Part shown: piece by piece, positions 1-43,695 of the stretch
Position numbering within the stretch: position 1 is the first letter of the stretch
Layout of the letters: the number at the start of each line of letters is the position of its first letter
From: Planctomycetota bacterium
Lineage (GTDB): Bacteria; Planctomycetota; Phycisphaerae; Phycisphaerales; Phycisphaeraceae
Direction: 5' to 3'
DNA length: 43,695 nucleotides
Assembly: GCA_024279865.1 (NCBI GenBank)
Contig: JAJRRC010000019.1
Location: 1-43,695 of the forward strand
Notes under the pieces: model-generated
Seen by the model: only the letters and a program-made list of their open reading frames with translations
What the model was told of the DNA's origin: nothing
The model's database searches: none
Program-made: the position numbers and the translations under genes

Positions 1-156
1 AGTCGTGTTGAGCATGTTTTTGGCGTGCAGTCTATGAAGATGGGCGATACGATTCTGCGATGTATTGGGCAGACGCGGGCACGGTGCAAAATTGGCCTCA
101 GAAACTTGTCTTATAATATTGATCGCTACGCCATGCTGGTGATTGCCATGGGATAA
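1..156 (+). CDS. IS5-family transposase, C-terminal 51 residues (partial)
   Basis: Open from the window edge in frame 1 to TAA at 154-156. The translation contains VEHVFGVQ near its start, followed by an Arg- and Gly-rich helix and NLSYNIDRYAML near the end. This is the typical end of IS5-family DDE transposases, with the last catalytic Glu expected in the VEHVFG block. Too short for my ORF cut-off, but the motif order is clear. The right-edge copy differs by one residue (Ile to Val) in the 39 shared codons, which suggests two recent copies of one element. Confidence 0.75.
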   Translation, partial: SRVEHVFGVQSMKMGDTILRCIGQTRARCKIGLRNLSYNIDRYAMLVIAMG

Positions 157-326
157 ATTGTCTCCATGTGTGGTCCATAAGCCACTCAACATAGAAAACA
201 TCTGCTTCAAAAGTCTCTACTGAGGCTGCAATCACAACAAGGCCGGTTCGCTTATTCAGGACAAGCATTTTGTGACCCTTCGTAAGGTCTCAAGAACTTG
301 TGAAAGGGAATAATTCAAAGTACCCT
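1..326 (+). mobile_element. IS5-family insertion sequence, 3' end (left copy)
   Basis: The 3' part of an insertion sequence: the end of a transposase gene (1-156) and about 170 bp of tail. Positions 39-326 match the reverse complement of 43408-43695 with nine mismatches in 288 positions by my hand alignment, so the tail belongs to the element. The match stops at AGGGTAC, which I take as the IS end. The other end and the target duplication lie outside the window. The element abuts an integrase-like remnant on its inner side and probably inserted into it. Confidence 0.75.
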
Positions 327-490
327 TGAGAATATTCTGGATGGTGGCACGTCCGATCTTACCCAGCCCCACCTTCTTCAACTCGCCGAGAATACGGCTA
401 CCCCCGGAAGTGCCCCCAACCATTTTCTACTGCCAGGCGATGAATGAATTGCCGAACATCCAACCGGGTTCGAGGCCGCCCGTCCTGTTC
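327..490 (-). pseudogene. Integrase/transposase N-terminal fragment, frameshifted and truncated
   Basis: On the minus strand the two frames together read GRPRTRLDVRQFIHRLAVEN, then WG, then SRILGELKKVGLGKIGRAT and IQNILK. This is the helix-turn-helix segment found ahead of the rve core in planctomycete integrase-type transposases (compare the common pattern NPxWGYxRIxGELKKLG). The frame breaks at 400-419, exactly where a G-rich element (GGGGGCACTTCCGGGGG on this strand) sits between WG and SRILG. The fragment ends at the IS boundary. No catalytic core remains, so it is a remnant. Confidence 0.5.
400..419. repeat. G-rich dispersed element inside the integrase remnant
   Basis: CCCCCGGAAGTGCCCCCAA on the plus strand. 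The same core occurs as a tandem repeat at 14581-14615 and inside the lptD-like gene at 16378-16400. Removing about 16 bp here would join the two halves of the integrase reading frame, so it looks inserted. Confidence 0.6.
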
Positions 491-587
491 GAAAAAGATT
501 AAAAAGGGTTGCGAACAGGGGCCGTTTTGCCTTTGGCCTTGCGATTCGGAATTGAATCTGCCACTTTTTCGTTCGTTTTCCCTTTGC

Positions 588-1433
588 TCAATAAATTTCA
601 GGCACAAATGTCTGGTCTGCCATGGGCGGCCGGGTATACGTGTTGTCTTTTTTTCTCTGAGGAAGGGCCAATGACGCAGGCGTCAGGTCCTTGTATTCGA
701 TCTGACTCAACAGATGTGCAATGCAGTTGAGCCTCGCACGTTTTTTGTCGTCCGCATGAACCACATGCCACGGACACTGCTTGGTATCAGTCACCGCGAA
801 CATCCGATCTTTGGCTTTGGAATATTCAACCCATTTTTCCCGGCTTTTTAAATCCATCGTCGATAATTTCCAACGCTTGATGGGATTGTCGATACGTCCC
901 TGAAAACGAGCTTCCTGCTCCTTGTCGCTGACGGAAAACCAGTATTTGATTATGATAATGCCACTGCGAAGGAGCATCCGTTCAAAATCCGGGCAGCTTC
1001 GCAGAAACTCGACATACTCATCCTTGGTACAAAACCCCATGACATGTTCGACCCCCGCGCGGTTGTACCAACTTCGATCAAAGAGTACCAATTCGCCGGC
1101 GGCAGGAAGCTGGGCGACATACCGTTGGAAATACCATTGCGTTTTTTCACGCTCGGTGGGTGTTCCCAACGCGACCACACGACAAATACGCGGATTGAGT
1201 GACTGGGTGATGCGTTTGATGGCACCGCCTTTTCCCGCAGCGTCGCGGCCTTCAAACAACACCACAACTTTTAGGCCTTGTTGTTGTATCCACTCTTGAA
1301 GTTTGACCAGTTCGACCTGCATTTTTCGCAGTTCTTTTTCATAGAACCGGGTCTTGAGCTTGGGACGTTGGTCTTCCTGTTGCTCGGTGTAAACAGATGT
1401 TTTGTCTTTCTTGTCATCACGGTTCTTGCTCAT
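588..1433 (-). CDS. ppk2: Polyphosphate kinase 2 (PPK2, class I-like)
   Basis: Transfers phosphate between polyphosphate and nucleoside diphosphates in the cytoplasm. 281 residues with the usual PPK2 layout: Walker A EGRDAAGKGG at about 61-70, Walker B FDRSWYN at about 118-124 and the lid segment NPIKRWKLS, followed by the conserved WxxxxADDKKRAR-type helix. I chose the ATG at 1433 because AAAGGA lies seven bases upstream; the frame is open 28 codons further to 1517, but without a ribosome-binding site. The first 25 or so residues are charged and not part of the fold. The length fits a one-domain PPK2. It stands alone, 270 bp downstream of the glnK terminator on the same strand. The class (ADP- versus GDP-using direction) cannot be settled from sequence alone. 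Confidence 0.92.
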   Translation of the reverse strand: MSKNRDDKKDKTSVYTEQQEDQRPKLKTRFYEKELRKMQVELVKLQEWIQQQGLKVVVLFEGRDAAGKGGAIKRITQSLNPRICRVVALGTPTEREKTQWYFQRYVAQLPAAGELVLFDRSWYNRAGVEHVMGFCTKDEYVEFLRSCPDFERMLLRSGIIIIKYWFSVSDKEQEARFQGRIDNPIKRWKLSTMDLKSREKWVEYSKAKDRMFAVTDTKQCPWHVVHADDKKRARLNCIAHLLSQIEYKDLTPASLALPQRKKDNTYTRPPMADQTFVPEIY

Positions 1434-1595
1434 GACGGTTCCTTTGCAACAGGGCGGTATTAGGATTGATCGGGTTTTTTTACCAGCCTGATCAGATAAT
1501 TCCACCATAAAATCCAAGAAACCATGAAATCGGTGTTTCCTGACAAGCCTCTCGCTTGACCCATGGCCTTGTGTGTCACGCGCTCTGGATGCTTC

Positions 1596-1633
1596 AAAAA
1601 AAAGTCCTGCTCCCTGGGCAGTGGGAGCAGGAC
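1596..1633 (-). terminator. Rho-independent terminator of the amtB-glnK unit
   Basis: Perfect 11-bp stem GTCCTGCTCCC / GGGAGCAGGAC (1604-1614 and 1623-1633) with an 8-base loop, followed on the minus strand by eight T (1596-1603). It lies 78 bp beyond the glnK stop codon. Confidence 0.9.
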
Positions 1634-1710
1634 CAACGTAAAAGGAGAATTCTGATACGCATTGCGTTTTTTAACGCGTTGGATTCTTTGTCAGTAATGC
1701 GACAAATTAC

Positions 1711-2049
1711 TTACAACGCATCGTTATCGGTTTCACCGGTTCGGATTCGGACGACCTTGCCTAATTCGTAGACAAAAATTTTGCCATCTCCGACGCTGTT
1801 GGAATGGGCGCTTTCTCGGATGGCTTCGATGGCCTTATCGAGATCTTCGCTTTTGACCGCAATTTTGAGGAGCACCTTGGGAACGAATCCCACATCAATG
1901 CGTGCTCCACGGTAACGTTCGGTATGTCCTTTTTGCTTGCCGAACCCTTTACATTCGAGGGCTGTACATCCGAAGATGCCCAATTCAGCAAGTTTGGCTT
2001 TGATTTTGTCGACCACAAAGGGTTTTACGACTGCTTCGATCATATGCAT
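1711..2049 (-). CDS. glnK: Nitrogen regulatory protein P-II (GlnK type)
   Basis: A 112-residue P-II signal protein, normally a trimer that binds ATP/ADP and 2-oxoglutarate and gates the ammonium channel encoded just upstream. The family signatures are present: KGFGKQKGHTERYRGA before the T-loop and GDGKIFV...VRIRTGE near the end. It aligns without gaps to E. coli GlnK, and the residue at position 51, the classical uridylylated Tyr, is Ile (YRGARI instead of YRGAEY); Tyr46 is kept. Control by uridylylation at Tyr51 is therefore not possible. The start at 2049 has GGAG about ten bases upstream, and M-H-M-I matches the usual MKLI start. It lies 40 bp after amtB and is surely cotranscribed with it. 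Confidence 0.95.
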   Translation of the reverse strand: MHMIEAVVKPFVVDKIKAKLAELGIFGCTALECKGFGKQKGHTERYRGARIDVGFVPKVLLKIAVKSEDLDKAIEAIRESAHSNSVGDGKIFVYELGKVVRIRTGETDNDAL

Positions 2050-2089
2050 AATTTTTTACTCCAAGGTTGGATTTTAAGTAATTGTCGGT

Positions 2090-3526
2090 TTAAATTTCGC
2101 CAGCTTCGTAACTCTTGATGTAGGTGCGTTGGAAGTCCGGGTAGGCAGCCATATCATGCTCGCCAAGGTCCAGCCCTTCAAGTTCTTCTTCTTCGGAGAC
2201 GCGGATGCCCATGGTAGCCTTGAGGAGACCAAAGACAATGGCGGCAAAGATGAATGCGGTCGCAAAGCAGGCAGCCGCACCTAGCAACTGAACGCCGAAG
2301 GTAGAGATATCCCCAAAGAGTGCGACACAGAGGGTGCCATAGATACCGCACACGCCGTGGACGGAGATTGCACCGACGGGGTCGTCGATTTTGAGTTTAT
2401 CAAAGAAGATCACACTGAAGTAGCACAACGCGCCACTGACTGCACCGATACCCACGATAGCTTCAATCCAGTTGGGGGTATCCGGGCCAGCGGTGATACC
2501 GACAAGGCCAGCAAGGATGCCGTTGAGTGCCATGGACAGGTCAGGTTTCCCGCCGAAGATCCAAGAGATCACTGCACAAGCCAAGCCGCCGCCGCAAGCT
2601 GCGAGGGTGGTGGTGACGAGAACGTAGGAGACGCCGCCAGCATTGGCGCTGAGTTCTGAACCGCCGTTAAAACCAAACCAGCCGAACCACAAGAGGAAGA
2701 CACCGATGGTCGCCAAAGGCATACTATGGCCTGGGATTGGATGGACCGAACCGTCGCGGCCGTACTTGCCGATACGAGGGCCGAGGATCATGGCTCCAGC
2801 AAGCGCACCAGCACCGCCTACTGTGTGGACAAGTGTGGAACCTGCAAAGTCTGCAAAGCCCATGGCATCCAACCAGCCGCCGCCCCATTTCCAGGAACCG
2901 GTGATGGGATAAAGAATACCCACAAACAAGACGGTAAAAATCAAAAACGGAAGCAATTTTACACGGCCGGCAACAGCACCCGAAACAATGGTCGCACAAG
3001 TGGCTGCGAACATGGCTTGGAACAAAAAGTCGGTCCAAACGGTGTAGCCTACGTTGTAAGCAGCGGTCACGCCTTCGTAATCGCCCGAATAAATGCCGCC
3101 CCCACCAATGCCAAAGCCAAACGCAAAAACGCCGTCGGCAATCCATTCACTGGGGTACATCATCTGCCAGCCGCAGATGGCAAACATAACGATACCAATC
3201 ATGGGGATCATGGTATTTTTGAACAAGATGTTCACGGTGTTCTTCGCTTGGGTCAGCCCGGATTCAACCATGGCAAAACCCAGATGCATGATAAAGACCA
3301 GCATGGCCGCGATCATGATCCAAAGGTTGTTCACTGTGAACATTTCTTCGGACACCTCAGCCTTGCTCCAGTCAAAGGCAGCCGGGGCTGCCGCTTCAAC
3401 CGTTTGGGCAGCCTGCGAGGCTTGTGCCACAACATCTTGGGCATGAACCGTCTCGCTGCCTAGCAAACCCAGTCCCAATACTCCAAGCATGCCCAAAAGC
3501 ATGATTCCATTCATTCGGCGTTTCAT
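2090..3526 (-). CDS. amtB: Ammonium transporter with signal peptide
   Basis: A 478-residue Amt/MEP/Rh channel for ammonium in the cytoplasmic membrane. An N-terminal signal peptide (hydrophobic stretch about 9-23, HAQ cleavage site near 29) precedes about 25 Ala-rich residues and then eleven membrane spans. Family landmarks: VESGLTQAKNTVN, the first channel His in LVHTVGGAGALAG, GWFGFNGGS, and the second His in ISVHGVCGIYGT. The ATG at 3526 is preceded by AAAGGAG at seven bases; the frame runs 43 codons further upstream without support. It is followed after 40 bp by glnK, the standard pairing in which the P-II T-loop plugs the channel. I looked for a sigma-54-type promoter upstream and did not find a convincing one. 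Confidence 0.95.
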   Translation of the reverse strand: MKRRMNGIMLLGMLGVLGLGLLGSETVHAQDVVAQASQAAQTVEAAAPAAFDWSKAEVSEEMFTVNNLWIMIAAMLVFIMHLGFAMVESGLTQAKNTVNILFKNTMIPMIGIVMFAICGWQMMYPSEWIADGVFAFGFGIGGGGIYSGDYEGVTAAYNVGYTVWTDFLFQAMFAATCATIVSGAVAGRVKLLPFLIFTVLFVGILYPITGSWKWGGGWLDAMGFADFAGSTLVHTVGGAGALAGAMILGPRIGKYGRDGSVHPIPGHSMPLATIGVFLLWFGWFGFNGGSELSANAGGVSYVLVTTTLAACGGGLACAVISWIFGGKPDLSMALNGILAGLVGITAGPDTPNWIEAIVGIGAVSGALCYFSVIFFDKLKIDDPVGAISVHGVCGIYGTLCVALFGDISTFGVQLLGAAACFATAFIFAAIVFGLLKATMGIRVSEEEELEGLDLGEHDMAAYPDFQRTYIKSYEAGEI

Positions 3527-4104
3527 TAACATTCTCCTTTGAAACCCTTTCATTATCTCTTCCCCAATGAACACGATGCTCATTGTGTGATTCCCTTCAA
3601 ATTGCAAAGACAATGCCTCGAAATCATGCAATTTAAAAACAAGCGATGTAACCACTTTTAGAATAAAAGCTTAAAAAAAAACAAATAAAATAAAATAATG
3701 CTAGAACTTATGCAAACGTACAGAACCTGACCATTGTTTAATCGTCATACGTGCAAAATGTTTAAAATTTAGGCAGGTCACTTCCAGAGAGGGAGGTCCA
3801 ACTCACCAGCAAGCTTCAGGAGCCTGCACTGGCGTCATACAGAATCAAATTGACTGGTGTTGCGCTTCGGAATTGAATCCACCGAAAACTTCTTTTTATG
3901 TGTCTTTTTGTGTTTTCTGTGGCCAACAACCTGTTCCTTCTCAATGGACGAACAAAGTCGTGTTAGAAGCACAAGAGCCTGCTTGTCATGATCGCATCAA
4001 AATCAGAACTGATCAGGATACGAGGCCCGTTTCACTGATGAAAAGGCCCGCTTCAACGCCCTTGGCGTTGCATCGCGGCTGGACCTTGTTAATCTTTACC
4101 CGTT
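3527..4104. other. 578-bp gap between amtB and pheT
   Basis: Divergent intergenic region that must hold the promoters of amtB (minus) and pheT (plus). It is AT-rich at 3660-3720. The 14-mer TTCGGAATTGAATC at 3866-3879 recurs exactly at 545-558. I see no convincing gene or riboswitch. Confidence 0.5.
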
Positions 4105-6120
4105 ATGAAAATCAGTCTCCATTGGCTTTATCGTTATCTTTTGGCCCCTGTTCCCTCTGATCAGGTGCAAGAATGCCTTGACCGTCAGGGATTCCCCATC
4201 GAAGCGTGCGAACCGCTTGAAGATGGCGACTTCTTAATCGACGCAGAGGTGACCTCCAATCGTTCAGATTGTCTGAGTCATCTGGGGCTTGCCCGGGAAG
4301 TGGCTGCAGGCGAAGGGCTTGAGTTACAGCCTCCTGTGATTGAAATCAATGAAACCGGGCCAGACGTTCAAACCCTTGCCCAGGTGGACAATCAGGATGA
4401 AGCACTCTGCCCGGTCTATACCGCTCGGGTGATCCAAGGCATCAAGGTCGGGCCAAGCCCCAACTGGCTCGTCAAAGCCCTCGAATCCATCGGCCTGCGA
4501 AGCGTCAACAACGTCGTCGATGTGACCAATTTTGTCTTAATGGAGATGGGGCAACCCTTACATACATTTGATCTGGCCAAACTCGCAGGCCAAAAAATCG
4601 TGGTTCGCAAGGCTTCCACAGGCGAAAAATTCAAAGCCATTGACGGGACCAGCCATACGCTCAATGACACGATGCTGGTGATTGCGGATGCTGAAAAACC
4701 CGTGGCTGTTGCTGGGGTGATGGGTGGGCTTGAGAGTGAAGTGACCGAAACAACCACGGATATTCTTCTTGAATCCGCTCGGTTTGATGCGCTATCCGTA
4801 CGTACCACTGGCCGTCGTTTGAAATTGTCCAGTGATTCAAGCTATCGTTTTGAGCGGGGGGTCGATCCGCTGGGTGTGGAGCGTGCTTCAATGCGGGCTG
4901 CTCAGCTGATCTGTGAACTGACAGGGGGCTCTTTGGCCACTGGGGTGATACGGGTTGGCGAACAGCCGCCATTGCCTCAAACGGTTAGTCTGCATCTTGA
5001 GCGATGCAATGATCTGATCGGCGTGACGATGGACCCCCAGCAGGTGGTGCAATGGCTGGATCGCCTGCAATTATCTCCTGTTCTTGAGGGCGACAAAGTC
5101 GTTTGCACGATTCCGACGTGGCGTGCGGATTTGCAGCGTGAGATTGATTTGGTTGAAGAAGTGGTGCGGATGTTTGGTCTGGATAATATTCCGACCCATA
5201 GTCGTATTAGCATTGAAGCGAGGCCGCCTCAGGTCGCCATTGCAGCGCGTCAGTTGTTGACGCGTGTGTTGGTGGCTCATGGTTATTATGAAACCATTAA
5301 CTTTAGTTTTGTGAACCCCAAGCAGGGCATGGGTTTTGTGCCCAAGGGCGAAGAGGCTCTTCAGATTGATGATGAACGTCGCAAGGCAGAGCCGATGCTT
5401 CGTCCGTCGGCTTTGCCGAGCTTGTTGGCTTGTCGAAAATCCAATCAGGACATGGGCAATCAGGCGGTTCAGTTGTTTGAATTGGCCTCGGTGTGGGTTC
5501 GTTTCAATGGTAAAATCGTTGAACGCCGTGAGCTGGCGTTGCTCGCTGATGTGGCAGAGCCTGGCGAAGCGATTCGTCGTTTGCGGGGTTTGGTCAGCGA
5601 ACTAGTCGAGCGTTTGGGCGGTTCGGTGTCCTTGGTTTTTAAGCAGACCAAAGAAGCGAATTACTCTGATGCGTTGGCGATTGAAGTGGCTGGCCAACGT
5701 CTTGGTACGCTTGGTTTGGTTGAGGGTGCTTGTCAGAATCAGTTTGACTTGCAGACGGCTGTGGTGGGGGCGACGTTTGATCTTGATGCGTTGATTGGCC
5801 TGTATCCACCTCAGCGAACGGTTGCTGCGTTGTGTCGGTTCCCTGGCATTGAGCGGGATTTGTCGGTGATCGTGGATAATGCTGTGACATGGGATCAGTT
5901 GTCTCAAGAGGTCCGAGCAGCAGAGCCTCAGTTGCTCGAAGACCTGCGATTTATCACCACCTATCGTGGCAAACCCATTGCCAAGGGACAAAAGAGTGTG
6001 AGCTTTCGCCTGTCTTTCCGTGATCCGACGGCCACGCTGCGTCACGATCAGGTGGACCCACAGATGGCTTTGGTCGTGGATCGACTGAAACAGTCGGTGG
6101 GCGCTCAGCTTCGAGACTAA
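4105..6120 (+). CDS. pheT: Phenylalanyl-tRNA synthetase beta chain, short form
   Basis: Beta subunit of the (alpha-beta)2 enzyme that charges tRNA-Phe. 671 residues against about 795-800 for the E. coli type. The N-terminal segment (MKISLHWLYRYLLAPVPSDQ, ending ACEPLEDGD) runs straight into FLIDAEVTSNRSDCLSHLGL, which in E. coli follows the EMAP-like tRNA-binding domain; about 120 residues (domain B2) are missing cleanly, with no frame damage. The B3/B4 editing region, the B5 domain (near 290-360) and the C-terminal ferredoxin-fold anticodon-binding domain (RFPGIERDLSVIVDN, then RLSFRDPTATLRHDQVD) are present. No pheS lies beside it in the window. No Shine-Dalgarno is visible before the ATG at 4105. 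A 3' dispersed element begins 19 bp after the stop. Confidence 0.93.
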   Translation: MKISLHWLYRYLLAPVPSDQVQECLDRQGFPIEACEPLEDGDFLIDAEVTSNRSDCLSHLGLAREVAAGEGLELQPPVIEINETGPDVQTLAQVDNQDEALCPVYTARVIQGIKVGPSPNWLVKALESIGLRSVNNVVDVTNFVLMEMGQPLHTFDLAKLAGQKIVVRKASTGEKFKAIDGTSHTLNDTMLVIADAEKPVAVAGVMGGLESEVTETTTDILLESARFDALSVRTTGRRLKLSSDSSYRFERGVDPLGVERASMRAAQLICELTGGSLATGVIRVGEQPPLPQTVSLHLERCNDLIGVTMDPQQVVQWLDRLQLSPVLEGDKVVCTIPTWRADLQREIDLVEEVVRMFGLDNIPTHSRISIEARPPQVAIAARQLLTRVLVAHGYYETINFSFVNPKQGMGFVPKGEEALQIDDERRKAEPMLRPSALPSLLACRKSNQDMGNQAVQLFELASVWVRFNGKIVERRELALLADVAEPGEAIRRLRGLVSELVERLGGSVSLVFKQTKEANYSDALAIEVAGQRLGTLGLVEGACQNQFDLQTAVVGATFDLDALIGLYPPQRTVAALCRFPGIERDLSVIVDNAVTWDQLSQEVRAAEPQLLEDLRFITTYRGKPIAKGQKSVSFRLSFRDPTATLRHDQVDPQMALVVDRLKQSVGAQLRD

Positions 6121-6138
6121 ATATGCTCTAAAGAATAA

Positions 6139-6214
6139 AGAATCCGACGCTTCGGCCTCGGGGCCTTAGCATTCGGCATTGTGATCGTCGCATGCAATTT
6201 GCGTGCGTGTCTGA
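6139..6214 (+). repeat. 3'-end dispersed element, copy 1 (modules A+B)
   Basis: Module A (6139-6184, beginning AGAATCCGACGCTTCGG) matches 23941-23982 and the reverse strand of 32426-32460, with about ten extra bases inside this copy. Module B (6185-6214) is a hairpin, GCATGC / GCGTGC around 6190-6206, followed by GTGTCT. It lies 19 bp downstream of the pheT stop, in the same orientation as pheT. There is no T run, so it is not a standard terminator. Confidence 0.6.
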
Positions 6215-6356
6215 CAACATCCCTAAAATACTTGAGCTTGGTTTTTGCGATACTTTTTGCGTATAGCTATGACAATGCCGAGCCCTGAACTCTCTTGGGT
6301 GAAGGGCCGGATTCTCTCCATCTCAAGGAATCCAAAGATTTTAATTGAACTCAAAT

Positions 6357-7397
6357 CTAATGCTGAGCTTCCCAGGCTGCTTCGTCTGGGGTGAAATATT
6401 GCACACGCACTTTTTTGAATTCACGGGTGCTCCACAATGCTTTGAAGTAGGGCAAGCCCGTCGCTTCTTGAATGCGTTCAAGGATCGCAATGGCATCTTC
6501 ATGAGAGCGGCCATGCACCATGGTGTACAGCGTGTAGGGTAAATCCTTGTAGCTGGGCCGATGGTAGCAGTGACTCACTTCATCAAACGTGGCGCACAGG
6601 GGGCCAATGACATCAATCTGATCTTCAGGGCAGGGCCACACCCCCATGGCATTGGCACCGAAGCCTGCTTTGCGGTGACGTAATACCGCACTGAAACGAC
6701 GCATCTGTTTGCGTTCAGAAAAACGCTTGCATGCAGCAATCAATTCCGCTTCGGTGCATTGAGCTTGCTGAGCCCAAAGTTCAAACGGCCGGGAGATCAG
6801 CGGAATGTCCTGTTGCAAGACAACCACCATTTTTCGGTCTGCATCGGTGAGCGTGTATTGACCAGCCTCGGCACGATCTTTGTGCGTAAAAGAGGTCGGA
6901 GAGGGCGATGCTGGAGCGGTTGCACTGGCGTGCATTTTCAGCTTCACGCCGATTTTGTACAGCTTGAGTGTCGGCAGCAACCGCGTGGACTGAGCACCAC
7001 TGAGGGCATGTAATTTATCCGCGGTTGCTTGGAGTCCCAATGAACTGCTGGGACTGACTGCCAGGGTGTACCAAAGATTAAAATCATGGTCCCGTTGATA
7101 GTTGTGCGAAACGCCTGGATGTCCACTGACAATCGCGGCAGCAGCTTCAAGTTGGTCCGGTTCATAGCGGGCTGCGACGAGGCTGGACTTGTAGCCGAGA
7201 GACTGGGTATCAAAAATCGCAGAGATTTGGCGAATGATTCCTTGTTCATCGCGGAGAATTTTGAGTCTTGCCAAGCAGGTTTCTTCAGAGATATCCAATT
7301 CCTTCGCCAAGTCGGCAAAGGGCTCTGATGTAAAAGGAATCGACCGTTGGATGCGGTCAAGTAAGAGGCCATCGAGGTCAGAGTGGGTGTCTTGCAT
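6357..7397 (-). CDS. ahbAB: Siroheme decarboxylase, AhbA-AhbB fusion
   Basis: Removes two carboxyl groups from siroheme to give 12,18-didecarboxysiroheme, the first step of the siroheme-dependent heme pathway. 346 residues made of two tandem Lrp/AsnC-like halves. Half one (about 8-165) has a winged helix (LAKELDISEETCLARLKIL) and the effector fold with YQRDHDFNLWYTLAV. Half two (about 185-340) has a second winged helix, then RRFSAVLRHRKAGFGANAMG and SHCYHRPSYKDLPYTLYTMV, the hallmark of AhbB/NirDLGH proteins. Elsewhere AhbA and AhbB are usually separate chains; here they are joined by a linker rich in Ala, Ser and Pro. No clear ribosome-binding site precedes the ATG at 7397. The neighbours encode the next enzymes of the path. 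Confidence 0.88.
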   Translation of the reverse strand: MQDTHSDLDGLLLDRIQRSIPFTSEPFADLAKELDISEETCLARLKILRDEQGIIRQISAIFDTQSLGYKSSLVAARYEPDQLEAAAAIVSGHPGVSHNYQRDHDFNLWYTLAVSPSSSLGLQATADKLHALSGAQSTRLLPTLKLYKIGVKLKMHASATAPASPSPTSFTHKDRAEAGQYTLTDADRKMVVVLQQDIPLISRPFELWAQQAQCTEAELIAACKRFSERKQMRRFSAVLRHRKAGFGANAMGVWPCPEDQIDVIGPLCATFDEVSHCYHRPSYKDLPYTLYTMVHGRSHEDAIAILERIQEATGLPYFKALWSTREFKKVRVQYFTPDEAAWEAQH

Positions 7398-7398
7398 G

Positions 7399-7437
7399 TT
7401 TTTTAGTTATCAGTTATCGGTTGGTCAGTAAAAGAAG
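7399..7437 (+). repeat. TCAGTTATCAG-type element, copy 1
   Basis: TTTTTTAGTTATCAGTTATC at 7399-7418, then GGTTGGTCAGTAAAAGAAG. The same framework (T run, TAG, iterated TATCAG, TCAGTAA, purines) recurs at 13038-13077 and 23905-23939. It lies immediately before the ahbAB start codon and may have displaced its leader. Confidence 0.6.
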
Positions 7438-7484
7438 ACGATTCCAATACAGAAGACTGGTTGTCTTTAGAATGATACCGAATT

Positions 7485-7781
7485 TTATTGATGCCTGATA
7501 GCGGGCTTCTGTTTGTGATTCTGTTGGGTGGATTCAAAGGAGACATGGTTGTCATTGAAGCCCACACTCCCACGCCATTCGTTGACGGTAGTGGAAGTGG
7601 GATTGGTGTGGACAGACTTGATATACTTGCCGCCAACACCCACTGGCCCAGTGTCAATGGTGCCATCATTGTCCATGGGACGATCACAGATCACAATCGC
7701 TTCGCTGTTGGAAGTGTCTCGCCATTCGTTTTTGCGTTGATTGTCGTTGGTGCCTGAATCCCTTATTTTTACGGCTTCCAC
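7485..7781 (-). pseudogene. Fragment of a type II secretion/pilus pseudopilin, C-terminal part
   Basis: The minus-strand frame reads RKNEWRDTSNSEAIVICDRP, a Gly/Thr-rich stretch, KSVHTNPTSTTVNEWRGSVG, then FNDNHVSFESTQ. This resembles the C-terminal region of the planctomycete PulG-like pseudopilins, in which a short strand ending in a D/N-x-H-V-x-F motif closes the fold (the H-X9-DG type). There is no prepilin N-terminus: the frame begins inside the end of ahbD and the last dozen residues lose the pattern. I read it as a gene fragment left between ahbD and ahbAB. A small intact protein cannot be excluded. The remainder of the gap between these two genes (7398-7484) holds only the TCAGTTATCAG element. 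Confidence 0.4.
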
Positions 7782-8923
7782 GTCTTGGGAATGTACAAGC
7801 AGTGGGGCTCAGATTCCAAAGGGTCTCGGGTGATGGCATAAGCCCGGGCGCGGCTACCGCCACAGATCTTGCGATATTCACATACGCCACATTTACCCTT
7901 AAAACCATCAGGATCACGCAGTGACAGGAATAGCTCATGTTTCTGATACACGTCCACGGGGCTGTCTGCCGGGAAGCGACCGCATTTGAGAGGCATAAAG
8001 CCACTAGGGTACATATCGCCGACATGGCTGATGAACATGACTCCCTTGCCGTCACTGATGCCGATGGGGGCACGCTGAACGCGAGGCTTGTCTGCGAGAG
8101 CCTCGGGGTTGGCCTGTGGGTCGCCGTGGTGTTGCAGGACATAGCGGCGATAATGGTGCGCTTCGGTGGTCTTCACGCCGAACCGCTTGGTTTGAGCGTG
8201 ATGCCAAAGTCGTTCGAAGACTTGTTCATATTGTGCTGGTTCAATCGCTTCTTCTGCCATGCCTCGGCCGACGGGGACCAAAAAGAAGACCGACCAGAGG
8301 ACCACACCCGGCTGATTAATGAGTTCAGCGATTTGATCTACTTCATCGACATTGCGTTTGGTGATCGTGGTATTGATCTGCATGGGCAGGCCAGCAGCAT
8401 GGGTGTCTTTGATGATTTCCATGCTTCGATCAAAGATGCCATCGATCCCCCGGATGGTGTCGTGGGTCTGGCTGTTGGACCCGTCAAGGCTGATGGCCAT
8501 GCGGCTCACGCCAGCCTCGGCAAGGCGTTTGATGGCGTCAGCGGTGACCAAGGGGGTCGCTGAAGGGGTCATTGCGACTTTGAGCTTAAGACTTGCTGCG
8601 TAGCGAATAAGCTCATAAATGTCCGGTCGTTTGAGCGGATCGCCTCCGGTAAGTACCAAAAGGGGTGGTTTGGGGAATTTTGCCAATTCATCAAACATGG
8701 CCTTGGCGGCATCGGTATCAAGCTGTTTGGGGTGCGCCAAAGGCTGAGCGCACGCTCGACAATGCTTACAACTGAGGTCACAAGCCCGAGTTGTTTCATA
8801 AAAAACAAGAAACGGGCTATGATGGACATCGTTGGGGCCGAAGGCCATCATCGATTCAGTTCCCGAATCAGAGGTTGGATGAGAGGTAGGATCAGTGGAG
8901 TTAGAAACTAAGGCGGGTTTCAT
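7769..8923 (-). CDS. ahbD: Radical SAM/SPASM protein, probable AhbD-type heme synthase
   Basis: Likely converts Fe-coproporphyrin III to heme by oxidative decarboxylation of two propionates; this role is inferred from context. 384 residues. The radical SAM cluster motif is TTRACDLSCKHCRA (Cys48, 52, 55), followed by LVLTGGDPLKRPD (the SAM-binding GGDP form) and AISLDGSNSQTHD. The C-terminal cysteine region CGVCEYRKICGGSRARAYAI plus a late Cys gives an auxiliary 4Fe-4S site. The sequence also resembles the broad family I know as TIGR04053 (radical SAM/SPASM), whose members are not all heme synthases. The ATG at 8923 has AAAGG about nine bases upstream; the open frame extends 18 codons further. 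It is divergent from ahbC across 83 bp, and the fused decarboxylase follows on the same strand. Confidence 0.72.
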   Translation of the reverse strand: MKPALVSNSTDPTSHPTSDSGTESMMAFGPNDVHHSPFLVFYETTRACDLSCKHCRACAQPLAHPKQLDTDAAKAMFDELAKFPKPPLLVLTGGDPLKRPDIYELIRYAASLKLKVAMTPSATPLVTADAIKRLAEAGVSRMAISLDGSNSQTHDTIRGIDGIFDRSMEIIKDTHAAGLPMQINTTITKRNVDEVDQIAELINQPGVVLWSVFFLVPVGRGMAEEAIEPAQYEQVFERLWHHAQTKRFGVKTTEAHHYRRYVLQHHGDPQANPEALADKPRVQRAPIGISDGKGVMFISHVGDMYPSGFMPLKCGRFPADSPVDVYQKHELFLSLRDPDGFKGKCGVCEYRKICGGSRARAYAITRDPLESEPHCLYIPKTWKP

Positions 8924-9006
8924 GCGTTTGACCTTTCGAGGTGAATGCTTTAATAATATCTTTATAAAGAATACCATGTTGTCTTTTTATATTCAAGGAA
9001 ATCCTC

Positions 9007-10245
9007 ATGATTGATGTAAGTGCCTTGTATTGTGGCCTAGAAACCCCTAGCACCCCGCACCGCTATGGTCGTAAGATCACCCAAATTGACCCGCCTGAGC
9101 ATCAGCGAATGGCCGTTGCCAAATCTGCTGCTGAACGTCGGCCGATTGTGGTGTGGAATGTGACCCGGACTTGTAACCTCAAGTGTGCCCACTGTTACAC
9201 CAGTTCCGAAGCGATCCGCTACCCCAATGAACTGGACACCGCTGCGGCCAAGGAAGTGCTCGATGATTTGGCGAGCTTCAAGGTTCCTGCCGTGCTGTTT
9301 TCCGGCGGCGAGCCGTTGGTGAGGCCAGACGTTTTAGAACTTGCTGCCTATGCCCGCGAACTGGGTCTGCATGTGGTTTTATCAACCAACGGCACACTGA
9401 TTAACCGAGAGACCGCCCAAAAACTCAAAGACCTCCAGTTTGCTTATGTCGGCATTAGTCTCGATAGCGCTCATCCCAAAATCCATGATGAGTTCCGAGG
9501 CATGGAAGGCGCCTTCAAACGCACCATGGAAGGCTTTCGTCATTGTGTGGATGTGGGCCAAAAAGTGGGATTGCGTTTAACACTCACGCCTCACACTTGT
9601 GATGACCTTGATGGTATTTTTGACTTCATTGAAAAAGAAGGCATCAACCGCGCTTGTTTTTATCATCTATGTCCAGCCGGCCGAGGCTTGGACCTTGATG
9701 CAATGGATCACGCCAGGTCCCGCAAAGCGTTTGATACCATTTGTGATCGCACCCAACAGCTCAACGAAGGCGGGCGGCGTGTGGAAATTCTCACCGTGGA
9801 CAATCAGTGTGACGGCCCATACCTCTACGAACGCATGAAACAAGAAAACCACCCACGCGCCCAACAGGTGCTCGAAATGCTTCATTGGAACGGCGGTGCT
9901 CGTTATTCCAGTGGTGTGGGAATTGCCGACATCGATTTCTTTGGCAATGTCCATGCAGATCAATTCTCGATGTTCCGCACCTTTGGCAATGTCAAAGACC
10001 GTCCCTTCTCCGAAATTTGGCAAGACATTAGCAACCCTGTGATGGCTGGCCTCAAGGACCGCTTGGAATTGCTCGAAGGTCGTTGCGGCACATGTCGGTA
10101 CAAGAGTGTGTGTGGCGGGTCCTTGCGGGCTCGTGCTGAAATCACCACAGGCAATACCTGGGCGAGTGACCCGGGGTGTTACCTGACCGATGAAGAAATT
10201 GCAGGGCCTCCCATTGAGTTGGAAATGAAAACCCAAAAAGTGTAA
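9007..10245 (+). CDS. ahbC: 12,18-didecarboxysiroheme deacetylase (radical SAM)
   Basis: Removes the two acetate side chains of didecarboxysiroheme to give Fe-coproporphyrin III. 412 residues. The start MIDVSALYCG matches the characteristic opening of AhbC (MIGISKLYCG-like). Radical SAM motif VTRTCNLKCAHCY (Cys56, 60, 63), then LFSGGEPLVRPD, STNGTLI and YVGISLDS, and the middle motif RACFYHLCPAGRG. The C-terminal auxiliary cluster region is GRCGTCRYKSVCGGSLRARA with a further Cys in SDPGCYL. The start is supported by AAGGA eight bases upstream. It is transcribed away from ahbD, so the pair share an 83-bp promoter region. NirJ of heme d1 synthesis is a close relative, but no other nir gene is nearby. 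Confidence 0.88.
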   Translation: MIDVSALYCGLETPSTPHRYGRKITQIDPPEHQRMAVAKSAAERRPIVVWNVTRTCNLKCAHCYTSSEAIRYPNELDTAAAKEVLDDLASFKVPAVLFSGGEPLVRPDVLELAAYARELGLHVVLSTNGTLINRETAQKLKDLQFAYVGISLDSAHPKIHDEFRGMEGAFKRTMEGFRHCVDVGQKVGLRLTLTPHTCDDLDGIFDFIEKEGINRACFYHLCPAGRGLDLDAMDHARSRKAFDTICDRTQQLNEGGRRVEILTVDNQCDGPYLYERMKQENHPRAQQVLEMLHWNGGARYSSGVGIADIDFFGNVHADQFSMFRTFGNVKDRPFSEIWQDISNPVMAGLKDRLELLEGRCGTCRYKSVCGGSLRARAEITTGNTWASDPGCYLTDEEIAGPPIELEMKTQKV

Positions 10246-10272
10246 ATCTTCGACAATGTAAAATCCAAAAAT

Positions 10273-10317
10273 AAAAGACACGGGAGAATACGATTGTATT
10301 TCTCCCGTGTCTTTTTT
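10273..10317. terminator. Bidirectional terminator between ahbC and rhaB
   Basis: A 15-bp stem AAAAGACACGGGAGA / TCTCCCGTGTCTTTT (10273-10287 and 10301-10315) with a 13-base loop, a T run on the right and an A-rich left side. It can serve ahbC (plus) and rhaB (minus), which converge here. Confidence 0.9.
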
Positions 10318-10362
10318 ATGTTTTGGATGACCGCGGCGGTCGTGGTCATCTCGATTGCTTGT

Positions 10363-11868
10363 TTACAGCGTGCTTAATTTTTCAAACCGGTCTGCTTGTT
10401 GGGCATAGGCTTGGGCGTTGGTGGGTTCGTATGTTTGGAGTTCAAAGGAGTTGCGGACGATTTTACGCAAGTGGGCAAGGTTCTTCACATCGCCTCGTCC
10501 GAGTGCTTGGGTCAGTGCATTGCCGACGGCTGTGGCTTCGTAGGGGCCCACGACGGTGCGTTTGTTGATGGCATCGGCAGTCATCTGGTTTAAGAGCGCG
10601 TTTTGTCCACCGCCGCCGACGATGTGCAACAGGTCATAGGACTTGCCTGTGAGTTCTTCAAGATGCAAAGCCACACTGCGATAGGTCATGGCCAAACTTT
10701 CAAGACAAGCTCGCACATAACCGCCTGGGCTGCTGGGACGAGGTTGACCTGTGGCATCGGCAAAGGCATCAATTTTGGAGAGCATGCCGCCCGGCAAACC
10801 AAATGGCGCATGGTTCGGGTCAATGAGCGTTTGCAACGGCTTAGCCTCGCAAGCCATTTGGGTCAGTTGGGTGTAGTCGTAGGATTGGCCTTGTTTTTCA
10901 AGGTCGCGACGACATTCCTGGACGAGCCAAAGACCGGAGATGTTTTTTAAGAAACGAATCTTATCTTCCACGCCACGTTCATTGGTGAAGTTCGCAGCCA
11001 AGGAGGCTTCATTCACAATCGGCTCGTCGAGTTCTGCACCCATGAGTGACCAGGTGCCGCTGGACAGGTAGAGCCAGTTTTCCGAGGAGTCTGCATCAGC
11101 GGGGACGGCCGCGATCGCGCTTGCGGTGTCATGAGAACCGGGAACAATCACGTCCAACTGCTCGGTCCCAGCATCTTTGGCAAGTTCAGCACGCAGCGAT
11201 CCGATGCGTGTGCCTGCTGGAACGATCTCGCCGAGAAACGTGTGAGGCAAGCCCGCTTTTTCCAAAAGCTCTTTGTCCCATTGACCGGTATGGGGATTGA
11301 CCATTTGAGAGGTCGAGGCAATGGTCGCTTCATTGACCGCTTGGCCGCTGAAGAAATAATGCAATAAGTCAGGGATGAAAAGCAATTGATCCACCTGCTC
11401 TAGGAGAGCCGGTTCTGCCTGATGCTGCGCGATCAACTGATAAATCGAATTAAACGGCATATGCTGAATGCCTGTGGCCAAATACACATTGTCCGCACCA
11501 AGCTGCTCATGTAATTTTTCCATGGCAGGGGGATTCCGCTTGTCCCGATACGCAAAGGGCAACCCCAATAGCTGGCCACTTTTTCCGAGCAAACCAAAGT
11601 CCACCCCCCAGGTATCCACGCCAAGGCTCACGAGTTTTACGCCCGCTTCGTCGGCAGCTTCTTGACAGCGTGCCAAGCCTTCGAGGAGATTAGACCAGAG
11701 GTCCTGGAGGTTCCAGTGATAGCCGCTGGGCAGATGCTGGGGCAAGTTGGCGAATCGGTGACAGGCTTGCAGGGTCAGCTTGTCATTTTCCAGAATCGCG
11801 AGCATGGCTCTGCCTGATTCAGCGCCAAGGTCAAAGGCCACATAAGCGTGTTTGGATGGGTTGGACAT
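10363..11868 (-). CDS. rhaB: Rhamnulokinase (FGGY kinase)
   Basis: Phosphorylates L-rhamnulose with ATP during rhamnose use. 501 residues, normal for the family. The N-terminal ATPase lobe begins with AFDLGAESGRAML; SLGVDTWGVDFGLLG and the substrate region PFAYRDKRN follow; the second lobe has VPGSHDTASAIAAVP, WLYLSSGTWSLMG and the HIVGGGGQNALLNQMTAD motif typical of RhaB. The ATG at 11868 has GGAG nine bases upstream, and that site overlaps the end of thiG, three bases away, so translation may be coupled. No other rhamnose gene lies in the window. Its place after thiS-thiG is odd and could reflect loss of a rha operon. Confidence 0.92.
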   Translation of the reverse strand: MSNPSKHAYVAFDLGAESGRAMLAILENDKLTLQACHRFANLPQHLPSGYHWNLQDLWSNLLEGLARCQEAADEAGVKLVSLGVDTWGVDFGLLGKSGQLLGLPFAYRDKRNPPAMEKLHEQLGADNVYLATGIQHMPFNSIYQLIAQHQAEPALLEQVDQLLFIPDLLHYFFSGQAVNEATIASTSQMVNPHTGQWDKELLEKAGLPHTFLGEIVPAGTRIGSLRAELAKDAGTEQLDVIVPGSHDTASAIAAVPADADSSENWLYLSSGTWSLMGAELDEPIVNEASLAANFTNERGVEDKIRFLKNISGLWLVQECRRDLEKQGQSYDYTQLTQMACEAKPLQTLIDPNHAPFGLPGGMLSKIDAFADATGQPRPSSPGGYVRACLESLAMTYRSVALHLEELTGKSYDLLHIVGGGGQNALLNQMTADAINKRTVVGPYEATAVGNALTQALGRGDVKNLAHLRKIVRNSFELQTYEPTNAQAYAQQADRFEKLSTL

Positions 11869-11871
11869 TTT

Positions 11872-12711
11872 TTATTCTCCGGGGATGTAACTGATGATGC
11901 CGTCCCATGGACTGGAAGCGGTGGCGTAAAGTTTTTTGCCGATGCGGCCGCTGAGGTAGGCTAGGCGACCTGCTTCAATGGCATGACGCATCGCGTGGGC
12001 CATGCGAACGGGATCTTTGGCATGAGCGATACCGGTGTTGAGCAGCACGCCGTCAGCACCGAGTTCCATGGCAAGGGTCACGTCCGAGGCTGTTCCCACG
12101 CCAGCATCGACAATAACAGGGTAATCTTCGTCACCCTCTTTGAGCAATTCGAGAATGATGCGGATGGCATTGGGATTCAGAATGCCTTGCCCAGACCCGA
12201 TGGGTGAGCCGGCGGGCATGACGCTTGATGCGCCTGCTTCTTTGATTTTGACTGCCATGATGGGGTCATCGCTGGTGTAGCAAAGAACTTTGAAGCCATC
12301 AGCGACGAGTTCGCGGGTGGCTTCGAGGGTTCCTTGGGGGTCGGGCAGCAGGGTTTTTTTATCGGCAAGGACTTCGAGTTTGACCCAGTGTTGGCCTGGG
12401 TTGTCGAGTTGTTCAAGCAGTTCGCGGCCGAGCTTGGCGACGCGGATGGCGTCGGCCGCATTGAAGCAGCCTGCGGTGTTGGGCAAGATGGTGTATCGGT
12501 CGAGGTCGATGGCCTCGAGGAGTGACTCGCCTTGTTCGTTGTAGAGTCGTTCACGGCGGACAGCGACGGTGATCGCCCCCGCGCCACTGGCTTCGAGTGC
12601 TTGGGCCATGGTGGGGTTGTCAGGATATTTCCCTGTGCCGAGGATCAGTTGGCTGGAGAAGGTTTGTCCTACAACGGTCAGTGACGTATCCGATGGGTTT
12701 TGTGTGTTCAT
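11872..12711 (-). CDS. thiG: Thiazole synthase
   Basis: Builds the thiazole phosphate of thiamine from 1-deoxyxylulose phosphate, dehydroglycine and the ThiS thiocarboxylate. 279 residues, a TIM barrel. Landmarks: [70 protein letters not shown], the [10 protein letters not shown] phosphate site and [19 protein letters not shown]. It follows thiS after 110 bp holding a G-tract element, and precedes rhaB by three bases. No Shine-Dalgarno is visible at 12711. Confidence 0.95.
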
Positions 12712-12790
12712 GGTCAGGTTTTCCGAATGGGAATTTGGGTCGATTGAAAGGTTGTTTTTCAGAGGATTTTTTTGAAGGCTAGAGGCATTC

Positions 12791-12822
12791 CCGGAGAAAG
12801 TTTCCGGGGGGGGCGGGGGGGT
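12791..12822. repeat. G-tract element between thiS and thiG
   Basis: CCGGAGAAAGTTTCCGGGGG followed by GGGCGGGGGGG on the plus strand, ending against the thiS stop codon. It belongs to the same TTCCGGGGG family as the elements at 14581-14806, 16378-16434 and 35164-35185. The transcript of this thi pair would read it as a long C tract. Confidence 0.6.
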
Positions 12823-13022
12823 TAGCCTCCTCCTACGAGGGTGACGAGTTCGACTTGATCGCCTTGGGCGAGCGGGGTGGTTTGATGGTCTCGTCGTGGG
12901 ATGAGTTCTTGGTTGACTTCGACAGCGACTGCTCCTTTATCCAGTCCGAGATGGACGATGAGTTCGTGGACGGTTTGGCCGTCGGGTTGTTCTTGAGATT
13001 CGCCGTTGACTGTAATGTTCAT
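12822..13022 (-). CDS. thiS: Sulfur carrier protein ThiS
   Basis: A 66-residue ubiquitin-like sulfur carrier for thiazole synthesis. It begins MNITVNGE and ends [10 protein letters not shown]; the terminal Gly-Gly is the site of adenylation and thiocarboxylation. The pattern of hydrophobic strands ([20 protein letters not shown]) fits the family. It precedes thiG on the same strand. No TPP riboswitch is visible upstream (13023-13132); that gap holds a TCAGTTATCAG element. Confidence 0.93.
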
Positions 13023-13037
13023 GGTTTAGAGCAATTC

Positions 13038-13077
13038 GTTTTTAGAGCTATCAGTTATCAGCAATCAGTAAGAAGGA
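13038..13077 (+). repeat. TCAGTTATCAG-type element, copy 2
   Basis: TTTTTAGAGCTATCAGTTAT at 13038-13057, then CAGCAATCAGTAAGAAGGAG. It lies between htrA and thiS, 15 bp before the thiS start codon. It matches copies at 7399-7437 and 23905-23939. Confidence 0.65.
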
Positions 13078-13132
13078 GATAGTAGGATGAAGTTCGGAGA
13101 TATGAAAGTTTGCATCTGTGATTGGCGGTTGT

Positions 13133-14518
13133 TTATTGTGTTTTGAGAATCACGTCGGTTCGGAAATAAGTGCGTCGTTGGATTCGCATGATGCTCATTC
13201 GCACCGATTGCCCATGCTCGACGGTTGGCAGGAGTAGGCCTGCTTCATCAAGCGTGCGAATGGGGAATCGTCCGAGACTTAATAGGACGTCTCCTGGCCG
13301 CAGGTTTGCCCCGGCAGCGGGTCCGCGTGGGATGATTTTGGTGATGACCAGTCCGCGTAACTGGGGCATGCCTGTTTTGCGAGCCATTTGGGGGGTGATG
13401 GTGGTCGCTTCAAGTCCCAACAGCGAGACAAATAGCCCATTGGCATCAGGCTTGGGCTTTTCGGTGATTTGGAAGGTTACTTGTTGAACGTTTCCAAACC
13501 GCAGGATTTGGAGGCGAATGGTGTCCCCCGCCTGTTTTTTGAGCATGTGGATGGTGTAATCCACCGCATCGGTGACGGGAAGGTTGTCGATTTCGAGAAT
13601 CGTATCGCCAGGCATGATGCCCGCACGTCCAGCAGGGGAATCCACTTCCACACTGATGATACGCAACGATTGTTTTTTCTCGCTGACCTGTAACCCAATG
13701 TTTAGCTTGGCCCCTTGTTGATGGGAGAGCATTTGCGGGAGGAGCCGTCGCAAGTCATCCACCGCGATGGCAAAGCCGATGTTCTGAGCATCAGCCCGAA
13801 TGGCTGTGTTGATCCCCACCAGTTCGCCGAGGACATTGAGTAGCGGGCCGCCTGAGTTGCCCGGATTGATACTGGCATCGGTTTGAATCAAATTGTTAAA
13901 CGAGACATTGTTGCCTGCTTTAATGGACCGTCCCAGTGCGCTGATCACGCCTGTGGTGACGGTGTTTTGATAGCCCATCGGGTTGCCGATGGCAATGACT
14001 GTTTCGCCGACCATCAGGTCATGGCTATGGCCCAGTGACAGGGGAGTGAGAGGCTCGGGCGTTTGGATTTTGAGGACTGCAAGGTCATGTTCATGGTCGA
14101 TGGCTACGATTTGAGCTTCAAACTCCCGTTTGTCTTCAAAGATCACTTTGCGTTGTGCGGTGCGGGCGACGACATGGGCATTGGTAATGATGTAGCCGTC
14201 TGCATGAAGGACGAATCCGCTGCCGACGCTGGTGTGTTCCCGCCTCTGGATGCGGCTTCGTCTGGGCGAATCAAAGAAGTGATCAAACAAATCTTCAATT
14301 CCCCGAGGCGCACGGTATTCAATCACCTGCTTGGAGGAGATATTGACCACCGAGTTGCGGGAGGCTTCAAAGACCTCGACCACAGGCGTTCGTCTGGGGT
14401 CCCCCCGGTTCCCCCGGTTCCCCCGGTCCCCCCGGTCCCCCCGGTCCTCTGGGCCTCCCCACGCTTGTAAGGGAGCCAATAGCAACAATAGTCCAAGCAA
14501 TCGTAGGTGCGTTTTCAT
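13133..14518 (-). CDS. Secreted HtrA/DegP-type serine protease with two PDZ domains
   Basis: Envelope quality-control protease. 461 residues from the ATG at 14518. Signal peptide about 1-22, then a short collagen-like tract of Gly-Asp/Asn-Arg triplets (about 25-40), the trypsin-like domain (about 45-265) and two PDZ domains (about 275-360 and 370-460). The triad is His115 (TNAHVV), Asp145 (HDLAVLK) and Ser222 (NPGNSGGPL). The triplet tract is encoded by nine-base repeats of GGGGGGACC type (14400-14449). No Shine-Dalgarno precedes 14518; the frame is open 40 codons further, but those codons are only the GC-rich repeats upstream. It lies 110 bp before thiS on the same strand. DegQ, DegS and MucD-type names cannot be separated here. 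Confidence 0.9.
   Translation of the reverse strand: MKTHLRLLGLLLLLAPLQAWGGPEDRGDRGDRGNRGNRGDPRRTPVVEVFEASRNSVVNISSKQVIEYRAPRGIEDLFDHFFDSPRRSRIQRREHTSVGSGFVLHADGYIITNAHVVARTAQRKVIFEDKREFEAQIVAIDHEHDLAVLKIQTPEPLTPLSLGHSHDLMVGETVIAIGNPMGYQNTVTTGVISALGRSIKAGNNVSFNNLIQTDASINPGNSGGPLLNVLGELVGINTAIRADAQNIGFAIAVDDLRRLLPQMLSHQQGAKLNIGLQVSEKKQSLRIISVEVDSPAGRAGIMPGDTILEIDNLPVTDAVDYTIHMLKKQAGDTIRLQILRFGNVQQVTFQITEKPKPDANGLFVSLLGLEATTITPQMARKTGMPQLRGLVITKIIPRGPAAGANLRPGDVLLSLGRFPIRTLDEAGLLLPTVEHGQSVRMSIMRIQRRTYFRTDVILKTQ
14400..14449. repeat. In-frame nine-base G-rich tandem repeat within htrA
   Basis: Five or so units of CCCCCCGGT or TCCCCCGGT on the plus strand. On the coding strand it gives Arg-Gly-Asp and Arg-Gly-Asn triplets directly after the signal peptide. 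Because the unit is nine bases, gain or loss of units would change linker length without a frameshift. Confidence 0.8.
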
Positions 14519-14580
14519 AGGAGGCCTAGTATATCCACGTTGAGAAAAGGTGGCTTTTTGCCCATGATTTTTCACAACGT

Positions 14581-14806
14581 CCCCCCGGAAGTGCCCCCGG
14601 AAGTGCCCCCGGAAGTTTCCTCTGCCTCCCCCAAGCATCCCCCCGGAGGCTCCCTTAGGAACTCCCCGGAAGCTTATTGAAAGTACTATAAAATTTCACC
14701 CAGAGGCACTTATCAGAGGCGCTCCCTGAGATATTATCGGAGGGGAGTTGCCGGGGAGTTTCGGGGGTTTCAGGGGGGGGGTCCGGGGGGACTTCCGGGG
14801 GGGGAC
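14581..14806. repeat. G/C-tract cluster with tandem 12-mers and an inverted partner
   Basis: The 347-bp gap between htrA and the methyltransferase gene (14519-14865) holds this cluster and, presumably, both promoters. On the left are three units of CCCCCGGAAGTG (14582-14615). Then come CCCCCCGGAGG and ACTCCCCGG blocks, a short AT-rich centre (about 14676-14700), and on the right the opposite strand version: GGAGGGGAG, GGGGAGTTTCGGGGG, a run of nine G, and CCGGGGGGACTTCCGGGGG. The two arms could pair, and each strand offers runs suited to G-quadruplexes. Confidence 0.75.
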
Positions 14807-14865
14807 TGGCATGATAATCTGATTAGAGATATCCTTTTACCCATCAATTGTTTGGGGTAAATGCC

Positions 14866-15582
14866 ATGGCCACGATGCGAGAGCGAACGACAAAAAAAAT
14901 GTACGACTTATGGTCTTGGATTTATAACTGGACCTTTGGGGCGTTGGTACGCTCACGTCAAAAGCGAGCAGTACAACAATTGCCCCTTAAACCCGGCGAC
15001 TGGGTGCTGGACTTGGGCGTGGGAACAGGGCTTACCCTTAAGCACTATCCCAAAGACGTGACTGTCGTCGGCATGGACCTAAGCCATGGCATGCTCAACA
15101 AAGCCCGCATCCTTTGCGAGAAAAAAGGATACGACCACATCCAACTCGTCCGAGGTGATGGCATGTCCCCTCCCTTTACTGAGCAAAGCTTCGACCACAT
15201 GATCATGTGCCACACCGTCACCGTCGTCAGTGACCCCGTTCAACTCCTGAACTGGGCGGCCCGTTTGATTAAGCCCGGCGGCCGAATTGTGCTTGCAAAC
15301 CACTTCCGTTCAACCAACCGCGTGATGAGCTGGTTCGAAAAATGGACCAACCCCTTCTGGGTCAAAATCGGTTGGCGTAGCGATGTCGCACTCGAAGAGG
15401 TTCTTGAAGGGGTGGACCTGCACTTTGAATATCACTTCAAACCCAAGTTAATGGATCTGTGGCAAATCGTGTGCTTGACCAACGAAGCCGATGAAATGGA
15501 CGCCACGTCCGAGACCACGCCGTCCAAGCCCAAAACCACGTCCCCATCGTTTAAGCCTGTTGGCTCTCTGTTGGCCAGCTAA
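14866..15582 (+). CDS. PmtA-like class I SAM methyltransferase
   Basis: Probably methylates a membrane lipid head group; the sequence resembles the Rhodobacter-type phosphatidylethanolamine N-methyltransferase family. 238 residues. Motif I is VLDLGVGTGLTLKHYP, then VVGMDLSHGMLNKAR (acidic ribose-binding site), VRGDGMSPPFTEQSFDHMIM and LIKPGGRIVLANHF. The N-terminus (MYDLWSWIYNWTFGALVRSR) is typical of PmtA and UbiE relatives. I chose the ATG at 14866, with GGGG nine bases upstream; TTG at 14848 and ATG at 14875 are alternatives. The C-terminal 35 residues are low-complexity Ser/Thr/Pro/Lys. It is followed after 20 bp by the lptD-like gene, suggesting a joint envelope role. The substrate is not proved. 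Confidence 0.7.
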   Translation: MATMRERTTKKMYDLWSWIYNWTFGALVRSRQKRAVQQLPLKPGDWVLDLGVGTGLTLKHYPKDVTVVGMDLSHGMLNKARILCEKKGYDHIQLVRGDGMSPPFTEQSFDHMIMCHTVTVVSDPVQLLNWAARLIKPGGRIVLANHFRSTNRVMSWFEKWTNPFWVKIGWRSDVALEEVLEGVDLHFEYHFKPKLMDLWQIVCLTNEADEMDATSETTPSKPKTTSPSFKPVGSLLAS

Positions 15583-15602
15583 AAATAATAAGAAAGACCC
15601 AG

Positions 15603-18600
15603 ATGACTCAGCGAACCTTTGCCCGACCGACACGATATTGGATTCAAACGGGTTTGCTTCTGTTGATCGGATGGCTTGGCCTGACGTGCCATGGCATCAG
15701 TGCCGCTCCGATTACCGCAGGGCTCTCGCAGTTGCCTTTGGCGGACCCGATCATCGAGGCCGACGCTCAAATACATGCTCAGAAAACGCGTGTTTGGCGT
15801 GACGGAGGCGTGCAGTATTTGCTATTGGAACGTGACGTTTCCGTGGGTGTGGGGACGTACGGCTTTCGAGCTGCGCGGGCGGTTTTGCGGATCGAACGCG
15901 AAGCTGTGGCCGGTCGTGAAGTGAAACATCTGTGGCTGTATCTAGAAGATGCCCAACCGATGCGTGGGCGAGGCCCAACCGTCACCGAAGCCCCGTTTTT
16001 ACTGGTGACCGTTTCCACGCAAGGTGCGGTGAATCTCGAAACAGACCTGTTTAAAAATGAAGATGCCAGTTCATCTGCCTTGGTCGCAGCGGCTCGTGAT
16101 CGCTTTGAAAAACGTTTGCAGACCATTTCACGCAAACCTTTGGATGTGCCGTCGGGCCAGCCGCTGAATAATGTAGAACAACTGCGTCAAGATCGTAAAC
16201 GTTTGGCTCGACCCACGGTTGTTTTGCCTCCCAAGCCCGAGCAAAGCCCTGTCGCCATTACAGGAACCCAAGCGTTGGCTCAACCCACCCCTGTGGCGGT
16301 TTCTGAACAAGCATTGAAATCTGCCAGTCAATCCACAGGCAACCTCACTGGCGCCGTTTTTCCTGTGGTGGTTGAAACTTCCGGGGGCACTTCCGGGGGG
16401 GTAAGCAAGGCCGTTGACCAGCTTCCGGGGGGGGCTATTTTGCCGCCGGTGGGAACGGTGCATCTGACCTTTGACCAAATGGTGGTCGACCTTGATAGCG
16501 ATCAGCCTTATGCGGTTTTAATCGGCAAAGTAGGCGTGATGTTTGTAGATCGCCATGGCAAGCTAGGCATGTCCCTGCGAGCTGAACAAGCAGTCCTATT
16601 CCTCACACCTGACAAAGAACATGAACAAATCTTCAGCCAAACCGACGCTGCTTCGGTAGCAGGGGTTTATCTTGAAGATAGTGTGATTGCGACTGATGGT
16701 TCCTATACCTTGCGTTCGCCGCGGGTTTATTACGACAATGTGCAGAACAAAGCCGTCGTGCTTGACGCGGTGATGTACACTTGGGATGTGAGACAAAAAG
16801 TTCCGATTTATGTGCGGGCTGAAAAATTAATGCAGCAGTCACGCCAAAGCTGGACCGCCCATCAAGCCCAACTGACAACCAGTGAATTTGCAGAACCCCA
16901 TTTTTCCATCGCTGCCCGTACGATCACCCTGACCCATGAAAAAAACCGTCGTGGTGAAATGGAATACCGCTACGTGGCGCAGAAGCCTTCCTTGCGTTGG
17001 GGCAAAACCACCGTCATGCGAACCCCTCGCTTAGCAGGCAAAGCCCAGGATATTCCGCTACAGAATATCAATGTGAATTACAGCGAGAACAAAGGCGCCA
17101 ATATTCAAACGCGATGGGACTTGTTCTCATTAATCGGCCGTGAAAATCCCAGTGGCGTGGATATGGCCCTCCAACTGGATTATCGTGGCATTCATGGGCC
17201 TGGCATCGGCTTGAACCTAGACTATGACCGTCCTCAAATGTTCGGCATGCTCGAATCCTATGGCCTGCTCCGTGACACAGGTGACGACAAAATCGGTGGA
17301 CGTAACGATATCGAACATGATAGCGACACCCGAGGCTACATTCATGGTCAGCATCGCAGCTATCTACAAGACGACTGGGAACTCTCTCTTGAACTAGGCT
17401 ACGTCTCAGACGAAACCTTCTTAGAAGAATTTTTCCGATCCGAAGCCCAGACCGCCAAGCCTTATGAAACCTCGCTGTACCTCAAACGTCAGCAAGACGA
17501 TTGGGCTATGACCCTGCTTGGGAAGTATGAAGTAAACGACTTCACCGCTCAAACTTCAATCTTGCAGTATCAGGGATACACCGTCGACAAATTGCCCGAA
17601 CTGGGCTTGTATTCAGTGGGATCATCTTTGTGGGGAGATCGACTCACTTACTTTGGACAGACCCAAGCCAGTCGTATGAAAATCCGAATAGGCGATGACA
17701 ATCCTCAGGATCGCGGCTTTACCGCCGCTCAAAGTGCGATCTTATTCGGTCAATCCCAGTCCACCCGTTTCAAAGACGCTTTGACTGCGACAGGCATTCC
17801 CACCAGCTATGTTTCGAGGCTCGATAGCCGTCATGAATTACAAGCACCGCTCAAAGTCGGCACCGTCAATGTGGTGCCTTTCGCCACCGGTCGGGTGACC
17901 GCTTATGACGATGACTTCCGTGCGTTTAGTGGCAATGATGACAACGTACGCATCTGGGGCAGTGTGGGCCTTCGCGCTCAAACAGAGTTTCATCGAACCT
18001 TCAACTCCGTCGAAAGTCGACTGTGGAATCTCCATCAGCTTCGCCATGTGATTGAACCTCATGTCACGTTTTCCTTGGCGGGGTCCACGCTGGATGCAGC
18101 AGACTTGCCTGTGTTCGATCAGGACATCGAAGCGATCCGCGACGGCATGACCGTGAAGGTCGGCGCACGCAACACCTTTCAAACCAAACGCGGTGGCCCT
18201 GGCCGTTGGCGTATCGTCGATTGGATTGTGCTTGATACCGATGTGGTGGTCAGTTCAGGTGAAGTGAATAACAACCCCAACGCATTGGGGAACTTCTTTG
18301 ACTACCGCCCCGAATTTAGCCGCGGCGGCGACTATTTCCATTCCAACGTCGCATGGATGGTAAGCGATGCACTGGCTGCAGTAGGTGAAATGACCTACGA
18401 CTTTGAAGCCAACAAAACCTCGCAATGGCGTGCAGGCATCTCGTTGCAGCATGCGCCTCAGTTGACTTCGTTTGTAGACTATTCAGAGATTGATACGTTG
18501 GGTAGCAGTTTGCTGACGTATGGCTTTACCTATCAATTAACCCGCAAATACAGCATGGCCCTGTCGCATCGAATGGATTTGTCCCAGAACAACCAACGGT

Positions 18601-18773
18601 TTGTGGATGTGACATTGATTCGTGAGTTACCTCGCTGGCGATTGATTATGGAATACAGCCTCAATGAAATTGATGGCGACCAATCGGTGGCCTTGCTCTT
18701 AATGCCTCTGGGCTTCGGTGGTTCTCGTTACACCCGTCCAATCTATCACGACGTGATGCAGCAGGTCGATTAA
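15603..18773 (+). CDS. LptD/OstA-like outer-membrane protein
   Basis: A large predicted outer-membrane beta-barrel protein of LPS-assembly type. 1056 residues: signal peptide (about 1-35), a periplasmic OstA-like beta-jellyroll region (about 45-165 and 280-430; strands such as HLTFDQMVVDLDSDQPYAVL), then a long run of alternating hydrophobic strands with Tyr/Trp/Gly turns up to the end, where the last strands end in ALLLMPLGFGG. Barrel-like phrases include YGFTYQLTRKYSMALSHRMD. A Gly-rich linker (about 258-283) is encoded by a G-tract element. It lies 20 bp after the methyltransferase gene. I assign it from architecture; sequence identity to proteobacterial LptD is evidently low. Confidence 0.7.
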   Translation: MTQRTFARPTRYWIQTGLLLLIGWLGLTCHGISAAPITAGLSQLPLADPIIEADAQIHAQKTRVWRDGGVQYLLLERDVSVGVGTYGFRAARAVLRIEREAVAGREVKHLWLYLEDAQPMRGRGPTVTEAPFLLVTVSTQGAVNLETDLFKNEDASSSALVAAARDRFEKRLQTISRKPLDVPSGQPLNNVEQLRQDRKRLARPTVVLPPKPEQSPVAITGTQALAQPTPVAVSEQALKSASQSTGNLTGAVFPVVVETSGGTSGGVSKAVDQLPGGAILPPVGTVHLTFDQMVVDLDSDQPYAVLIGKVGVMFVDRHGKLGMSLRAEQAVLFLTPDKEHEQIFSQTDAASVAGVYLEDSVIATDGSYTLRSPRVYYDNVQNKAVVLDAVMYTWDVRQKVPIYVRAEKLMQQSRQSWTAHQAQLTTSEFAEPHFSIAARTITLTHEKNRRGEMEYRYVAQKPSLRWGKTTVMRTPRLAGKAQDIPLQNINVNYSENKGANIQTRWDLFSLIGRENPSGVDMALQLDYRGIHGPGIGLNLDYDRPQMFGMLESYGLLRDTGDDKIGGRNDIEHDSDTRGYIHGQHRSYLQDDWELSLELGYVSDETFLEEFFRSEAQTAKPYETSLYLKRQQDDWAMTLLGKYEVNDFTAQTSILQYQGYTVDKLPELGLYSVGSSLWGDRLTYFGQTQASRMKIRIGDDNPQDRGFTAAQSAILFGQSQSTRFKDALTATGIPTSYVSRLDSRHELQAPLKVGTVNVVPFATGRVTAYDDDFRAFSGNDDNVRIWGSVGLRAQTEFHRTFNSVESRLWNLHQLRHVIEPHVTFSLAGSTLDAADLPVFDQDIEAIRDGMTVKVGARNTFQTKRGGPGRWRIVDWIVLDTDVVVSSGEVNNNPNALGNFFDYRPEFSRGGDYFHSNVAWMVSDALAAVGEMTYDFEANKTSQWRAGISLQHAPQLTSFVDYSEIDTLGSSLLTYGFTYQLTRKYSMALSHRMDLSQNNQRFVDVTLIRELPRWRLIMEYSLNEIDGDQSVALLLMPLGFGGSRYTRPIYHDVMQQVD
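16378..16434. repeat. G-tract elements within the lptD-like gene
   Basis: CTTCCGGGGGCACTTCCGGG (16378 on) and a second CTTCCGGGGGGGGCT (16421-16435). They encode SGGTSGG and LPGG in the linker between the N-terminal and barrel parts. The core is identical to the intergenic tandem at 14582-14615, read on the other strand. Confidence 0.8.
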
Positions 18774-18870
18774 CAGGCCTTGGCATTTAACGATAAAGAC
18801 GTACCTAATAACATCGTTTCGGGTTTTTGCAACATTTTTTCCATGTTAAAGCCTTTTTTTTATGTGTGTG

Positions 18871-18910
18871 CTGGAAACAGCCGCAAGCATACTTGCTTGC
18901 GCGTCTGGGG
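18871..18910 (+). repeat. 3'-end dispersed element, hairpin module only
   Basis: Hairpin CGCAAGC / GCTTGCG (18882-18888 and 18895-18901) followed by CGTCTGG. It is similar to module B at 6185-6214 and on the minus strand at 32391-32420. It lies about 100 bp after the lptD-like stop, in that gene's orientation. Upstream at 18830-18860 a weak AACAT/ATGTT stem with T runs could be the actual terminator. Confidence 0.5.
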
Positions 18911-19014
18911 TGACGTAAAAAAAACAAAGACTCCCGACCTGCTCTGTAGAGCACCTTTTATTCGGTGTGATGGCCTCGGAAGTTCCATGCCAAAAACACT
19001 TTGTTTTCAGGCTC

Positions 19015-19300
19015 CTCACCGATGGGCAATGAAATCTGATTGTGGACCTTTTTGAACCGCCGAAGCGAACAGGCCAACCGCCACGTGATCGGCGGACGAT
19101 TGTCAATGGTATTTGTGGATTTTGCGAACCGGCTCGCTATGGCGTGTTCTGCCCGAATCGTTGGGCCATGGGCGACGGTGTGGGATTTGTTTGACCGCTG
19201 GAATGCGGACGGAACACGGGTCGCTATTCTGGATCGTTTGCGAAACGAAGTTTAAATTGACGAGCAACTTTGGTGCATCGAACGGCTTATGGGTTGGCTT
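19015..19300 (+). pseudogene. IS5-family transposase remnant (N-terminal part)
   Basis: Read across three frames this gives LTDGQ-stop-NLIVDLFEPP, KRTGQPPRDRRTIVNGI, WILRTGSLWRVLPES, VGPWATVWDLFDRWNADGT, and IDEQLWCIE. The order is that of an IS5-type transposase N-terminal domain up to the first catalytic block (usually LWCIDG; here the Asp is Glu). There is a stop where Trp is expected (19036-19038) and at least two frameshifts (near 19110 and 19170). The rest of the transposase is gone. The 690-bp gap 18774-19463 holds only this, the hairpin element and featureless sequence. Confidence 0.75.
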
Positions 19301-19463
19301 GAAGGAGTGTCGTCGCATCCTGTCACGTTTGGCTACCATTTGATAAGCGAGATTTTCAACCTACGATTTTTTATTTGGGGATCTTTTCAAAGCCGAGTCC
19401 TGAGGTCTGCCCAAGGGCCGGATATCTGGCAGAACAGGAATTGATCGCAGGTGAGGCATTGTG

Positions 19464-20036
19464 TCAGCCTGCGTCTTTGCCAATGCGGCCGATGACTGGG
19501 TCGCTTGGGTTTTGCAGTTGCAACGGTTCGTCTCCCATCGATTCCATTGGCGGCATCGGGGGCGGCAAATACGTCGTATACATTTCAGGATAATCATCAT
19601 CCAAATCCATGGCATACCGTGAATCTTGATGTCCCCGGTGCGCCCGGTGTGCGCGATGAATGATGCTATGACGCTGACCATGCTCTAGGATCATCATGAG
19701 GAAAAGCGCGAAGTTGTACAGTACCAAAATGCCAATGAATCCTAGCAGGGCGTATTCGTTGGGTTGGGCATCAAGTTGTTCATGAAAGAAGAACCAATCG
19801 CCCATGCTGTGAAGTTTGTTTTCCATGGCTTTGCTTCCGAGCGTGGTCGCAAAGGGCAAGCTCGGAAAATCTTCTCGAAACAAGCGAGGCATATCCGGGA
19901 CCAGAGCCCATAGACCGCCCAGTGTCATTGCTGCGGGAATCCATCGCCAGCCGCGTCGAACGACCAAGCAGCCGAGCCCGGCAATGATGGTTCCGCTGGC
20001 CATTCCGACTGCAAAATGCATTGTTGTCCACGCCAT
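19464..20036 (-). CDS. Hypothetical membrane protein
   Basis: 190 residues, not recognised with certainty. Hydrophobic segments at about 7-27, 31-46 and 92-117 look like membrane spans. The first part (MHFAVGMASGTIIAGL, then LGGLWALVPDMPRLF) carries a His early and a PD motif later, as in small membrane-bound metal-dependent hydrolase-like proteins (YbcI/DUF457 group), but the match is weak. The C-terminal 75 residues are cytoplasmic in character, with a His-Arg-Ala-His repeat (about 126-135), an acidic patch (DLDDDYPE) and a Pro/Met-rich stretch. It lies 110 bp after the glycosyltransferase gene on the same strand. Confidence 0.55.
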   Translation of the reverse strand: MAWTTMHFAVGMASGTIIAGLGCLVVRRGWRWIPAAMTLGGLWALVPDMPRLFREDFPSLPFATTLGSKAMENKLHSMGDWFFFHEQLDAQPNEYALLGFIGILVLYNFALFLMMILEHGQRHSIIHRAHRAHRGHQDSRYAMDLDDDYPEMYTTYLPPPMPPMESMGDEPLQLQNPSDPVIGRIGKDAG

Positions 20037-20146
20037 ACGTAAAATACTCCCCTATTGGAGAAATATTTCGGATGTTTGAAGGGACCACTTTGTATGGTGA
20101 GGCGCTTAAACCATTTATCACGTTCAGCGAGGTCAGGTCGTAGGGA

Positions 20147-21421
20147 TCAGGCGGCCTTGGGGATTTGGTATTCGGTTGGAGGGGATGAGCTGTGGCGACA
20201 AATTTGGCTGTCCTCAGCGGGCAATTGATCCAGCCAATGGACAAAATTCGTGGCGGCCGCCTGCCAACTATGGTGTTCCTGGGCCCATTGACGGCCCTGG
20301 GTTCGTAGGTATTGGCTTGCCAGGGGTTCGGCCCAGAGGCGTTCGATGGCTTGAACCCAGCTATTTTTTTGTCGGCAAACCATCGCTGGTGGGGCGATGA
20401 GCCCTTCGATGGCTTTGGGGGAACAGACCATGGGAATGCCCATGGCGGCAGCTTCGAGCAGTTTGTTTTTGATGCCGCCACCACAACGCATCGGCAAGAC
20501 GGTCATGCCCGCGCTATGGACATACGGCCGAACATCTGCAACTGCCCCGGTGACCTCGACGCCTGGCAATTGATCCAAGGCCAGCACACTGTCCAATGGA
20601 TTTTTACCTACAATTTGAAATCTCGCGCGGGGGTGACGCTTGCGAAGTGTGGGCCACACATGTTTACAAAACCAGCGGACCGCATCGATATTGGGTTCAA
20701 AATCCATGCGTCCCCAGAAGACAATTTTTTGACGGAGGCGAGGGCTTTTTTGAGGCTGAAAGTAATCCAGATCCACGCCGTTTCGGATGGTGACTGTTTC
20801 TTTGACGCCCGCGATGAGTTTGAGGAGTTTGGTTTCCGTTGGCGCGACGCCGATTGCACCATCAAGGCCACGGGCAAAGAGGTTTTCCAGCCCGGCGTAC
20901 AAGGCCAATTTTTGCAAGCGTGAACTGAGGGTTCGTACCCCTTCTTGTTTCATACAGGAAAGCTGAAAGCGGACCAGTTCATCTGCTGCGTACCAGACTT
21001 TGCGGATGTGCTTGAATTGACTGAGTCCTTTGAGCATCATGACACTGTGCTGGCCGAGGCCGATGACTGTTTTGGGTTGGTATTGCTCGACGAGTTCCAC
21101 AATGCCCCCAAAGCGTGGCAAGTCTCGTCCCTGATAGTCGGCCAAGCGTTTACGCATGTACGCACCGGGGCCTGACCAGGCGGCCATGAAGTCTTCGGTG
21201 TTTTGAATATTGACCTTGGGCCAAGGAATATTCATCTGTCGCAGTGGTGTCGGAATGTCCGCAGGCGGCTCAGTGATCGAGGCCAAGCCCACGTTCAAAC
21301 CCAGATTGCTCATTGCTTTGGCGGTGTTGTAACCATGCACGCAAAACCCTTGATCCAAGGGCCAAACCGCATGTTCGCCTACAAATAGCACATCTAATTG
21401 CCTGTTTGCGTGAAGTTTCAA
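20147..21421 (-). CDS. GT4-type glycosyltransferase
   Basis: Transfers a sugar from a nucleotide sugar to an unknown acceptor, probably a cell-surface glycan. 424 residues, GT-B fold. The N-terminal Rossmann half opens with LDVLFVGEHAVWPLDQGF; the C-terminal half has VFWGRMDFEPNIDAVRWFCK, ARFQIVGKNP, VTGAVADVRPYV and CGGGIKNKLLEAAAMGIPMV, the acidic donor-binding block. I place the start at TTG 21421, with GGGAGAGG seven bases upstream; the frame is open to an ATG at 21556, but that would overlap the preceding gene by 116 bp. It follows the other glycosyltransferase after 19 bp and is surely in one operon with it. Confidence 0.82.
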   Translation of the reverse strand: MKLHANRQLDVLFVGEHAVWPLDQGFCVHGYNTAKAMSNLGLNVGLASITEPPADIPTPLRQMNIPWPKVNIQNTEDFMAAWSGPGAYMRKRLADYQGRDLPRFGGIVELVEQYQPKTVIGLGQHSVMMLKGLSQFKHIRKVWYAADELVRFQLSCMKQEGVRTLSSRLQKLALYAGLENLFARGLDGAIGVAPTETKLLKLIAGVKETVTIRNGVDLDYFQPQKSPRLRQKIVFWGRMDFEPNIDAVRWFCKHVWPTLRKRHPRARFQIVGKNPLDSVLALDQLPGVEVTGAVADVRPYVHSAGMTVLPMRCGGGIKNKLLEAAAMGIPMVCSPKAIEGLIAPPAMVCRQKNSWVQAIERLWAEPLASQYLRTQGRQWAQEHHSWQAAATNFVHWLDQLPAEDSQICRHSSSPPTEYQIPKAA

Positions 21422-21440
21422 GTATGAACCTCTCCCTGAT

Positions 21441-22580
21441 TTAAGCTGCCTGTCGCAGCGATATTTTTTGCTCAACAGCTTTTTCAACTGCTTGAAGGTA
21501 TCGCTGTGTGGTAGCTTCCCATGTGTAATTTTGTAAACGATCAAGCCCCTTGGCAATACATTGCTGGCGATAAAAACGATCTTTCATCAGTCGTGTCAAG
21601 CCTGATGCAATCGTGCCTGTGTCAAACGGATCGACCAACTCTGCAGTATCGCCTGCTACTTCAGGCAAGCTTGTCACGTCACTGGTTAATACCGCAGTCT
21701 GTGTTTTCCACGCATCAAGAATGGGCAACCCAAACCCTTCGGATAAACTGGTGAACGCTAAAATTTTGGCACTACTTAGTAACGCAGGCAGATCCGCTTC
21801 GTCGGCAAAGCCGTTGAGATTGACATGCTCTGTGATGCCCAGACAAGCTACCTGGTTTTTAGCTTGGTCTAAGGTCTTGTCATCTAAACCGATTACCACC
21901 AATTGCCAGCGTTTGCGAAGGCGTGGGTTTAGCATCGCCCAAGCTTCAATCACACGGCAAGTGTTCTTACGCTTGGCGGCAGCGCCAAAATGCAGCACAT
22001 AAGGCTGGTCAATGGCGTACCGATCAAGAACCGGGGCAGCCTCGGTTTCTGAAATATAATTTGTTTGACTGTCCGGAGCCCATGGGTTGACCGTAATGCG
22101 ATGGGGGTCTGCATTGAACTGACGGACCAGACGGTTCCGCGTGTACAGCGAGGGGGTGATGATCCCCGCAGCATGACCACAAGCATGAACAACGCACTGA
22201 TGAAAATAGCGAGTCTGAGGCGTTGAAACACCCGAGTCCAAAGGTATTAAATCGTGAATGGTGACCAAAGTCTTGATCGGCATCCACGACGGGCAGGTGT
22301 TCGCAGGGCAATGTAACACATCAGCTTCGCCACGCCACGCAGCGTAAGGCAGCCTAAGTCGTTCCCAGTTATTGAACCGATCACCCCGCATCTCAATTTG
22401 CTGAGGATGGATATTAGAGAACGGCAACACGTCCGGTAACGACTCATCAAGCCGATGAAACGCGTTTATCTGCCAGTTGGGCCTTGCTTTGGCGACGTGG
22501 GTATAGAGGTCGACAAGGTTCTTCCCAGTCCCTCGCCGCGTGGGCCAATATACCGTTCGTGCATCCAAAGCAATACGCAT
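21441..22580 (-). CDS. GT4-type glycosyltransferase
   Basis: 379 residues, first gene of a two-glycosyltransferase unit. It starts MRIALDARTVYWPTRRGTG, the usual opening of family 4 enzymes with a Gly-rich acceptor loop. The C-terminal half has VLHFGAAAKRKNTCRVIEAW, VVIGLDDKT, VNLNGFADEADLPALLSSAK and the ExxxxxxxE donor block EGFGLPILDAWKTQTAVLTS. The ATG at 22580 aligns with the family start; the frame runs 90 codons upstream into the divergent promoter region and is not used. No strong Shine-Dalgarno. The neighbours suggest surface polysaccharide or glycoprotein assembly. Confidence 0.85.
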   Translation of the reverse strand: MRIALDARTVYWPTRRGTGKNLVDLYTHVAKARPNWQINAFHRLDESLPDVLPFSNIHPQQIEMRGDRFNNWERLRLPYAAWRGEADVLHCPANTCPSWMPIKTLVTIHDLIPLDSGVSTPQTRYFHQCVVHACGHAAGIITPSLYTRNRLVRQFNADPHRITVNPWAPDSQTNYISETEAAPVLDRYAIDQPYVLHFGAAAKRKNTCRVIEAWAMLNPRLRKRWQLVVIGLDDKTLDQAKNQVACLGITEHVNLNGFADEADLPALLSSAKILAFTSLSEGFGLPILDAWKTQTAVLTSDVTSLPEVAGDTAELVDPFDTGTIASGLTRLMKDRFYRQQCIAKGLDRLQNYTWEATTQRYLQAVEKAVEQKISLRQAA

Positions 22581-22751
22581 GTTCTTTGTATCGGACAAAT
22601 CACAGGGCAGGTTAATTGGCACAACCCTTACAAACGGACTTTTTTTCGCGCTCGAAAATAGATTGAAAAAAAGTAAAAAAAAGGTTGTGGTTGGTCCCGT
22701 AAACGTTAAAGTAACGCACTTTGGCGATCTCCCTTGAAAGGTTTTACCATC

Positions 22752-23897
22752 ATGTCCGATCCCATGAACTTTGCGGTGATTGGTTGTGGCGTTCTTGCTC
22801 AGAGCCAGCATATTCCCAATATTGCAGCCTCTGAAAATGCGGTGTTGCATACCTGTTGTGACTTGTCGGATGAATCATTGGACGTATGTAAAAACCAGTT
22901 CGGTGCGTTGAACGTCAGCAAAGACATGGCCGCCACCATTGCCAACCCTCAAGTGCAAGCAATTTGCCTGGCAACCACCGAGCGGATTCGCTTGGACCCC
23001 ATTCGCATGGCCGCGGAATTGGGCAAGCCGATCTATATCGAAAAACCCATGGCAGCGACGCTGGAACAGGCCAAGGAAATTCATAAAATTGTCACCGACT
23101 CAGGCATCCGCTTTTGCGTGGGACACAATCGGCGTTTTTCCCCTGCGATGGTTCAAGGACACCAGATTTTCCGAGATCATATGGCCGCCCCCAAGCACAA
23201 CGGTTGGCGATGGTCCCGTGAAGGCAAAAATCAAGCTCAGCTTCCAGAAGATCATGTCGCAGCTATGTCCGTGCGTGTGAATGATGATTGGTACAGCTGG
23301 AAGGGATATGCTGTGGCCAAGTCTGAATCAGACTTTGGAGCGATGCTCTTTGAAATGACCCATTTCACCGATTTGTGTAACTGGTTTATGCAAGCAGAGC
23401 CAGATCAGGTCGTCGCGTTGAGCCCCAACCAACTGAACCATGGCGTGGTCATTAGCTACACAACCGGCGAAGTTGCTACCATCCTTATGGGCGCCAACGG
23501 AACCTTCGGCTATCCCAAAGAACTCTACGAAATGGTCGGCGGCGGGGGCGTGGTTGCCATTGATCACATGATGGAAATCCGAACCGCTGGCATCGCCAAT
23601 GTGCAGCAAAAAATTCCCTTTGAAACCATTGACGGCAACGCCTCTGGCATCGACGGCTGGCTGACCCAACGCAAGGCTGGCTGTGACCAAGCGGTCCTCG
23701 CTGGCGATCCCATGTTGCAGTTTACAGGCGAGCCAGACAAAGGACACGCCCACGCAATTGAAGCATTTATCCGTGAAATTCGTGGCCAAGGACCTGTCGC
23801 CTGTGGTGTGGATGACGCACTGATGGCGACGCGGGTTGCATTTGCAGCCATCCGGTCGTCCGTTGAAGGACGCGTTGTGAAAATCGAAGAAGTATGA
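22752..23897 (+). CDS. Gfo/Idh/MocA-family oxidoreductase
   Basis: NAD(P)-dependent sugar or inositol dehydrogenase-like enzyme of unknown substrate. 381 residues. The Rossmann opening is FAVIGCGVLAQSQHIPNIA, with AICLATTERIRLD and the diagnostic YIEKPMAATLEQAKEI (Glu-Lys-Pro). In the C-terminal half MLFEMTHFTDLCNWF carries the catalytic-type His (position HFTD). The ATG at 22752 has GAAAGG ten bases upstream; TTG at 22734 is possible but less likely. It is divergent from the glycosyltransferase unit across 170 bp, so it may make or modify a sugar for it. Two different dispersed elements follow the stop. Confidence 0.88.
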   Translation: MSDPMNFAVIGCGVLAQSQHIPNIAASENAVLHTCCDLSDESLDVCKNQFGALNVSKDMAATIANPQVQAICLATTERIRLDPIRMAAELGKPIYIEKPMAATLEQAKEIHKIVTDSGIRFCVGHNRRFSPAMVQGHQIFRDHMAAPKHNGWRWSREGKNQAQLPEDHVAAMSVRVNDDWYSWKGYAVAKSESDFGAMLFEMTHFTDLCNWFMQAEPDQVVALSPNQLNHGVVISYTTGEVATILMGANGTFGYPKELYEMVGGGGVVAIDHMMEIRTAGIANVQQKIPFETIDGNASGIDGWLTQRKAGCDQAVLAGDPMLQFTGEPDKGHAHAIEAFIREIRGQGPVACGVDDALMATRVAFAAIRSSVEGRVVKIEEV

Positions 23898-23904
23898 TTT
23901 CGAG

Positions 23905-23939
23905 TTTTTAGCTGTCAGCTATCAGTTATCAGTAAGAGG
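23905..23939 (+). repeat. TCAGTTATCAG-type element, copy 3
   Basis: TTTTTAGCTGTCAGCTATCA at 23905-23924, then GTTATCAGTAAGAGG. It starts eight bases after the Gfo/Idh stop and is joined directly to the 3'-end element that follows. Confidence 0.65.
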
Positions 23940-23940
23940 G

Positions 23941-24012
23941 GAATCCGACTCTTCGGAAGACCTTAGAGTTCGGCGTTGTGACAAACGCAAGCGAACAACT
24001 TACGTGTATGGG
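23941..24012 (+). repeat. 3'-end dispersed element, copy 2 (modules A+B)
   Basis: Module A GAATCCGACTCTTCGGAAGA (23941-23960) continues CCTTAGAGTTCGGCGTTGTG and matches the minus strand of 32426-32460 almost base for base. Module B is an imperfect hairpin ACGCAAG / CTTACGT (23985-23991 and 23999-24005). It lies downstream of the Gfo/Idh gene, in its orientation, between two convergent genes. Confidence 0.65.
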
Positions 24013-24034
24013 AAGTCCTAGAAGTCTCTAGATT

Positions 24035-27000
24035 TCAGGGGTTTTCGTACCACCGTACATGGAAGGTAATGTTTTGGGTGTCGGTGGTACTTCGCGGGGT
24101 GTTGCCGTCGAACACATCTTGTACTTGGAAGGCATTGAGGGCTCGGTCGTATATGGCCACGCGTTTGAGTTCGCCAAGCCAGGGTCGGCTATCATCGGCT
24201 TCATTGCCTAGGAACATTTTGTAGCTGTCGTCCCAACTGCTCAGGACACCGTCGCGTGCTTCGGTGATTTCCAGTGTGCCGTTGCGGTACATTTTGACAT
24301 TGTCGCCGTCCCATGTGATGACGATGTGTTGCTGGGTCGTGGTCAGAACACTGGCCGAGTCGATATCGGGTGTGCCGTTGTTGCCGGTGGTGGAGGTTCG
24401 TTGTCGCCAGACATATTGATCGGTATCCTGTCCGAAGGTGAAGTTTCGATTGCTGGTATTTTCGGAGAACGAGACCAGTCGTGCCGGGCCATTCTGGGTG
24501 AGGTTGTCGGGGGTGAAGATAATTTCAAAGGTCAGTTCATCAGTGGCTTCCAAGGCATCGGAGATTTTGGAGGCATCGGTATCCGAGGCCGCCTTGGTAG
24601 CCGCATTGAAGGTGATGCCGCCACTGGGTGCCCATGTGACGTTGGCGGTGTTGTCCACGGTGAGGTCCAGTGCGGTTCCAAACCCACTGGTATCCTTGAC
24701 GAGATAGCCTGAGGAACTACTGGCGCCGGGAGCTTGATCGCTGTAAAGGTTAGTTGCCTGGGTCGCATCGAGCGGTTGGTCATAGATACGGTACTCATCA
24801 AGGAGTCCCTGGAAATAATCAGATAGCGGGGTGACGACGCCGTTGCCACTTCTTTTGGTGGTGGCCCCAATGGCGATGGGTTCATAGTTTCCGATGCCGC
24901 CGGAGTTGGTTCCCATGCCGCCGGTGTAGCTGTCTGTATCGGCGAGGGTTCCGTTGATATAGAGCTTCATGCCACTGTATCCCCAGGAGAATATCACATG
25001 GTTCCATGTGCCTGCTGAAACAGTGCCTGATTGCAGGAGATAGCTGGCACTGGTGCTTTGAAGTCGGACTTCGACTTTACTGGCAGTGATCCAGATATCC
25101 AGATGTCCGCCTGTGTCGTAGCCGGAGGAATCTTTGGAGAAGAGGCTCTGATTGGTCGAGACGCTGTCTGCATTGAACCAGAACGAAACGGCACCACTGT
25201 TAAGCAGGTAAGTATCGTTGTGTGGGATTTTCAGGTAATCGTTGCTGCCGTCGAATTGGACAGCTGTATCGGTGTGGCCGGGTTGTTCGCCGAGTGGGGT
25301 GTTGTGATAGGTTCCATCGTTGGAAAGCTGGTCGGTGGCAATGAGCGTTCCGCCACCTCCGCCGCCACCGGTTTGCGCCAGATCGATATGTATTTGAGCA
25401 TTATCTTTTAATTCGATTTTATCTAGCGACATGGCGGTTCCGTAGAACTGGGCATTGTCTTCGATCTTGAATTTATCTTCGGCATAGACAATGCCGCACA
25501 TGATGGCTGAATCTTCAAGCTTCAATTCTCCATCATCTATCAGGTAGACATACAATCGCCCCGCACCCTGCGTGTCTGGGTTGAGTTTGCCTGTTCCCTC
25601 GACTTCAAGTTTGTCCTTGACATAAAGGGTCAGGCTCGATCCATCTGGGATAATCAGTTGGCCTGCGTCTTTTATTTCGAACTTTTCATCACAAAGGACG
25701 GTAATATCACCATTGATGGTGACGATGGCTGTCCCTTTGATGTGCAGTTTTTCGTAACGTTTGTCACTACTCCATGTTTCACTGGAAGTGATATCAACAT
25801 GACCTTGACTGGAGGGAAGGCCGCCTGGCGCTGAGACATCCGAGGGGATGTCAATTTCGGAGCTTAGTGCGGCCTTGGTTCCTGTCACGGAGCTTGCCCC
25901 AGTGAGTTTGATAACGGATGAAGGGTTGCCCCCCACGCCGCAGTATGCATTGCCCTTGATGTGGCTGTGGCTTTCGAGTTTGATTTTATGGTTGGAAGTG
26001 GAATTGGTGGACACTTCAGCCTGGCTGGAGATATTTCCTCCGCCGTAGGGTCCAGTCTGTGAATTGTAGCTATCAATAAAAGAGTTTTTTTTGAGTTTGA
26101 TTTCATTGCCAGCGGAGATGCCAAATCCGCTTCCACTTCCGCTATTGATGGCTTCGTCGAGTTTCCAGTGTCCGACGAGTTGGGGTGTGGGCAGGGGGAC
26201 TTCTTCCATTTTGTATTCGAGGATCAGTTGGGGGTCGTTATTTCCATCGTCTTCTTCTGTTGTTCCTGTATAGCCAGAGGGGTCTGGATTGATTCCGATG
26301 TCATGATGAAGCTGGGCATCATCTTTGACTTTGATTTTTTCCCCTAGAAAAGTGCCATAAAACTGGGCATCATTTTCCAGTTTCGAGGAGCCGGTTGGCG
26401 CGATGACCCTGGCGTAAACTTGTGAGGTATCCTCCGCTTCAAACTTGTCACCGGATAAGATGTAAAAGGTTGCCAGTGCGGGGTTGGCGGTGTTGATATT
26501 CAAGCGGGCATTGTCTTTGAGTTTGACTGGATGGTCTCCCCCCTTGGCCCAGATGGTGACGGAGGAGTTTGCGAGGATGCGTAACTCGCTGTTGTCTTTC
26601 ATTTCGAATTCGTCTTCGCAGAGAATTCGGACATGGCCACTGATATGAACAATGGCATCGTTTTTGATTTCCATTTCATCACAATGAATATCGCCTGTGA
26701 GGGTGGTGGTTCCGCTGTTGTAGGTCAGTTCGCCTTGATTGGCAGGCATGCCTGTCGGTTCGGTGACGGTGGGGATGTCAATGGCTTGGGTCAGTGTGGA
26801 CCGGGTGCCAGTGAGCGTGGCATCAGAGCTGACGGAGATGATGGTGTTGGGGTCTCCTCCGGGCCCCCCATAGGCGCTGCCGTGTAGTTTTGAATCGTCT
26901 TTAATTTCGATGTCGCCTGATCCGGTGGAGTTCGTTGAGATGATCGCTTCGGGTCCGACATTGGCTCCGCCGTAGGCACCGAGGGTCGAGTTGAAGCTGT

Positions 27001-28147
27001 CAATGATGCCGTCGTCTTCTAATTCCACGCTTTCAGTGACGGCCAGTCCTAAATTGCTGTTGGTGATGATCGGTGAATCACCGCTCCAGATCAAAGCTCG
27101 CTCCAGAAGCGTTTTGCCCTCGGCAGTCAGACTGTCAGGGCTGAAACTCGAGCTGCCCCAAGGCAAGACTACCCGTCGGGCCGGTGTATTCACGCCTGTG
27201 TTCAGCGTTTGTCCCGCGTTCATCACGCCCAGGGCAATGCTGTTGTTGGACGCATGATGGGCCAAGGCGGTCATGTCACCGGGGACCACGCCAAGTGAGC
27301 TAAGTGACTGGTCCGAGCTGGTGATGCTCAATAGACCTGCGTCAAATGTGGAGGTGATGTAATGGGTGTTGTCTTGAATATCAATTTGTGATTGCGTGTT
27401 GGTTTGCACCGATTGGGCGAGTCCCATATTGGTCACCACGCTGCTGATCTGTTCGGTTACCACGCCGATGGGGGCGCTGAGAAGGTTTCCGCCCAGCGTG
27501 CTGTCTGTGGCGTTTTGGCTGACATAAACCACGTCCGCATTGGCGTAGGCTGTGGATAATGCGCTCTGTGAAGAACTGTCGTCAATTAATGTGACGGTCA
27601 TGTTCCAGCTTTGGAGCAGGGTTTGCCTGGCCAGGTCATCTGCTGCAAGGCTTGCGGGGTTGGGGACGACCATCAACACCCGCGTCGGGGGCGTGGTCGA
27701 GGTGGGAGTGGGGGTGATTTCTGATTTGACGGTATGGGTGACGCCGTTGAAATAGCCTGTGGCTGTAATGACGATGTTGTCGGTGAGGCTGTTTGCCAGA
27801 TCGCCATCACCAGTGATTTGCCCAGTATTGTCGATGGTTCCGTCATTCACGGTGACGTTGAAGGTTCCATTGTTGAGGCTTTGATTGGAGACCCAGATGC
27901 CGTCGGTATAGGTGGTTCGCCAGTCGGCATTGTTGCGGATGTGGTCGATGGTGATGTTCATGGCGGATTCGGCGATGCCTCGTGCGCTGGCTTGGCGGCT
28001 GACATTTTCAGAGATACTGCTGGTGGTGGATTGGGTGTTTAAAAAAGTTAATCCCAGTACGGTTGCCATGGCGAGCGTGATCAGGACCAAGACCATGGCG
28101 ATACCACGAGGCTGATGGAGGGGGAGAGTTTTAGTTATTTTTTTCAT
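24035..28147 (-). CDS. Giant GspK/PilX-like pseudopilin with solenoid and LamG domains
   Basis: 1370 residues. A prepilin-type N-terminus: basic leader, cleavage expected after Gly15 (HQPRG|IAMVLVLITLAM), hydrophobic helix 16-36, and no Glu at +5, as in K-type pseudopilins. Then a pilin-like globular part (about 50-150), a flavodoxin-like ThuA-type domain (about 155-355; VLMVVPNPASL, ADVVYVSQ, TPARRVVLPWG), a beta-solenoid-like domain (about 372-618), a second homologous one (about 683-925), a LamG fold (completed at 932-1140) and a second LamG (about 1165-1355). The LamG opening LVGHWKLDEA lies at 658-667, before the second solenoid, and the rest of that fold after it. Both solenoids have IDS(F/Y)NS, YGG.N, AY.G.GG and DNAQFYGT. 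Last gene of a pseudopilin unit, six bases after gspJ-like. Probably an extracellular tip adhesin. Confidence 0.82.
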   Translation of the reverse strand: MKKITKTLPLHQPRGIAMVLVLITLAMATVLGLTFLNTQSTTSSISENVSRQASARGIAESAMNITIDHIRNNADWRTTYTDGIWVSNQSLNNGTFNVTVNDGTIDNTGQITGDGDLANSLTDNIVITATGYFNGVTHTVKSEITPTPTSTTPPTRVLMVVPNPASLAADDLARQTLLQSWNMTVTLIDDSSSQSALSTAYANADVVYVSQNATDSTLGGNLLSAPIGVVTEQISSVVTNMGLAQSVQTNTQSQIDIQDNTHYITSTFDAGLLSITSSDQSLSSLGVVPGDMTALAHHASNNSIALGVMNAGQTLNTGVNTPARRVVLPWGSSSFSPDSLTAEGKTLLERALIWSGDSPIITNSNLGLAVTESVELEDDGIIDSFNSTLGAYGGANVGPEAIISTNSTGSGDIEIKDDSKLHGSAYGGPGGDPNTIISVSSDATLTGTRSTLTQAIDIPTVTEPTGMPANQGELTYNSGTTTLTGDIHCDEMEIKNDAIVHISGHVRILCEDEFEMKDNSELRILANSSVTIWAKGGDHPVKLKDNARLNINTANPALATFYILSGDKFEAEDTSQVYARVIAPTGSSKLENDAQFYGTFLGEKIKVKDDAQLHHDIGINPDPSGYTGTTEEDDGNNDPQLILEYKMEEVPLPTPQLVGHWKLDEAINSGSGSGFGISAGNEIKLKKNSFIDSYNSQTGPYGGGNISSQAEVSTNSTSNHKIKLESHSHIKGNAYCGVGGNPSSVIKLTGASSVTGTKAALSSEIDIPSDVSAPGGLPSSQGHVDITSSETWSSDKRYEKLHIKGTAIVTINGDITVLCDEKFEIKDAGQLIIPDGSSLTLYVKDKLEVEGTGKLNPDTQGAGRLYVYLIDDGELKLEDSAIMCGIVYAEDKFKIEDNAQFYGTAMSLDKIELKDNAQIHIDLAQTGGGGGGGTLIATDQLSNDGTYHNTPLGEQPGHTDTAVQFDGSNDYLKIPHNDTYLLNSGAVSFWFNADSVSTNQSLFSKDSSGYDTGGHLDIWITASKVEVRLQSTSASYLLQSGTVSAGTWNHVIFSWGYSGMKLYINGTLADTDSYTGGMGTNSGGIGNYEPIAIGATTKRSGNGVVTPLSDYFQGLLDEYRIYDQPLDATQATNLYSDQAPGASSSSGYLVKDTSGFGTALDLTVDNTANVTWAPSGGITFNAATKAASDTDASKISDALEATDELTFEIIFTPDNLTQNGPARLVSFSENTSNRNFTFGQDTDQYVWRQRTSTTGNNGTPDIDSASVLTTTQQHIVITWDGDNVKMYRNGTLEITEARDGVLSSWDDSYKMFLGNEADDSRPWLGELKRVAIYDRALNAFQVQDVFDGNTPRSTTDTQNITFHVRWYENP

Positions 28148-28153
28148 ATTTTA

Positions 28154-28771
28154 TTACTCGCTTCGCAAGGCCGCAGTTCCGATGGCTGTATCTGAGACGA
28201 GGCCGAGGTCGAAAGTCACCTGATAACCAATCATGACAGCTTGCTGATCTGTGGTGTTGTCTAGGCTCGTCACCCAGCCATTGACTTGGGTTGCCCATAT
28301 TTCGACAGGAAAATAGCTCTGGGTTTTGAGTGCGGTGGTGGCGGTATCAAAATTAGAGGTCAGAGCATAGCTGATATTGGCGGTGTCGATGGCGTTTTGA
28401 GACATACTGTCCCAGTTGGCTTTATAGGAGACGATTTGTAGGGTGTTGGCGTTGTATTCGATGCGTCGGATTTCGCCGACATTGGGCAAGTCATCTTCAT
28501 TTTCATCGTGGGTCCAGAGGACCAAATAGCGGGTTCCTTCTTCGAGGATCATTTTTGAGCCTCGGATCGCAGCATTGAGCCTTGCAGCGACGGCTCTTTG
28601 TTTGACTACAAGTATGCGTAGATCGCGTGTACTACTGGTTCCATACGCGACGGCCGTCATCATGCCACTGATCGCCAACGCAATCATACTCATCCCCGCA
28701 ATAGCCATGAGCAGCTCCACCATGGTGAAGCCTGACGATTGACGATGATGTTGAACGGTGCGTGGTGTCAT
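28154..28771 (-). CDS. GspJ/PilW-like minor pseudopilin
   Basis: 205 residues. Prepilin peptidase site SSG|FTMVELLMA with Gly14, Phe15 and Glu at +5 (Glu19), then a hydrophobic helix up to about 45. The globular part (AVAARLNAAIRGSKMILEEG, YLVLWTHDENEDDLPN, IRRIEYN) fits the J/PilW type, in which the pilin measures 180-230 residues. It lies 12 bp after the gspI-like gene and six bases before the gspK-like gene, so translation is probably coupled. It should join the I, J, K tip complex of a pseudopilus. Confidence 0.8.
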   Translation of the reverse strand: MTPRTVQHHRQSSGFTMVELLMAIAGMSMIALAISGMMTAVAYGTSSTRDLRILVVKQRAVAARLNAAIRGSKMILEEGTRYLVLWTHDENEDDLPNVGEIRRIEYNANTLQIVSYKANWDSMSQNAIDTANISYALTSNFDTATTALKTQSYFPVEIWATQVNGWVTSLDNTTDQQAVMIGYQVTFDLGLVSDTAIGTAALRSE

Positions 28772-28783
28772 GATCTGGAAACT

Positions 28784-29296
28784 TTAAGAAGAGGCTGGAA
28801 TGAATCGTGAAATTTGCCATTGGCGAGCCTTGGCATCCGTCGCGGTCACAGTAACGGTGATGCCTGTGATGGTGGTATTCAATGCGGTGATGGCAACAGA
28901 AGTGTAGACAGCCGTGATGTTGAGCGTGAATTTCTGGTAGGAGGCTGGATACGCATTGCCCGCGACATCACTGAGGGTATCGGGGGTGGTTTTTAACCCA
29001 TCGAGTGTAAAGTTGTGATAGTCGTCGATGTTGTCATAGGCACTTCGCGTGTTTTCTCCGGAGTCTGGCCCGGTCGTGGTGGTTCCCTGTGGGTCGAGAT
29101 AGGGCTTGGAGGTTGCCTCTTCAAGAAACGCCTCGATTAACGAGGTCGCCCGCTGATTGTGCAACGCTTCATAAGTCTGATTCTGTGCGACGGAAACAGC
29201 TTGGACCACCGCCAAAACAGCAAAGGAGAGAATACTCGATGCAATAAGCACTTCGAGCATGGTAAAACCGCCTGGTTGTCGAGAGGACTGTTGCAT
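28784..29296 (-). CDS. GspI/PilV-like minor pseudopilin
   Basis: 170 residues. Prepilin site PGG|FTMLEVLIA (Gly10, Phe11, Glu15) and a hydrophobic helix up to about 38, with the line AVVQAVSVAQNQTYEALHNQ typical of I/PilV types. The remaining 120 residues are Thr-rich beta structure ending ARQWQISRFIPASS. First gene of the minus-strand unit I-J-K, divergent from the gspH-like gene across 256 bp. The AAAGGA at 29315-29320 is rather far from the ATG. Confidence 0.8.
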   Translation of the reverse strand: MQQSSRQPGGFTMLEVLIASSILSFAVLAVVQAVSVAQNQTYEALHNQRATSLIEAFLEEATSKPYLDPQGTTTTGPDSGENTRSAYDNIDDYHNFTLDGLKTTPDTLSDVAGNAYPASYQKFTLNITAVYTSVAITALNTTITGITVTVTATDAKARQWQISRFIPASS

Positions 29297-29552
29297 CGGT
29301 GGACCGATTCCTTTAGAGAAAGATGCCTACAAGGTGTCGTCGGTAAAATCAACGATTTGGGTGAGAATCAAACCATCCCTTGGCAGTAAAGAAACGCCTA
29401 ACTGCTGGTCTTGGTCGTTACAAACGGAAGAATCCTCCCAAATTCTCACTTGATTTATGGATAAATGATTCAGAGAACGGATTGGAGGCTGAATGAATCC
29501 GATAATTCTTCTATAGAACGAGAGCGGATTCTTTTGGCCTGCGGGCTATTCA

Positions 29553-30098
29553 ATGGGATGGGATATGAATCACCGTTATTCAAAACATGCAAGGCAAAGG
29601 CGGGCTTTTACTTTTGTCGAAATGATTATTGTGGTCTCTGTCATCGGAATCGCTACCGCGCTGGCCTTGCCCATGCTAGGCACCACCAGTGCCACCAAGC
29701 TCATTGCCGCGGCAGACCAATTGTCAGCGGATATTTCCGTGACTCAAATGGAATCCATCAGCCATACCGATGACCTGCGGTACATGGTGTTTGATAGCGC
29801 CAATGAGGCCTATTACATCGCTGCGAATTCCGATCAAAATACGCCGATCACCAATGCTGTGGGAAACAAACCCTACAAAGTTGTTTTTGGTAAAAGTAGT
29901 GCCTTGTCCTTGGCGGGTGTGGGGATCAAGTCCTATTCCCTAGGCGGCGATGATCGTGTCCGTTTCGGTCTTTATGGCGAACTAGACCAAGCAACCCCCG
30001 CAACGATCACGCTTGAAATCGACGGCCTGGAACTCACCCTCACCATCGACCCAGTCATTGCTGAGGTTGCCATCGGCAATATTGTCACCACGCCCTGA
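29553..30098 (+). CDS. GspH/FimT-like minor pseudopilin
   Basis: 181 residues (177 if the ATG at 29565 is used). The prepilin segment is RQRRA|FTFVEMIIVVSVIG: the residue before the cleavage point is Ala18 instead of the near-universal Gly, while Phe19 and Glu23 (+5) are normal. The body (ATKLIAAADQLSADISVTQM, ESISHTDDLRYMVFD, RFGLYGELD) has the FimT/GspH helix and strand order. It is transcribed away from the I-J-K unit. I see no secretion ATPase, platform or peptidase gene nearby, so the assembly machine must be encoded elsewhere. Confidence 0.78.
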   Translation: MGWDMNHRYSKHARQRRAFTFVEMIIVVSVIGIATALALPMLGTTSATKLIAAADQLSADISVTQMESISHTDDLRYMVFDSANEAYYIAANSDQNTPITNAVGNKPYKVVFGKSSALSLAGVGIKSYSLGGDDRVRFGLYGELDQATPATITLEIDGLELTLTIDPVIAEVAIGNIVTTP

Positions 30099-30416
30099 TC
30101 ACCCTTGTCTTGGCGAAGACCTGCTCGTGTACGCATTGAATATGTTTGATGCGTGATGTTGTTTTGTCATGGTTGATCCATGTCCTGTTCACTCTTTTTT
30201 AGAGCCAGGATCGAATGCCAATCCCATTTAAAAGTCATGCGCATGGTGATTCGCCGAGACTGAATTGATAAGGCTTGGTGAAAGTCTCAACGCATACATC
30301 GATAGATGCGATCATATAAAATTGAACTTACAATAAAAAAAACTCGGCAATGACTTGAGGGATCAAATCATTGCCGAGGAATGTTAAAAAAATCAGTGAC
30401 TCAAACGGTCCGGGAA
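30099..30416. other. 318-bp gap between converging genes
   Basis: Between the gspH-like gene and the secreted-protein gene. It holds the terminator at 30334-30378. At 30200-30330 I see AT-rich sequence with no gene or recognisable repeat. Confidence 0.4.
30334..30378 (-). terminator. Rho-independent terminator of the secreted-protein gene
   Basis: An 11-bp perfect stem CTCGGCAATGA / TCATTGCCGAG (30343-30353 and 30368-30378) with a 14-base loop, followed on the minus strand by a T run interrupted once (30331-30342). It lies about 38 bp beyond the stop codon of the gene at 30417. Confidence 0.9.
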
Positions 30417-30995
30417 TTATTTGGCTGGCTTTGAGGCTTTCTTTTCAGTGGTATCAAATTTGACCCAGGCAGTGATTTTGATAGGCACATCAGCTTTGAC
30501 AGCCACCGTTTGGCGGGCGAATTGGTCATGCCAAACTCGCACCGCATTTTTGCCTGTATGAGCAAGGGATTCATCCGTAATCGCCAGAGTCTTCGGATAA
30601 TGCCAACCCCCTTTTTTCTCGAACGAACGATTGACAATGGTCATGCCTTCGGCAGAAATGTCATCAAAGTAGGTCCAGTTTTTAAAATTTTTGTCCCACT
30701 GGCCCCGCAGATGGATATCGATGGTCCCATCGACAGAGGGAGTGACTTCCAGAATAACCTGTGTCCACTTTTCATCGCTGACAAGCAGGCTACTGGTGAC
30801 AAAGCGTTTTTTCTCTTGCTCGGTTTTAGCCCAGCCAGCATGCGTGACACGTATGTTGGGAACTTTGCTAGGCGTGATTTTTAATTCGCCTTTGTTTAGT
30901 CTCAAGTCAATACGGGCAAGACCTTGGCCTGCCAAGATAGGGCTTGCCAGTAAGGCAATGGCGATGAAAGAGGTTAATAGTGATATGCGTTTCAT
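30417..30995 (-). CDS. Small secreted protein with carbohydrate-binding-like fold
   Basis: 192 residues with a signal peptide (MKRISLLTSFIAIALLASPI, cut near LA|GQG). The body is beta-rich. Phrases such as WTQVILEVTPSVDGTIDIHL, WTYFDDISAEGMTIVNRSFE, GKNAVRVWHDQFARQTV and the closing IKITAWVKFD follow the pattern of galactose-binding-like modules of CBM4/CBM22 type (N-x-S-F-E, W, G-x-A-V-R). No catalytic motif is visible. The ATG at 30995 has AGGAG seven bases upstream. It is divergent from the GntR-type regulator across 246 bp and could be its target. Confidence 0.6.
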   Translation of the reverse strand: MKRISLLTSFIAIALLASPILAGQGLARIDLRLNKGELKITPSKVPNIRVTHAGWAKTEQEKKRFVTSSLLVSDEKWTQVILEVTPSVDGTIDIHLRGQWDKNFKNWTYFDDISAEGMTIVNRSFEKKGGWHYPKTLAITDESLAHTGKNAVRVWHDQFARQTVAVKADVPIKITAWVKFDTTEKKASKPAK

Positions 30996-31241
30996 GGAAA
31001 TCTCCTGGTGGAATGAAAAATAAACGGATTCTAAATGAAGCAAGCCTGCTCAGGCCCGCTTGGTCAATGATAATTTATTTCCCGTGTGCTGTACAGTTTT
31101 TTTGAACGCGGTGTCTGCAAGCAATGAAGAGTCATGACCTTTTTTTAAAGCGAATGGTATAGAGACAAATGGCTCATATTTGGGGCGAGAAATTGAACTG
31201 AATAATTGTTTTTGCATGGATGTTGCATTAATATAAAATCA

Positions 31242-32351
31242 ATGGTGGGAAATTTTATTCAAATTGATGCAAATAATGACCTGCCGATTGTTCAGCAAAT
31301 CCAGGCCAATCTGAAGCAGCAAATTCTGAATCACGAATTGCCTTCTGGAAGTCGTTTGCCCAGCATGCGACAAATCAGCGAACAACTGGGTTGTAGTCTC
31401 GGCATCGTGAAGCAAGCAGTCAACACGCTGACGGCAGAGGGATACCTTCGGTCGAGTCCCAGGCAAGGGGTGTATGTCGCAGAGCGAACGTCAGCCATTC
31501 GTGACATCGTCATGATCATGCCCAGTCTGGAACTGGAAAACATGCACCAGTTGGCGCGTGGCGCCCGTGAAGGGCTACTTTCTGGGCCTTATCGCTTGGT
31601 GATTCAGGCAGCCAACAATGACTACGACGAACAACTGCATTTATTGGAATACTTAGACCCAGACCTCGTGGCGGGGGTGCTGATCTGCCCGCCTCCGATC
31701 CAAGAGGGTTTTACCTCGCTTGAAAAATTGCAAGCCAAAGGATTACCCTGCATCCAGTTAGGAGCCTACATCGACGGCTTAAACATGGGGGCCGTGGTGT
31801 TTGATGCAGTGGAATTGGCCTATCAAGGGCTCTCGCATCTTTTGGAAATGGGACATCGAAACATCGGTGTGGTCGGCATCCCCGATAACACCGGGACTGG
31901 AAGGGATCGGCGGACAGGCTTGGCGATGGCGTTGGAACCTTACGGCATGAAGCCTGAGCAATTGTCGTATGTCCGTGCCAAAGAATGGAATTTAAGTGCA
32001 GACAAGCCTTGGCTTCAAGGTCAACATGTCGGAACGCAGTTGCTGACGGAACATCCAGACACGACGGCTGTTTTGGGTATGAATGAGCATATGACACTTG
32101 GCGTGGCGCGGGCGGCGCGTCAAATGGGACGAAAAATTGGTAAAGATTTGTCTTTGGTGAGCTTGGGCGATTTACTTATTTTTGAATTGCTCGATACGGA
32201 AATCACCGCAGTGGAAAAACCTTTGCCTCGAATTGCCGCTCGTGCAGCATTACGCCTTGTCGAATTAATTGAAGGCAGGAGAACCGATATTGGAATGATT
32301 CAATTGTCGCCTCGCTTAATTTCACGTCAAAGCGTGGTTCAGTTTACCTAG
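31242..32351 (+). CDS. GntR-type regulator with sugar-binding sensor domain
   Basis: 369 residues. The N-terminal winged helix (about 8-75; LPIVQQIQANLKQQILN, LPSGSRLPSMRQISEQLGCS, YLRSSPRQGVYV) is GntR type. The C-terminal 270 residues (IRDIVMIMPSLELENMHQLA, VAGVLICPPPIQEG, HRNIGVVGIPDNTGTGRDR, TAVLGMNEHMTLGVARAARQ, DLSLVSLGDLL) form a LacI/PBP1-like sugar-sensor fold, as in AraR. I chose the ATG at 31242 since the frame upstream has no signal; GTG at 31245 is also possible. Two direct TTGCAT repeats spaced by five bases lie 16-35 bp upstream and could bind a regulator. Confidence 0.85.
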   Translation: MVGNFIQIDANNDLPIVQQIQANLKQQILNHELPSGSRLPSMRQISEQLGCSLGIVKQAVNTLTAEGYLRSSPRQGVYVAERTSAIRDIVMIMPSLELENMHQLARGAREGLLSGPYRLVIQAANNDYDEQLHLLEYLDPDLVAGVLICPPPIQEGFTSLEKLQAKGLPCIQLGAYIDGLNMGAVVFDAVELAYQGLSHLLEMGHRNIGVVGIPDNTGTGRDRRTGLAMALEPYGMKPEQLSYVRAKEWNLSADKPWLQGQHVGTQLLTEHPDTTAVLGMNEHMTLGVARAARQMGRKIGKDLSLVSLGDLLIFELLDTEITAVEKPLPRIAARAALRLVELIEGRRTDIGMIQLSPRLISRQSVVQFT

Positions 32352-32390
32352 AACATGATGAATCCAAGCCTATCGTGTAAAAAAATCCTT

Positions 32391-32460
32391 GGACGCGCAC
32401 GCAGTATGTGTGCTGCTATTTTTCAAGCCGAACGCTGAGGTCTTCCGAAGAGTCGGATTC
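32391..32460 (-). repeat. 3'-end dispersed element, copy 3 (modules A+B)
   Basis: On the minus strand module A reads GAATCCGACTCTTCGGAAGA (32460 downward) then CCTCAGCGTTCGGCT. Module B (32420-32391) has a hairpin GCACAC / GCGTGC followed by GCGTCC. A run of seven T follows at 32385-32379. It lies 92 bp after the nitrilase-type stop, in that gene's orientation; the GntR-type gene ends on the other side. Confidence 0.65.
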
Positions 32461-32552
32461 TTCCCAAATGCGACCATGGGATTTCGAACGCTTGATCTGT
32501 TTGCCATGATGCAAACAGCTCTTTGATTGTTTTGTGATCTGGGGCGAGCTTC

Positions 32553-33452
32553 TTAATACAGTTCAGGGCGTCTGTCTTCATTCAAAAAATCACGGACCGC
32601 CTGTGGAGGCATGCCATGACAACGCTGGCGTTGCCATGGTTTTTGTGGCTCTATCACCGCATGGGTGAATCCTTCATCATGACCCGCGTGTGCCAGGATC
32701 TTGCCATCAGGACCAATGATGCAGCTAGAGCCATAGGTCAGATTTGGCTTATGAACTTTTCTAGGCCGCTTTCCATAGCTCGAACGAATCAGATAAGCCG
32801 TGCTGTCCATCGCACGAACGCGGTTGAGGAGCATGCAGCGTTCTTCACATTCACTTCGCTGTAAAGAGGGGAACAGAATAATTTGAGCGCCTCCCAGTGC
32901 CAGCATACGCGCCACCTCTGGGAAATAAATGTCATAACAGATCATCACCCCCACACAGCCAAATTCCGTGTCGGTTGTTTGGATCGCATTGCCTGGGGTG
33001 AGGCCATAGTCTTGACGTTCGCCGAGGGTCAAATGTGTCTTGTCATAGGTGAATACTTTTTGGCCAGACGGATCAAAAAGATGGGCGGTATTAAAGATGC
33101 CTTGGACTCGATGCTCGATCAACGGCAACAGCAGCCAGACGCCAAGCTCTTGGCAGATTTCAGAAGCGATTTTGCATTGATTTTCAGTGTTTTTTGATTC
33201 CAAACGGACCTGATCCGTATGGAGACCCATGACATTAAAATACTCAGGCAAAACAATGAGCCGTGCGCCCTCTTGAGCTGCACCACGCACCAACCCCCAT
33301 GCAGATTGCTGCATTTGGGCGTTTTCCGACACCGTGTCCGGATGGAACGGCTGAATCGTTGCAACATGTAAAGGAGGGCGGTCTATGATCGATTCTCCAA
33401 AAATGAGAAGAGCCGAGCAGGATGATTGGTTAAAATGCCATCCACGCCACAA
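32553..33452 (-). CDS. Nitrilase-superfamily carbon-nitrogen hydrolase
   Basis: Hydrolyses an amide or nitrile bond of unknown substrate. The Glu-Lys-Cys triad is visible in VLPEYF, TYDKTHLT and MICYDIYFPE, in the right order and spacing; the last 40 residues are Arg/Pro-rich. The first homologous residues are LHVATIQPF. No ATG, GTG or TTG lies in frame between them and the ATG at 33452, which would give a 299-residue protein overlapping the upstream GDPD gene by 70 bp. A GGAG followed by in-frame ATC and ATA codons near 33390 hints at a rare start or a lost start codon. It follows the GDPD gene and is surely in the same transcript. Confidence 0.8.
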   Translation of the reverse strand: MWRGWHFNQSSCSALLIFGESIIDRPPLHVATIQPFHPDTVSENAQMQQSAWGLVRGAAQEGARLIVLPEYFNVMGLHTDQVRLESKNTENQCKIASEICQELGVWLLLPLIEHRVQGIFNTAHLFDPSGQKVFTYDKTHLTLGERQDYGLTPGNAIQTTDTEFGCVGVMICYDIYFPEVARMLALGGAQIILFPSLQRSECEERCMLLNRVRAMDSTAYLIRSSYGKRPRKVHKPNLTYGSSCIIGPDGKILAHAGHDEGFTHAVIEPQKPWQRQRCHGMPPQAVRDFLNEDRRPELY

Positions 33453-34108
33453 CCAATCAAACGATTCATTTCATCTTCATCATCTGCAAAAAAAGGATTG
33501 ACCTTGAGGCCCTGTGCATGAGCCTCGCGAACCAGTTCATGGGTTACCACTGCATTGATTGGCTGAAGGACTTCACAGGGATGACTTGAAACGGCTGTTT
33601 GTACATATGAATCGGTTCTTTGTCCCAAAAGATTGCACAAACGTATTTGAGGGTCTGCCGCACGAAGAAGTTTTAGTAAATCCTGATCCACCGCTGTGAC
33701 AAAGGCTTGGTCATAAATATCGCCGTTGGCAAAGTAAGGAACCAACGCTTGGGCAATTGCCAAGGCATCATCCTTGTTTTCAGGATTAGCGTGGATGTTC
33801 AACATGACCCGCGAGGCATAAGCCATCGCTTCTGGAAGCGATAAAACTTTTTTCCCCTGTCCCGCATCAAGACTGCGAATGTAATCAAATGTCAGATCCG
33901 CCACGGCTCCGGTTCCATTGGTGGTGCGGTCGACGGTGGAGTCATGAATGATGGCAAGATGGTGGTCCGCCGTGCAACGAATATCGAACTCGACCATGTG
34001 CGCTCCCACACGAATGGCTTCTTCAAAAGCTGCTTGGGTGTTTTCCGGATGTGTCCCACTGGCACCGCGATGGGCACAGATGATAAATGGTTTGATGGAT
34101 TGGTTCAT
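33383..34108 (-). CDS. Glycerophosphodiester phosphodiesterase
   Basis: Splits glycerophosphodiesters into glycerol 3-phosphate and an alcohol. 241 residues, a TIM barrel without signal peptide, so cytoplasmic UgpQ-like. Conserved residues: His13-Arg14 in ICAHRGASGTHPENT, Glu and Asp in MVEFDIRCT, and the second catalytic His in LAIIHDSTVDRTTNGTG. The end GVDGILTNHPARL is the usual final strand. It starts 41 bp after the uracil-DNA glycosylase gene and overlaps the following nitrilase gene. Confidence 0.9.
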   Translation of the reverse strand: MNQSIKPFIICAHRGASGTHPENTQAAFEEAIRVGAHMVEFDIRCTADHHLAIIHDSTVDRTTNGTGAVADLTFDYIRSLDAGQGKKVLSLPEAMAYASRVMLNIHANPENKDDALAIAQALVPYFANGDIYDQAFVTAVDQDLLKLLRAADPQIRLCNLLGQRTDSYVQTAVSSHPCEVLQPINAVVTHELVREAHAQGLKVNPFFADDEDEMNRLIGCGVDGILTNHPARLFSFLENRS

Positions 34109-34148
34109 GACGCATGCTCTGAAAATAATTAAAACTCGAGATAAAGCT

Positions 34149-35018
34149 TTATTTTTTTAATCGTTCAATTACTGCCTGCAAATCTGCCCAGACCTTGCGG
34201 CGATTGTCCTGTGTGTAAGACCGTAACAAATACGCAGGATGAAACGTGGGCATCAGATCAATGGGAGGACGTTTGGAACCCAGACCATGGAATTGATGCC
34301 ATGTTCCACGCAAGGCCGTGATGCCTGTCTGGGTTTCAAGCAAAAGTTTGGCAGCAGGTCCGCCGAGCGTGACAATCACCTTGGGTTTGATAATGGCAAT
34401 CTGACGTAACAAATAATCCCCACAGGCTTTGACCTCTGACGAGGCAGGGGTGCGATTTTGTGGCGGGCGACATTTCACGACGTTGGCAATATAAATCTGC
34501 TGTCTGTCAAAGCCCATGGCCACGATCATTTTGTCTAGCAACGCGCCCGAAGGACCGACAAAAGGACGACCCTGCAAATCTTCATCACGGCCGGGACCTT
34601 CACCCACAAACATCAAATCCGCATCAGGATTTCCCTCACCAAAAACCGTCTGCGTCCGGCTCTGGCATAACGTGCATTGCGTGCAATTGCGAACTTCCTG
34701 TTCGTCTATTTTCTGTAAAAGTCGTTGCTTTTCTTCGCGACTTAAGTGGGCCACCGACTCCGTCATCGGAGCAGTCCACAAAGAAGCCGAAGGCGAAGAA
34801 CCCACCTTTGGCGGCAGGGTCGGGGAACTTTGTGATGGCGTGTGACGCGTTCTTTGTGCTATCGAGGGCGAGGGTTTTTCAGTAGATGCAGGAGAACTTG
34901 CCGAAGCTTGCCCAAGGGCTGTTGGGATAGGGGAACCCTGAGGAACAGCCTCAACTCCCAAGAGTTGATCAGTTCGCAGGTGCTGACGCAAAATACGTTG
35001 ACGGCGTTGAGGCTGCAT
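34149..35018 (-). CDS. Uracil-DNA glycosylase, family 4 (iron-sulfur)
   Basis: Removes uracil from DNA. 289 residues: an N-terminal arm (MQPQRRQRILRQHLRTDQLL) and a disordered Ser/Pro/Thr-rich region to about 95, then the catalytic domain. The four cluster cysteines are in CTQC, VVKCRPPQNRTP and VKACGDYLL. Motif A is GEGPGRDEDLQGRPFVG with the family 4 Glu at the start, and motif B MPTFHPAYLLR. The ATG at 35018 has GGGG upstream; TTG at 35027 is possible. Many bacteria carry this gene beside or fused to a DNA-polymerase-like domain, and here there is neither. Confidence 0.9.
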   Translation of the reverse strand: MQPQRRQRILRQHLRTDQLLGVEAVPQGSPIPTALGQASASSPASTEKPSPSIAQRTRHTPSQSSPTLPPKVGSSPSASLWTAPMTESVAHLSREEKQRLLQKIDEQEVRNCTQCTLCQSRTQTVFGEGNPDADLMFVGEGPGRDEDLQGRPFVGPSGALLDKMIVAMGFDRQQIYIANVVKCRPPQNRTPASSEVKACGDYLLRQIAIIKPKVIVTLGGPAAKLLLETQTGITALRGTWHQFHGLGSKRPPIDLMPTFHPAYLLRSYTQDNRRKVWADLQAVIERLKK

Positions 35019-35080
35019 ACACCCCAAACCCTATCAGCAGGCCATGTTTTTTGCAACGCCAACCAAGCTTGGTAGCCTAC

Positions 35081-35114
35081 AAAAAACGCCCGAACAGTTG
35101 CCTGTCCGGGCGTT
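35081..35114 (-). terminator. Rho-independent terminator after acs
   Basis: Stem AACGCCCG / CGGGCGTT (35085-35092 and 35107-35114), extended inward by ACAG/CTGT around a TTGC loop, with six T on the minus strand side. It separates acs from the uracil-DNA glycosylase gene. Confidence 0.88.
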
Positions 35115-35163
35115 GGTTTTCGAAGTCGTCAGCCTTGGATATAAATATAGACCAAGGGCCAAT

Positions 35164-35185
35164 TTCCGGGGGGCCGGGGGGGGGT
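35164..35185. repeat. G-tract element at the 3' end of acs
   Basis: TTCCGGGGGGCCGGGGGGGG on the plus strand, touching the acs stop codon. It is the same family as the elements at 12791-12822 and 16378-16434. In the acs transcript it is read as C tracts, between the stop and the terminator. Confidence 0.6.
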
Positions 35186-37134
35186 TAGGGTTTGTTTTTG
35201 ATTAGGTCTTCGACGACGCTGGGGTCTGCGAGTGTGGAGACGTCGCCGACTTTATCACCTTCGCCTTCGGCGATTTTACGCAGAATTCGTCGCATGATTT
35301 TCCCTGACCGTGTTTTGGGCAGGCTTGGAGCCCACTGGATCACGTCTGGCGAAGCAATGGGTCCGATTTCACTTCGGACGGTTTTGACGAGTTCTTTTTT
35401 CAGTTCATCGGATGGTTCGATATTCCCTTTGAGGGTGACAAATGCATAGATGCCTTGCCCTTTGATATCGTGGGGGAATCCGACGACGGCTGCTTCAGCG
35501 ACCGCCTTGTTGGCGACGAGGGCAGATTCGACTTCGGCAGTTCCCATGCGATGGCCTGAGACGTTGATGACATCATCGACGCGGCCGAGGAGCCAATAAT
35601 CGCCATCTTTATCCACGCGAGCGCCATCACCTGCAAAGTAGAGTCCTTTGTAGGTGCTGAAGTAAGTCTGGATAAAGCGTTCATGATCGCCCCACATGGT
35701 TCGCATCATGCCAGGCCAAGGCTTGCTGATGCAGAGCTTGCCAGCTTCACCTTGTGGGACTTCTTTTCCGTGGTCATCGACGATGATGGGTTCAACGCCA
35801 AAGACAGGGCGTGAAGCGCTGCCTGGCTTGAGAGCATGAGCACCGGGCAGTGGGGTAATCATGTGTCCACCGGTTTCGGTTTGCCACCAGGTATCGACGA
35901 TGGGGCAGTTGCCTTTGCCGACGGTGTTGTAGTACCACATCCAGACTTCGGGGTTGATCGGTTCGCCGACGGTTCCGAGAACTTTGAGGCTTGAGAGATC
36001 TTGTTTGGTCACAAAATCATCGCCAAAGCGGATGAGTGCGCGGATGGCGGTGGGGGCGGTGTAGAACTGGGTCACTTTGTATTTGTCGACGACTTGCCAG
36101 AAGCGTCCTGCGTCTGGGTAGGTGGGGACGCCTTCAAAGACGACCTGGGTTGCGCCATTGAGCAGTGGGCCGTAGGCGATGTAGCTGTGGCCGGTGATCC
36201 AGCCGACATCTGCGGTGCACCACCAGATATCGCCATCGTGATAATCAAAGGTGTATTTGAAGGTGGTGGCAGTCCAGATCATGTATCCGCCGGTGGTGTG
36301 CAGGACGCCTTTGGGTTTGCCTGTGGAGCCTGAGGTATACAGGATGAACAGGGGGTCTTCAGCATCGACCCAAGTTGCTGGGCAATCGGTTGATGCTGCC
36401 TGGGTCTGTTCGTGATACCACAGGTCGCGTCCGTCTTGCATGGGGATATCGTTGCCGGTGCGTTTGACGACAAGGATGTTTGTAATGCTAGGACAGTCAG
36501 CCGCTGCTTTGTCAGCATTGGTCTTCATGGGAATATCGTTTTTAGTACCACGCAATGCGGTATCTTGCGTGAGAATAATTTTGCACTGGGAGTCATTGAT
36601 CCGATCACGCAGGGCATCAGCACTAAAGGCTCCGAAGACCACTGAATGCACCGCGCCAATGCGGGCGCAGGCGAGCATGGACACGGTTGCCTGAGGGATC
36701 ATCTGCATGTAAATGCAAACGCGGTCGCCTTTGGCGATTCCCAGGTTTTTGAGGACGTTGGCGAGCTTGCAGACTTCTTCGTGGAGTTGGGTATAGGTGA
36801 GCTTGGCATCTTCGTTGGGATCGTTGCCTTCCCAGAAGAGAGCAACCTGATCGCCTCGGGTGTCTAGGTGTCGGTCGAGGCAGTTGTAGCAAATATTGGT
36901 TTTGCCGCCGGCAAACCATTCGGTCTGGACATCTTCGTTCCATGTGTAGTTGCGGACGGTGTCCCATTTTTTGTCCCAGTGAAATTCGCTGGCAATGTCA
37001 CCCCAGAATTGGTCTGGGTCATTAATGGACTGGTCGTACATTTGCTGATACTGCTCGGCTGATTTGACGTGAGCCTTGGCAGAAAATTCAGCGGTAGGTG
37101 CGATGATATTCGCAGATTGTGTGGTGTCACTCAT
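35185..37134 (-). CDS. acs: Acetyl-CoA synthetase
   Basis: Activates acetate to acetyl-CoA via acetyl-AMP. 649 residues, the normal length. Signatures: [73 protein letters not shown] and the C-terminal [12 protein letters not shown], whose Lys is the residue acetylated in characterised enzymes. The ATG at 37134 has AAGGAG ten bases upstream; the frame extends 19 codons without support. It lies 189 bp after leuD on the same strand. Confidence 0.97.
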
Positions 37135-37323
37135 GGCGATACGTCTCCTTCTTGCTGCATGATGCAGCGTGACTGAATGATAGATGTTCAAGTCCGTTAG
37201 ATGCGGTCGTCAGCGGGAGAGACACGGCCGATCCGTTTTAATCTCCATCTAATGTAGAGATTGTGGCGGCGATGTAAAGCCTAAGAAGTCAAAATTGTCT
37301 TTTTATGTCTCTTTTCCCCAAAA

Positions 37324-37887
37324 TTAGTCCTTAATCATGCCCTTGGTAGCAGCGTATTCAAAGACGCCGCCTGCTTCAATAATTGGTGCAATATCGCCCA
37401 GTGGTTTGAGTTGATACGTTTTTTGTTGTGTATGGTTGGTTAGCGTGCCTGTTTCGATGTTGACTTCGCAGTCGTCGCCGGTGTGGATTTCATCGACGAG
37501 TCGTTCGACGGATTCGCAAGGGAGCAGGTATCCGCCGTTGACGCAATTGCGATAAAAAATGCGAGCGAAAAACTCAGCGATGACCACTTGGGCTCCAGCT
37601 TCCGCCATGGCCAAGGGTGCATGTTCGCGTGAGGAGCCGCAGCCGTAGTTCTTACCTCCGATGACAATGCGAAATTCTGTGGCAAATTCATTCTCAGGCA
37701 CAAACCGGGTATTGCCGTCAGGCAAGCCTAGTTGTCCTTTTGGGACACCCGCCATGGCATACATGCCGAAGTACTTGCGTTCTTCGGGGTCTGCTGGGTT
37801 GTAGGACAGATATTCAGCAGGAATGATTTGATCGGTGTCGATATTGTCACCCATGATGAAGGCTTTGCCGCGAACTGTGCTTTGCAT
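37324..37887 (-). CDS. leuD: 3-isopropylmalate dehydratase small subunit
   Basis: Swivel-domain subunit of the leucine-pathway isomerase; needs LeuC for the iron-sulfur site. 187 residues. Conserved blocks: GDNIDTDQIIPAEYL, VIGGKNYGCGSSREHAPLAM and VVIAEFFARIFYRNCVNGGY, and a substrate loop. Single gene here: leuC, leuA and leuB are not in the window. The ATG at 37887 has GGA about ten bases upstream. Confidence 0.93.
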   Translation of the reverse strand: MQSTVRGKAFIMGDNIDTDQIIPAEYLSYNPADPEERKYFGMYAMAGVPKGQLGLPDGNTRFVPENEFATEFRIVIGGKNYGCGSSREHAPLAMAEAGAQVVIAEFFARIFYRNCVNGGYLLPCESVERLVDEIHTGDDCEVNIETGTLTNHTQQKTYQLKPLGDIAPIIEAGGVFEYAATKGMIKD

Positions 37888-37994
37888 GAAAAAGTTCCAT
37901 TTTCGAATAAAATTAGTTTTGATCCAGAACCCGATATTTTACAAACATTGGGTCCCAAATGTGTGATATTCAGGCATAGAGTATAGCTTGGCGA

Positions 37995-40286
37995 TCAAGA
38001 CGCGTCATTTGAGGCCTGGGTCTCATCGGTTGGCGTGGTTGTGGGGGGCGTGGGGGGGGCTGCTTCTTGGATCGCTTTTTGGAGGGTTGCTCCCAAATGG
38101 TCCAGTTGTTCGGTTGCGATCTTGGATAGCAGCGGGGCGACCAAAGCCCGGTATTGGCTTAAACCTTGGGCTGCGGATTCGTACCGTTTGGCGGTGATTG
38201 CTTGTTGAGTCCATGCGGTAAACCATGGCATTAGCTGTTCGGCCCGTGCTGCACGATCCTTGGCATCATTTCCCAGAATGCCGAGCCAATCTTTCGTCGC
38301 AGCGATTGCTTTATCAAATTGATCAATGGCCAGGGCTGCCTGGATGGTCAGTTGACGCAAATGATCGAGTTGCTCTGCTGTTAGTTCCTGTTTTTTTGCT
38401 TCAGCAAGGGTCAAGTCCGCCATGGCTTGGATTGTTTGTTCGGTTTGCAAACGCACCGCAGCGCGCGTGAGGAGCAGGGCTGGGTCCGCGTGGCCGTTGA
38501 GTTTGCCAATGAGGTCCGTTAAAAGCTGTTCACGAATTGAAAGCATGTCCGGGTTGGCAGCGAGTGTTTGATCCATCTTGATAATGGAAGGACTTTGCAC
38601 ACGGCTGGCGGTGGCAATGAGAGCTTGGAGCCAAGCTTCTTGAAGTTGTTCTTGTTGGGGGTGATGTTCGGCAATGGCCAGCAGGGTGGCTTCGTTATTA
38701 CCGCGTCGCACCGCAGCACGTAGAAAAATCGACGCAAACAGCGGTTGGTCTGCCCGCTTGGCTAATTCTTCAAGAGGTCGGTCTGATGCAGCCCACGCCT
38801 CGGCGGCAGCTGTGCGAACGGTGTCATCTTTGCTGTCGAGCCATTGGGCAATTCGAAGCCAGTCTTCTTTGGTTCCCACGCGGCCGAGCAATTCAATCAT
38901 CTTCGGTGAAGGAGGTTGATCGCCTGCGGTTAATTGTCGTAATTGTTCGGTCAGAGCAGATCGGTGTCGCTGCTTGAGCATGCCGTCGCCAATAGCGCGT
39001 TCGAGCAGGCCCGCTGCTTGGTCTTTGAATTGATCGTTGCCGAGCAAACGCATGGCCCGTCGCAAGGCTCTGGCGCGAGGCATGTCCGCCATGGCCAGCA
39101 AATAAGCCCGCAAAACAGCCACGTCCTGTTCGCGGTCCATGCGCGAGGCAATGGCATCCGCTCCAGATTCATCACGCAGATCACGAATCAACTGTGCAGC
39201 CTTTTGGCGAATCAGCGGCGACGTGTCTCCCAAAGCAACCCGCACCCCTTGACGCAATGTTTCATCGATAGGCTGCTGATCAATCAAACGCTGCACAATC
39301 AAATCCACCGCCAACAGACGGCTTGTCAGTTGCTGGTCCTGAAGCATCTTCTGCAAAAGAATCGTGCGGTCTTCTTGAGGAGTTCCCAGATAAAGTTGAC
39401 GCTGAGCCTCGACAAAACGTTGCAGGATTTGCTCGTTGTGTCGCGCCAACATGGTGGTGCGACGAGCAAAGTTGCTGACCAGTGAAGAAAGCCATTGGGT
39501 ATCATTCAAATCACGATGACTTTCCCACCATTGGGTCCATAAATCATGATGTAAGCCATAAGCTTCGATGCCAGTCAATTGCGCCAATGCCGTAGCTGCA
39601 ATTTGACGAATCGACAGCGGCTCTGCTTTGTCCAGCAAACCAATCAACACCTCTGCTGCATCACGTGTCCGGTGAAAGCCCAGCGTGAGAATCGAGCCAC
39701 GACGATGTTGAACGTCCAGTTTTCGATCCATTGCCTGCAAGACCAACTGAGAAGCAACCCAGGGAGAATCTTGGAACCGTCCCAGTGCCTCAGCAATATC
39801 TGCGAGCAAAATGTCGTCTTCACTATCCAATAGTCCCAGCAACGGCAACACAAAGACATTTGAGGGCTGCCTCGGCGATTGGACCAAGGCTTGAGCAATC
39901 GCCTGTTGGGTTTCACGCATGGCTGCGGCATTGGTCCCATTTTCCCCTGCCGAGGATGGCTGGAGCATTGCAACAAGGGCCGCGTCACCCGCTTCCCAGT
40001 TGCGACGTAGCAGGCTCAACGCTGCTTCGCGGCGTTGATCGATATGGAGCTTGGTTTCAGCGACCACCGATAGGAATAGCTTCATGTCTCGCTGTTGGGA
40101 TTCGGACAAGGCAGCCCGTGCGACAGACGTTCCAAGCGTCAGGCAAACAAGCATGACGCTGAGAATATTTTTAAGGGTCCCCCGCGAGGCGAGGGCTCCG
40201 GGGGTTTCGGGGATTCCTAGGGCTCTTAGGTTTCTAGGGTTTTCAGGGTTTCCGGGGGTGGGGGTGAATTGATTGCAATGTCGCAT
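37995..40286 (-). CDS. Secreted or membrane-anchored HEAT-repeat protein
   Basis: 763 residues, function unknown. The recognisable export signal (LKNILSVMLVCLTLGTSVAR, cut near ARA) begins only at residue 38. Ahead of it lie about 30 residues rich in Pro, Asn and Gly (TPTPGNPENPRNLRALGIPE) encoded by a G/C-tract element. After the signal, helical pairs of HEAT type run from about 70 to 560 (for example LPLLGLLDSEDDILLADIAE, ALGDTSPLIRQKAAQLIRDL, WLDSKDDTVRTAAAEAWAAS); the last 190 residues are helical with TPR-like spacing and end in a Pro/Thr-rich tail. Such proteins act as scaffolds. The true start is uncertain because of the insertion-like N-terminus. Confidence 0.72.
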   Translation of the reverse strand: MRHCNQFTPTPGNPENPRNLRALGIPETPGALASRGTLKNILSVMLVCLTLGTSVARAALSESQQRDMKLFLSVVAETKLHIDQRREAALSLLRRNWEAGDAALVAMLQPSSAGENGTNAAAMRETQQAIAQALVQSPRQPSNVFVLPLLGLLDSEDDILLADIAEALGRFQDSPWVASQLVLQAMDRKLDVQHRRGSILTLGFHRTRDAAEVLIGLLDKAEPLSIRQIAATALAQLTGIEAYGLHHDLWTQWWESHRDLNDTQWLSSLVSNFARRTTMLARHNEQILQRFVEAQRQLYLGTPQEDRTILLQKMLQDQQLTSRLLAVDLIVQRLIDQQPIDETLRQGVRVALGDTSPLIRQKAAQLIRDLRDESGADAIASRMDREQDVAVLRAYLLAMADMPRARALRRAMRLLGNDQFKDQAAGLLERAIGDGMLKQRHRSALTEQLRQLTAGDQPPSPKMIELLGRVGTKEDWLRIAQWLDSKDDTVRTAAAEAWAASDRPLEELAKRADQPLFASIFLRAAVRRGNNEATLLAIAEHHPQQEQLQEAWLQALIATASRVQSPSIIKMDQTLAANPDMLSIREQLLTDLIGKLNGHADPALLLTRAAVRLQTEQTIQAMADLTLAEAKKQELTAEQLDHLRQLTIQAALAIDQFDKAIAATKDWLGILGNDAKDRAARAEQLMPWFTAWTQQAITAKRYESAAQGLSQYRALVAPLLSKIATEQLDHLGATLQKAIQEAAPPTPPTTTPTDETQASNDAS
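40174..40265. repeat. G-rich element in the 5' end of the HEAT-repeat gene
   Basis: A 90-bp run of degenerate units around GGGCTCTTAGG, TTTCTAGGGTTTTCAGGG and TCCGGGGGTGGGGGTG on the plus strand. It resembles the left half of the cluster at 14620-14670 (CTCCCTTAGGAACTCCCCGG). It is read in frame, without stops, ahead of the export signal. Confidence 0.65.
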
Positions 40287-40402
40287 GGTTGTTCTTACCT
40301 ACACTTGATTCATGAAAAAAGATGCAATGACTGCAAGCTTTTATCATGATACTCGTATCGCCGAAGTAAGCCACCACAACGGAGGAAGATGCAGGAGGGT
40401 TT

Positions 40403-43312
40403 TTAGTGAATCCCAGTTAATGCGATCAGGAAAACAGATTCATCAGCCTTGGCGTCCGCTTGCATTTTAATGGAGACGATGGCCTTTTGTGGCAATGGGT
40501 TTTTCCAGAGATAGCCATAGACGTTGGCGGGGAGGTTGTCTGCGGTTGTACCTGTCCATGCGAGCCAAAGGTTTTTGTTGTCCGCATCAAACAGCGTCAA
40601 CGCAGGTAGGCATGCCATGATGTTCTGGTCATTGACCAGCTTGATTTTTTGGGTCGTACCGTCTTCGTATGTCACCACATAGCCGGTGGTGAGACTGTGA
40701 TTGATGTTGTACTTTGCACTGTCAAAGTGGCAAGTCTGCAAAAACGCCAAGCTGGCATACTTCCTTTTTTTCAGAGGAATGGTGACTTGCTGGGCAAGCG
40801 TCTTGGTGTAGGCTCCTTTGACAGAAACCGCTTGGGCTTGTTGCTTGGCGTTTTGAGAGATGAAGAAAGGCACGCCTCCGAGGACCTGTTTTCCACTGGG
40901 AAAGGAGCTTAAATCCATGATTGCTCCTTTGTCGATAAAACCCTTGCCGTCGCCGGGGGCCGTGTCCGCCAAATCTCGATTCGCTTGGGGGGAAAGATCA
41001 ATGAGACTGCAATTTTTTTCATTGAGAACAAGGCCCTGTTTCTGACCAAATAGACGCAGGGTTTCTTCTAAAAAGTTGTAGGACAGATTCCGGTTGCCCG
41101 CGTTCCAGGCAACCTCGCCAGCAAGGCCGATGGCAGGTAAAAATTTGTAGGTCTTAAAGCGGCCCCCAGTCGCTCGGTCGCCACGGGGGTCCCAGCCTCT
41201 TTTGCGATTGTTGCTCGGTTGAGACCAATAGGTGCTGGCAAAGGTATTGGCACGGCCCTTGGTATGAGCGCTGAGTCCAATAATGTTTTCATAGCGATAC
41301 CAACATGAACCATAAACATCAACGCCTTTGGCTTCAAAATAATCAAATTCTGAATAGACTTTGTTTTCGCTGTAGGACCAGTCTTCGATGGTCAGCATGT
41401 CGCGATTACGCAGTAAATTCAGTGCTTTTTCAGATCCTTCGTGAGCGTTGGCGGCAAAATAGCCGTGATCTGTATTGACATCTTTGCGATGAACGAGCAT
41501 GTCGTGATAGACCACCGTCCGAATGCCACGCGGGGCATAGTAGTCGGTAAATTTGTTGATGTAGTTGGCAAGAATCAAATCTCCACGTCCCGTATTTACT
41601 CGACAATCAAGGGCAAAATGATAAATTTCATCCAGACCTAGATGGATCGTCTTGGCTTCGGTGATTTCAATGAGCTCATCGAAAATGCTCTTGTGATAAG
41701 CAAAGGTTTCATCTAACGAAATATCCCAGTTTTCCCCCTTTTTAATCGTCAGGTTCGCGAGCTTGGGATGTTGCTCAAAATGTTTGAGAGGCAACATGGT
41801 CTTGCCCGCAGCCCACAGGGGGACAATCTCCATGTCAAAACTTTGAATGTAACGGACAAACTCTGTAAATTCTTCAACCGAGAGGCTCGGCTTGCTTGCG
41901 TCATAACATTCCGCTTGGGCGTTGAAGCGAACACCTAGACCTCTTGCGAAATGCAAAATGGCTTGATTGTATTTGAGCTCTGCCATGGCTGCGACATAGT
42001 GGCGACTCCAGGCGATATCAAGGTCGGACATGATGCGAATATAAAAGCCCCGATGTTCAAAGTCCGGGTAGTCTGCAAGGGTCACATGGTCGTAATCAAT
42101 GCCCGTGGTGGAAACCTGATGTCTTGATAGTTGAAACAACGTCATTAAACCGTTCCAGACGCCGGTTTCATTTTTCCCCACAATCAAAACAGCCTCATCA
42201 ACCACACGCAAAACATAGCTGCTTGGGGATTGGAGTGTGGCCACTTGACGTTGTAATTGTTGAAGTTCTTTGGCGAAATTCCCAGGGAGATTTTGATTGC
42301 CAAGGATCAGACAATTTTTCCATTGTTTGTCGAGGGTCTTTTCCTGAAGCTCAATTTGAAACAACTCTGCAAAAAAGCTTTGAGCTCGCGTGGCAATCTT
42401 TTTGTTTTGGAGGTGATGAAACAAAGTCCCCTTGAGGCCCAGATGAAAACGTCCTTTGCCCCATCGCACTTTTTTGGGGGTTGGCATGATGACGTGACGC
42501 GAAGCAACGGGGCTTTTCGAGGTATAGATATCTTTTTCTGAGGCAATGGGCTGATAGCGTTTTAACTTTTCAAAGTCAGGCGTGATTTTGACCTGTACAT
42601 TCAAATCAACCGTCTTGCCTTTTTTAATGTTCACCGAACGATAAAAAAGATGCGAGTTATCTTGCCCACGCCATTGGGCATTGCGATGATCGACCAGTCC
42701 CATCCGGATACTGGAGGATATGTCAATGCGGCCGATGGCTGAATCAAAGCTCATTTGTTTGAAGGTTTTTCCTTTGCCGCCCGCTTCAAACATTTTCCCG
42801 ACAGGCAAAGGTTCTTTGCTGATGATGACGGGTTCAATCATGCGATTGCCTTGAAAAGCACGGCCGGCAATGAGGTGGCTGTTGATGTAATTTTCCCACC
42901 ATTGGAGCTTCATCCCCTCAAGGGCCGTGATCTTACGCTTCACAGAAAATTCCCATGTGTTTTTTTGAGAAAGAACGGTGGTTCCTGCATAGATATCTTT
43001 AAATTGATATTTGTATTTTCCTTTGGGCTGTTTGGTATTGGTGAACCAGGGTGCTTTGATTTTGGTTTTTTTTCCTTGAACGATGACTTTACGGGAGCTT
43101 GGCTTGACGCCATGAAAAACGCGAATGGTTTTGCCATCTCTCATGTTGCCAAGGGTGTAGGTAAAGCCTGTGTCTGGTGCATATTGAAGCGTTGAAACCC
43201 AGCCTTGATCGTCGGTGTTTTTTGCGTTGAGCTGTGTTTGAGAATAGCCCAGTAATGCAATGGCCAGTAGCAGAGCAAGGGGGCGTCCGGTGAGGGGGAA
43301 GCATGGCTTCAT
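40403..43312 (-). CDS. Secreted glycoside hydrolase, GH20-like
   Basis: Probable beta-N-acetylhexosaminidase-type enzyme. 969 residues from the ATG at 43312. Signal peptide 1-30 (LALLLAIALLGYSQTQLNA), an unclassified beta-rich region (about 35-265), a GH20b-like alpha/beta domain (about 270-405; MPTPKKVRWGKGRF, YVLRVVDEAVLIVG), then the TIM barrel from LADYPDFEHRGFYIRIM to about 750. The catalytic pair is Asp561-Glu562 in IHLGLDEIY; the usual motif is H-x-G-G-D-E, here with Leu for the second Gly. The C-terminal 220 residues form beta structure. GTG at 43327 is a possible earlier start. The IS element ends about 95 bp upstream and may alter its promoter. Confidence 0.8.
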   Translation of the reverse strand: MKPCFPLTGRPLALLLAIALLGYSQTQLNAKNTDDQGWVSTLQYAPDTGFTYTLGNMRDGKTIRVFHGVKPSSRKVIVQGKKTKIKAPWFTNTKQPKGKYKYQFKDIYAGTTVLSQKNTWEFSVKRKITALEGMKLQWWENYINSHLIAGRAFQGNRMIEPVIISKEPLPVGKMFEAGGKGKTFKQMSFDSAIGRIDISSSIRMGLVDHRNAQWRGQDNSHLFYRSVNIKKGKTVDLNVQVKITPDFEKLKRYQPIASEKDIYTSKSPVASRHVIMPTPKKVRWGKGRFHLGLKGTLFHHLQNKKIATRAQSFFAELFQIELQEKTLDKQWKNCLILGNQNLPGNFAKELQQLQRQVATLQSPSSYVLRVVDEAVLIVGKNETGVWNGLMTLFQLSRHQVSTTGIDYDHVTLADYPDFEHRGFYIRIMSDLDIAWSRHYVAAMAELKYNQAILHFARGLGVRFNAQAECYDASKPSLSVEEFTEFVRYIQSFDMEIVPLWAAGKTMLPLKHFEQHPKLANLTIKKGENWDISLDETFAYHKSIFDELIEITEAKTIHLGLDEIYHFALDCRVNTGRGDLILANYINKFTDYYAPRGIRTVVYHDMLVHRKDVNTDHGYFAANAHEGSEKALNLLRNRDMLTIEDWSYSENKVYSEFDYFEAKGVDVYGSCWYRYENIIGLSAHTKGRANTFASTYWSQPSNNRKRGWDPRGDRATGGRFKTYKFLPAIGLAGEVAWNAGNRNLSYNFLEETLRLFGQKQGLVLNEKNCSLIDLSPQANRDLADTAPGDGKGFIDKGAIMDLSSFPSGKQVLGGVPFFISQNAKQQAQAVSVKGAYTKTLAQQVTIPLKKRKYASLAFLQTCHFDSAKYNINHSLTTGYVVTYEDGTTQKIKLVNDQNIMACLPALTLFDADNKNLWLAWTGTTADNLPANVYGYLWKNPLPQKAIVSIKMQADAKADESVFLIALTGIH

Positions 43313-43407
43313 ATCAAAAACTTTCACGGAGAGTCATGGTTGAGAGATTTTAAACAATAGAGGGTTAAATGCTTAGAGGGTTTAATGTTTTTTATTTGTT
43401 TAAGGGT

Positions 43408-43695
43408 AGGGTACTTTGAATTATTCCCTTTTACAAGTTCTTGAGACCTTACGAAGGGTCACAAAATGCTTGCCCTGAATAAACGGCCCGACCTTGTTGT
43501 GATTGCAGCCTCAGTAGAGACTTTTGAAGCAGATGTTTTCTATGTTGAGTGGCTTATGGACCACGCATGGACACAATTTATCCCATGGCAACCACCAGCA
43601 TGGCGTAGCGATCAATATTATAAGACAAGTTTCTGAGGCCAATTTTGCACCGTGCCCGCGTCTGCCCAATACATCGCAGAATCGTATCGCCCATC
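43408..43695 (-). mobile_element. IS5-family insertion sequence, 3' end (right copy)
   Basis: Inverted copy of 39-326. The inner end is at AGGGTAC (43408-43414). The transposase reads toward the window interior on both sides. The outer part lies beyond the window. The inner flank is the promoter side of the GH20-like gene. Confidence 0.75.
43578..43695 (-). CDS. IS5-family transposase, C-terminal 38 residues (partial)
   Basis: On the minus strand the frame runs from the window edge (MGDTILRCIG) to TAA at 43580-43578. It is identical to the left copy except for one residue near the end (LVVAMG versus LVIAMG). Confidence 0.75.
   Translation of the reverse strand, partial: MGDTILRCIGQTRARCKIGLRNLSYNIDRYAMLVVAMG

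Follow-up and report, generated by a model that had tools for sequence, protein, structure and literature searches.

What kind of protein joins a pseudopilin-like start to a LamG domain whose first strand and remainder stand far apart in the chain, and what lies between them? The question is raised by a single unbroken ORF of 1370 residues in the window, that is, the whole 43,695-nucleotide stretch of planctomycete DNA analysed here (Table 1); tandem repeats were searched within this gene and none were found. The N-terminal module has the features of the type IV pilin superfamily, namely a class III leader ending in Gly, a hydrophobic N-terminal helix and a small β sheet (modelled as helix 7-64 followed by four strands within 75-136, model numbering). 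Its processing site lies between QPRG and IAMVLVLITLAMATVLGLTFL, with Gly-1 present in 18 of 19 aligned sequences. Mature position 5 is Leu in 18 of the 19 rows and Ala in the other, in agreement with the K-type start lacking Glu that the preliminary description had recognized. Residues 14-102 matched the NCBIfam GspK model (E 2.8e-9, below the curated cut-off) and the module also matched PilX_N below the cut-off (E 0.03), while a profile of the N-terminus searched by sequence against solved structures returned nothing convincing (best E 0.74). Because a full-length GspK match was lacking (36.9 bits against a cut-off of 130, covering only profile positions 2-96 of 307), the protein was not filed as GspK.

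The neighbouring genes point in the same direction. The K subunit that caps HIJK is reported to lack Glu5 (PMC9934059), and in the window Glu5 is absent from the K-type protein but present in H, I and J, the letter J being assigned by position and the matches to the H, I and J models all falling under their cut-offs. Of the 27 other loci that have the nested unit described below, 20 show relatives of H, I and J next to the K-type gene; among the remaining seven, six have none of the three and one is missing H, and of these incomplete loci only L045 and L071 end too near the gene for its neighbours to be judged. The protein thus resembles GspK, the T2SS tip pseudopilin, in its matching N-terminal segment, in the absence of Glu5 and in the position of its gene after I- and J-type genes, but the rest of the GspK model is unmatched and the head is unrelated.

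Table 1 Features of the putative K-type gene and its neighbours, in window coordinates
Feature	Residues	Position	Strand	Evidence
Putative K-type modular minor pilin gene, 1370 aa, stop included		24035..28147	-	ORF call
Leader and pilin module (...QPRG/IAMVL; no Glu at +5; fold of a long helix with four strands)	1-145	27713..28147	-	GspK and PilX_N matches below cut-off, model
ThuA-like / class I amidotransferase-like fold (predicted)	150-366	27050..27700	-	model; 1t0b_G Z 16.3, rmsd 3.8, 203 aligned
First DUF7305 solenoid, D1	367-622	26282..27049	-	Pfam; fold inferred from D2
LamG2 strand 1, holding LILEYKMEE (641-649)	640-650	26198..26230	-	model strand 5-10, structure alignment, splice scores
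LamG1 strand 1, PQLVGHWKLDEA	655-666	26150..26185	-	model strand 21-25, splice scores, contiguous in homologues
Second DUF7305 solenoid, D2, inserted behind LamG1 strand 1	669-926	25370..26143	-	Pfam, model (ice-binding-protein-like fold)
LamG1 remainder	934-1138	24734..25348	-	Laminin_G_3 966-1130, model
LamG2 remainder	1141-1350	24098..24727	-	model
J-type minor pilin gene (GFTMVE, Glu5 present)		28154..28771	-	N_methyl just under cut-off; weak gspI/gspJ matches; gene order in relatives
I-type minor pilin gene (GFTMLE, Glu5 present)		28784..29296	-	N_methyl; gspI E 3.9e-6, below cut-off; gene order in relatives
H-type minor pilin gene, divergent (AFTFVE, Glu5 present)		29553..30098	+	N_methyl; gspH E 2.8e-6 and ComGD E 1.2e-6, both below cut-off; gene order in relatives

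Behind the pilin module, the ThuA-like region gave no match in a Pfam search. Two stretches further on were matched by DUF7305 (PF23981; 85.2 bits against the Pfam gathering cut-off of 27), and scored singly D1 and D2 each exceeded this cut-off (53.8 and 50 bits). The two domains share 87 identities over 253 columns (34% identity), and their alignment scores 425, whereas none of 300 shuffles exceeded 65. As far as seen, D1 stands free of any host domain. GSGSGFG (670-676) and GGGGGGG (927-933) border D2, which lies between LVGHWKLDEA (residues 657-666) and ATDQLSNDGTYHN (937-949). Pfam reported two Laminin_G_3 stretches as well, with a position for the best one only. The preliminary description had read this region as a LamG domain split by a solenoid of about 240 residues that is homologous to an earlier domain and flanked by Gly/Ser-rich joints, and all of these points were borne out by the results given here and below; only the motif LVGHWKLDEA starts at residue 657 and not at 658.

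Residues 637-1370 were modelled with AlphaFold (mean pLDDT 81.9, pTM 0.51), and the result was consistent with an even more elaborate arrangement. LamG-type chains aligned from model residue 1-4 through 713-714, apart from the domain in the LamG1 loop (hereafter the cargo), which aligned on its own at model 33-288. For LamG1, 5hon_A aligned across the gap with Z 22.5 and rmsd 2.4 (192 of 206 residues, model 17-500), in line with the single sandwich for which the preliminary description had proposed a structure prediction; for LamG2, the jelly-roll stretch 812-1014 of 8byp_N gave Z 20.4 with 195 residues aligned over model 2-713. LamG1 and LamG2 are each predicted to form a complete single sandwich built from both of their parts. 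Since pTM is 0.51, stack geometry and domain orientation are not fixed by the model. Taken with the evidence below, the data support an insertion of D2 into LamG1 that separates strand 1 of this domain from its remainder (starting near residue 934), and LamG1 itself seems to be inserted in LamG2. An order A1-B1-C-B2-A2 is supported, more strongly for LamG1 than for LamG2.

The assignment of the separated strands was further examined by splice scoring. For LamG1, 1133 stretches of 14 residues from the protein were each placed before residues 930-1140 and scored with a profile built from 11 uninterrupted LamG domains of other proteins. Stretches with LVGHWKLD ranked first with a gain of 9.8 bits, the best non-overlapping stretch reaching 4.1 bits, so the LamG1 split exceeds chance. 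The true LamG1 strand beat every competitor in 23 of 31 proteins and was in the top 1% in 28, counts which include L046, L085 and L088, no real test as they hold no insert and are in the training set. Two to four competitors were better in L033_2088, L035, L036, L038 and L075, the last of which contains a training domain; all of these were kept in the counts. For LamG2, the test failed as long as the profile was untrimmed; a long internal insertion is present in four of the five domains used for training. The test was rerun with the columns restricted to those in L088 and then extended over the 31 proteins, in 15 of which the true strand beat every competitor, with a place in the top 1% in 26. 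In the window protein its rank depended on the tail cut: 2, 1 or 8 of 1130 with the five-sequence profile, and 3, 2 or below 12th when the profile was built from one sequence. Competitors numbering 27-36 were better in L031_2523, L071_3955, L081 and L088, which is probably explained by the LamG2 training domain inside each of these proteins; L050 failed outright (211 of 817 competitors better). All five were likewise kept in the counts.

Could the domains simply follow one another like beads on a string, the short strands being linkers or sheet decoration? The strands measure only about 10 residues, and the LamG1 strand falls in a low-confidence stretch of the model (mean pLDDT 56 at model 21-30 and under 50 at 28-38, against 90 at 1-10, the LamG2 strand 1 stretch); moreover, taken singly, the window protein gives a modest LamG2 splice signal, and L050 fails this test. 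However, LamG1 is contiguous in the insert-free homologues L046, L085 and L088, the kind of orthologue that the preliminary description had proposed to look for (3 of 31). Five relatives carry uninterrupted LamG2-type domains in which the same Y-x-F strand stands immediately ahead of the rest; Y9, L21, W25 and L27 of the strands are invariant across 15 aligned sequences, Y9 and L27 even across 19; and the structure alignments use both parts of each LamG domain. A purely tandem arrangement is thus very unlikely.

The origin of D2 is a separate matter. The preliminary description had taken the insert for a duplicate of this protein's residues 372-618, and the homology of D1 and D2, the sole two DUF7305 domains found in this genome, would fit an in-gene duplication of D1 into LamG1. 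In a tree of 38 DUF7305 domains, however, D1 joined the non-inserted and D2 the inserted ones, and a tree constrained to unite D1 with D2 was 45 log units worse and rejected (p-AU 0.0006). In addition, of the 25 proteins whose LamG1 loop holds DUF7305, 24 have a single such domain in the domain maps. By their sequences, D1 and D2 belong to different DUF7305 lineages, and we regard the duplication history as extremely improbable.

The cargo varies among relatives. A scan of genome contigs with the single protein returned no relatives, and one with a closer alignment returned 74 loci. In 31 proteins, the loop behind LamG1 strand 1 holds DUF7305 in 25, another domain in three (one of YWTD-repeat type, one DUF7483 and one of no known kind) and nothing in three, of which L046 is apparently the same contig as L083. 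L083 and L084 are 83-92% identical over six shared segments, one of them having an extra insert of about 180 residues in the loop; alignment of their DNA at the insert revealed no clean junction and no repeat. On the best host tree, which is weakly resolved outside the tips and whose bootstrap is unsettled, the cargo changed state at least six times, and six changes are no fewer than with shuffled labels. Within one clade with 100/100 support three different cargo states occur. These observations raise the possibility, which we advance tentatively, that the LamG1 loop is a dedicated cargo port, common to the lineage, at which whole domains have been exchanged, emptied and refilled by recombination while the doubly nested LamG stalk and the pilin were kept, tip specificity being diversified by a domain nested at the third level.

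Several known systems offer comparisons. PilB and PilC of Streptococcus sanguinis are described as a pilin module with grafted binding modules, PF13385 being among the commonest, and tip display has been proposed for them (PMC8179133, PMC9934059). The window protein likewise is a pilin module plus modules not specific to pilus biology, as modular pilins are defined. Unlike PilB and PilC, in which the pilin is said to be followed by fused modules, it has two nested LamG domains with an inner loop that takes an exchangeable domain, in a chain of 1370 aa. An ECOD survey (PMC13114784) describes nested insertions of the A1-B1-C-B2-A2 type, which in RNA polymerase reach six levels; in contrast to those described there, here host and first insert share one fold, and close relatives have exchanged the innermost domain. 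For a pseudopilin with LamG, the TafC fimbria or minor pilins of Phycisphaerae, as for DUF7305 by name, we found no paper among the open-licence papers searched.

The same anatomy could also serve a T2SS pseudopilus-tip factor recognising secreted substrates in the periplasm rather than a surface adhesin. The GspK-type N-terminus would suit this role, and the one secretin and four ATPases examined scored similarly for T2SS and T4P with NCBIfam models; because the cluster holds only four minor pilins, the two systems are not separable from it. Lineage-specific domain exchange would, however, better suit an outward ligand than a conserved secretion step, and in S. sanguinis the lectin module carried by the minor pilin PilC is reported to bind glycans (PMC9934059), so that we consider a periplasmic role rather unlikely. 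A further candidate role is that of a DNA receptor of a competence pilus. ComZ of Thermus thermophilus is described as a GspK-like, DNA-binding pilin with an inserted solenoid, for which 4NU2 is the nearest fold reported and a tip location is argued (PMC6561018). The modelled D2 is predicted to resemble ice-binding proteins of this type, which were its best solenoid matches (4nu2 against model 33-288: Z 20.0, rmsd 2.6, 197 aligned). Both proteins would be GspK-like pilins using an ice-binding-type solenoid as an inserted domain, going by the description of ComZ, whose solenoid is inserted in the pilin sheet, whereas the window protein has one copy free and one in a LamG domain. ComZ itself was absent among the matches listed (the best 50 in each of two structure searches) and from two profile searches of solved structures. 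By sequence, the DUF7305 profile found no convincing relative among solved structures, ice-binding or other solenoid (best E 1.3), and ice-binding families were absent at E 0.1 from the Pfam matches of the 11 of 38 DUF7305 domains scanned. As the loop of some homologues lacks a solenoid and a common fold may carry no functional meaning, a ComZ-like receptor appears quite unlikely. As a side observation, four of the 11 scanned DUF7305 domains weakly matched Bactofilin (best E 8.5e-4).

We consider it probable that the protein is a K-type modular minor pilin which, together with the neighbouring H, I and J minor pilins, would cap a type IV filament, either a T4P or a T2SS pseudopilus, and carry a large nested display head with a fixed plug-in loop. 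The computations support a head made up of the ThuA-like domain, one DUF7305 solenoid and the doubly nested unit of LamG2, LamG1 and cargo. They likewise support the loop behind LamG1 strand 1 as the plug-in site, empty or filled by one of several unrelated domains according to lineage, and in the window protein by the second DUF7305 solenoid. As insertions hang by both ends, LamG2, LamG1 and the cargo may be stacked, holding the cargo off the pilin. The preliminary description had envisaged a tip adhesin or sensor with the solenoid as a stalk and a lectin-like head; because nesting would place the LamG pair between pilin and cargo, this order is probably reversed for D2. The most likely reading is a modular adhesin or receptor at the tip, in which the LamG pair would form the stalk and the loop would take up the cargo. 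The nesting of LamG1 in LamG2 and the acceptance of other domains by the loop go beyond that description. A change of cargo could alter what the tip binds, be it a polysaccharide, a surface or, as in ComZ, DNA, and leave the assembly module untouched. Known modular pilins graft their modules in series, whereas in this family the grafted domains seem to be nested, at two levels, with one loop open to exchange. Its members, some with cargo and some without, offer a ready-made set of host domains for experiments on folding and binding. The family also links DUF7305 to the solenoid fold of the tip pilin ComZ, and provides a candidate for surface attachment or sensing by these planctomycetes.

The K-type minor pilin encoded in the window carries two DUF7305 solenoids, D1 and D2, and two Laminin_G_3 domains according to Pfam. 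The preliminary description proposed that a LamG domain starting with LVGHWKLDEA is split by an inserted solenoid. This motif is indeed present, but at residues 657-666, one residue lower than the 658-667 originally assigned, and LamG1 resumes at about residue 934 behind a Gly-rich joint. LamG1 residues 956-1143 (window 24719-25282, minus strand) also match the NCBIfam model 'TafC family fimbrial protein' far below its cut-off (E 2.8e-15); a literature search of open-licence papers found no paper on TafC.

Coordinates of the K-type minor pilin gene and the solenoids of its product
Feature	Position	Strand	Description
K-type minor pilin gene	28147-24035	minus	single intact ORF, 1370 codons
D1	residues 367-622		DUF7305 (Pfam)
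D2	residues 669-926		DUF7305 (Pfam)

Computation supports the nesting of D2 within LamG1 and the domain order of the protein, and supports less firmly a further nesting in LamG2, whose first strand precedes that of LamG1 and whose remainder follows. In splice scoring of LamG1, the true strand ranked 1 of 1133 stretches in the window protein, and among the 31 proteins with a complete unit it ranked first in 23 and within the top 1% in 28. For LamG2, three tail cuts gave ranks of 2, 1 and 8 of 1130 with one profile; with a one-sequence profile the first two cuts gave 3 and 2, and the third left the strand outside the top 12. The true strand was first in 15/31 proteins and within the top 1% in 26/31. 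Splice support is thus strong for LamG1 and moderate for LamG2. A match to a second-strand motif pattern (Y-x-F/L/M) was found in all 31 proteins, about 15-16 residues ahead of the LamG1 strand's Trp or Phe. Module positions Y9, L21, W25 and L27 are invariant across 15 aligned sequences; among 19, Y9 and L27 never vary and W25 hardly does. The motif (as ILHYDF or TLHYDF) also opens the uninterrupted LamG2-type domains of five relatives, of which three are near copies. In loci L031 (2523-6956, residues ~485-600), L071, L073 and L081, such an uninterrupted domain contains a long insertion of low complexity, enriched either in Asp or in His, Gly and Arg.

The nested unit was modelled with AlphaFold from an alignment of 19 sequences, A3 (mean pLDDT 81.9, pTM 0.51). 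Mean pLDDT was 90 for model residues 1-10, covering strand 5-10, and 56 for residues 21-30, covering strand 21-25; residues 28-38 fell below 50. Structure alignment separated the model into three domains: LamG1 at model residues 14-19 to 500-502 (5hon_A, Z 22.5, 192 aligned), LamG2 at 1-4 to 713-714 (e.g. 8byp_N, Z 20.4, 195 aligned) and the D2 cargo at about 33 to 288 (4nu2, Z 20.0, 197 aligned). These ranges give first and last residues only; that each early strand is counted with its late part is deduced from the lengths, a wide range being matched to a single-domain chain of about 200 residues. The model is consistent with the two LamG1 parts forming one sandwich.

Homologues lacking the insert, which the preliminary description had suggested seeking, were found: in L046, L085 and L088, domain maps and junctions show a contiguous LamG1. 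Other relatives carry different cargo in the same loop, namely a repeat domain matching DUF5050 (E 6e-15) and Ldl_recept_b (1.2e-13) in L044, DUF7483 (E 2.4e-27) in L056, about 180 residues that match no Pfam family in L084, and yet another insert, likewise unmatched in Pfam, in the partial sequence L086. The census of 31 proteins, which left out contigs fetched twice (L072, L077, L079, L080 and L083), the near copy L073 and the partial sequences L039, L040, L057, L067, L082 and L086, counted DUF7305 in 25, other cargo in 3 and an empty site in 3. On the best host tree, built from the LamG1-LamG2 parts with insert columns removed, cargo states need at least 6 changes, against a mean of 5.9 for shuffled labels. 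Because of this mean, the weak deeper branches and the unsettled bootstrap, what can be relied on is the variation within one clade (support 100/100), in which L044, L046 and L084 have three different cargo states. L083, whose contig is apparently identical to that of L046, is 83-92% identical to L084 over six shared segments. Between L044 and L083, identity reaches 84% for the pilin and 70-71% across the LamG parts. It falls to 36% for the ThuA-like domain and to 25% for the domain behind it, a DUF7305 in one protein and a LamG in the other. Cargo variation among homologues is supported by computation.

The preliminary description also suggested that D2 is a duplicate of D1. The two are homologous (87 of 253 alignment columns identical; score 425, shuffle maximum 65), but a recent copy is not supported. 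A tree built from 38 DUF7305 domains (27 inserted, 11 not) separates inserted from non-inserted domains on one branch with support of 90/76, which is not strong. D1 groups with the non-inserted domains, and D2 falls outside a 99/97 clade comprising these and three inserted ones. Forcing D1 and D2 together cost 45 log units (p-AU 0.0006), so D2 does not resemble a recent copy of D1. At the position of D1, relatives have LamG, a weakly DUF1349-like domain or another domain. In L062 (2129-4633, minus strand), a DUF7305 domain is seemingly split by ~150 residues, partly resembling the L086 insert, suggesting that the solenoid may also serve as host. Weak Pfam Bactofilin matches occur in 4 of 11 scanned DUF7305 domains of this family (window 25364-27052, minus strand; best E 8.5e-4).

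The window protein is single-copy in its own genome, where D1 and D2 are the sole DUF7305 domains. Some part of it is matched in 48 of 61 searched genomes, its own included, and a scan of named genomes yielded 74 loci. Whole-module loci are titled, for example, Phycisphaeraceae, Phycisphaerae, Phycisphaerales, Planctomycetaceae or Planctomycetota bacterium and are nearly all from MAGs; 'Planctomycetes bacterium syqfu' is a complete genome with the whole module. At E 1e-30, the module profile matches 63 of 301 genomes of the order, with the match spanning both LamG parts in 30 of these by reading of the printed table (families f1 and f6). Across the phylum, 6 of 392 sampled genomes match at E 1e-100, again from f1 and f6.

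In the model of residues 9-368 (pLDDT 84.4, pTM 0.64), the pilin module comprises a helix (model residues 7-64) and four strands, and the best structure alignments of the domain behind it were with ThuA-like folds and those of class I amidotransferases (1t0b_G, Z 16.3, 203 aligned). The GspK model matches the pilin segment below its cut-off (E 2.8e-9), covering the GspK start only. I- and J-type genes are located upstream, as is an H-type gene in divergent orientation, with type-specific matches all below cut-offs; H, I and J have Glu at +5, where K has Leu. Of 27 other loci with the nested unit, 20 have relatives of all three next to the K gene; L056 has only I and J, on the far side of the K gene, and six loci have no such neighbours, although two of the six, L045 and L071, stop too near the gene for this to be judged. 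The HIJK context is supported by computation. Four secretin matches and 13 T2SSE-family matches (11 above cut-off) lie elsewhere in the genome; of these, one secretin and four ATPases were examined, and NCBIfam did not tell T4P and T2SS apart for them. L036 (2635-11303) has two I-J-K sets in a row, one with a short K carrying a non-inserted DUF7305 and the other with a nested LamG unit. Near the pilin cluster, window 31206-32351 (plus strand) encodes a regulator with GntR-type DNA-binding and LacI-type periplasmic-binding domains.

Modular pilins that bear lectin modules are already described (PMC8179133, PMC9934059), and so are nested insertions as a general class (PMC13114784). Neither DUF7305 nor the nesting of LamG domains in pilins was the subject of any paper found in the literature searched, which holds few subscription-journal papers. 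Tandem pairs of nested-LamG K-type genes occur in L031 (2523-10891), L033 (2088-10024), L071 (53-8463) and L073 (4312-12677), with differing pre-module domains in several of them, as if a tip protein had been duplicated and then diverged. From its K type, missing Glu5 and size, the protein would sit at the filament tip, following PMC9934059 and PMC6561018. LamG2, LamG1 and cargo may form a stacked stalk, and the protein may bind a ligand. Modelled D2 resembles 4NU2, which PMC6561018 gives as the nearest relative of the ComZ solenoid; on this resemblance, DNA or polysaccharide would be reasonable guesses, and no more, for what the window protein may bind.
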